From positions 1-37,228 of the forward strand of contig JAFYWI010000013.1 in NCBI GenBank assembly GCA_017558105.1: a DNA stretch of 37,228 nucleotides, in the 5' to 3' direction. Of the stretch, positions 1 to 37,228 are shown piece after piece (positions within the stretch are counted from its first letter, which is position 1; each line of letters starts with the position of its first letter). The translations under genes and the position numbers were made by a program. The notes beneath the pieces are model-generated. The model saw nothing but the letters and a program-made list of their open reading frames with translations. It did not search any database and was not told where the DNA came from. This stretch comes from Clostridia bacterium (GTDB lineage Bacteria; Bacillota; Clostridia; Christensenellales; Borkfalkiaceae).

Positions 1-354
1 AGTTACTTGCCTAACGCAAAAGGTAGGGTAATTAGCCAAGAAGCGTCTTCTATACTAAATTCTATGTTAGAAGAAGTTGTAACTTCTGGTAGTGGTAAAA
101 ATGCTTATATTGAAGGTTATAGAGTTGCAGGTAAAACAGGTACGGCACAAAAATTTAATAACGGCATTATTGCCGTTGGTAAATACGTTTCTTCTTTCGT
201 AGGATATTTTCCTGCCAATAACCCAAAATATCTTGCACTTGTTGTTATAGATGAACCTACTGGGCAATATTACGGTAGTACGGTTGCCGCACCTTATGCA
301 AAAACTGTGTTTGAAGGCATTATTAACGCTAAAAAAATTCAACCATATATATAG
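1..354 (+). CDS. Class B penicillin-binding protein (FtsI/PBP2B/SpoVD-type), C-terminal fragment
   Basis: This is the end of a peptidoglycan transpeptidase that cross-links septal wall outside the membrane. The gene begins before the window; the reading frame is open from base 1. The KTGTAQ motif, third of the three active-site motifs of penicillin-binding transpeptidases, is encoded at 133-150, followed by the usual SFVGYFPANNPKY strand. The protein stops about 70 residues after KTG, so there is no C-terminal PASTA domain, which many SpoVD and PBP2x-type proteins carry. It lies 8 bases before murE, the classical position of ftsI/pbpB/spoVD in the dcw cluster. The family call is firm. Which of these paralogues it is cannot be decided from the fragment. 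Confidence 0.93.
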   Translation, partial: SYLPNAKGRVISQEASSILNSMLEEVVTSGSGKNAYIEGYRVAGKTGTAQKFNNGIIAVGKYVSSFVGYFPANNPKYLALVVIDEPTGQYYGSTVAAPYAKTVFEGIINAKKIQPYI

Positions 355-362
355 GAGAAAAA

Positions 363-1793
363 ATGAAGTTAAAAAAACTAATTAGCAGCCTTAAAGTAAA
401 AAAAATTATAGGTAACGTAGACATAGATATTACAGAAATTTTTATAGATAGCAAGTCTGTAACAAAAAATAGCTTGTTTGTGTGTATTAAAGGTAAACGC
501 ATAGATTCGCACTCGTTAATTAAGCAAGTAGAAAATTTTGGTGCTGTTGCAGTAATTACAGAAAGCAAATTAGATACAAGTTTAACGCAAATTATAGTAG
601 AAGATTGTAGGTTAGCGTTAGCCTTAGTTAGTGCTGAATATTATGGCAACGTTTACGAAAAAATGAAAATAGTTGGGGTTGTTGGAACAAACGGCAAAAC
701 CACAACTTCGCACGTAATTAAAAACGTTTTGCAAAAAAACGGCATTAAATGTGGGGTGATTGGTACTATTGGTTCTTATTATACTGGCAAAAAAATAGAA
801 AATAATTTAACTACGCCAGACCCTTTAGAATTACATAAAATACTAAAAGATATGTACGATAACGGTGTTGAAATTGTAATAATGGAAGTTTCTGCCCACG
901 CTATAGCATTAAAAAAGGTAGAAAATATTAAGTTTGAAGTGGGCATTTTTACTAATTTTAGCCAAGACCATTTAGATTATTTTTCTTCTATGGAAGAATA
1001 TAAAAATGTTAAAAAAAGTTTTTTTAAAAATTGCAAATGCATAATTGCTAATAGTGACGACGAAGTAGGTTTAGAAATAATTAAAGAAAATAAAGGGGTT
1101 ATATCTTACGGAATAAATAATCCAAGCGACGTATTTGCAATTAACTTAAAGTGCCGTTTGTTAAATACGTCTTTTGTAGTAAATTTATTTGACCAAGTTT
1201 ATAACGTAAACACAACTTTAATGGGTGAGTTTAACGTTTATAACTTGTTGTGCAGTATGACGGTCTGTTCTATTTTAGGGGTAAAATTGGAAAACGTTGT
1301 AAAATATACGAGCGAAATAGAAGGTGTTAGTGGCAGATTAGAACTAATTAGCGCAAAGAAACCTTACGTTTTTATAGATTATGCACATACACCAGACGGG
1401 CTTGAAAACGTGCTTAAAACACTTAAATCTTTAACGAAAGCAAGGGTGATTTGCGTGTTTGGTTGTGGTGGCAATAGAGATTGTGGCAAAAGGGCTAAAA
1501 TGGGTGAAATAAGTGGAAAATTTGCCGATTTTACGGTAATTACTTCCGACAACCCAAGGTTTGAAGAACCTATGGATATCATTTACGAAATAGAAAAAGG
1601 AATATTAAAAGAAACTAAAAATTACGTTGTGGTTCAAGATAGGGTTGAAGGGATTAAATATGCCTTAAGCGTGGCGCAGAAAAACGATATAGTTTTAGTT
1701 GCCGGCAAGGGTTGTGAAAATTATCAAGAAGTTTTGGGTATAAAACACGTTTATAACGATAAAACTACTATTGAAAATTTATTAAAAATTTAA
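363..1793 (+). CDS. murE: UDP-MurNAc-tripeptide synthetase, meso-diaminopimelate-adding type
   Basis: Cytoplasmic Mur ligase that adds the third stem-peptide amino acid to UDP-MurNAc-L-Ala-D-Glu, using ATP. The 476-residue protein has the Mur N-terminal domain, the ATP loop GTNGKTTT at about 108-115, the central domain and the C-terminal ligase domain. The amino-acid-selecting motif at 396-399 is DNPR, the form found in enzymes that add meso-diaminopimelate; lysine-adding enzymes differ there. The later AGKGCENYQ segment matches the usual GKGHExYQ, with the His replaced by Cys but the Glu kept. The ATG is preceded by AGGAG, which overlaps the stop of the upstream penicillin-binding protein. 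The cell wall is therefore predicted to be of DAP type. In many Firmicutes murF follows; here mraY follows directly. Confidence 0.97.
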   Translation: MKLKKLISSLKVKKIIGNVDIDITEIFIDSKSVTKNSLFVCIKGKRIDSHSLIKQVENFGAVAVITESKLDTSLTQIIVEDCRLALALVSAEYYGNVYEKMKIVGVVGTNGKTTTSHVIKNVLQKNGIKCGVIGTIGSYYTGKKIENNLTTPDPLELHKILKDMYDNGVEIVIMEVSAHAIALKKVENIKFEVGIFTNFSQDHLDYFSSMEEYKNVKKSFFKNCKCIIANSDDEVGLEIIKENKGVISYGINNPSDVFAINLKCRLLNTSFVVNLFDQVYNVNTTLMGEFNVYNLLCSMTVCSILGVKLENVVKYTSEIEGVSGRLELISAKKPYVFIDYAHTPDGLENVLKTLKSLTKARVICVFGCGGNRDCGKRAKMGEISGKFADFTVITSDNPRFEEPMDIIYEIEKGILKETKNYVVVQDRVEGIKYALSVAQKNDIVLVAGKGCENYQEVLGIKHVYNDKTTIENLLKI

Positions 1794-1803
1794 GTAAATT
1801 AGT

Positions 1804-2784
1804 ATGAAAATATTTTTTATTGCAACGTTAGTTTCGCTACTTTTCACGGTAATTTTGGGTAAACTAACTATTCCTATTCTTAAAAGAATAAAAGCAGGAC
1901 AAACAATACTGCATTATGTAGAAACACATAAAAATAAAAACGGTACGCCAACTATGGGTGGACTGTTTTTTATAATTAGTGCTATTATTACCTTTTACCT
2001 AATGGGTGGTAGGGGTAGGCTAGCGTTAGTTGCGTGTTGCATTGGTTTAGCATTTATGTTGGTTGGCTTTATAGATGATTTTATTAAAATTAAACACAAA
2101 AAAAACGAAGGACTAAAGCCTTACCAAAAAATACTTTTTCAACTTTCTATTTCTTTAATAGCAGGCTTTTTTGCTTACGTAAATAAAATTACAATATTCT
2201 ACTTGCCTTTTTCTAAAAACGTTGTAGATTTAGGTGTTTTTACAATTCCACTTGTAGCACTAATATTTATAGCAATTACAAATAGCGTAAACCTAACTGA
2301 TGGACTAGATGGACTTGCTTCTGGTGTTTCTTGCATTTATTTAATTTTTATTTCAATAATTATATCTTTACAAACTTCACTATTCACAAGCATAGTTAAC
2401 TTAAATGAAGAATACGTTAATTTGGTGCTACTATCTTCTTCGCTAGTAGGTGGCATTTTAGGATTTTTAATTTTTAACGTTAGCAAAGCAAGTGTATTTA
2501 TGGGAGATACAGGCTCTCTTTCATTGGGTGGTTTTTTAGGTAGCATAAGTATTTTTTCTTCTAATTCTTTGTTTATTCCTATATTAGGAATAATGTTCGT
2601 AATATCAAGCATATCGGTAATTGTACAGGTTTTATATTATAAAAAAACTAAAAAAAGAATAATTTTAATGGCGCCAATTCATCATCATTTTCAATTAAAA
2701 GGATATAGCGAAAGTAAAATTTCATTTATATATTCTTTAATTACAGGGGTAATGGGAACGCTTGCAATATTGTCTTATATTTAA
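1804..2784 (+). CDS. mraY: Phospho-MurNAc-pentapeptide transferase (lipid I synthase)
   Basis: Integral membrane enzyme that transfers phospho-MurNAc-pentapeptide from UDP to undecaprenyl phosphate, making lipid I. The 326-residue protein has about ten hydrophobic segments. Catalytic landmarks are clear: an aspartate pair DDF at 91-93, NLTDGLDG at 163-170, GDTGS at 234-238 and the HHHFQLKG loop at 293-300. The ATG lies 11 bases after the murE stop, with only a weak upstream purine stretch, so translation is probably coupled to murE. Length and motif spacing are normal for the family. Confidence 0.97.
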   Translation: MKIFFIATLVSLLFTVILGKLTIPILKRIKAGQTILHYVETHKNKNGTPTMGGLFFIISAIITFYLMGGRGRLALVACCIGLAFMLVGFIDDFIKIKHKKNEGLKPYQKILFQLSISLIAGFFAYVNKITIFYLPFSKNVVDLGVFTIPLVALIFIAITNSVNLTDGLDGLASGVSCIYLIFISIIISLQTSLFTSIVNLNEEYVNLVLLSSSLVGGILGFLIFNVSKASVFMGDTGSLSLGGFLGSISIFSSNSLFIPILGIMFVISSISVIVQVLYYKKTKKRIILMAPIHHHFQLKGYSESKISFIYSLITGVMGTLAILSYI

Positions 2785-2793
2785 GGGGGTATT

Positions 2794-4137
2794 ATGTACA
2801 TAAAAGAACAAAAATTTTTAGTTGTTGGTGCATCTAAAAGTGGTGTTGCCGTAGCCAATTATTTACTTGGAAAATGTAAAGAGTGTTACGTTTTTGAAGA
2901 ATTACAAACGGAAAATATAGTAAACACCTTAAAAACTTTAACTGAAAAAGGCGCAATAGTTATAACTACTATTAGCGAAGAAGTTTTAAGCAATATAGAC
3001 GTTGTAATTTTAAGCCCAGGCGTTCCAATAAACCACGAAATAGCCGTGCTAAGCAAAAAGTTAGGCAAAAGAATTATGGGAGAGTTAGAATTTTCTTTGT
3101 TAAGGTTTAACCCACCACTCGTTGCTATTACAGGAACAAACGGCAAAACTACAACCGTTTCTTTAATAGATAATATATTAAAAGAAGCACGTTTAGAATA
3201 TGAAGTCGTTGGAAATATTGGTATTCCATTGGCAAGTAAAATAGAAAGTTCAACTAAAAACACCCTTTTGGTTGCAGAAGTTTCTAGTTTTCAACTTGAA
3301 ACGTTAAACCACCTTTTGCCACATATAACTTGCATATTAAATATTTCGCCAGACCATTTAGAAAGACATTATACTATGGAAAATTACGTTTTTCTAAAAA
3401 AGAAAATATTTAAAAACCAACAATGCGATGACTTTGCCGTGCTAAATTACGACGACGATTTAGTTAGAGAATTTAAAGAAGAAATAAATTCTAAAATTAT
3501 TTGGGTTTCGTTAAAAGAAAGTGTTAAAGGCGCTTACTTAAAAGAAGGTAAACTATATTATTTTAACGAATATATTATGGACGTAGAAAACCTTGCCTTA
3601 ATAGGCGAACATAACGTATATAATTCTTTATTTGCAATAGCCGTTTGCAAAATTTTAGGTATTAATAACGAAGTAATAGTTTCTGCACTAAAAACTTTTA
3701 AGGGGGTAAAGCACAGAATTGAACTAGTTGCAGAAAAAAACGGCAAAAAGTATTTTAACGATTCTAAGTCTACTAATACTGCATCTTCAATAGTGGCGTT
3801 ATCTGCAATGCAAGCACCTACAGTTTTAATACTTGGTGGTAGCGAAAAAGGTGAAAATTACGATAATTTGTTTGAAAAAATTAAACTAAGCGAAATAAAG
3901 CACGTTGTTTTAACGGGCGCTTCTAGGCTAAACATGCTAAATTGTGCTACGAAGCACGGTGTTAATAACGTTACCGTAACCGAAAGTTTTAGCGTTGCCG
4001 TTAACGTTGCTAATATGGTTGCTAAAGAAGGCGAAAACGTACTTTTAAGCCCCGCTTGCGCTAGTTTCGATAAGTTTAGTGGGTACGAAGAACGTGGCGA
4101 AGAATTTATTAAACTTGTGGGAGAATTACAAAGTTGA
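2794..4137 (+). CDS. murD: UDP-MurNAc-L-alanine:D-glutamate ligase
   Basis: Cytoplasmic ATP-dependent Mur ligase that adds D-glutamate to UDP-MurNAc-L-Ala. The 447-residue protein shows an N-terminal Rossmann-like nucleotide-sugar domain (GASKSGVAVA at 12-21, SPGVP at 74-78), the ATP loop GTNGKTTT at 114-121, the NDSKSTN motif of the central domain, and the C-terminal SPACASFDKF segment typical of MurD. The start is preceded by AAGGGGG. The stop is TGA, overlapping the TTG start of ftsW, which shows that TGA is a stop in this organism. Confidence 0.97.
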   Translation: MYIKEQKFLVVGASKSGVAVANYLLGKCKECYVFEELQTENIVNTLKTLTEKGAIVITTISEEVLSNIDVVILSPGVPINHEIAVLSKKLGKRIMGELEFSLLRFNPPLVAITGTNGKTTTVSLIDNILKEARLEYEVVGNIGIPLASKIESSTKNTLLVAEVSSFQLETLNHLLPHITCILNISPDHLERHYTMENYVFLKKKIFKNQQCDDFAVLNYDDDLVREFKEEINSKIIWVSLKESVKGAYLKEGKLYYFNEYIMDVENLALIGEHNVYNSLFAIAVCKILGINNEVIVSALKTFKGVKHRIELVAEKNGKKYFNDSKSTNTASSIVALSAMQAPTVLILGGSEKGENYDNLFEKIKLSEIKHVVLTGASRLNMLNCATKHGVNNVTVTESFSVAVNVANMVAKEGENVLLSPACASFDKFSGYEERGEEFIKLVGELQS

Positions 4138-5255
4138 AAGAAAAAATATTAGATTTTTCGTCTGCGAAAAAAGGTGATATTCTTTTGCCTATCGCAGTGG
4201 TATTTCTTTCGTTAATAGGCATTGTTTTTATTTATTCTGCAAGCAATTATTCTGCAAACTCAACGTATAAAGACCCTTTTTATTTTGTTAAAAAACAAGC
4301 AATAGGTATAGCGTTAGGAATTGTTGCTTTAATTTTTACAAGTAATTTAAACCTAAACGTACTAAAAAAATTAAACGTACCAATAGCAATTATATGTATT
4401 ATTTTGCTATTGTTGGTTTTTGTTCCGGGAATAGGTGTAGAAAACTATGGTGCTAGGCGCTGGATAGGGTTTGGTGGGTTTACTTTACAGCCTTCTGAAA
4501 TAGCAAAGTTTTCGCTAATACTTTTTTCTGCTTGCTACGTTAGTAAACACCCAAACAAACTTAAAACCTTTATAGGAATAATGCCGATTTTAGCCTATGG
4601 GTTAACACTTTGTCTACTAATTATTTTAGAGCCTAATATGTCTATAACGGTGTGCGTAGTTTTACTTATGATAACTTTACTTTTTGTAGGTGGCATGAGA
4701 ATAAAGCATCTTATAATTTTAATTGTTCCTACATTTTTAGTAGGAGTATTTTTAATTATTTCTGCTCCTTATAGATTAGATAGGCTAGCGGCCTTTCTTA
4801 ACCCTTGGTCTAGCCCTAAGGGCGAAGGTTACCAACTAATACAATCTTTATATGCACTTGGTTCTGGTGGATGGTTTGGCGTAGGGCTATTTAATTCAAG
4901 GCAAAAGTTTGCATTTTTACCTTTTTCGGAAAGTGATTTTATACTTTCTGTAATAGGTGAAGAAATAGGGTTTGTTGGGTTATTTTTCTTTTTTCTTTTA
5001 CTTGGTTTTATTATTTATAGGGGCTTAAAAATTGCATCTAACGCAGAAGATATTTTTAGTTTCGTTTTAGCCGTTGGGATTACAATGATTTTTGGTATTC
5101 AAACGGTAATTAACGCACTTGTTGTTACTGGCAGTATTCCACCAACGGGGCTACCATTACCACTCGTTTCAAGTGGTAATACTTCAATAATTATTTTTAT
5201 GGCAGAAATGGGTTTACTTTATAATATATCTAAAAGGCGTAAATTAACTTTTTAA
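4134..5255 (+). CDS. ftsW: Septal peptidoglycan glycosyltransferase FtsW (SEDS family)
   Basis: Polytopic SEDS protein that polymerises lipid II at the division site together with a class B penicillin-binding protein. About ten transmembrane segments are visible in 373 residues. Family signatures include RRWIGFGGFTLQPSE near 108-122, the long extracellular loop segment NPWSSPKGEGYQ, and the C-terminal PTGLPLPLVSSGN, where the usual SSGG is SSGN. The start is TTG inside the murD stop (4-base overlap), with GGGAG about 9 bases upstream, so translation is coupled. In many Firmicutes murG follows ftsW in this cluster; here murA follows after a 44-base gap. Confidence 0.94.
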   Translation: MKEKILDFSSAKKGDILLPIAVVFLSLIGIVFIYSASNYSANSTYKDPFYFVKKQAIGIALGIVALIFTSNLNLNVLKKLNVPIAIICIILLLLVFVPGIGVENYGARRWIGFGGFTLQPSEIAKFSLILFSACYVSKHPNKLKTFIGIMPILAYGLTLCLLIILEPNMSITVCVVLLMITLLFVGGMRIKHLIILIVPTFLVGVFLIISAPYRLDRLAAFLNPWSSPKGEGYQLIQSLYALGSGGWFGVGLFNSRQKFAFLPFSESDFILSVIGEEIGFVGLFFFFLLLGFIIYRGLKIASNAEDIFSFVLAVGITMIFGIQTVINALVVTGSIPPTGLPLPLVSSGNTSIIIFMAEMGLLYNISKRRKLTF

Positions 5256-5299
5256 CAAATTTAACCATACAATAAATTATCTAATACGGGGGATTTTGT

Positions 5300-6556
5300 A
5301 TGGAAAAATTTATAATAAACGGTGGCAAAAAATTAGAAGGTAAAGTGGAAATAGAAAGCGCAAAAAATGCCGTATTACCTATTATGGCTGGCGCTATTTT
5401 AACAGATGAAGAAGTTATAATACGAAAATGCCCCAAAATTGCAGACGTTTTTAATATGATTAAAATTTTAGAAAGTTTAGGTGTAAAAGTTTTATGGCAA
5501 GAAAATAATTTATTAATAAATGCTTGCACGATAAATAAAGCTGAAATTTCTAAAAACCTAACAGAAGCATTGCGCTCTTCAATCTTTATGCTTGGAGGGC
5601 TTTTATCACGTTTTAATAAAGCAAAAATAAGTTTTCCGGGTGGGTGTAAAATAGGTAAAAGACCAGTTGATATACATATAGAGGGTTTGCAAAAATTAGG
5701 GGTTAGCGTAGAAGAAACGGAAGAAGATTTAATTTGCGCTGTAGATAAAGTAAAAAACGAAAAAGTATGTTTAAGGTTTCCTTCCGTTGGTGCAACTATA
5801 AATTTAATATTTGCATCTATATTTTGTAATGGAAGTGTAGAATTAATTAACGTTGCAAGAGAACCAGAAATAGTTAATTTAATAGATTTCTTAAATAGTT
5901 TAGGCGCAAAAATTTATGGTGGTGGAAGTAGTAAAATAGTAATAAAAGGGGTTAAAAAACTCCACGGTGGAGAGTTTACCCCAATATTTGATAGAATTGA
6001 AGCAGATACCTTTGTGTTTGCAACAATAATGACGGGCGGAAAATTGGAAATTTATAACAGTTTTTACAAAAATATTTATTCTTTACGCAATAAATTTTTT
6101 AATAACACTTGTAAAGTGGGGTATAAAAATGGTATAATATGCATAAAGGCAGACTGTAGTTTTAAGGGTATAAAAATATCAACCGGGCCTTACCCAAATT
6201 TTCCTACTGACTTGCAGTCTCAATTAACAACACTCTGTGCCGTAGCAAACGGAAATTCCGTTATAAAAGAAACGGTTTTTGAAAACAGGTTTTTATACGT
6301 TGAAGAACTAAAAAAACTTGGTGCAAAAATAAAAGTTAATAATAACACGGCGTTTGTTAAAGGTGTTAAAAAACTTGTTGGGGAAGAAGTTAATGCAACA
6401 GACCTACGTGGTGGGGTAAGTTTAATTTTGGCAGGGCTTGTTGCAGAAGGCCAAACAAATATAAATAATATTTATCATATCCAACGTGGGTATGCCAACA
6501 TAGAAAATAAGTTTTCTATGCTTGGTGCAAATATAAAAAAGGAATTTATAACTTAA
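5300..6556 (+). CDS. murA: UDP-N-acetylglucosamine 1-carboxyvinyltransferase
   Basis: First committed step of peptidoglycan synthesis: transfer of enolpyruvate from PEP to UDP-GlcNAc in the cytoplasm. The 418-residue protein keeps the substrate Lys-Asn pair near the start (SAKNAV), the active-site cysteine in PGGCKIGKRPVD, SVGAT, GPYPNFPTDLQ, and the ATDLRGG segment near the C terminus. Compared with textbook MurA, the DRIEAGT segment reads DRIEADT and DLRAG reads DLRGG, so it is somewhat divergent. The cysteine makes it a fosfomycin-sensitive type in principle. The start has CGGGGGA 7 bases upstream. Its place between ftsW and ftsQ is unusual; murG, murB or murC are commoner there. Confidence 0.92.
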   Translation: MEKFIINGGKKLEGKVEIESAKNAVLPIMAGAILTDEEVIIRKCPKIADVFNMIKILESLGVKVLWQENNLLINACTINKAEISKNLTEALRSSIFMLGGLLSRFNKAKISFPGGCKIGKRPVDIHIEGLQKLGVSVEETEEDLICAVDKVKNEKVCLRFPSVGATINLIFASIFCNGSVELINVAREPEIVNLIDFLNSLGAKIYGGGSSKIVIKGVKKLHGGEFTPIFDRIEADTFVFATIMTGGKLEIYNSFYKNIYSLRNKFFNNTCKVGYKNGIICIKADCSFKGIKISTGPYPNFPTDLQSQLTTLCAVANGNSVIKETVFENRFLYVEELKKLGAKIKVNNNTAFVKGVKKLVGEEVNATDLRGGVSLILAGLVAEGQTNINNIYHIQRGYANIENKFSMLGANIKKEFIT

Positions 6557-6557
6557 A

Positions 6558-7358
6558 ATGAAAGGTAAAAAAATTTTCGTTAGTTTAATATCTATTTTGT
6601 TTGCATTTTTAATGGCGTTATTATCTTTTTTTGCATTTACGTTAAAAAGTGTAAACGCAGTTTATTCTGCTGGCGAAAACACAAGTGAATACATAGATAC
6701 AACCTTAAAAGAAAAATTAAATAAGGTTTGCGGGCAAAATCTTTTGTTGTTAGATTTGCAAACTGTTAAAAATATTGTTGAAGAAAACCCTTATTTAGAA
6801 GTAGTTTCAATAGAAAAACAACTTCCAAACGATATTAATGTTGAAGTTAAAGAGCTTAAAGAAGTTTATTATTTAGACTATAACAATAAAACTTATGTTT
6901 TAGCAGAAGATGGCAAGGTTTTAAGCGAAGTTGCTTTTGGGACAAGGGATAGAATGCACATTGCACTAAATGTAGGCAATCTTACTATTTCTTCAATTCA
7001 GTTAGGTAAAAAGATTGTAACTAACAACAACGAAGTTTTGTCGTTAGCCTTTTCATTGGCAAAGAATGCTGCATTAACGAACTGTATTAAAAACATGGAA
7101 ATTCTTACATATATAGATTTTTCTGCAGAAAATGGTGCAAAAATTCAAGCGAACGTTGTTTTTGATACTTATACTGGTGTTCAAATAAAAATTGTAGAGA
7201 TTTTTAAGCATGGCGAAGGAAAAACTGAAGTTGCATTTGCTTTTTACAATGCTAATATAGAAAGTACAGATTATTATAAAACTTTTAAAATTATAAGCGT
7301 AATACTTCAAGACGACGGAGTTTTGGTTCCGTTTTGGGATAGTAGTGTTGGCGAATAA
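6558..7358 (+). CDS. ftsQ: Division protein FtsQ/DivIB
   Basis: Bitopic divisome protein that links FtsL/FtsB-type partners to the septal synthase. The 266-residue protein has a short cytoplasmic start, one transmembrane helix at about 6-30, and then a POTRA-like region (NLLLLDLQTVKNIVEENPYLEVVSIEKQLPN, given here as the region at about 60-92) followed by the FtsQ/DivIB beta domain. The motif order and the location directly before ftsA and ftsZ support the call. It starts 2 bases after the murA stop, so it is very likely translationally coupled. Sequence conservation in this family is low, so the name rests partly on context. Confidence 0.85.
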   Translation: MKGKKIFVSLISILFAFLMALLSFFAFTLKSVNAVYSAGENTSEYIDTTLKEKLNKVCGQNLLLLDLQTVKNIVEENPYLEVVSIEKQLPNDINVEVKELKEVYYLDYNNKTYVLAEDGKVLSEVAFGTRDRMHIALNVGNLTISSIQLGKKIVTNNNEVLSLAFSLAKNAALTNCIKNMEILTYIDFSAENGAKIQANVVFDTYTGVQIKIVEIFKHGEGKTEVAFAFYNANIESTDYYKTFKIISVILQDDGVLVPFWDSSVGE

Positions 7359-7375
7359 CTAAAAAGGGTGATAGT

Positions 7376-8494
7376 ATGCAAAAGAAACAAGTTGCCGTTA
7401 TAGACATAGGCTCTTCTAAAATAACAGCAGGTCTATGTGAAAGGGGAATAAACAAAACCTTTATTATTAAAGGAAAATTTAATTTTGAATACGATGGTTT
7501 TGGCTTAGATGGTTTTTACGACGTTGCTCAGTTCACGAAAACGTTAGAACAAGCAATACAATCGTTAAAGAATTCTGCCGGTTCAAAACTAAACTGCGTT
7601 TACATTGGCGTGCCAAGTGCTTTTACTAAAGTAGTAGTAAAAAATAGCCAAATTTCTTTTTCTAAAAAGAAAAAAATTACAGGTGAAGATATAGATGCAC
7701 TTTTTGATTCTGCTTTTTTAGTTCCTTCCGATAGTTATGCGTTAATAAATCGTTCGGCTATAGTTTATGAATTAGATGATTTTCGCCAGCTTGCAAATCC
7801 AATAGGTAATTATAGCGAAATATTAAAAGGCAGGCTTTCTTTCGTTCTTTGCGAAAACGATTTTTATAATTTAGTAAAATCCGTTTGCAATAACTTAGGT
7901 GTTCAAAAAGTAGAATGTGTGTCTTCTGCGCTATGCCAATCTTTATATTTAATAGAACCAGAACTAAGAGACAGAATAGCCATTTTATTAGACGTTGGCT
8001 ATATTTCTACAACACTTATGGTTATTCAAGGCGACGGAATTATATTGCAAAAAACCTTTGAATATGGTGGTGGCTACGTTTCTGGAATGCTTGCAGAAAA
8101 ATTTGATTTAGACTATTTAGATGCAGAAAAACTAAAGAAAAAAGTTAGTTTAAGTGCAAGAAAAAGTGCCGATTCTTTTGAAACGATAGACGATTTAAGC
8201 GATAGGTATTTTAATTCGTTAGAAGTTAAAGAAACGGTTAAATATAGTTTAGATACTCTTTGTGAAAGCATTGCCGAAACTATTGCAGATTTTGGCTACG
8301 TTTTACCAGATTACGTTCCATTGTTGTTAACTGGTGGTGGCATTACTTTTATTAGGGGTGCAAAAGAACATATTTCTAACAGATTAGGCTATATCGTAGA
8401 AGTTGTTGCTCCAAAAGTTCCAATGTTAAATAGCCCAACAGAATCTTCATTTTTATCTCTATGCGATGTAGTTTTAGAGCATAATAATTATTAA
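7376..8494 (+). CDS. ftsA: Division protein FtsA, lacking the C-terminal membrane helix
   Basis: Actin-like ATPase that tethers and organises FtsZ. The phosphate-1 motif IDIGSSKITAGL is at 10-21, the 1C/SHS2 insertion follows (about 80-170), then LLDVGYISTTLM and the adenosine motif LLLTGGGITF near 325-334. The protein is 372 residues, against roughly 420-440 for E. coli or Bacillus FtsA. It ends at the end of the folded core, with a tail (CDVVLEHNNY) that is acidic to neutral and does not look like the amphipathic helix that normally binds the membrane. The stop is TAA and no continuation in the same frame is visible before ftsZ. The start has AAGGGTGAT upstream. Confidence 0.92.
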   Translation: MQKKQVAVIDIGSSKITAGLCERGINKTFIIKGKFNFEYDGFGLDGFYDVAQFTKTLEQAIQSLKNSAGSKLNCVYIGVPSAFTKVVVKNSQISFSKKKKITGEDIDALFDSAFLVPSDSYALINRSAIVYELDDFRQLANPIGNYSEILKGRLSFVLCENDFYNLVKSVCNNLGVQKVECVSSALCQSLYLIEPELRDRIAILLDVGYISTTLMVIQGDGIILQKTFEYGGGYVSGMLAEKFDLDYLDAEKLKKKVSLSARKSADSFETIDDLSDRYFNSLEVKETVKYSLDTLCESIAETIADFGYVLPDYVPLLLTGGGITFIRGAKEHISNRLGYIVEVVAPKVPMLNSPTESSFLSLCDVVLEHNNY

Positions 8495-8513
8495 TTTAAG
8501 GAGAAAATTACAT

Positions 8514-9707
8514 ATGTTTTTAGAAAGCGATTTTAAGTTAAATTCAGCAGTAATTAAAGTTATGGGTATTGGTGGTGGCGGTTGCAATGCCATTAATAGT
8601 ATGATAGAAAGTAATATTTCTAGTGCTGAATTTATTTCGGTTAATACAGATAGCCAAGCCTTAATGTTATCTAAGGCAGAAAGTAGAATTCAAATTGGCG
8701 AAAAACTTACAAAAGGTTTAGGCGCAGGTAGCGACCCAGCCGTTGGTGAAGCCGCTGCAGAAGAATCTAAAGAAGCAATAGAAAATATTTTAAGAGGCAC
8801 AGACCTATTATTTATTGCCGCTGGTATGGGTGGTGGTACTGGTACTGGTGCTGCTGCCGTGGTTGCTCGTATTGCAAAAGAATTAGGTATTTTAACAATT
8901 GCAGTCGTTACTAAACCTTTCTCTTTTGAAGGTAGAGTTAGAAATGCAAACGCTATTAAAGGTATTGCAAATCTAAGAAAATACGTAGATACTTTAGTTA
9001 TAATTCCTAACGATAAACTATTACAATTCTTACCAAAGCAAGTTTGTATGTTAGACGCGTTTAAGGTTGCAGACGATATGTTAAAGCAAGGTATCGTTGG
9101 TATTGTAGAATTAATTGCTACGCCATCGCTAATCAACCTAGACTTTGCAGACGTAAAAACCGTTATGCGCGCACAAGGGCTTGCTCATATGGGTATTGGT
9201 AGGTCTAAAGGCGATAGTAGGGTTATAGAAGCCGTTCGCCAAGCCGTTTCAAGTCCTTTATTAGAAACTACTATTGAAGGTGCTAAAGCCGTTATTTTGA
9301 ACGTTACTGGTGGCAGAGACTTAATGCTTAGTGAAGTAAACGAAGCCGCTGTTTTAGTGCAAGGCATTATAGATGGTTCTGCAAATATTATATTCGGTGC
9401 AACCATTGACGAAAATATGAACGAAGAAGTTAAAATTACCATTATTGCAACGGGTTTTACACAATCACAACAAACTGAAAATCGCATTGAAAGAACTGTT
9501 GAACAACCTAAGCAAGAAGTTGAAGAAAGCAACGTTTTACCACTTCTAAAAGATATAGAAGAAAAAGAACAAGTTGAAGTTATAGAAGAGCCTATTCAAC
9601 CAGTTGTTGAAGAAGTTAAAGTAGAAGAACCAGTAGCTCAAGAAGCACCAAAAGGAAGAGGTTTACCACCTTTTATGCAAAAACTATTCAACAGAAAATC
9701 TAAATAG
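8514..9707 (+). CDS. ftsZ: Cell division GTPase FtsZ
   Basis: Tubulin-like GTPase that polymerises into the division ring. The 397-residue protein has the N-terminal GIGGGGCNAIN nucleotide loop at 18-28, the tubulin signature GGGTGTG at 106-112, and the T7 loop NLDFADV near 205. After the globular domain comes an acidic, Glu/Val/Gln-rich linker (about 320-378) and then a C-terminal conserved peptide of the form GLPPFMQKLF followed by basic residues. That tail is the expected binding site for FtsA or SepF. The AAGGAG site lies 11 bases before the ATG. It is the last gene of the dcw run and is followed by a strong terminator. Confidence 0.98.
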   Translation: MFLESDFKLNSAVIKVMGIGGGGCNAINSMIESNISSAEFISVNTDSQALMLSKAESRIQIGEKLTKGLGAGSDPAVGEAAAEESKEAIENILRGTDLLFIAAGMGGGTGTGAAAVVARIAKELGILTIAVVTKPFSFEGRVRNANAIKGIANLRKYVDTLVIIPNDKLLQFLPKQVCMLDAFKVADDMLKQGIVGIVELIATPSLINLDFADVKTVMRAQGLAHMGIGRSKGDSRVIEAVRQAVSSPLLETTIEGAKAVILNVTGGRDLMLSEVNEAAVLVQGIIDGSANIIFGATIDENMNEEVKITIIATGFTQSQQTENRIERTVEQPKQEVEESNVLPLLKDIEEKEQVEVIEEPIQPVVEEVKVEEPVAQEAPKGRGLPPFMQKLFNRKSK

Positions 9708-9720
9708 TAAAAACATAATA

Positions 9721-9753
9721 AACAAAAGAGTGGAAGTTTTCCACTCTTTTGTT
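9721..9753 (+). terminator. Terminator of the dcw operon (after ftsZ)
   Basis: A perfect inverted repeat: left arm 9721-9735, right arm 9739-9753, around an AAGTTTT-type loop. The right arm contains the T-run CTCTTTTGTT. It begins 13 bases after the ftsZ stop. Confidence 0.85.
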
Positions 9754-9758
9754 ATATA

Positions 9759-9795
9759 AATAATCATCCCCACGTTGAACGTGGGGATGATTATT
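9759..9795. terminator. Near-perfect 37-base palindrome, probable bidirectional terminator
   Basis: Arms of 18 bases (9759-9776 and 9778-9795) are perfectly complementary around a single G. The GC-rich core is CCCCAC/GTGGGG. It sits between the end of ftsZ and the end of the convergent XRE gene, so it most likely stops the - strand transcript, and it also backs up the terminator 5 bases away. There is only one copy in the window. Confidence 0.7.
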
Positions 9796-9807
9796 ATTTT
9801 AAAAAAT

Positions 9808-10404
9808 TTATTTAATTTTATTATAAGAAAATAGTAAAACGGTTAATACTTGTAATGGAATACCAATTAAAAATATAACCCAAAGTGTAATTGGTGGATT
9901 AGCAAGTGCATATAACAAAGTTAAATAAACTGATAAAAGCACCGTCCAAACCAAAAGGGAAGTTATAATTAAGTTGGTTAAAGATTTACCCCATATTGCC
10001 GTTAAAATTAATAAAATTAAGAACGTAATTGGTATTGCGTATATAAAAGAAAGCCAAGTATGTATAATGCCGGGGAATAATAAAGTAATAAAAGAATATG
10101 CACAAATGGCAACAAGCCAAACTAATATTGCAGAAAATAATGCTATTATAATTCTTTTTTTAGAAAGGTTTTTAATAGAATTTTTTTGTTTTTTAGGGTG
10201 TTCGCTTATAAGAAAGTCTATCGTAACGCCATAAAAATCTGCAATTTGTTTTAATACAGTTAAATCTGGTGTAGATTCGCCCCTTTCCCATTTAGAAACA
10301 GCCTTGTCGGAATAGTTTAATTTTTCGGCAAGTTCTGCCTGGGTTAAAGATAAAGATTTTCTTAGATTTATTAAATTTTCGCTTAAATTTTGTTTGATAT
10401 CCAT
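9808..10404 (-). CDS. Membrane-anchored XRE-family transcriptional regulator (paralogue 1)
   Basis: The 198-residue protein joins a Cro/C1-type helix-turn-helix (about 10-64, core LTQAELAEKLNYSDKAVSKW) to four predicted transmembrane helices at about 84-108, 116-138, 143-166 and 172-194. Such fusions are inferred to sense a membrane condition while bound to DNA near the membrane; the ligand is unknown. It is a close paralogue of the gene at 12298-12888, with almost the same HTH recognition region and the same IWGK-LLVWT-LLSVY-type membrane pattern. It is divergent from the DegV-like gene. Upstream it has a good promoter and an inverted repeat (10478-10500) also found before its paralogue. GAGAG upstream of the ATG is a plausible ribosome site. 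Confidence 0.88.
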   Translation of the reverse strand: MDIKQNLSENLINLRKSLSLTQAELAEKLNYSDKAVSKWERGESTPDLTVLKQIADFYGVTIDFLISEHPKKQKNSIKNLSKKRIIIALFSAILVWLVAICAYSFITLLFPGIIHTWLSFIYAIPITFLILLILTAIWGKSLTNLIITSLLVWTVLLSVYLTLLYALANPPITLWVIFLIGIPLQVLTVLLFSYNKIK

Positions 10405-10427
10405 AAAAATTTACTCTCGTTACACTT

Positions 10428-10456
10428 ATTTTAGCAAATTTTAATAAAAAAAGCAA
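10428..10456 (-). promoter_or_regulatory. Promoter of XRE regulator 1
   Basis: On the - strand, -35 TTGCTT (10451-10456), a 17-base spacer and an extended -10 TGC-TAAAAT (10428-10433). The predicted start near 10421 gives a leader of about 17 bases containing GAGAG. Confidence 0.7.
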
Positions 10457-10477
10457 CAAAAATAGATTAAAAAAATT

Positions 10478-10500
10478 CAATTCTACAGTTGGTAGAGTTG
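10478..10500. promoter_or_regulatory. Inverted repeat, candidate operator for the XRE regulators
   Basis: CAATTCTAC at 10478-10486 and GTAGAGTTG at 10492-10500 form 9-base arms with one mismatch around a 5-base centre. The core TCTAC-N5-GTAGA recurs exactly upstream of the paralogous regulator at 12940-12954. It lies about 22 bases upstream of the -35 box of regulator 1 and about 60 bases upstream of the DegV gene's -35 box. Binding by the regulator is an inference. Confidence 0.55.
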
Positions 10501-10558
10501 CAAAAAATAATTCTATATTTCGTTTTTAATCTTTATAGCTGTAAATCTTATAAGTAGG

Positions 10559-10587
10559 TTGATTATTTTATACTAGTAAAATAAAAT
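10559..10587 (+). promoter_or_regulatory. Promoter of the DegV-family gene
   Basis: -35 TTGATT (10559-10564), 17-base spacer, -10 TAAAAT (10582-10587). AAAGGAG follows at about 10595-10601, before the ATG at 10611. Confidence 0.7.
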
Positions 10588-10610
10588 GTTATTAAAAGGA
10601 GAAATAATTT

Positions 10611-11450
10611 ATGAAAATTGCAATATCAGCAGAAAGCACAGTAGATTTAACTAAAGATTTACTTAATAAATATAGCGTTTCTACAATTCCATTTAGCATA
10701 TATTTAGGTGAAGAAAATAAGTTAGATGGTGAAATTAAAACGGAAGAAATTATAGATTACGTTAATAAATATAAAATCCTTCCTAAAACTGGGGCAGTTA
10801 ACCAAGAAAGTTTTAAGGAACATTTTACTAACCTTCTAAGCGAATACGATGGTGTTATTCATTTTTCCTTGTCTTCGGAAATGAGCTCTGCCTACAATAA
10901 TGCAGTAAGTGCATCTAAAGAATTTGATGGCAAAGTGTACGTTGTGGATACTAGAACGTTATCTACGGGCATTGCGCTATTATGTTTGTATGCGCATAAT
11001 CTTGCAAAAGAAGGTAAAGAACTTAAACAAGTTTACGAAGAAGTTATTAAAAAAATACCAAAAGTACAAGCTAGTTTTGTATTAAATAGGTTAGATTATT
11101 TATATAAAGGTGGTAGGTGTAATAGTTTAGTGTATTTTGGTGCTAACATATTAAAAATAAGGCCACAGATAGTTGTTAAAGATGGCAAAATGATTTCTGG
11201 AAAGAAATTTAGGGGCAACTTTAATTACGTTGTAGATTGTTATTGTAAGGCTGTTTTAGAAGAAAACCCTAATCCAGATTTATCCGTTGCATTTTTAACA
11301 TATACAACTGCAGAAGAAAGTGTTATTAATTGTACGTTGCAACACTTAAAAGATGCTGGCTTTAAGGAAATTTATATAACGCAAGCAGGTGGAACAATAA
11401 CAAGCCATTCTGGAGAAAATTGTTTAGGAATTTTATTTATGAATAATTAG
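10611..11450 (+). CDS. DegV family fatty-acid-binding protein (FakB-like)
   Basis: DegV/FakB proteins bind a fatty acid and present it to the kinase FakA for phosphorylation; a fakA gene is present at 19975. The 279-residue protein has the family layout: a start with AISAESTVDLT, PKTGAVNQESF, the acyl-carboxylate-binding Ser region HFSLSSEMSSAY, VVDTRTLSTG, and the RLDYLYKGGRCNS hinge typical of DegV. It is a single gene with its own promoter and terminator, divergent from a membrane XRE regulator. A role with FakA is family knowledge; fatty-acid preference cannot be read from the sequence. Confidence 0.92.
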   Translation: MKIAISAESTVDLTKDLLNKYSVSTIPFSIYLGEENKLDGEIKTEEIIDYVNKYKILPKTGAVNQESFKEHFTNLLSEYDGVIHFSLSSEMSSAYNNAVSASKEFDGKVYVVDTRTLSTGIALLCLYAHNLAKEGKELKQVYEEVIKKIPKVQASFVLNRLDYLYKGGRCNSLVYFGANILKIRPQIVVKDGKMISGKKFRGNFNYVVDCYCKAVLEENPNPDLSVAFLTYTTAEESVINCTLQHLKDAGFKEIYITQAGGTITSHSGENCLGILFMNN

Positions 11451-11464
11451 AAAATAAAATATAG

Positions 11465-11496
11465 GGCGGTAAAATTTACTGCCTTTTTGTTTTTTT
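11465..11496 (+). terminator. Terminator after the DegV-family gene
   Basis: Stem GGCGGT with ACTGCC (one G-T pair, extendable by AAA/TTT), followed by a T-rich run to 11496. Confidence 0.82.
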
Positions 11497-11566
11497 GATT
11501 AAATTATAATAGACTAATCTTGTTAAAAGTAGTATAATTTTAATATAAAGCTTATTGGGTTTGATT

Positions 11567-12241
11567 ATGAGAATTAGAAGAAGAAAACATCTTGAAGAAA
11601 GACTTGAAAAAATTAAAGACTATATTATTATTGCAGACAAAAAACAAGTTAACGTTTTAGAAGCGCTTAAAGATAAGAAATATATTGATTTTGCTAAAGA
11701 ATTTGGCAATAATAACCCAATATGTTTAGAAATTGGCTGTGGAAAAGGTAAATTTATAATAGAAAAGGCAAAACAAAACCCTAACGTAAACTATATTGCC
11801 GTTGAAATGTTAGAAAACATTATTTTAATTGCTTGTGAAACTGCAAAAGAAGAAGGGTTGAAAAACGTTAAATTTATTAACTCTGGCGCAGAATATTTAA
11901 GAAGATATATAAAAGAAAATAGTATTAATGAAATTTACTTAAATTTTTCTCCACCATATCATAAAAACGGTTATGAAAGTAGAAGGCTTTCTAACGAAAG
12001 GTTTGCTAAATCATATTTTGAAATGTTAATTAATGGTGGTAAGTTAATACAAAAAACAGACGATAAAATTTTCTTTGACTACTCTTTTGAAAAGTTTTTA
12101 GAGTGTGGCTTTAAGGTTGTAGACGTTAGCAATGAACTTTATTTGCCAAACTCAACTAATATTATTACCGAATATGAAAGCAAGTGGCTTTCACTTAATA
12201 TGCCAATATATTCTTTGCATGCAATTAAACAACTTAAATAA
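11567..12241 (+). CDS. TrmB-like tRNA (guanine-N7) methyltransferase with altered active-site motif
   Basis: TrmB enzymes methylate G46 of tRNA using S-adenosylmethionine. I chose the ATG at 11567 (protein MRIRRRKHLEERL, 224 residues) because TrmB proteins usually start with such a basic segment; an in-frame TTG at 11555 is less likely. The SAM loop EIGCGKGKF is at 55-63, KTDD at 163-166, and the C-terminal TEYESK matches the family's TxYExK. However, the signature that is normally DPWPKKRHxKRR reads SPPYHKNGYESRR at about 128-140, so the usual Asp is Pro, the Trp is Tyr and the His is Tyr. It may be a diverged but active TrmB, or a paralogue with another substrate. It has its own downstream terminator. 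Confidence 0.8.
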   Translation: MRIRRRKHLEERLEKIKDYIIIADKKQVNVLEALKDKKYIDFAKEFGNNNPICLEIGCGKGKFIIEKAKQNPNVNYIAVEMLENIILIACETAKEEGLKNVKFINSGAEYLRRYIKENSINEIYLNFSPPYHKNGYESRRLSNERFAKSYFEMLINGGKLIQKTDDKIFFDYSFEKFLECGFKVVDVSNELYLPNSTNIITEYESKWLSLNMPIYSLHAIKQLK

Positions 12242-12244
12242 AAA

Positions 12245-12270
12245 AAGCACACCTTAAACTAGGTGTGCTT
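12245..12270. terminator. Bidirectional terminator between trmB-like and XRE gene 2
   Basis: AAGCACACCT (12245-12254) pairs perfectly with AGGTGTGCTT (12261-12270) around a 6-base loop. An A-run on the left gives a U-run for the - strand transcript, and TTATTTATT follows on the right. Confidence 0.85.
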
Positions 12271-12297
12271 ATTTATTGATAGGTTTAAAACAAAATT

Positions 12298-12888
12298 TTA
12301 TCTTTTTTTATTAACTTTTAATTGAGACCACAATATAATTGCTATTTGACCAGGTACTCCAATTATAAAAATTGCCCAAGGATTGTATGCAAAAAAATAG
12401 AAATAAATGCTTAACAAACACGTCCAAACCAGTAGGGAAATTATCAAATAATTATACCTTCTTTTGCCCCAAATAGAATTAAATATTAATAAAACTACTA
12501 AAGAAAAGGGCACTGAGCATACGAATAAAAACCAGTTGTTAGTATTATTTAATAAAATTCCATATATGTATAAAACAGTTGCGATAAGCCATATTAACGA
12601 AACTGCTAATAAAGTAATTGCTAATTTATTATACCTATTTTGTTTGTTGTTATAAATTTTATCGTAATTATCTTCGTAATTTTCGTTAATAATGTAATCT
12701 ACCGAAACTTCGTATAATTCGGCAAGTTGTTTAAGCACGTCTATAGGTGGCGTAGTTTCGCCGTGTTCCCATTTGGAAACCGTTTTATCGCTATAATTTA
12801 GTTTTTCTGCAAGTTCTGCCTGTGTTAGTTTACGTTCTAACCTTAATGCTGTTAAATTGCTTGCAATTATTTGTTTTGTTTCTTTCAT
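12298..12888 (-). CDS. Membrane-anchored XRE-family transcriptional regulator (paralogue 2)
   Basis: This 196-residue protein has the same architecture as the product of 9808-10404: an N-terminal Cro/C1-type HTH (about 10-64, core LTQAELAEKLNYSDKTVSKW) and four hydrophobic helices between about 88 and 188. The stretch from LTQAELAEKLNYSDK to the end of the HTH is nearly identical between the two, so they probably recognise the same DNA. The membrane parts have diverged more, which suggests different signals. The linker (about 68-86) is rich in Asn, Asp, Tyr and Lys. The -10 box ends 6 bases before the ATG, so the mRNA is predicted to be leaderless. The gene is divergent from the GT8/acyltransferase operon. 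Confidence 0.87.
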   Translation of the reverse strand: MKETKQIIASNLTALRLERKLTQAELAEKLNYSDKTVSKWEHGETTPPIDVLKQLAELYEVSVDYIINENYEDNYDKIYNNKQNRYNKLAITLLAVSLIWLIATVLYIYGILLNNTNNWFLFVCSVPFSLVVLLIFNSIWGKRRYNYLIISLLVWTCLLSIYFYFFAYNPWAIFIIGVPGQIAIILWSQLKVNKKR

Positions 12889-12894
12889 ATTTGT

Positions 12895-12923
12895 ATTTTA
12901 GCACTTTTTTTATTAAAAATCAA
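12895..12923 (-). promoter_or_regulatory. Promoter of XRE regulator 2, predicted leaderless
   Basis: On the - strand, -35 TTGATT (12918-12923), 17-base spacer, extended -10 TGC-TAAAAT (12895-12900), then ACAAAT and the ATG. The expected start nucleotide coincides with the A of the start codon (12888), and no Shine-Dalgarno sequence is present. Confidence 0.7.
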
Positions 12924-12939
12924 CATTTTCTACGCATTT

Positions 12940-12954
12940 TCTACACTTAGTAGA
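12940..12954. promoter_or_regulatory. Inverted repeat, second copy of the candidate XRE operator
   Basis: TCTAC (12940-12944), 5-base centre ACTTA, GTAGA (12950-12954), followed by GTT as in the first copy at 10482-10496. A further TTTTCTAC half-site lies at 12926-12933. It sits 17 bases upstream of the -35 box of XRE regulator 2. Confidence 0.55.
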
Positions 12955-13037
12955 GTTTATTTTTTATGTCTCGGGGGTTGAGAATTTGTGTTGCGTATTT
13001 TTCAACCTTGATTTTTAATTTAGAGAGAACAAAAAAC

Positions 13038-13066
13038 TTGTTTTAGTTTGTTGTTTGTAATAAAAT
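13038..13066 (+). promoter_or_regulatory. Promoter of the GT8/acyltransferase operon
   Basis: -35 TTGTTT (13038-13043), 17-base spacer, -10 TAAAAT (13061-13066). The start near 13073 leaves a leader of about 55 bases before the ATG at 13128, and rules out a GTG start at 13071. Confidence 0.65.
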
Positions 13067-13127
13067 TAAAGTGCAAGTATGTTGCAAAAATAAAATAAAT
13101 AAATTTTATTACTCACTTGGAGAACTT

Positions 13128-14072
13128 ATGGCAAACAATAATTTAAAAGAAATTCCAATTGTTTTTTCAGTTGACGATAACTATGCACCTTTTTTAGCAG
13201 TTGCGTTAACTTCTATTTTAGAAAATTCATCTAAAGAAAATTTTTATAAATTTTTTGTTCTTAATACTGGCATAAGCGAAGAACATATTAAAAGGTTAAG
13301 TGCTTATAATACACCCAACTCTTCTATTGAATTTGTAAACGTTGTAGATAGGCTTAACTCTATTTGTTATAAATTACATTTAAGAGATTATTATACGCAA
13401 ACAATTTATTTTAGGTTTTTTATTCCGGCACTATTTTCGCAATACAAAAAAATTCTTTATTTAGATTGCGACGTTGTGTTATTACAAGACGTTGCTAGTT
13501 TATATAACGTTGAATTAGGCAATAATGTTATTGCAGCTATACACGAAGAAACAATGTCTAACGTAAAAGTTTTTGGCGATTATTCTGAAGAGTTTTTAGA
13601 CGTTCCTAAAATGGAATATTTTAATTCTGGCATTTTATTAATTAATACAGAAAGATATATGGAATTAGATATTGAAGGTGGGTTTATTAAACTTTTAGCA
13701 GAACATAAATTTGAAGTTGCACCAGACCAAGATTATTTAAACGTTTTATGTTCTGGCAACGTTAAATATTTAGATATTGGTTGGAACAAAACTCCATTTA
13801 AGAATATTGAATTTAATAGAGAAGACTTAAAACTTGTTCACTACAAATTAAACTTTAAGCCTTGGCATTACGACGACGTTTTGTATGGTGAATATTTTTG
13901 GGATTTTGCTAGCAGAACTTCTTATTATAACGAACTTATTGATATGCAAAAATCGTTTACAGATTTAGACAAGAAAAATGATGAAATTGCATATAAAAAA
14001 TTACAACAAACGGCACAAGACTATATCAATTGTGCAAGAAATTATAAAAAAATGAAGTTAGGGATTATATAA
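13128..14072 (+). CDS. Glycosyltransferase family 8 protein
   Basis: GT8 enzymes are retaining transferases that use a nucleotide sugar and a divalent metal. The start at 13128 is chosen because TTGGAGAAC precedes it and the predicted transcript starts near 13073; the open frame continues further upstream but has no ribosome site there. The 314-residue protein begins with IPIVFSVDDNYAPFLAVALTSI, the typical GT8 strand-loop-helix, has the metal-binding DxD as DCD at 113-115, FNSGILLIN in the acceptor region, DQDYLN, and a late HYKLNFKPWHYDD carrying the second metal ligand His. No transmembrane helix is visible, so it acts in the cytoplasm or at the membrane surface. It overlaps the next gene by one base. 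Donor and acceptor cannot be told from sequence; a lipid acceptor is suggested by the two acyltransferases that follow. Confidence 0.9.
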   Translation: MANNNLKEIPIVFSVDDNYAPFLAVALTSILENSSKENFYKFFVLNTGISEEHIKRLSAYNTPNSSIEFVNVVDRLNSICYKLHLRDYYTQTIYFRFFIPALFSQYKKILYLDCDVVLLQDVASLYNVELGNNVIAAIHEETMSNVKVFGDYSEEFLDVPKMEYFNSGILLINTERYMELDIEGGFIKLLAEHKFEVAPDQDYLNVLCSGNVKYLDIGWNKTPFKNIEFNREDLKLVHYKLNFKPWHYDDVLYGEYFWDFASRTSYYNELIDMQKSFTDLDKKNDEIAYKKLQQTAQDYINCARNYKKMKLGII

Positions 14073-14905
14073 TGCAATCTAACGAAAGGTTAAAAGTTTT
14101 AGAAAAAATTGAATATTTAGAAAAAACTTGCCAATGGGACAAAGACGTTGAAGACGACCCTATAACAATAGAACTAAAACCAGATAAGGTAGATTATTTA
14201 TGTGAAAAGTTTGGTTCTAAATTAATTAATAAAATTGCTAACAGGGTGGCAATTAACCACTTTGAAAAGCAAATTAAAAAGGGCGCTTTTACTATTAAAG
14301 AAGTTCGTGGCTACGAAAATTATTTAAGCGTTAAGGGTGGCGCTATTTTAACTTGTAATCATTTTAGCCCTTACGATAACTATGCCGTTTATAGAACTAT
14401 AAAAAAAGACCTTGGCCCAAGCAAATGCTTATATAAAGTTATTAGAGAAGGCAATTACACAAACTTTAAGGGGCTTTACGGCTTTTTATTTAAGCATTGC
14501 AACACTTTGCCACTTTCTAGTAACATTGTTACAATGAAAAAGTTTATGGGTGCGCTAAAGATTTTGCTTTCTCGTGGTGAAAAAGTTTTAATTTACCCAG
14601 AACAAGCAATGTGGTGGAATTATAAAAAACCAAGGCCAATGAAAAACGGCGCATTTCAATTAGCAGTTAAAAATAACGTTCCAATTATACCTATTTTTAT
14701 TACCATGGAAGATAGCGATATTTTAGATGCAGATGGTTTTAATACTAAAATTTACACAATGCATTTTTTAAAGCCAATTTTTCCAAGGGCAGAGCTTTCG
14801 CAAAAAGATAATATAGAATTTCTAAAAGAAGAAAACTATAGGGTGTGGAAAGAAACGTACGAAGAAGTGTACGGCTTAAAATTGGAATACTTAAAGGAAG
14901 AATAA
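14072..14905 (+). CDS. PlsC-like (1-acyl-glycerol-phosphate acyltransferase family) acyltransferase
   Basis: The catalytic Hx4D motif is NHFSPYD, with His 97 and Asp 102. The substrate motif normally FPEG reads YPEQ at 175-178, and NNVPIIPIFI near 201-210 is the fourth conserved block. The 277-residue protein has about 90 residues before the Hx4D motif, more than plain PlsC, and no convincing transmembrane helix. It probably transfers an acyl chain onto a lipid or sugar-lipid acceptor at the membrane face. The start overlaps the GT8 stop (TAATG) and its own stop overlaps the next start, so the three proteins are made together. A general PlsC role is possible, but the Glu-Gln change and the context suggest a specialised acceptor. 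Confidence 0.82.
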   Translation: MQSNERLKVLEKIEYLEKTCQWDKDVEDDPITIELKPDKVDYLCEKFGSKLINKIANRVAINHFEKQIKKGAFTIKEVRGYENYLSVKGGAILTCNHFSPYDNYAVYRTIKKDLGPSKCLYKVIREGNYTNFKGLYGFLFKHCNTLPLSSNIVTMKKFMGALKILLSRGEKVLIYPEQAMWWNYKKPRPMKNGAFQLAVKNNVPIIPIFITMEDSDILDADGFNTKIYTMHFLKPIFPRAELSQKDNIEFLKEENYRVWKETYEEVYGLKLEYLKEE

Positions 14906-15501
14906 TGTTATATTTAATAATTATTTTATCTGCAATGGCATTAATTTCAATAGTAAATATTCTGCTTAACCAAATTTTATTTAATTTAGAATTGTGGTAT
15001 ATTTTACTTGCCGTTGTTGTTAACACCGTTGCAGTAATTGCCATTTCTGGTTTATTTGCCTTTATAATTAGGCATCTTCTTCCAGCCAAATGGTTTTCTG
15101 CCGATAATAAGTTTTTTTTCGTTAGTAAAAAAGAGTGCAAGTTTTACGAAAAACTTGGCATAAAAAAATGGAAAGATAAGGTTTTAGAGCTTGGATTTTT
15201 TACTGGGTTTAGTAAAAGTAATATGCAAGATTCGGCTAATAAAGAATACGTAGAAAGGTTTATTTTAGAAAACAACTATGGTATGGTAGTTCACTTTGTT
15301 GGTATGGTAGTTAGTTTTTCTATAATATTTATTTATCCACTTAAATTTTGGTGGATGTTTGGTTTACCCGTAGCATTAGTTAGTATGTTTTTACATTTAC
15401 TTCCATTTTGCATTTTAAGGTATAATTCTTGTAAATTACACAGGTTACGTCAATTAAATATTAGAAAAGAAAAACAAAAAAATAAAACTGAAGAAAATTA
15501 A
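14905..15501 (+). CDS. CrtO-like membrane acyltransferase family protein
   Basis: The 198-residue membrane protein starts at the ATG overlapping the previous stop (TAATG, with AAAGGAAG upstream); the frame is open further upstream but inside the acyltransferase gene. Two transmembrane helices lie at about 2-20 and 30-55 and two more at about 128-170. Between them is the segment FYEKLGIKKWKDKV, followed by SNMQDS and a conserved-looking FILENNYGMVVH. This pattern resembles the glycosyl-4,4'-diaponeurosporenoate acyltransferase (CrtO) family, whose Staphylococcus member acylates a sugar on a carotenoid. No carotenoid gene is in the window, so here the acceptor is likely a different glycolipid. 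The family assignment is from recognition of the motif pattern and would need a profile search. Confidence 0.62.
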   Translation: MLYLIIILSAMALISIVNILLNQILFNLELWYILLAVVVNTVAVIAISGLFAFIIRHLLPAKWFSADNKFFFVSKKECKFYEKLGIKKWKDKVLELGFFTGFSKSNMQDSANKEYVERFILENNYGMVVHFVGMVVSFSIIFIYPLKFWWMFGLPVALVSMFLHLLPFCILRYNSCKLHRLRQLNIRKEKQKNKTEEN

Positions 15502-15512
15502 AAAAATTATTA

Positions 15513-15540
15513 AACCGATATGCAAATATCGGTTTTTTTT
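15513..15540 (+). terminator. Terminator of the GT8/acyltransferase operon
   Basis: AACCGATAT (15513-15521) pairs with ATATCGGTT (15526-15534) around a GCAA tetraloop, followed by an eight-T run. Confidence 0.92.
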
Positions 15541-15543
15541 GTC

Positions 15544-15572
15544 TTTACTTTTTTAAAATGTTAGATTATAAT
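15544..15572 (+). promoter_or_regulatory. Probable promoter of the SbcD/YhaN-like operon
   Basis: -35 TTTACT (15544-15549), 17-base spacer, consensus -10 TATAAT (15567-15572), then AGGAG before the ATG at 15600. The -35 is weak. Confidence 0.5.
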
Positions 15573-15599
15573 ATATATAGTATTTATTTAGGAGCAATT

Positions 15600-16667
15600 A
15601 TGAAATTTATTCATTGTGCAGACTTGCACTTAAATTCATATATGGAAAGTCTTCCTTTAGAAGTTTCTTATAAAAGAAGGGAAGAAGTTTTACGCACCTT
15701 TGAAAAAATGTGTGAATATGCCGTTATTAACAACGTTACCGCAGTTATTATTGCAGGCGATTTTTTTGATAAAAACACAGTTTCAAAACAATTATTGCAA
15801 CGTGTAAAAAATGCAATTACTAAGGCTAGTTACGTAGACTTTTTATATTTACTAGGTAACCACGATAGTGAAGTTTTTAACAGGTTAGAAGATTTTCCTA
15901 AAAACTTAAAATTCTTTACAAAGGACTGGACTTATTTTAAGTATTCTAACGTTGTTATTTGTGGTATTGATGGTAGCCAAAGCAAAGAAGATTTGTACGT
16001 AGATAGTCTTAACCTTAACAAAGAAAACTTTAACGTCGTTGTACTTCACGGCAGAGTTGCCGGCTATAATAGTAAAGACGATGCAGAAGTTATAAGTATT
16101 CCTAAATACAAAAACAAAAATATTAACTATATTGCATTAGGGCATTACCACACTTATTCTAACGAAAAGTTAGACGATAGGGGATTTTTTGGCTATTCTG
16201 GTTGTTTAGACGGCAGGGGATTTGACGAATTAGGTGAAAAAGGGTTTGTTTTAATTGATTACGAAGACACTGCAAACTTTACTTTTGTCCCTTTTTCTTC
16301 AAGAGTGTTTGTAGAACATAAATTCGACCTTTCAAAATTTAATAATTTTATAGATGCTAAAGAAGAAATTTATAACCAATTAATAACTAAATATAATAAA
16401 ACTTCGTTAATTAAACTTGTTTTAGTTGGCGAAGTTGCAAACGATTTTAATATGGATATAAAAAGTTTAACTCATCTATTAAACGAATATTTTTTCTATG
16501 CAAAGGTATTAGATAAAACCATATTAAAAATTAGTGCGTTAGATTTTCAGTACGATAAGTCGGTTGTGGGCGAGTTTGTTCGTGCTGTTTTAGGCGCAGA
16601 ATTAAATGAAGAAGATAAGTCTAAAATAATTGCCACAGGGCTTAACTTTTTAAGGGGGGAAAAGTAA
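15600..16667 (+). CDS. DNA repair metallophosphoesterase, SbcD/YhaO-like
   Basis: Calcineurin-type phosphoesterase of the SbcD/Mre11 group, expected to be a Mn-dependent DNA nuclease subunit. The start at 15600 follows TTAGGAG; upstream in-frame codons lie in promoter DNA. The 355-residue protein carries all five metal motifs: DLH (Asp 8, His 10), AGDFFD (Asp 54), GNHD (86-89), a later LHGR and LGHYH. The C-terminal third is the capping/partner-binding region. Length and pairing with a YhaN-like ATPase make it closer to Bacillus YhaO than to classical SbcD. It overlaps the next gene by one base. Confidence 0.88.
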   Translation: MKFIHCADLHLNSYMESLPLEVSYKRREEVLRTFEKMCEYAVINNVTAVIIAGDFFDKNTVSKQLLQRVKNAITKASYVDFLYLLGNHDSEVFNRLEDFPKNLKFFTKDWTYFKYSNVVICGIDGSQSKEDLYVDSLNLNKENFNVVVLHGRVAGYNSKDDAEVISIPKYKNKNINYIALGHYHTYSNEKLDDRGFFGYSGCLDGRGFDELGEKGFVLIDYEDTANFTFVPFSSRVFVEHKFDLSKFNNFIDAKEEIYNQLITKYNKTSLIKLVLVGEVANDFNMDIKSLTHLLNEYFFYAKVLDKTILKISALDFQYDKSVVGEFVRAVLGAELNEEDKSKIIATGLNFLRGEK

Positions 16668-18679
16668 TGAAATTATTAAGTTGCTACGTTTCTTCCTTTG
16701 GGAGGTTAAAAGATTTTAAGTACGATTTTAACGCAGGGTTAAACGTTTTTAACTACGAAAACGGCTGGGGCAAAACTACTTTTGCTACCTTTATTAAGGC
16801 TATGTTCTACGGCTTAAGTGGAGACAGAACGAGAAGTGTTAAAGACAACGAAAGAACAAAGTTTAAGCCTTTTAATTCAACAGGTCTTTTCGGTGGCTAT
16901 TTAGATTTTGAAAAAGATAATAAACAATTTAGAATTGAAAGATTTTTTGGCAATAAAGAAACGGAAGATACTTGTAAATTAATTGACTTAACTACTGGTA
17001 AAGAATACGTAAATAACGTTAATTATGGTAATAAACTTTTTGGAATAGATGAAGAAGGTTTTTTATCTACAACCTATTTTTCTCAAAAAGATTTAGAGTC
17101 TAAAAGTAATGCAAGTTTAACTGCAAAATTTAACGAAATTACTGAAATCGAAGATTTTGCTAATTTTGAAAACGTTTTATTTAATGTAGAAGAACAAGCA
17201 AAAATTTATAAATACCGTGGGAATAAAGGGCTTATTGCAGACGTAAATGAAGAAATTTTTGCGCTAAACGAAAAAATTAAGCAATGCGAAAACGCTAGCG
17301 AAAATATTAAAAACTTTAACAAAGAAATTGAAGTTTTAGAAACTGAAACAAACGTTATTAAAGAAGAAATAGATAAAATTTCTAAACTACAAAAAGAAGT
17401 TTCCTTAAAAGAAGAATATATGTTCAAAAAAGAACAATGTTCTAAAATTAAAGAAAAAATTGCTTTGTTAAACGAAAAATTAAATAGTGCAAAAGAACTA
17501 CTTAACGGGCAAGAAGTTTGTGTAGATGAAGTAGATGCTTATTTAGGCTGTGTTAAAGATTTAATTGAAGTGCAATCTAAAATAAAATCTACTACCGAGA
17601 GCATAACTTTATTAGAAAAAACAATAGAAAACGCTAATAAAACTCTACCTAAAAAACCAATTTTACCATCATTTATTTTAGGTGGTGCAACACTTATTTT
17701 TGCACTTTTGTCTTTCGTGTGGATTTTTAGCTTGATTTTTAGTGGGGTTTTTGCCATTTTTTTCGCTACCTATTTAATTTATAGTAATGCAAGTAATAAA
17801 AATGTTAATAAAAACAATTCTAATACTTCTATAACGGAAAGTATTAATAAGGTAAAAGAAGACTTAAATTCACTACTTAAAATAGAAAGTAAATATTTAG
17901 AAAAAATAAATAGTTTTATAAGTAAATTTAACCTGCCTAAAACAGATTATTATTCTTTCTTTAATAACCTTAAAAACGTTATAAATCTTAAAGAAAGTGT
18001 TTGCAAAGACATAAAAGAAAATGAAAAATTATTATTAGAATTAAACTTTGTAGAAAATAATAATTTAGAAAATTTATCTTTACAAGAAGGATTTTCATAT
18101 CAACAAAAAATTAAAGAAAAAATGGTTGAATTGCAAAATAAATCTTCTAAAATTTCTTACGTTAAAAATGCGTTAGAAAGGGCAGAAAGTACAGAGTTAG
18201 AATTAGCAGAGTATATTGTAAAAAAGAACCAGTTATTAGAAAAATTAAACGAATATAACGAACGATATAGAATATTAAATTTAACGTTACAATTTCTAAA
18301 TTTTGCAAATGAAACCTTAAAAACAAAGTACAGAGAGCCACTTTTATTAAACTTTAATAAATACGTAAATAAAATTATAAATAAAGAAGATATTAAGGCT
18401 ACGGTAGACATAGATTTTAAGGTTACTGCACTACAAAACGGCATTACCAAAGACGTAAATTATTATAGTAAAGGTTTACTAAATTCCTTTGAAATTTGCA
18501 AAAGATTTGCTTTAATAGAAGTTTTGTTTAATAAAGAAAAACCTTTTATCGTTTTAGACGACCCTTTTACTAATTTAGATGAAGAAAAAATTAAAGAAGC
18601 ACTTAACGTATTAAAAGAACTTTCTAAAGAATACCAAATAATTTATTTCATTTGCCACGATAGCCGTGCGTTAATTTAA
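16667..18679 (+). CDS. YhaN-like SMC-type ATPase with central membrane hairpin (SbcC-like)
   Basis: The 670-residue protein is an ABC/SMC-type split ATPase. The Walker A NGWGKTT lies at 32-38 in the N-terminal lobe; long Glu/Lys-rich coiled coils follow (about 190-325); two hydrophobic helices sit at about 335-372; a second coiled coil runs from about 385 to 550; and the C-terminal lobe has YSKGLLNS in place of the ABC signature and Walker B VLDDPF at 629-634 with the switch His near 664. Classical SbcC/Rad50 has a Cys-x-x-Cys zinc hook at the coil tip; here a membrane hairpin takes its place, as in YhaN-type proteins. With the upstream phosphoesterase it should form a membrane-tethered DNA end-processing complex. 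Confidence 0.85.
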   Translation: MKLLSCYVSSFGRLKDFKYDFNAGLNVFNYENGWGKTTFATFIKAMFYGLSGDRTRSVKDNERTKFKPFNSTGLFGGYLDFEKDNKQFRIERFFGNKETEDTCKLIDLTTGKEYVNNVNYGNKLFGIDEEGFLSTTYFSQKDLESKSNASLTAKFNEITEIEDFANFENVLFNVEEQAKIYKYRGNKGLIADVNEEIFALNEKIKQCENASENIKNFNKEIEVLETETNVIKEEIDKISKLQKEVSLKEEYMFKKEQCSKIKEKIALLNEKLNSAKELLNGQEVCVDEVDAYLGCVKDLIEVQSKIKSTTESITLLEKTIENANKTLPKKPILPSFILGGATLIFALLSFVWIFSLIFSGVFAIFFATYLIYSNASNKNVNKNNSNTSITESINKVKEDLNSLLKIESKYLEKINSFISKFNLPKTDYYSFFNNLKNVINLKESVCKDIKENEKLLLELNFVENNNLENLSLQEGFSYQQKIKEKMVELQNKSSKISYVKNALERAESTELELAEYIVKKNQLLEKLNEYNERYRILNLTLQFLNFANETLKTKYREPLLLNFNKYVNKIINKEDIKATVDIDFKVTALQNGITKDVNYYSKGLLNSFEICKRFALIEVLFNKEKPFIVLDDPFTNLDEEKIKEALNVLKELSKEYQIIYFICHDSRALI

Positions 18680-18683
18680 GGAT

Positions 18684-19130
18684 ATGGAAAAGAAACTAAA
18701 TTTTGAACTTGTGCCAGATGGCTGTTGGCATAGTAATTTAAGGTATGTTTTACCAAAAACTCATTGGGATTTAATTAAAAAAATTGCGCGTGAAAAAGCA
18801 GGCGGGAAATGTCAAATTTGTGGTAAAAAAGTAAAGGTGTTAGACACTCACGAAAGGTGGGCTTATAACGAAGAAACTAAAACCCAGCGCTTAACAGAAA
18901 TCGTTGCAGTTTGTAAAGATTGCCATAGCGTAATACACATTGGCTTTACTTCGTTAAAAGGTAATTTAGAAAGGGCAGAAAACCACTATATGAAAGTTAA
19001 TAATTGTTCTTACGTAGAGTATAAAAAAGACCTTGCTTTAGCAACAGAAGCTCATAAAAGGCTTAATAAAATTCCAGAGTGGTTTTTAGACGTTTCTTAT
19101 TTAGAAGAATTCTTAAAAGATGAAAAATAA
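18684..19130 (+). CDS. HNH-type zinc-binding protein
   Basis: The 148-residue protein has the ribs of an HNH nuclease fold: CQIC (Cys 43, Cys 46), the motif LDTHERW with His 56-Glu 57, then CKDCH (Cys 77, Cys 80, His 81) and His 85 followed by IGFTS. The four Cys would hold a structural zinc and the His residues the catalytic metal. The N-terminal 40 residues (FELVPDGCWHSNLR) and the C-terminal helix-rich part match no domain I can name. It begins 5 bases after the YhaN-like gene and so is in the same operon. A nuclease role is inferred from the fold; related small HNH proteins are often described only as hypothetical. Confidence 0.7.
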   Translation: MEKKLNFELVPDGCWHSNLRYVLPKTHWDLIKKIAREKAGGKCQICGKKVKVLDTHERWAYNEETKTQRLTEIVAVCKDCHSVIHIGFTSLKGNLERAENHYMKVNNCSYVEYKKDLALATEAHKRLNKIPEWFLDVSYLEEFLKDEK

Positions 19131-19132
19131 AA

Positions 19133-19159
19133 AAAGTCCAGCAAAAAATGCTGGACTTT
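19133..19159. terminator. Terminator shared by the HNH gene and rpmB
   Basis: AAAGTCCAGCA (19133-19143) pairs with TGCTGGACTTT (19149-19159), loop AAAAA. The A-run to the left gives the U-run for the rpmB (-) transcript; the + side has only AATTTATT. Confidence 0.88.
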
Positions 19160-19175
19160 AATTTATTACCTTAAA

Positions 19176-19364
19176 TTAGTCTGCTTGTTTTAATTTCTTT
19201 AAACATCTTGTACAAACGTATTGGCTTTTCATTGTGCCGTTTTCTTGTTTTACTTTAACTTTTTGTAAGTTTGCTTCAAATAAAACAGGTGTTTTACGGT
19301 TAGAGTGGCTAACCAAATTACCAGATTGTTTACCTTTACCACAGATGCTACATACTTTACTCAT
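19176..19364 (-). CDS. rpmB: 50S ribosomal protein L28 (zinc-binding form)
   Basis: Ribosomal large-subunit protein, 62 residues from the ATG at 19364, preceded by a strong GGGAGGAG site. The frame is open further upstream but lacks a ribosome site. [12 protein letters not shown]...[11 protein letters not shown] is the L28 signature. Two Cys-x-x-Cys pairs (Cys 5, 8 and Cys 51, 54) show the zinc-binding form rather than the Cys-less copy that some bacteria induce under zinc starvation. Divergent neighbour of asp23, as in other Firmicutes. Confidence 0.97.
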
Positions 19365-19410
19365 ATTAAACTCCTCCCAATAGGAAATAATTTGTATTTT
19401 AATCGTTAAT

Positions 19411-19439
19411 ACTTTAACATATTTAAAAATAAAAAGCAA
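19411..19439 (-). promoter_or_regulatory. Promoter of rpmB
   Basis: On the - strand, -35 TTGCTT (19434-19439), 17-base spacer, -10 TAAAGT (19411-19416). It leaves a leader of about 40 bases to the ATG at 19364. Confidence 0.6.
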
Positions 19440-19529
19440 CAAAAATTCAATAAGTTTACAAACTTTTTATATAAATAATTTTTTTCATCAACTTTTTTAG
19501 TAAAATTTTTAATATTTTTAATCAAAGTG

Positions 19530-19558
19530 TTGCAAAAAAGAAATAAATATTGTAAAAT
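19530..19558 (+). promoter_or_regulatory. Promoter of asp23-fakA
   Basis: -35 TTGCAA (19530-19535), 17-base spacer, -10 TAAAAT (19553-19558). GTGAGGTG lies before the ATG at 19584. Confidence 0.7.
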
Positions 19559-19583
19559 AATAATAGTTTATAGTGAGGTGTTT

Positions 19584-19934
19584 ATGTTCGCCAAAACAAA
19601 TAACATATACGGAAAAATAACAATTTCAGACAGAACGATTGCAAAATTCGTTTCCCGTGTGGCAACAGATTGTTATGGTATAGTTGAATTTGTACCGAGT
19701 AGTTTAATCGACTCGGTTATTGGTTTTTTAAAATTTCATCACGAATATAAGGGCATAAAAGTACACTCTACTGGCGACAGAATTTTTATAGACGTTGCTG
19801 TAATTGTTAAATATGGTGTATCTATAAAGGCAGTTGTAGAAGCGTTGAAAGAATCTGTTAAATACAAAGTAGAAAAATTCACTGGTATGATAGTAGATAC
19901 TATAAACGTAAGTGTTAAAGGGGTTAAACTTTAA
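19584..19934 (+). CDS. Asp23/Gls24 family envelope stress protein
   Basis: A small protein (116 residues) of the Asp23/YloU family. The pattern GKITISDRTIAKFVSRVATDCYGIVEF at the start (positions 10-36) and the VAVIVKYGVSIKAVVEALKESVKY block followed by VDTINVSVKGV is typical. Family members attach to or regulate near the cell envelope; the one before fakA is conserved across Firmicutes with unknown exact role. The start at 19584 fits GTGAGGTG and the promoter at 19530-19558. Confidence 0.93.
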   Translation: MFAKTNNIYGKITISDRTIAKFVSRVATDCYGIVEFVPSSLIDSVIGFLKFHHEYKGIKVHSTGDRIFIDVAVIVKYGVSIKAVVEALKESVKYKVEKFTGMIVDTINVSVKGVKL

Positions 19935-19974
19935 TTTACTAAAAATTAAATTTTTTAATTAATAGGAGTTTCTT

Positions 19975-21603
19975 GTGCAAAAAACGATAAACGGAGCTAT
20001 GCTAAAATCCATGGTGGTTACGGCAGCAAAGCTTTTAGAGATAAATAGAGTAAAAATAGATGCATTAAACGTTTTCCCAGTTCCCGATGGAGATACTGGT
20101 ACAAATATGTCTTTAACTTTCCAATCTGCAATGAAAGCATTAATGAACTGTCAAAATAATTCTGTAAGTGAAATTACAGAATACGTTTCAAAAGGTGCTT
20201 TGAGGGGTGCGAGAGGAAATTCAGGTGTTATTCTTTCACAAGTTCTTCGTGGATTTTGTAACACGCTTAAAAACAATGAAGAAATAGATACAAGATGTTT
20301 TGCCCAAGCATTAATGGCTGGTGCAGAAATAGCATACGGCGCCGTATCTAAGCCAAAAGAAGGCACGATGCTTACCGTTGCCAGAATGGTTGCAGAACAC
20401 GCTATGAGTATTAGAAATAAGCATAAAGACTTTGAAACTTTCTTTGCAGAAATTATTAAGAAAGGTAACGAAGCCGTAGAACTTACACCATCTTTACTTC
20501 CTGTTCTTAAAAAAGCAGGCGTAGTAGACGCCGGTGGCAAAGGGTTAATGTGCTTATACGAAGGTATGTACAAGGCTATTATTGGCGAAACGGTTAGTGG
20601 CGACGTGGTTGTTTCTGATACTAAATCTTCAGAAACTGCTATGGAACATGCAGATATTATGAGTTTAGGTCATATTGAATTTGCTTATTGTACTGAATTC
20701 TTTATTGTTAACCTAAAAAAGAAAACGACTTTAGCAGATATTGAAAGATTAAGAGAAACTTTAATGACTTTAGGCGACTGCGTTATAGTTATTGGCGACT
20801 TAGAGTTAGTAAAAGTTCACGTTCACACAAATCAACCTGGTGTTGCTCTAACAAAAGCACTAGAACTTGGTGAATTAGATAAACTTAAAATTGAAAATAT
20901 GCTAGAACAAAATAGGGCATTAATGCGCAAATACGAAGAACAGAAAAAACCTATGGGTATGATGGCTGTTTCTGCAGGCGAAGGCATTAGTGGCATATTT
21001 AAAGATTTAATGGTAGACGCCGTTATAGAAGGCGGACAATCTATGAACCCTTCTGCTAGTGATATTGCAGATGCCGTTCAAAGAATAAATGCAGAAAACG
21101 TTTTCGTTTTCCCAAATAATAAGAACATTATTTTAGCGGCAGAACAAGCAAAATCGTTAGTAGAAAACAAGCGTTTACACGTTATTCCTACAAAAAATAT
21201 TCCACAAGGTTTTTCTGCGGCAATCGTGTTTAACCCAGAACTTTCTGTAGACGAAAATAAAACTAATATGATACACGCTATGGACTCTGTTACCGTTGGT
21301 CAGGTTACATATGCGGTTAGAAATACTAAAGTAGACGGGTTCGACCTAAAAATTGGCGACATTATGGGGTTAGACAACAAGAAAATTCTTGCAAAAGGCA
21401 AAGATATTAGCCTTGTAACCTTAAATCTAATAGAAAAATTGCGTAGCAACGAAGAACTAATTACTCTTTACTACGGGCAAGACGTTAAAGAAGAAGATGC
21501 ATTGGCATTGCAAAAAATTATTCAAGAAAAATACCCTAGTTGCGACGTTGAAGTTCACTATGGTGGACAGCCAATTTATTACTACTATATAGCATTAGAA
21601 TAA
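19975..21603 (+). CDS. fakA: Fatty acid kinase catalytic subunit FakA (DAK2 domain protein)
   Basis: ATP-dependent kinase that phosphorylates fatty acids carried by DegV/FakB proteins, giving acyl phosphate for phospholipid synthesis. The GTG start follows AATAGGAG. The N-terminal DhaL/DAK2 domain has the metal triad in DGDTGTN (Asp 38, Asp 40, Asn 44) and GARGNSG. The middle domain keeps Cys 239 and His 282, His 284 (in VHVH), matching the zinc ligands described for Staphylococcus FakA. The C-terminal domain is the DegV-like fold. Length (542) is normal. It lies between asp23 and recG, the usual Firmicutes order. The likely partner is the DegV-like protein at 10611. Confidence 0.95.
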   Translation: MQKTINGAMLKSMVVTAAKLLEINRVKIDALNVFPVPDGDTGTNMSLTFQSAMKALMNCQNNSVSEITEYVSKGALRGARGNSGVILSQVLRGFCNTLKNNEEIDTRCFAQALMAGAEIAYGAVSKPKEGTMLTVARMVAEHAMSIRNKHKDFETFFAEIIKKGNEAVELTPSLLPVLKKAGVVDAGGKGLMCLYEGMYKAIIGETVSGDVVVSDTKSSETAMEHADIMSLGHIEFAYCTEFFIVNLKKKTTLADIERLRETLMTLGDCVIVIGDLELVKVHVHTNQPGVALTKALELGELDKLKIENMLEQNRALMRKYEEQKKPMGMMAVSAGEGISGIFKDLMVDAVIEGGQSMNPSASDIADAVQRINAENVFVFPNNKNIILAAEQAKSLVENKRLHVIPTKNIPQGFSAAIVFNPELSVDENKTNMIHAMDSVTVGQVTYAVRNTKVDGFDLKIGDIMGLDNKKILAKGKDISLVTLNLIEKLRSNEELITLYYGQDVKEEDALALQKIIQEKYPSCDVEVHYGGQPIYYYYIALE

Positions 21604-21609
21604 AAAATT

Positions 21610-21636
21610 AGGGAAAGATTTTCTTTCCCTTTTTTT
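21610..21636 (+). terminator. Terminator after fakA
   Basis: AGGGAAAG (21610-21617) pairs with CTTTCCCT (21623-21630), loop ATTTT, then six T. Confidence 0.85.
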
Positions 21637-21662
21637 ATTTGTAGATAATTAGGAAATAAGGT

Positions 21663-23675
21663 ATGGAATTAACTAAAATTAAAGGCATTAATGAAAAAAG
21701 AGAACAAGAATTAAATAAACTAGGCGTTTTTTCTACGGCAGAGTTTATTAAGTTTTTTCCACGCACTTATTTAGATATGAGAGAGTGCCAAACCTTAAAA
21801 TACGCCTACCATAACGATATGGTGTTAACAACCGGTAAAGTGGTTAGTATTCCTATAAATAGGTTTACTGCAAGGCGTGGTTTTGTTAAGGTGGTTTGTG
21901 AACAAGAAGGTTTAATTTTTACCGTTATATGGTTTAATCAACCATACGTTTTGAATAAGTTAAAAACGGGCGAAGAATATTTATTTTTTGGTAGGGTGCA
22001 AACTAAGTTTGGAGAGATAAATTTAGTTAACCCAACCTTTGAACCTTGCGATAAAAATTATAGGCTTAAAGGCATTGTTCCACAATATAATACTAAGGGA
22101 AATATTGCTCAAAAAATTGTTAGAGATGGCGCAAAACTTTCTGTCGATATAGAAAAACCAAAGTCAATAATCCCTAGTAAAATACAAGAGAAATATGGTT
22201 TAGCAGATTTATATTATTCTTATAAACAAGTGCATAATCCAGAAAGTTTTGAACACTTAAAAAAGGGTGCAAACAGAATTGCCGTTGAAGAATATTTTGC
22301 GTTAATTTCTGCCTTTAAATTTATTAAAGGAGATAGAAATTCTGTAAGGTTAAATAACTATAATTGTTCTTCAAAAGAACTTGTAGAGTTTATTAAAACA
22401 CGCTTTCCGTTTGAGTTTACAGACGGGCAAAAATCTGCCGTAAACGAAATTTTCGCAGATATGACCAATAACACGGTTATGAATAGGCTTATGCAAGGTG
22501 ACGTAGGTAGTGGTAAAACTGCCGTTAGTATGTGTGCAATTTTCGTTGCCGTTAATAGTGGGTATCAAGCCGTTATGATTGCTCCTACCGAGGTTTTGGC
22601 AAGGCAAAACTATTTAGCTGTAAAAAATGCATTTCCAGACTATAACGTTGCTATTTTAACAGGCTCTATGACTGCTAAAGAAAAAAGAGAAGTTAAAGAG
22701 CAATGTGCTAACGGGTTTATTAATATTTTAGTTGGCACTCACGCCGTTTTAGAAAGCGACTTGCAGTTTAAAAAATTATCTTTATGTGTTTGCGATGAGC
22801 AACAAAGGTTTGGTGTTGCGCAAAGGAGTAGTCTTTTAAGCAAAGGTGTTTCACCAGACGTGTTGGTTATGAGTGCTACACCTATTCCAAGAACTTTGGC
22901 ATTAATTTTTTATGGTGATTTAGATATTACCACTATATTAGATAAACCTAAACAAAGAATTCCTATACAAACTAATATTGTGCCTATGGAAAAATATGCA
23001 GATATGCTTAAATTTATAGAAAATGAAATAAAAAACGGCAATCAAGCGTATTTTGTGTGTCCAAGAATAGAAGGTGATGATGAAGGTGCAATTATTAGCG
23101 CTACCGAACTTTACGAAGAGTTAAAAGAAAAATTGCCTTCTATAAACGTGGCACTATTGCACGGCAAACTAAAAGAAAAAGAAAAAAATGCCGTTATGGA
23201 AGACTTTAAAAATGGGAAAAGTCAACTTTTAGTTTCTACAACGGTTATAGAAGTTGGGGTAGACGTGCCAAACGCAACTATTATGCTTATATATAATGCA
23301 GAAAGGTTTGGGCTTTCACAAATTCACCAATTACGTGGTAGAGTTGGTAGGGGAAATAAAAAAAGTTATTGTTTTTTAACTACGGCAACTAACGGCGCAA
23401 CGGCATTGGAAAGGTTAAAAATTATTAAAGATAATACAGACGGATTCAAAATTAGTGAGTTAGACTATAAACTTCGTGGTGGTGGCGACTTTTTGGGTAG
23501 TAGGCAAAGTGGTAAAACCATTAACGACTTAGGTTGTTTAGACTATTCTATTGAATCTATATTTTTAGCTAAGAAAATTTGCGACGAAGTTTTTTCTGGT
23601 AATTTCGAGTTAAATTTAATTAAAAACGTAGCAATAGAAAAGTATAATAAATTAAAAGATATAACGTTAAATTAA
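21663..23675 (+). CDS. recG: ATP-dependent DNA helicase RecG
   Basis: Superfamily 2 helicase that remodels stalled replication forks and Holliday junctions. The 670-residue protein starts with an OB-fold wedge domain (about 1-170), then helicase motif I GDVGSGKT near 279-286, motif II DEQQRFG near 377-383 (usually DEQHRFG), motif III MSATPIPRTLA, and motif VI RGRVGRG. The final GGGDFLGSRQSG is characteristic of RecG. The start is preceded by AGGAAATAAGG. It stands apart from fakA by a terminator, so it may have its own weak promoter. Confidence 0.96.
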   Translation: MELTKIKGINEKREQELNKLGVFSTAEFIKFFPRTYLDMRECQTLKYAYHNDMVLTTGKVVSIPINRFTARRGFVKVVCEQEGLIFTVIWFNQPYVLNKLKTGEEYLFFGRVQTKFGEINLVNPTFEPCDKNYRLKGIVPQYNTKGNIAQKIVRDGAKLSVDIEKPKSIIPSKIQEKYGLADLYYSYKQVHNPESFEHLKKGANRIAVEEYFALISAFKFIKGDRNSVRLNNYNCSSKELVEFIKTRFPFEFTDGQKSAVNEIFADMTNNTVMNRLMQGDVGSGKTAVSMCAIFVAVNSGYQAVMIAPTEVLARQNYLAVKNAFPDYNVAILTGSMTAKEKREVKEQCANGFINILVGTHAVLESDLQFKKLSLCVCDEQQRFGVAQRSSLLSKGVSPDVLVMSATPIPRTLALIFYGDLDITTILDKPKQRIPIQTNIVPMEKYADMLKFIENEIKNGNQAYFVCPRIEGDDEGAIISATELYEELKEKLPSINVALLHGKLKEKEKNAVMEDFKNGKSQLLVSTTVIEVGVDVPNATIMLIYNAERFGLSQIHQLRGRVGRGNKKSYCFLTTATNGATALERLKIIKDNTDGFKISELDYKLRGGGDFLGSRQSGKTINDLGCLDYSIESIFLAKKICDEVFSGNFELNLIKNVAIEKYNKLKDITLN

Positions 23676-23681
23676 CAAAGC

Positions 23682-23711
23682 AAGCCACTAAAAATTGTTT
23701 AGTGGCTTTTT
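23682..23711 (+). terminator. Terminator after recG
   Basis: AAGCCACTAAA (23682-23692) pairs with TTTAGTGGCTT (23698-23708), loop AATTG, then a short T-run. Confidence 0.85.
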
Positions 23712-23788
23712 GTGTAAAAATTACAGTTGATAGTGTAAAGATTTTTAATTAAAGATATTATATAATTATTACGTAAGGAGAAAATATT

Positions 23789-25150
23789 ATGAAGTTTATT
23801 CCAAGTTATGACAAAGAGTTTTACCCTTTAAGTGTGAAATTAGCAGAATTTAGAAGTGAAGTTGCAAAAAAAGACAATAAAGTGCTTAAAATTTGCGTAG
23901 AAAGAAACGATAAATATAATTATATTTACCAACTTCCAATTTATTCAGCAAAAGAATTAGAACAAGAAAACTACGAAATTGTTGAAAGAATAATTAAATC
24001 TATTTTATGGGTTGTAGGTGGCTATAAAATTTATATTTGTGGTGATGAAGCACTTTATGAAAGAATTAAAAATGATTATACTTTAACTGGCAAACGAGCT
24101 TTTGACGTAGATTTTATGCAAACCGTTTATGAAACGGATTTTGAAGTTATTTACTGTGAAGAAGAAAACTTCCCAAAACTAAATTTATGCGACGTTAAAA
24201 TAGGTGGCCATTTAGACGGATGCCGTATTGGTTTTGACGCTGGTGGTAGCGACAGAAAAGTTAGTGCCGTAATAGATGGTAAAGTTGTTTATAGCGAAGA
24301 AGTCGTTTGGTTTCCAAAAACAAATTCAGATTATAACTATCACTACAATGGAATTTTAGAAGCAATGAAAACTGCTGCAAGCAAAATGCCAAGAGTAGAT
24401 GCTATTGGTGTTTCAAGTGCAGGTGTTTATATTAATAATAAGGTAATGGTTGCATCACTATTCTTAAAAGTTCCAAAAGAACATTATAAAGAACACGTTC
24501 AACCAATGTATATTAACGTTGCAAAAGAAATTGGTGCTCCAATTGAAGTTGCAAACGATGGCGACGTTACTGCATTAGCAGGTGCTATGGATTTAAATTC
24601 TAATTGCGTTTTAGGTATTGCAATGGGTACTAGTGAAGCAGTTGGTTATATTAATAAAAAAGGTTTGCTAAACGGGTGGCTTTCTGAAGTTGCTTTCGTT
24701 CCGGTAGACTTTAATAAAAACGCTATGGTAGATGAGTGGAGTGGAGACTATGGTTGTGGCGTAAAATATTTCTCTCAAGATGGTGTAATTAAACTTGCAG
24801 AAAACGCTGGTTATAAATTTAAGGAAGGTTCATCACCAGCAGAAAAATTAAAAGAAATTCAAGCACTAATGGCTAATGGTGATAAAATGGCTAAAACTAT
24901 TTACGAAGATATTGGTATTTACCTTGGTTATGCAATTCCTTACTATGCAGAATTCTACGATATTAAGTATTTATTACTTTTAGGTAGAGTAACTAGTGGC
25001 GAAGGTGGTAGCATTATACTAAACAAGGCTAAAGAAGTTTTAGAAAAAGAATTCCCACAATATGCAGACATAGTTATTACTATGCCAGATGAAAAGAATA
25101 AAAGAGTTGGTCAAAGTATTGCCGCTGCATCTTTACCAGAAATTAAGTAA
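23789..25150 (+). CDS. ROK-family protein with N-terminal extension, substrate unknown
   Basis: ROK proteins are sugar kinases or related regulators. The core begins at about residue 148 with GFDAGGSDRKVSAVIDG (phosphate-1 type loop), continues with IGVSSAGV, NDGD at 256-259 (Asp as candidate base), the phosphate-2 loop LGIAMGTSEAVGYI, and GWLSEVAFVP. The usual ROK zinc motif (Cys-x-Cys-Gly-x2-Gly-Cys) is absent; only GDYGCGVKYFSQ is seen in the equivalent area. The first 145 residues are a separate domain I cannot name. No HTH is present, so it is not a NagC-type repressor. The AAGGAG site is good. It is a single gene between two terminators. I recall such proteins as a conserved family in gut anaerobes, but the substrate is unknown. 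Confidence 0.78.
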   Translation: MKFIPSYDKEFYPLSVKLAEFRSEVAKKDNKVLKICVERNDKYNYIYQLPIYSAKELEQENYEIVERIIKSILWVVGGYKIYICGDEALYERIKNDYTLTGKRAFDVDFMQTVYETDFEVIYCEEENFPKLNLCDVKIGGHLDGCRIGFDAGGSDRKVSAVIDGKVVYSEEVVWFPKTNSDYNYHYNGILEAMKTAASKMPRVDAIGVSSAGVYINNKVMVASLFLKVPKEHYKEHVQPMYINVAKEIGAPIEVANDGDVTALAGAMDLNSNCVLGIAMGTSEAVGYINKKGLLNGWLSEVAFVPVDFNKNAMVDEWSGDYGCGVKYFSQDGVIKLAENAGYKFKEGSSPAEKLKEIQALMANGDKMAKTIYEDIGIYLGYAIPYYAEFYDIKYLLLLGRVTSGEGGSIILNKAKEVLEKEFPQYADIVITMPDEKNKRVGQSIAAASLPEIK

Positions 25151-25170
25151 TTTTAATAATTTAACTAAAT

Positions 25171-25200
25171 AAAAAGTCCCAAATTTTTGGGACTTTTTTT
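25171..25200 (+). terminator. Terminator after the ROK-family gene
   Basis: AAAAAGTCCCAAA (25171-25183) pairs with TTTGGGACTTTTT (25186-25198), with T-run to 25200. The A-run on the left also makes it usable for the convergent flavin reductase gene. Confidence 0.88.
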
Positions 25201-25227
25201 ATAATATTTTGATAATTTTTATTAAAT

Positions 25228-25848
25228 CTATTTAATAAAGTTAGTTTTAATTTTATCTTCTAATTGTGGTGTTTTAACACCGTTATCTTTTGCAACTTTA
25301 ATACTTTTAATAAGCCAAGCCATGTTTTTACCTAAAGTGCGCATAGTTTGTAAGCCTTCTTCATCTTTTTTAGTGTCTTCTGCATTGCTTCCGTGTACCA
25401 TATTCCAATAGCAAGAAGAAACTATTGGCATATTGCTAATTAAAAAATATTTATTTATTATATCTAACGTAGCAGTTGTTCCAGCACGTCTAGCGCACGC
25501 AACGGCACAAGCAGGCTTAAATGCAAAAGAAGTTTTGCTATAAAAAACCCTATCTAATAAGCATTTTAAGGTTCCGTTTATAGAAGCATAATAAACTGGG
25601 CTACCTACAACTAAGCCGTCTGCATCGTTTATTTTTTCTATAATTTCATTAACAACGTCGTCAGTTTGAACGCATTTTCCCGTTTTTGTGCAACCACGGC
25701 AGGCCATACACCCACTTATTTTCTTATTGCCAACGGTAATTATTTCCGTTTCAATACCCTCGTTATTTAAGGTGTTTGCAATTTCATTAAGTGATGCAAA
25801 AGTAGTTCCGTTAGGGTGTGGGCTACCGTTAATTAATAATACTTTCAT
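25228..25848 (-). CDS. NADPH-dependent FMN reductase / flavodoxin-like iron-sulfur flavoprotein family
   Basis: The 206-residue protein has a flavodoxin-like fold. The FMN phosphate loop GSPHPNGTT is at 8-16, and a cysteine cluster CMACRGCTKTGKC (Cys 47, 50, 53, 59) is typical of iron-sulfur flavoprotein-like reductases. VGSPVYYASI at 81-90 is the second flavin loop. It probably passes electrons from NAD(P)H to small acceptors. AAAGGAA lies 9 bases before the ATG. It is on the - strand, convergent with the ROK gene and divergent from tRNA-Thr. Confidence 0.9.
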   Translation of the reverse strand: MKVLLINGSPHPNGTTFASLNEIANTLNNEGIETEIITVGNKKISGCMACRGCTKTGKCVQTDDVVNEIIEKINDADGLVVGSPVYYASINGTLKCLLDRVFYSKTSFAFKPACAVACARRAGTTATLDIINKYFLISNMPIVSSCYWNMVHGSNAEDTKKDEEGLQTMRTLGKNMAWLIKSIKVAKDNGVKTPQLEDKIKTNFIK

Positions 25849-25884
25849 ATTTTATTTTCCTTTTAATTTTTTTATATTATTTAA

Positions 25885-25913
25885 TTGACAAAAGTTTTTT
25901 TCTTTATTATAAT
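25885..25913 (+). promoter_or_regulatory. Consensus promoter of tRNA-Thr
   Basis: TTGACA (25885-25890), exactly 17 bases, TATAAT (25908-25913): a perfect sigma-70/sigma-A consensus. The start near 25920 is about 20 bases before the tRNA. Confidence 0.92.
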
Positions 25914-25939
25914 AAATTAGCGTTATAAATTGAATATTT

Positions 25940-26015
25940 GCTGCTATGGCTCAGCAGGTAGAGCACATCCTTGGTAAGGATGAGGTCGTCGGTTCGAATC
26001 CGATTAGCAGCTCCA
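25940..26015 (+). tRNA. tRNA-Thr (anticodon GGT)
   Basis: A 76-base cloverleaf. The acceptor arm GCTGCTA pairs with TAGCAGC, discriminator T, and CCA is encoded. The anticodon stem is CATCC/GGATG with loop TTGGTAA, giving anticodon GGT (reads ACC and ACT). The T loop is TTCGAAT. It stands alone with its own promoter and terminator. Confidence 0.97.
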
Positions 26016-26020
26016 AAACG

Positions 26021-26051
26021 AATTCGCACTTTTTTTAGTGCGAATTTTTTT
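26021..26051 (+). terminator. Terminator after tRNA-Thr
   Basis: AATTCGCACT (26021-26030) pairs perfectly with AGTGCGAATT (26037-26046), loop of six T, then T-run. It overlaps the stop of the convergent SDR gene. Confidence 0.9.
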
Positions 26052-26883
26052 ATTTATCTTCCTTAAAAACTCCGTCAAACATTTCTAATTTAGATTTTTT
26101 CAATACAAACCTAACCGTATTTGCCGTAAAGTTAGGGAACAACCTACCAAAAGAGCCTAAAAACCATCCGTCAATACCCATAATGGTTTTTTTCTTTTTC
26201 CTTTTTATGCTTTTAACAATTTTATTGGTTGCTTTATCTAAAGGCATCATAATTTTGTTTATTAAGTTGCTTTCTTTGTCTTTAATAGCTTGCCTATTTA
26301 ATATGTCTGTTTTAATAAAGCCAGGGTGAACGCCACCTATATAAATTTGCTTTTTATAATCTTGAATAAGGGTTTCAGTAAAACCTTTAACGGCAAATTT
26401 AGTTGCACAATACATACTTTGCCCAATAACTGCGTTAAGCCCTGCAGAACTTGCAATATTTACTATTGCTGGGGTAGAAGATTTTTTAATTAACGGCAAC
26501 AAAATTTTGGTAGAGTAAATATAAGCCGTTAAATTGGTTTTAATAATTTCTTCAATTTCTTCAATAGAAACGTTTTCAATTTTGGTAAAAGGCAACATAA
26601 AGCCTGCGTTGTTAATTAAAACGTCTGGAACAATAGAGTTTTCTTCTAAAAACTTATAAAAATTTTGCCAGTTTTCTAAAACGGATACGTCAAAAATTTT
26701 ATAAGTAAAATTTTCTTTTTTAGTAAGAGTTTCAATAGATTTTTTAACTTTTTCTTCGTTTCTACAAATACCTATAATTTTACAATTAAACTTTTCTATT
26801 AGCAATTTAGAAATAGAAAAACCAAGCCCACCGCTTGCACCAGTAATAACAACAATTTTATTATTTAACCAACATTTTTTCAT
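26050..26883 (-). CDS. Short-chain dehydrogenase/reductase (SDR)
   Basis: Classical SDR with a Rossmann fold: cofactor loop TGASGGLG at 14-21, NNAG at 91-94, the catalytic Ser near 145-146 (ASSAG), and YCATK with Tyr 158 and Lys 162. The 277-residue protein has a C-terminal extension (about 205-277) rich in Lys and aromatic residues, suggesting a membrane or substrate-access role. Substrate is unknown; lipid or sterol-like ketones are typical of this size class. The gene's -10 box ends 6 bases before the ATG and there is no Shine-Dalgarno sequence, so a leaderless message is predicted. Confidence 0.9.
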   Translation of the reverse strand: MKKCWLNNKIVVITGASGGLGFSISKLLIEKFNCKIIGICRNEEKVKKSIETLTKKENFTYKIFDVSVLENWQNFYKFLEENSIVPDVLINNAGFMLPFTKIENVSIEEIEEIIKTNLTAYIYSTKILLPLIKKSSTPAIVNIASSAGLNAVIGQSMYCATKFAVKGFTETLIQDYKKQIYIGGVHPGFIKTDILNRQAIKDKESNLINKIMMPLDKATNKIVKSIKRKKKKTIMGIDGWFLGSFGRLFPNFTANTVRFVLKKSKLEMFDGVFKEDK

Positions 26884-26889
26884 AATTAT

Positions 26890-26918
26890 ATTTTAGCATA
26901 CCAATATTTAATAATCAA
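26890..26918 (-). promoter_or_regulatory. Promoter of the SDR gene, predicted leaderless
   Basis: On the - strand, -35 TTGATT (26913-26918), 17-base spacer, extended -10 TGC-TAAAAT (26890-26895), then ATAATT and ATG at 26883. The expected start is the A of the start codon. Confidence 0.68.
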
Positions 26919-26958
26919 GAAAAAATTTAATAAATAAATTCTTTTTATATTGCCATAG

Positions 26959-26987
26959 TTGAAAAAAGTAATATTATATGTTATAAT
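26959..26987 (+). promoter_or_regulatory. Promoter of the M20 peptidase gene
   Basis: TTGAAA (26959-26964), 17-base spacer, TATAAT (26982-26987). The start near 26994 leaves a 25-base leader with TTAGAGG before the GTG at 27019. Confidence 0.82.
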
Positions 26988-27018
26988 ATTAAAAGCATAA
27001 AAATTAGAGGTAAGTTTT

Positions 27019-28170
27019 GTGAGTAATAGCGTTTTATTAAAAAAAATAGATGAATTATATAATGAGTACCTTTCCATTTGGGAAGACGTTTGTAATATAG
27101 AAAGCCCAACTTCTTATAAAAAAGGTGTAGATGAAGTTGGCGCTTATTTTATTAATTTAGCGAACAAATTTGGTTGGAAAGTAGAAGTTTTTAATCATAA
27201 CGTTTCTGGCAACGTTGTTTGTATTACTATGAACGAAAACGCAAAAAATGCTCCAATAGCTCTTTCTGGGCATATAGATACCGTTCATCCGTTAGGACTA
27301 TTTGGAAAACCTGCAGTAAAAATTAAAGATGGGAATATATTTGGACCAGGCGTTGCAGATTGTAAAGGTGGAATAGTTGCCGGTTTTTTGGCCATGCACG
27401 CCCTTAAAGATTGTGGTTTTATAAATAGACCAATTAAAATGCTTTTACAAACTGATGAAGAAACGAGTAGCCGTGGAAGTAATAAAGAAACTATAAATTA
27501 TATATGCGAAAAAGCAAAAGATTGTTTGGCGTTTTTTAATTTAGAACCTAGTGGTAAAGGTACTGCTTGTATAGAAAGAAAAGGTATACTTAAATACTCT
27601 TTTAAAATTACAGGGAAAGAAGCACATGCTTCTGTTTGCGCTATAAATGGAGCAAACGCTATTTTAGAAGCATCACAAAAAATAATTGAATTAGAAAAAG
27701 TAAAAGATAATTTAGGCGTAACCTTTAACGTTGGCGTAATTAAAGGTGGAAGCGTTGTTAATACGGTCCCAGGAGAATGCTATTTTGAAGTAGATGCAAG
27801 GTTTTTAACGAAAAACCAAAAAGAGTGGGCGGAAAACCAAGTTAAGTTAATTGCAGAAAAGAATTACGTAAAAGGTTGTACTACAACGCTTACTCAAATG
27901 AGTTATAGAACGGCAATGGAACTTACAGATAGAAACGTTAACTTATTGAATAAAGTTAACGAAATTTTGGCTAAAAACGGTTTTGAAACGTTAGTTGCCG
28001 AAATGCGTGGTGGTGGTTCAGATGCTGCTGACGTTACTTCATTTGGCATTCCTTGTATAGATTCTTTAGGCGTTGATTATAGTGAAATACATTCACCTAA
28101 CGAAAAATCAACTCTTTTTTCCTTAAATCATTCTGCAAAAATGCTTGCAGTAATAATTAACTCGTTATAA
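27019..28170 (+). CDS. M20 family metallopeptidase (CPG2/ArgE-like)
   Basis: Two-zinc amidohydrolase. The metal ligands are clear: GHIDTVH with His 85 and Asp 87, GVADCKGG with bridging Asp 114, TDEE with the catalytic Glu 147 and Glu 148, and a late EIHSPNE carrying the last His. The dimerisation domain (GKEAHASV) follows the first half. The 383-residue length fits glutamate carboxypeptidase-like members. It starts with GTG after AGAGG. Substrate cannot be told; candidates are peptides, N-acyl amino acids or polyglutamates. It is followed 14 bases later by pcrA, with no terminator between. Confidence 0.9.
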   Translation: MSNSVLLKKIDELYNEYLSIWEDVCNIESPTSYKKGVDEVGAYFINLANKFGWKVEVFNHNVSGNVVCITMNENAKNAPIALSGHIDTVHPLGLFGKPAVKIKDGNIFGPGVADCKGGIVAGFLAMHALKDCGFINRPIKMLLQTDEETSSRGSNKETINYICEKAKDCLAFFNLEPSGKGTACIERKGILKYSFKITGKEAHASVCAINGANAILEASQKIIELEKVKDNLGVTFNVGVIKGGSVVNTVPGECYFEVDARFLTKNQKEWAENQVKLIAEKNYVKGCTTTLTQMSYRTAMELTDRNVNLLNKVNEILAKNGFETLVAEMRGGGSDAADVTSFGIPCIDSLGVDYSEIHSPNEKSTLFSLNHSAKMLAVIINSL

Positions 28171-28184
28171 TATTTTGGTGAACT

Positions 28185-30416
28185 ATGGTAGACGTTAATT
28201 CAATTCTTAATAAACTAAATGAAGCACAAGTTAAGCCCGTTGTAGATACAGAAGGGGCTGTTTTGGTAATTGCAGGCGCAGGAAGCGGTAAAACAAGGGT
28301 TTTAACTAGTAGAATTGCTTATTTAATTTTAGAAAAGGGTGTTTCGCCAAGTGAAATTGTTGCAATAACTTTTACCAATAAAGCGGCGGAAGAAATGAAA
28401 AGTCGTTTAAGTAGTATGGTTGGGAACATTGGTTCTATGTGGGTTTCAACCATACATAGTATGTGCGTTAAAATTTTACGAAGAGATATAGATAAATTAG
28501 GTTACGACACTAACTTTTCTATTTACGATGAACAAGATAAAGATAAAGCCTTAAAACGTATTTTCGACCAACTTGGCTACGACGTAGATAAATTACTTAA
28601 ACCAGTTAAACACCACATTTCTAATGCCAAAAATGAATGTTTAACACCAGAAGAATATAGCATAGTTTATGCAGACGTGCAATTTATAGATGAAATAGTT
28701 GAAGTTTATAAAGCATATGAAAGGCAGTTAAAAACAACAAATTCTTTAGATTTTGATGATTTATTATTTAAAACATACGTTTTATTTAAGGAATTTCCTT
28801 TTGTTGCAGACGATTATGCTGAAAGATTTAAGTACGTTCACATAGATGAATTTCAAGACACTAATACCGTTCAATTTAGCATTGTGCAAAGGTTAGCAAC
28901 TAAACATGGTAATATTTTTGTCGTTGGCGACGACGACCAAAGTATTTACGGTTGGCGTGGCGCAAAGGTTGAAAACATCTTAAGGTTTGACGAAAAATAC
29001 GTTGGTGCAAAAATTTATAAACTAGAGCAAAATTACCGTTCAACTAAAAAGATATTAAACCTTGCAAATACCATTATAGCAAATAATAAAGAAAGAAGAG
29101 AAAAAGAACTTTGGACAGAAAATGGAGATGGTGTTAAAATAGAAACCTTTATTGGTGGAGATGAAAATAGCGAAGCATCTTTCGTTGCTACCCAAATTAA
29201 AACTTTAATGAGTAGAACAAACCTAAATTATAGCGATTTTGCCGTATTTATGCGTGTAAACGCTATTTCACGTGCGTTTGAACAAGAATTTACTAAATAT
29301 GGAATTCCATATAAAGTTTTCGGCGGGTTTAGGTTCTTTGAAAGAAAAGAAATTAAAGACGTTTTGGCTTATTTAAAAATTATTGCTAATCCTTTAGACG
29401 ACGAAGCGTTTTTAAGGGCAATATCCTTTCCAAAAAGGGGTGTAGGCGAAAAAACTTTAACGGAAATTAAAGAATATTGTTCTGCTAACTATATAAGCAT
29501 TACGCAAGGTATAGAAAGAATAGATGAAACGGATATTTCTTCTAGCGCAAAAAATAAACTTGTTAATTTTAACAACTTAATTAAAAGTTTTAGGGGATAT
29601 AGTAACGTTTTATCCGTTGTTCAACTTATAGATAAAGTTTTAGAAGTTACCGACTTTTTGAAACAATTTGAAGAAGACACGGAAGAAAACGTTTCAAGAA
29701 AAATGAATATAGACGAACTTAAAAATACAGCAGAGCAGTTTGCTAAAGAAAACGAAGGGGCTGGTTTAAGGGAATATTTAAGTTCCGTAACCCTTTCTTC
29801 TGATATAGACGATATTAACGATGGCAACGCAGTAACCGTTGCTACTATTCACGCAGTAAAAGGCTTAGAATATAAAGTTGTTTTTATAGCAGGGTTAGAT
29901 GAGAAAATTCTTCCTATTTCCAGAAGTTTTGACGATGATGAAGATATGGAAGAAGAAAGAAGATTAATGTACGTTGCTATTACTAGAGCGCAAGAAAGGT
30001 TATATTTAACTAGGGCAAAAAGCAGATATATGTATGGAAAAAGAGATTTTATGATGCAATCTAGGTTTATTAAAGAAGGTGCAAGTGCTTTAGGTATTTT
30101 AGAAGCGCAAAGGCAACAACCAACTTATAATTCTTACTCTAGTTATAACGATGAAGATTTAGGTTATTCTTCAAATAATTCTGGCTATTCTTCAAGTTAT
30201 GCTAAATCTATGTTAAGTTCTAATAAGCCAACAGCAAAGGCTAATAACGATTTTAGTAAATATAAAAAAGGTGCTTTTGTTAAACACGTTAAATTTGGCG
30301 TTGGCACTATTATAGAAGTTATTGGTAGTGGAGATAATATGCTTGTAAACGTTTCTTTCCAAGGGTTTGGAAACAAACTATTAGCGGTTAAATTTGCGCC
30401 ATTGGAGTTTGTATAA
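28185..30416 (+). CDS. pcrA: ATP-dependent DNA helicase PcrA (UvrD family)
   Basis: Superfamily 1A 3'-5' helicase for repair and removal of proteins from DNA. Motif I is GAGSGKT at 31-37, motif II is DEFQDTN, followed by GDDDQSIYGWRGA, and HAVKGLEYK near the C-terminal core. The tail (about 640-743) has a Ser/Tyr/Asn-rich linker and then the Tudor-like KGAFVKHVKFGVGTI, which contacts RNA polymerase in Bacillus PcrA. The 743-residue length is normal. Its stop overlaps the ligA start (TAATG), the common pcrA-ligA arrangement. Confidence 0.96.
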   Translation: MVDVNSILNKLNEAQVKPVVDTEGAVLVIAGAGSGKTRVLTSRIAYLILEKGVSPSEIVAITFTNKAAEEMKSRLSSMVGNIGSMWVSTIHSMCVKILRRDIDKLGYDTNFSIYDEQDKDKALKRIFDQLGYDVDKLLKPVKHHISNAKNECLTPEEYSIVYADVQFIDEIVEVYKAYERQLKTTNSLDFDDLLFKTYVLFKEFPFVADDYAERFKYVHIDEFQDTNTVQFSIVQRLATKHGNIFVVGDDDQSIYGWRGAKVENILRFDEKYVGAKIYKLEQNYRSTKKILNLANTIIANNKERREKELWTENGDGVKIETFIGGDENSEASFVATQIKTLMSRTNLNYSDFAVFMRVNAISRAFEQEFTKYGIPYKVFGGFRFFERKEIKDVLAYLKIIANPLDDEAFLRAISFPKRGVGEKTLTEIKEYCSANYISITQGIERIDETDISSSAKNKLVNFNNLIKSFRGYSNVLSVVQLIDKVLEVTDFLKQFEEDTEENVSRKMNIDELKNTAEQFAKENEGAGLREYLSSVTLSSDIDDINDGNAVTVATIHAVKGLEYKVVFIAGLDEKILPISRSFDDDEDMEEERRLMYVAITRAQERLYLTRAKSRYMYGKRDFMMQSRFIKEGASALGILEAQRQQPTYNSYSSYNDEDLGYSSNNSGYSSSYAKSMLSSNKPTAKANNDFSKYKKGAFVKHVKFGVGTIIEVIGSGDNMLVNVSFQGFGNKLLAVKFAPLEFV

Positions 30417-32353
30417 TGGAACAAGAAATGAGAAAACTTGTAGATATTTTAAATAAATATGCTTACGAGTATTACGTTTTAGATAATCCTACCGTTTCCG
30501 ATAAAGAGTACGACGTTTTGTACGATAAACTTATTAAGTTAGAAAAAGAAACGGGTGTGGTTTTGTTTGATTCACCAACAAAAAGGGTTGGTGGCGAACC
30601 TATTTCTTCATTTAAAAAACACACTCATATAGAAAGGCTTTATAGTTTAGATAAAGGAACGTCTACTGAAGAACTTTATGCTTTTGATAAACGTATTAAC
30701 AAAGGCAATGAAGACCTTGTTTATACCGTTGAATATAAATTTGATGGTTTAACAATTTGCTTAACTTACGAAGATGGTAAGTTTATTAGGGCAACCACAA
30801 GGGGTAACGGCGTTACGGGTGAAGACGTTACTGCACAAGTATTAACCATTAAAAGTTTTCCGTTATCTATTAATTATAAAGGCACTTTAGAAGTTCAGGG
30901 TGAAGCAATTATAAGACTTTCCGTTTTTGATGCTTACAATAAAACGGCAGAAGAACCACTTAAAAACCCTAGAAACGCCGTTGCTGGCGCTATTAGGAAC
31001 TTAGACCCTAAAATTACGGAAAAAAGAAAGGTTGAAATATATTTTTATAACGTAAACTATATGTCTAACCCTACGTTAAACACCCAAGTAGAGTGTGTAG
31101 AATTTCTAAAGGTAAACGGGTTTAAGGTGCACCCATTTTTAAGGATTTGCAATGGCATTAAAGAAGTTATTAATGCTATTAACGAAGTAGAAAAAGAAAG
31201 AAAAACCCTAGACGTTTTGACAGATGGTGCAGTTGTTAAAGTTAACGATTTTTCTTTAAGGAAACAACTTGGTGCTACCGATAAATTTCCAAGGTGGGCA
31301 ATAGCCTATAAGTTTGAAGCAGAAGAAATTACCACAATTTTAACAGACGTTAAATGGCAAGTAGGTAGAACAGGTAAATTAACTCCTTTAGGGTTGGTAG
31401 AGCCCGTTGAATTAGCAGGCGCAACCGTTCAAAAGGCAACCTTGAATAATTATGGCGACATTTTAAGAAAAGGTGTTAAAATTGGCGCAAGAATTTTAAT
31501 TAGAAGAAGTAATGAAGTTATTCCAGAAATTTTAGGAACAACAGAAATTTATGAAGATTGCAAAGAAATTTTAAAACCTACTAGTTGCCCATATTGCAAT
31601 GCAGAAATTGTTGAAATTGGCGCAAATTTGTTTTGCCCTAACGAAAATTGTAAACCAAGAATTATTGCATCTTTAACAAACTTTGCAAGTAAAGGTGGGG
31701 TAAATATTGAAGGGTTTTCAGAAAAGACCGCTGAAGTTTTATATGAAAAATTAAACGTAAAAAGGTTTAGCGACCTATATAAACTTAACGTAGAAAACTT
31801 GTTGGGTTTAGAAGGATTTCAACTTAAAAAAGCAGAAAATTTAATAAACGCAATAGAAAGTTCTAAAAACCCGCTGTTAGAAAATTTTATTTACTCGTTA
31901 GGAATAGAAAACGTTGGTAAAAAAACTGCAAGAGATTTAGCAGAAAAGTTTACTTCAATAGAAAATTTAATTAACGCTACAAGAGAAGAACTTTTAGCCG
32001 TTGATGAAATAGGCGAAATTATTGCAGATAGTATTAAAGAATTTTTTGCAAACGAGAAAAATATTGGTGAAATTAATTCTTTACTTGAAGTTGGCGTTAA
32101 ACCAACCTTTAATAAGGTGCAAAAAGGTAGCACTTTTAGTGGAGAAAAGGTTGTATTAACTGGTTCATTGCAATCGTTTACTAGAGATGAAGCAAGCAAA
32201 ATTATTACGGACCTTGGCGGTGAAGTAGTGGGTAGCGTTTCTAAAAAAACAACGCTTGTGCTTGCTGGCGAAAATGCAGGTAGTAAATTAGATAAAGCAA
32301 GGGCGTTAAATATAAAAATAATATACGAAGAACAATTTAAGTTATTAATATAA
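30416..32353 (+). CDS. ligA: NAD-dependent DNA ligase LigA
   Basis: Seals nicks with NAD as adenylate donor. The adenylation lysine is Lys 108 in KFDG. N-terminal Ia domain residues (YEYYVLDNPTVSDKEYD) precede it, then the OB fold (WQVGRTGKLTPLG), a four-cysteine zinc finger (CPYC and FCPNENC), helix-hairpin-helix repeats, and a C-terminal BRCT domain beginning at SGEKVVLTGSL. The 645 residues are slightly shorter than the usual 670. Translation is coupled to pcrA by a one-base overlap. Confidence 0.97.
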   Translation: MEQEMRKLVDILNKYAYEYYVLDNPTVSDKEYDVLYDKLIKLEKETGVVLFDSPTKRVGGEPISSFKKHTHIERLYSLDKGTSTEELYAFDKRINKGNEDLVYTVEYKFDGLTICLTYEDGKFIRATTRGNGVTGEDVTAQVLTIKSFPLSINYKGTLEVQGEAIIRLSVFDAYNKTAEEPLKNPRNAVAGAIRNLDPKITEKRKVEIYFYNVNYMSNPTLNTQVECVEFLKVNGFKVHPFLRICNGIKEVINAINEVEKERKTLDVLTDGAVVKVNDFSLRKQLGATDKFPRWAIAYKFEAEEITTILTDVKWQVGRTGKLTPLGLVEPVELAGATVQKATLNNYGDILRKGVKIGARILIRRSNEVIPEILGTTEIYEDCKEILKPTSCPYCNAEIVEIGANLFCPNENCKPRIIASLTNFASKGGVNIEGFSEKTAEVLYEKLNVKRFSDLYKLNVENLLGLEGFQLKKAENLINAIESSKNPLLENFIYSLGIENVGKKTARDLAEKFTSIENLINATREELLAVDEIGEIIADSIKEFFANEKNIGEINSLLEVGVKPTFNKVQKGSTFSGEKVVLTGSLQSFTRDEASKIITDLGGEVVGSVSKKTTLVLAGENAGSKLDKARALNIKIIYEEQFKLLI

Positions 32354-32354
32354 C

Positions 32355-32383
32355 TTGATATTTATTAATATTTGTGTTATAAT
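32355..32383 (+). promoter_or_regulatory. Promoter of the yicC-gmk-rpoZ-priA-def-fmt run
   Basis: TTGATA (32355-32360), 17-base spacer ending in TGT, TATAAT (32378-32383). It starts 2 bases after the ligA stop and is followed by AGGGGAAA before the ATG at 32413. Among the strongest matches in the window. Confidence 0.88.
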
Positions 32384-32412
32384 TAATATATTATTTCTTA
32401 GGGGAAAAAACT

Positions 32413-33282
32413 ATGCTTAGTATGACTGGCTACGGTAGAGCAGAATATCAAGAAAACGGCATTGAATTAGTTGTTGAAATTAAAACCGTTAACAACAGAA
32501 ATTTAGACCTTAATTTAAAAATGCCACGTTCTTTTATTGCCATAGAAGACGCTGTTAGAAAAACCGTTCAAAAGCACGTTTCACGCGCTAGGGTAGACGT
32601 TTTCGTTACTTTTACCGATAAGCGCGAAAGTGAAAATGGTATAGAAGTAAATTTAGAAAAAGCAATAAGTTTATATAAAGCATCTGAATTAATTGCAAAA
32701 ACACTTGCAATAGAAAACGATTATTCCGTTTCTTCTATAATGAGAAATAACGACGTTATTAGCGAAAATTCTGTTGAAGACGTAACTAGTTTACAAGAAA
32801 TTATTACAAATACCGTAAACCAAGCGTGCATAAAACTTAACGAAATGAGAAAGGTTGAAGGTGAAAAATTAGTTGCAGACTTACTTAATAGAATGCAAAC
32901 TATTGAAGGTTTACGCCAAAGCATTGCTTTGCGTGCGCCTAAACTTGCAGAAGAATACAAAATTAAACTTAAAGCAAGAATTGAAGAAGCACTTAAAGAC
33001 GTTAAGTACGATGAAAGTAGGCTTTTAACCGAAGTTGCTATTTTTACAGATAAAGTTAACATAGATGAAGAATTAACAAGGTTAAATTCACACATATCAC
33101 AATTTAAAGAAATTATTAAAATTGCTGGTATGGGCAAGAAATTAGACTTTTTGATGCAAGAATTTAACAGAGAAACTAACACTATTTGTTCTAAATCTAA
33201 CGATATAGAAATAACGGGTTATGCGCTTTCGTTAAAAAACGAAATAGAAAAAGTAAGGGAACAGGTTCAAAATTTAGAGTAG
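32413..33282 (+). CDS. yicC: YicC/YloC family endoribonuclease
   Basis: The 289-residue protein begins with MLSMTGYGRAE, the hallmark of the family, contains the VKTVNNRNLD-type block (VEIKTVNNRNLDL), and ends with GKKLDFLMQEFNRETNTICSKS, the conserved C-terminal signature. Family members in E. coli and Bacillus are RNA endonucleases. It is followed by gmk after one base. In many Firmicutes remA lies between them; here it does not. Confidence 0.95.
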   Translation: MLSMTGYGRAEYQENGIELVVEIKTVNNRNLDLNLKMPRSFIAIEDAVRKTVQKHVSRARVDVFVTFTDKRESENGIEVNLEKAISLYKASELIAKTLAIENDYSVSSIMRNNDVISENSVEDVTSLQEIITNTVNQACIKLNEMRKVEGEKLVADLLNRMQTIEGLRQSIALRAPKLAEEYKIKLKARIEEALKDVKYDESRLLTEVAIFTDKVNIDEELTRLNSHISQFKEIIKIAGMGKKLDFLMQEFNRETNTICSKSNDIEITGYALSLKNEIEKVREQVQNLE

Positions 33283-33283
33283 T

Positions 33284-33841
33284 ATGAGAAATATTCTATT
33301 TGTAATTTCTGGCCCTTCTGGTGTAGGCAAGGGCACGGTAGCAAAATTATTAGTAAAAAGAAACGAAAACATTGAGCTTAGTATTTCTTGCACAACAAGA
33401 AAGCCAAGAACGAACGAAGTTGACGGAAAAGATTACTTTTTTATTGACAAAAGTGAATTTTTAAGTAAAATAGAAAAAGATGGTTTTTTAGAATATTCTA
33501 ACCATTTTGAAAACTATTACGGCACTCCTTACGACTTTGTTTTTAATAAGTTAAAAGAAAAAGACGTTTTACTTGAAATAGACGTTAACGGCGGGCTTTC
33601 TGTTAAAGAAAAGTTTAATGAAGTAGTTTTAATTATGCTAGTGCCACCTTCTTTAGAAGAAGTTAAAAAAAGGTTAATTGCTAGAAATACTGAATCACTA
33701 GAAAAAATTAACAAAAGAATGGAAAGAATTAACTACGAACTTTCTAAAAAAGATTTATACGATTACGTTGTAGTTAACGACAAGTTAGAAGAAACTTATA
33801 ACGAAATATTAAAAATTATTGAAATAGAAAAGAACAAGTAA
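33284..33841 (+). CDS. gmk: Guanylate kinase
   Basis: Phosphorylates GMP to GDP. The ATP loop SGPSGVGKG is at 9-17. TTRKPRTNEVDGKDYFF and EYSNHFENYYGTP are the GMP-binding elements. The 185-residue length is slightly short of typical (about 205) because the C-terminal helix is trimmed. The start is one base after the yicC stop, with a GGTT-type purine-poor upstream, so translation is coupled. Confidence 0.96.
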   Translation: MRNILFVISGPSGVGKGTVAKLLVKRNENIELSISCTTRKPRTNEVDGKDYFFIDKSEFLSKIEKDGFLEYSNHFENYYGTPYDFVFNKLKEKDVLLEIDVNGGLSVKEKFNEVVLIMLVPPSLEEVKKRLIARNTESLEKINKRMERINYELSKKDLYDYVVVNDKLEETYNEILKIIEIEKNK

Positions 33842-33860
33842 TTTTTTAAGGAGAATTATT

Positions 33861-34058
33861 ATGATACATAAACCACCTATCGATAAATTAGCAGAAACAA
33901 TTGGCTCTAAATACGCTCTTTGCGTTGTCGCTTCTAAAAGGGCAAGGCAAATAATGGAACAAGCCCAAAACCAAGAAATTAAAGATATGCCAGAAAAACC
34001 ATTATCTGTTGCGGCACAAGAAATTTACGACGGTAAACTTGTTTCTGTAAAAGACTAA
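33861..34058 (+). CDS. rpoZ: RNA polymerase omega subunit
   Basis: A 65-residue protein: PPIDKLAETIGSKYALCVVASKRARQI is the omega core (5-31) and PLSVAAQEI the conserved end. AAGGAG lies 8 bases before the ATG. Location after gmk is classical. In many genomes coaBC follows; here priA does. Confidence 0.95.
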   Translation: MIHKPPIDKLAETIGSKYALCVVASKRARQIMEQAQNQEIKDMPEKPLSVAAQEIYDGKLVSVKD

Positions 34059-34069
34059 TTAAAACAAAC

Positions 34070-34092
34070 GTCCATCGGAATTTTCGGTGGAC
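34070..34092 (+). promoter_or_regulatory. Hairpin between rpoZ and priA
   Basis: GTCCATCG (34070-34077) pairs with CGGTGGAC (34085-34092) with one G-T pair, loop GAATTTT, followed by TAATTTTA. It could be a weak terminator/attenuator within the operon. It leaves no clear ribosome site in the 13 bases before the priA ATG. Confidence 0.45.
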
Positions 34093-34105
34093 TAATTTTA
34101 TATAT

Positions 34106-36307
34106 ATGAAGTTTGCAAACGTTATAGTAGACATAAACCATAGTGAAATAGACAAGGTTTTTGAATATTCATTTACCGATGAAAATATTAATATTGGTAG
34201 CAGAGTTATAGTCCCTTTTGGCAATAAATTGATAGAAGGGATTGTTGTTGCTGTAAAAAACACTTCCGACTATGACCAAAGCAAAATTAAACCTATATAT
34301 AAACTTTTAGAAGAAATTCCTGCCTTAACGGAAGAAACGCTTGGGCTTATGGAATATATTTCTAAAAGCTGTTTCGTAACTAAAGCATCTGCATTAAGGT
34401 TATTTTTGCCAAGCGAAATGCGCAAGGGCAAAATTAAAGATTTTATGGTAGATTTTTTAGTTATAAAAGATGATTTTAATTTAGAAAGCGGGTTGCTTTC
34501 TATTAAATCAAACGCTGTTAAACAAAAAGAATTACTTGTATTTTTAAGCGAAAATAAAAAATATAAAATATCTGAATTAAACAAAGAATTTGGGCAAAGT
34601 GCCGTTAAAGGTGTTATAAATAAAGGTTTTGCATATAAAATTAGCGAAAAAATGCAACGACAACCTTATAAAGAACTTAGTAGTAAAGGTAAAAGCGTTA
34701 CTTTAACGGAAAAACAAGTAGAAGCCCTTAATTCTATTGAAAATACTAATAAAACCGTAAGTTTATTATTTGGTGTTACAGGTAGTGGCAAAACAGAAGT
34801 TTACTTAAATTTAATTAATAACGTAATAAATAAGGGCAAAACTGCAATTATGTTAGTTCCTGAAATTGCCCTAACACCACAAATGCTTTCGCAACTTCGC
34901 ACAAGGTTTGGCGATAACGCTGCAATTTTACATAGTGGGCTTTCTGCTGGTGAAAGATTTGACGAGTGGTGGAGAATTAGAAACGGCGAAGCGCAAATTG
35001 TAATTGGCGCAAGAAGTGCAATTTTTGCACCTACTTCTAACGTAGGAATTATTATTATAGACGAAGAGCACGACGGCAGTTATTTTAGTGAATCTAACCC
35101 AAGATATTCAACCTTACAAGTTGCCTTAAAACGTGCAGAATATAACGGAGCAAAAATAGTATTAGGTAGTGCAACACCATCTATTGAAAGTTTTAGAAAA
35201 GCCGTTATGAAGGAATATAACCTTGTTAGGTTGCCAGAAAGAATTAATAAACGACCTTTACCAGAAGTTGAAGTTATTGATATGCGTTCTGAAGTAAGGC
35301 GTGGCAATAATAGTTTTGTTTCTTCTGCATTAAAAACAGAATTAGAAAATTGCTTAAATAACGGCAATCAAGCAATTATATTCTTAAACCAAAGGGGTTA
35401 TTCAAAAACGGTTATTTGCACGGAGTGTGGCAAGGTTCAAAAGTGTACTGAATGCGACGTTTCTTTAACCTACCATTATGAAGATAATTCACTTCTTTGC
35501 CATTATTGTGGTGCAAAATATAAAATGATAGATAGTTGTACCGAATGTGGTAGCAAATTTTTACGTTATGGTGGTACGGGTACTGAAAAGGTTGTTTTAG
35601 AATTAAACAAAATGTTTCCAAATGCTAAAATTTTGCGTATGGACAGAGATTCTACCCAAACGAAAGAAGGGCATTTTGAAATATTAAATAAATTTTCTAA
35701 ACAACAAGCAGATATTTTGGTTGGAACGCAAATGATTGCTAAGGGGCACGATTTTCCTAAGGTTACCTTAGTTGGTATTTTAGATGCTGATATGAGTTTG
35801 CATTTTTCAGATTTTAGAAGTGCAGAAAGAACTTTTCAACTTATAACGCAGGTCGCAGGCAGAAGTGGTAGGGCAGACCAAAAAGGTAAGGTGATTTTGC
35901 AAACGTATTCACCAGAAAACTCTGTTTTAAGACAAGCAATTAATTACGATTACGAAAGCCTTTACAGAAACGAAATTTCTATTAGAAAGGCAACGGCTTT
36001 TCCACCATATACCGACATAGTAAGGCTTTTAATTAGTAGCGAAAAAGAAGAAGTTGCTTTAGAAACAACTAAACAAATTTACAACGAACTTAACCAACTT
36101 TACCTTGAAAACAGAGAAGATTTTAGGTTTTTTGGTTGTATGAAAGCACCTATTAAAAGGCTGCAAAATAAATTTAGATACCAAATTTTAACAAGAATTA
36201 CAGAAGACAATTTTGCCTTAATTGAGCAAATTTACAATACGAGTGTAAAATATCAAAATAAAAACGTGTTTATTTCTTTAGAATTAAACCCAAACAATTT
36301 ATCTTAA
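34106..36307 (+). CDS. priA: Primosomal replication restart helicase PriA
   Basis: Reloads the replisome at stalled forks. The 733-residue protein has the N-terminal DNA-binding domain (FANVIVDINHSEIDKVFEYSF), Walker A GVTGSGKTEVYL near 222-233, the DEEH box (DEEHDGSY), and eight zinc-binding cysteines arranged as CTECG, CTECD, CHYCG, CTECG. QMIAKGHDFPKVTLVG and AGRSGRA are helicase motifs V and VI. Length is normal. The ATG at 34106 lacks a clear Shine-Dalgarno sequence; the hairpin upstream may influence its translation. Confidence 0.96.
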   Translation: MKFANVIVDINHSEIDKVFEYSFTDENINIGSRVIVPFGNKLIEGIVVAVKNTSDYDQSKIKPIYKLLEEIPALTEETLGLMEYISKSCFVTKASALRLFLPSEMRKGKIKDFMVDFLVIKDDFNLESGLLSIKSNAVKQKELLVFLSENKKYKISELNKEFGQSAVKGVINKGFAYKISEKMQRQPYKELSSKGKSVTLTEKQVEALNSIENTNKTVSLLFGVTGSGKTEVYLNLINNVINKGKTAIMLVPEIALTPQMLSQLRTRFGDNAAILHSGLSAGERFDEWWRIRNGEAQIVIGARSAIFAPTSNVGIIIIDEEHDGSYFSESNPRYSTLQVALKRAEYNGAKIVLGSATPSIESFRKAVMKEYNLVRLPERINKRPLPEVEVIDMRSEVRRGNNSFVSSALKTELENCLNNGNQAIIFLNQRGYSKTVICTECGKVQKCTECDVSLTYHYEDNSLLCHYCGAKYKMIDSCTECGSKFLRYGGTGTEKVVLELNKMFPNAKILRMDRDSTQTKEGHFEILNKFSKQQADILVGTQMIAKGHDFPKVTLVGILDADMSLHFSDFRSAERTFQLITQVAGRSGRADQKGKVILQTYSPENSVLRQAINYDYESLYRNEISIRKATAFPPYTDIVRLLISSEKEEVALETTKQIYNELNQLYLENREDFRFFGCMKAPIKRLQNKFRYQILTRITEDNFALIEQIYNTSVKYQNKNVFISLELNPNNLS

Positions 36308-36316
36308 GAGGTTATT

Positions 36317-36772
36317 ATGGCAATTAGAAATATAGTGCAAATCGGCGATGAAGTTTTAAGAAAAAGAAGTTCCGAAGTTACAGATTTTGGTGAAAAAACC
36401 CACCAACTTTTAGAAGATATGAAACAAACCTTGGCAAAAGCCAACGGCATTGGTCTTGCTGCGCCACAAATTGGTGTTTTAAGAAGAATTTTTATAATTA
36501 ATTTAGACGGGGTTTTATACGAATGTATTAACCCAAAAATTATTAAACAAAGTGGCAAACAAATAGATACCGAAGGTTGCCTTTCAGTTAGGGGCAAATA
36601 CGGCACTGTAGAAAGACCAAAAAAAGTTACCATAACTGCACAAGATAGGTTTGGTAAACATTTTATCGTTAACGCACAAGGCTTATTAGCAAGGGCTTTT
36701 TGCCACGAAAACGACCATTTAGACGGCATTATTTACGTTGATAAATGTACGGATTTAGCGGAGGAGAATTAA
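36317..36772 (+). CDS. def: Peptide deformylase
   Basis: Removes the formyl group from new proteins. The three family motifs are present: GIGLAAPQIG at 44-53, EGCLS at 86-90 with the metal-binding Cys 88, and HENDH at 130-134 with the two metal His and catalytic Glu. The 151 residues are typical of the short type 1 form. Start preceded by AAGAGG. The adjacent fmt makes the N-formyl group on initiator tRNA, the usual pairing. Confidence 0.97.
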   Translation: MAIRNIVQIGDEVLRKRSSEVTDFGEKTHQLLEDMKQTLAKANGIGLAAPQIGVLRRIFIINLDGVLYECINPKIIKQSGKQIDTEGCLSVRGKYGTVERPKKVTITAQDRFGKHFIVNAQGLLARAFCHENDHLDGIIYVDKCTDLAEEN

Positions 36773-37228
36773 TTGAAAATATTATTTTTAGGCACACCAG
36801 ATTTTGCCGTTAAACCATTAATAGAAATTTTATCTTTAGGTAGCCCTTTTGAAGTAATAGGCGTTGTTACTAATAAAGATAAACCCGTAGGAAGAAAAAA
36901 AGTTTTAACACCACCACCGGTTAAGGTAGAAGCGTTAAAAAACAATCTTCCTGTTTTTCAGTACGATAAAATTAGGTTAGAAGGCGTTGAAGACCTAAAA
37001 AAACTTAACCCAGATATTATAGTTACTTGCGCGTTTGGGCAAATTCTTTCGCAAGAAATATTAAATATTCCAAAGTATGGCGTAATAAATATTCATGCAT
37101 CTCTTTTACCAAAATATAGGGGTGCATCTCCTATTCAACACGCAATATTAAACGGAGAAAAAGAAACAGGTGTAACCATTATGCAAACGGTTATGGAAGT
37201 TGATGCCGGTGATATTTTATTGCAAGAA
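36773..37228 (+). CDS. fmt: Methionyl-tRNA formyltransferase, N-terminal fragment
   Basis: The gene runs off the right edge; 152 codons are visible and it is still open. It starts at TTG right after the def stop, with GAGGAGAATT upstream. The protein begins MKILFLGTPDFAVKPL, the Fmt signature, continues with VVTNKDKPVGRKK, then the catalytic-site segment INIHASLLPKYRGASPIQHAI, and GVTIMQTVMEVDAGDILLQ. Asn, His and Asp of the formyl-transfer site are all in view. No deviation is apparent. Confidence 0.95.
   Translation, partial: MKILFLGTPDFAVKPLIEILSLGSPFEVIGVVTNKDKPVGRKKVLTPPPVKVEALKNNLPVFQYDKIRLEGVEDLKKLNPDIIVTCAFGQILSQEILNIPKYGVINIHASLLPKYRGASPIQHAILNGEKETGVTIMQTVMEVDAGDILLQE

Follow-up and report, generated by a model that had tools for sequence, protein, structure and literature searches.

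A palindromic operator shared by predicted membrane XRE regulators and acyl-lipid genes in Clostridia

The window, the whole stretch of 37,228 nucleotides that was analyzed, carries two genes for XRE-type regulators with predicted membrane domains, XRE-A and XRE-B, each preceded by the same palindrome and each divergent from a lipid-related gene or operon. The features are as follows.

9808..10404, reverse strand: XRE-A, with a Cro/C1-type HTH at residues 13-65 and about four C-terminal membrane helices (ORF; Pfam HTH_3, E=1.2e-16; hydropathy and charge; same-genus orthologues)
10428..10433, reverse strand: predicted XRE-A -10 box TAAAAT, with a -35 box TTGCTT at 10451-10456 (promoter prediction)
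10479..10499: operator 1, a 21-bp AAYTCTACYNNNRGTAGARTT-type site with its core at 10482-10496 (pattern match; PWM 25.6; conserved in orthologues)
10512..10516, forward strand: degenerate third half-site TCTAT, at +30 toward degV (weak match; exact TCTAC in many relatives)
10559..10587, forward strand: promoter predicted for degV, TTGATT-17-TAAAAT; transcription would start 104.5 bp from the operator center (computed)
10611..11450, forward strand: degV, a DegV/FakB-type fatty-acid-binding protein (PF02645, E=1.1e-52, 179.5 bits against a cut-off of 27; TIGR00762 above cut-off)
12298..12888, reverse strand: XRE-B, the second membrane-anchored XRE (ORF; Pfam HTH_3; alignment to XRE-A)
12895..12900, reverse strand: predicted XRE-B -10 box, with a -35 box at 12918-12923 (promoter prediction)
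12929..12933, forward strand: an additional half-site, TCTAC, in the interval separating operator 2 from the XRE-B -35 box (sequence)
12937..12957: operator 2, core at 12940-12954 (pattern match; PWM 20.4)
13038..13066, forward strand: promoter predicted for the GT8 operon, TTGTTT-17-TAAAAT; transcription would start 125.5 bp from the operator center (computed)
13128..14072, forward strand: GT8 glycosyltransferase, ATG at 13128 (PF01501, E=1.2e-46)
14072..14905, forward strand: PlsC-like acyltransferase (PF01553, E=4.7e-14)
14902..15501, forward strand: CrtO-type acyltransferase-like membrane protein (PF18927, E=9.9e-22)
19975..21603, forward strand: FakA-like fatty acid kinase (YloV above cut-off; Dak2, FakA-like_M, and FakA-like_C domains)

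Both regulators belong to the XRE family: HTH_3 scored 60.9 and 59.5 bits (curated cut-off 23), and the domain matched 101 of 101 aligned family members. XRE-A and XRE-B share 47% identity across residues 3-196 (XRE-A numbering). Family-averaged hydropathy and charge gave four hydrophobic segments in each protein that obey the positive-inside rule; by these predicted segments, both are transmembrane one-component regulators, with membrane helices fused to the DNA-binding domain and no separate kinase. A preliminary description of two reverse-strand reading frames with near-identical HTHs and four membrane helices was borne out in its coordinates, HTH_3 matches, and hydrophobic segments. None of the named XRE families in NCBIfam scored above its curated cut-off (the best, RstR, reached 60.7 bits against 80). 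Hydropathy, charge, and a profile–profile comparison of the two halves point to an apparent internal duplication of the membrane domain, and at most 7 of the 101 aligned members matched any one Pfam membrane family. Because of these two properties, we regard the domain as a candidate new lipid-sensing fold.

Pfam also agreed with the earlier reading of the divergent genes, returning DegV opposite XRE-A and Glyco_transf_8, Acyltransferase, and CrtO opposite XRE-B. The degV product scored 91 bits with the FakB1 equivalog model, below the cut-off of 350, and was thus not assigned to FakB1. A FakA partner is present in the genome as the FakA-like domain gene, which scored 524 bits with the FakA_VfrB model (below its cut-off of 975); this kinase is the likely partner of DegV/FakB and a putative regulon member at most.

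The fuller form of the operator is AAYTCTACYNNNRGTAGARTT, with the palindrome TCTAC-N5-GTAGA as its core. Pattern search recovered both exact cores reported earlier, each directly followed by GTT, and the matching promoters described for the two XRE genes are present as predicted boxes (TTGCTT-17-TAAAAT for XRE-A and TTGATT-17-TAAAAT for XRE-B). The XRE-B -10 box lies 6 nt before the ATG, which predicts a leaderless mRNA. The distance from the operator arm to the -35 box had been put at about 22 and 17 bases; the coordinates give 25 bp for XRE-A and 16 bp for XRE-B. From operator center to predicted start, the distances are 67.5 and 58.5 bp, about one helical turn apart, so the unequal spacing is poor evidence for the unequal control that had been suggested; across the family, spacings likewise differ by about whole helical turns.

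The core occurs twice in the window against 0.02 expected and three times in the whole genome, always ahead of an XRE gene, with no occurrence of the reversed pattern. In 25 same-genus genomes, there were 62 sites vs. 13 for the reversed pattern. We classified the 62 by context (the 2 window sites and 60 others): 26 stand at XRE-A or XRE-B, 3 at other XREs, 6 at DegV and 3 at GT8 genes (neither set with a membrane XRE alongside), and 1 at a GDSL hydrolase; the remaining 23 fall in coding sequence, in hairpins, in rplV leaders, or elsewhere. Two copies were dismissed as hairpins, and those in rplV leaders and in reading frames that we take to be citrate-synthase-like and RelA/SpoT-like were rejected as real sites because their recurrence follows from conservation of the genes. 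A scan of the genome of the window with up to three mismatches (49 matches against 13 reversed) was set aside, as AT-rich near-matches were indistinguishable from chance.

Within the same-genus set, 23 of 24 XRE-A loci have an operator match ahead of the gene (the exception, L095, has none). For XRE-B, the upstream core is exact at 5 of 10 loci, the other five having only a diverged operator (PWM 4.3 to 13.4), and none of seven further, more distant homologues (L140-L145 and L148) had an operator scoring 14 or more. Both checks proposed at the outset, a genome-wide scan against chance and conservation upstream of orthologous regulators, came out in favor of the site. The shared operator is confirmed and larger in reach than first noted.

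The operator also marks target genes. After six partial rows were dropped from 92, 86 same-genus DegV genes were scored: 29 had a site at 12.8 or above, and 57 scored 3.4 or less. XRE-A adjoins 22 of the 29, and an exact core stands at six DegV genes that have no adjoining membrane XRE. Strong GT8 genes numbered 15: XRE-B or its relative is the neighbor of 11, another 3 have the operator alone, and 1 lies at a contig edge; G003, G016, and G018, of the same genus, have no XRE-B-type match listed yet carry an exact operator upstream of GT8. PWM scores, like promoter positions, were computed, and since the matrix was trained on 21 XRE-A sites, genus scores at XRE-A and DegV are partly circular; nonadjacent DegV, GT8, and external loci are free of this circularity. 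Single weak sites (G002:C10, 12.8) are doubtful because one of 1720 shuffles in the DegV null reached 18.6. HTH genes in these genomes thus share one palindrome with acyl-lipid genes for DegV/FakB (sometimes FakA), GT8-PlsC-CrtO, and GDSL hydrolases. Other XRE types (599-aa, TPR, and PfkB-fused) also lie behind the same operator, so the membrane XREs may not be its sole binders.

Outside the genus, the membrane XRE had an operator no more than 330 bp away in 53 of 77 loci and no such site in 24; DegV was found in 25 of 77 (and in 26 of a set of 80 loci). Control ORFs outside the genus had an operator in 6 of 321 cases, namely three DegV genes, a GDSL hydrolase, and a single site that entered the count twice. 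In an evenly drawn class sample of 17 loci (cut E<1e-55, chosen after seeing the gap to 3.9e-29), 12 membrane XREs adjoin DegV, GT8/CrtO, or FakA; DegV itself stands beside 8 of 17, and the operator is present in 8 and missing in 9. The two outside samples share at least one locus, L250 and L342 being identical in sequence, and the genus-set comparison covered 79 of 80 proteins (L314 is absent from the alignment). Nonlipid genes make up many of the external neighbors. Operators in trans were found in another genus (at the G251 degV, L331, with its XRE elsewhere, L345) and in another family (L147, G032).

In many DegV regions, additional half-sites follow the operator on its target-gene side at about 21 and 42 bp, on the same face of the DNA. 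GTAGA occurs 17-32 bp to the target side of the operator in 54 of 80 cases and, in total, 99 times in 4430 bp of target side vs. 13 times in 5728 bp of the other side. The array is degenerate in the window, with only TCTAT at +30, and missing from all five exact XRE-B sites. Relative to the operator, predicted starts on either side fall at steps of about 10.5 bp. Phasing on the regulator side, where promoter and operator are 45-80 bp apart, gave R=0.75 at 10.5 bp (n=61) and R=0.62 with one value per 50%-identity cluster (p=0.0013, n=18). On the target side, 60 targets carried a site; with a duplicate locus (L234 = L270) removed before phasing, R was 0.70 (n=50), and it was 0.85 outside the genus (n=17).

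One recognition-helix residue, that before AVSKWE, tracks one operator base: Q goes with TCAAC and K with TCTAC. This is a post hoc rule, suggested by the failures of an earlier code in which any A[VI]SKWE helix would go with TCTAC (Fisher p = 0.11 and 0.38). Among unselected proteins, six of seven with Q had a TCAAC site scoring 9 or more (the seventh, 8.6), two of three with K had TCTAC, and those with R were mixed; L328, which pairs Q with TCTAC, contradicts the rule. In an independent set of 34 XREs of other families, scored with base 3 masked, 4 of 11 Q proteins exceeded the 95% null (7.0), and CAAC arms were present in three of these; none of four K proteins had a site, and the R proteins gave one of each operator type. 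The independent set lends partial support to a residue–base covariation, through the Q half of the rule.

On this evidence, we think it reasonably probable that BcrR-like membrane regulators bind one face of the DNA, control their own genes, and probably switch on genes for fatty-acid kinase and glycolipids. XRE-A and XRE-B would be one-component regulators, their cytoplasmic XRE-type HTH tethered by a four-helix, duplicated-hairpin-like membrane domain. Dimers would bind the operator through the recognition helix (S/T)DK(A/S/T)VSKWE, and neighboring regulator molecules would fill the extra half-sites. The resulting array would contact RNA polymerase and activate the target gene along with the gene of the regulator itself, much as BcrR activates bcrAB. 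The membrane domain might sense bilayer state or a signal derived from fatty acids, a step with less support than the others; uptake and glycolipid genes would then follow membrane composition. As the twins share an operator, each probably acts at the other's promoter. The preliminary description had cast them as membrane sensors that bind one operator, tune membrane-lipid genes, and possibly cross-regulate; the shared operator and the tie to lipid genes stand, and the GT8 operators of G003, G016, and G018 together with the six stand-alone DegV operators make cross-regulation likely, with sensing and binding kept as proposals. We hold more tentatively, leaning slightly against it as a whole, the broader picture of a widespread family, so far without description, of membrane-embedded fatty-acid or lipid sensors whose dimers would read DNA on one side, with half-sites at 0, 10, 31, and 52 bp (whole helical turns), phased promoters, leaderless autoregulated mRNAs, and cross-regulating paralogues that couple membrane composition to FakB/FakA, GT8-PlsC-CrtO, and GDSL genes in several Clostridia families.

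The membrane XREs could instead be repressors that hold down degV, GT8, and their own genes by looping or polymerase block until a lipid change releases them, which we consider unlikely. SinR, CI-type, and many other XRE proteins are repressors, half-sites on one face fit looping too, and the XRE promoters lie near the operator, at 45-80 bp. However, the operator sits upstream of the -35 box, not over the promoter, and its spacing shifts by whole turns, like that of class I activator sites. BcrR, the closest architecture, stimulates transcription, according to the available part of its report (PMC13384398). It is distinctly improbable that the operator is read by some other protein, be it a different XRE sharing the helix or an independent lipid regulator, with the membrane XREs as nothing more than targets. 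Other XREs of the genome and genus do lie behind the same operator (L072, L091, L096), and G007 has trans sites although its own XRE-A lacks an operator; against this, the site follows membrane XREs across families (53 of 77), the recognition-helix residue and operator base covary (in the independent set, partly), all 101 aligned members have Lys34, and G003 and G016 keep the GT8 operator with no XRE-B-type match listed. Plain local autoregulation of each XRE and its neighbor, with the lipid theme a coincidence of location, is very improbable: divergent regulator–target pairs are common and some members adjoin EamA transporters or ABC proteins, but operators stand at DegV, GT8, and GDSL genes far from membrane XREs, also in another genus and family, and DegV stands beside 8 of 17 unselected members.

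BcrR, the bacitracin regulator of Enterococcus faecalis, has an N-terminal XRE-type HTH and a GACA-N7-TGTC site. The operator TCTAC-N5-GTAGA is unlike that site, and XRE-A and XRE-B precede their own operator in forward coordinates. In the available parts of its reports, BcrR is, like XRE-A and XRE-B, a one-component regulator with a four-helix membrane domain that acts from the membrane (PMC13384398, PMC3968067). The likeness, an N-terminal HTH with about four C-terminal membrane helices, is one of described architecture. BcrR senses bacitracin and controls bcrAB, whereas XRE-A and XRE-B adjoin fatty-acid and glycolipid genes, and the genes divergent from them are degV and GT8-PlsC-CrtO rather than a bcrAB-type transporter. 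A search of a plasmid collection for BcrR-like proteins gave partial matches only; one of them, H38 (L370), lies in a bacteriocin region and is not BcrR. The claim that no described system has such a layout thus holds for the operator, regulon, and half-site array, of which the literature searched gave no description, and fails for the protein architecture. The recurrence of the arrangement in many related bacteria suggests an apparently undescribed means by which a membrane could govern its own lipid genes. Control of exogenous fatty-acid use (FakAB) in the uncultured Clostridia examined likewise had no description in the literature searched. If true, the proposal would supply a regulator with its operator and a predicted regulon searchable in any genome. 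It would also offer a test of DNA reading by a membrane-tethered protein: the one-face, helically phased array is a pattern that tethering might impose.

ToxR, CadC, and TcpP have winged-helix DNA-binding domains and mostly single helices, unlike XRE-A and XRE-B. They resemble the XRE pair as membrane-tethered one-component regulators with a proposed response to the membrane environment, in the available part of a transmembrane-regulator survey whose main text contains neither "XRE" nor "HTH_3" (PMC10269533). FabT, of the MarR type, represses fatty acid synthesis and brings fatty-acid genes into line with fatty acids from outside the cell; in the available part of its report, it is a soluble repressor sensing acyl-ACP, unlike the membrane XREs, and does not control the E. 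faecalis fak genes (PMC12594616). FasR/SPV_0647 of Streptococcus pneumoniae resembles XRE-A in that its gene is divergent from a fakB gene (PMC12647141); it is a TetR-family protein with no XRE HTH reported. In the part of that report available, fakB3 was down in the FasR/SPV_0647 mutant, so control by FasR appears to be positive.

ORF, motif and Pfam checks bore out the layout proposed in the preliminary description, in which two membrane-anchored XRE regulators with their own operators and promoters each face a divergent partner, degV (encoding a DegV/FakB-type fatty-acid-binding protein) or a GT8-PlsC-CrtO operon. The regulators share 47% identity.

9808-10404, minus strand: XRE-A, divergent from degV
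12298-12888, minus strand: XRE-B, divergent from the GT8-PlsC-CrtO operon
19975-21603: FakA-like fatty acid kinase gene

The same description held that both regulators use one operator, TCTAC-N5-GTAGA. This exact core has three copies in the 1.07-Mb assembly (85% complete) vs. none for the reversed pattern. The third copy lies 110 bp ahead of the start of a 599-aa XRE (L072:3126-4925, genome C4) with the helix SDKAVSKWE, in which we detected no membrane segments and recognized no sensor domain; its operator centre is 94.5 bp, or about nine turns, from the predicted start. We built a 21-bp operator weight matrix (PWM) from 21 XRE-A sites. A half-degraded operator-like site (19764-19784, PWM 15.4) within the gene that directly precedes the FakA-like one could be a chance occurrence.

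We counted 62 copies of the core in 25 same-genus genomes vs. 13 of the reversed pattern. We read the surroundings of 60 copies, the other two being those of the window, and by our own class assignment 26 are at XRE-A or XRE-B, three at other XREs, six at DegV genes and three at GT8 genes (none of these nine with an adjoining membrane XRE), one at a GDSL hydrolase, and 23 in coding DNA, hairpins, rplV leaders or elsewhere. PWM matches of at least 14 were found at 23 of 24 XRE-A loci, 22 of which have a divergent degV, and at 5 of 10 XRE-B loci; operators at the remaining five XRE-B loci are diverged, with scores of 4.3-13.4, and the scan gave no operator for seven homologues that are more distant. 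In five XRE-B orthologues (L135-L139), one arm has changed from GTAGA to about NGAGA, with the outer TCT...AGA kept.

The operator appears to define a regulon that extends beyond regulator-neighbour pairs. Upstream regions of 86 genus DegV genes (92 rows minus six partial ones) fell into two groups, 29 scoring at least 12.8 and 57 at most 3.4 (shuffled null: 99% point 7.7, maximum 18.6), and 7 of the 29 site-bearing genes do not adjoin XRE-A. Among 15 strong GT8 genes of the genus, 11 adjoin XRE-B or its relative, one is at a contig edge, and three (in G003, G016 and G018) have a bare operator. Because no XRE-B-type match was listed for these three genomes (completeness 96, 95 and 76%), their bare operators are probably read by XRE-A. 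In G251, from a different genus, the operator lies ahead of a degV, and the XRE is on a separate contig.

We then looked outside the genus, using the best 80 of at least 471 relatives; three are genus members, leaving 77 loci whose XREs share no more than 52% identity with genus proteins (the comparison covered 79 of the 80). In this set, the operator lies no more than 330 bp ahead of the XRE in 53 of 77 loci and upstream of the XRE, DegV or GT8 gene in 57; DegV is present in 25 and GT8 in 3. Other ORFs in the 80 loci, serving as control, gave 6 matches in 321, made up of three DegV genes, a GDSL hydrolase and a single site that entered the count twice. DegV has a FakA-like gene beside it in L249, L277, L291 and L308 and, as judged from profile matches, also in L348, L350 and L353; in L343 a FakA-like gene and the XRE are immediate divergent neighbours. 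GDSL hydrolases are present in L260, L264, L296, L310, L312 and L320 and an AMP-binding enzyme in L266; at further loci the neighbours are EamA, ABC or unassigned. One family group (L253, L257, L273, L279, L293, L299, L303, L304) has a downstream protein of ∼334-367 aa; that of L253, the sole member searched, had no Pfam match.

In an evenly drawn sample of 246 genomes from the class, a strict 19-bp operator pattern matched at 14 sites, spread over 10 genomes, vs. 2 for the reversed pattern. Half of these sites (seven) lie at XRE or DegV genes: three at membrane XREs, one of these between the XRE and its DegV, one at a DegV elsewhere, and three at other XREs. The other seven lie elsewhere, four of them in G156. 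This sample held 17 full-length membrane XRE loci outside the genus, in 15 genomes, with DegV (eight), GT8/CrtO (three) or FakA alone (one) as neighbours and the operator at eight.

Sequence comparison suggests that the operator is read by the XRE HTH. Lys34 of the recognition helix is kept in 101 of 101 aligned proteins. Other genus XREs with Gln at this position, preceding AVSKWE or AVSRWE, have TCAAC-N5-GTTGA upstream (six of seven scoring at least 9; e.g., L372, L381, L378, L375, L371 and L379), and those with Lys have TCTAC in two of three unselected cases. This rule was drawn post hoc from the genus set, and L328 runs contrary to it; in an independent XRE set, four Gln proteins had sites beyond the 95% point of the null, of which three supported the Gln half, and the four Lys proteins carried no site. 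A residue code of wider use is possible. The operator also precedes TPR-fused and PfkB-type-kinase-fused XREs in other families (L328, L336), and XREs that carry other sensor domains (TPR, PfkB and the 599-aa protein) could be competitors for the site.

The membrane domain has four hydrophobic segments. Positive charge is found in the linker, middle loop and tail, a pattern that predicts cytoplasmic location of both ends. The first hairpin of the domain can be aligned with the second (hhalign probability 93.5%, E 2.4e-7, 51 columns), although hydrophobic composition may inflate this score. A PDB search gave no solved structure over the domain, all 36 matches being confined to the HTH region.

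Predicted regulator promoters have a TTG-type -35 box, a 16-18 bp spacer and a TAWAAT-like -10 box. The regulator ATG often lies 6-7 nt past the -10 box (window 12880-12925, most XRE-A and XRE-B loci, many families), and leaderless mRNAs are therefore predicted; the window's XRE-A, at 23 nt, is an exception. Measured from the operator centre, predicted regulator starts cluster at ∼46.5, 57, 68 and 79 bp. Phasing at 10.5 bp gave R = 0.75 (n = 61), 0.67 with one value per 60%-identity cluster (n = 28) and 0.62 at 50% identity (n = 18, p = 0.0013). On the target side, 51 of 60 targets with a site had a predicted promoter, leaving n = 50 after removal of one duplicate; starts fell at 104.5-107.5 (22), 124.5-126.5 (11) and 146.5 bp (2), with R = 0.70 overall and 0.85 in the subset of 17 from outside the genus. 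This side also carries extra half-sites: GTAGA 17-32 bp out in 54 of 80 regions, most often at -20 or -21, and TCTA[CT] another 18-24 bp beyond in 32 of 80 as well. Half-site density is 99 per 4430 bp there vs. 13 per 5728 bp on the regulator side. Targets in trans (DegV and GDSL) show the same polarity of the array. It is degenerate in the window and was not found at the five exact XRE-B sites.

Dimers would occupy the palindrome and additional regulator molecules the phased half-sites, with class-I-like activation of both target and regulator gene. Such activation fits better than simple blocking with an operator that lies upstream of the -35 box and with the helical steps; repression by looping is possible. 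The sensed signal we infer solely from the target genes. A literature search, mainly outside subscription journals, found no description of the operator, array or regulon. The closest known system in build is BcrR (PMC3968067, PMC13384398) and the closest in job is FasR, a TetR-type regulator whose gene is divergent from fakB3 (PMC12647141).
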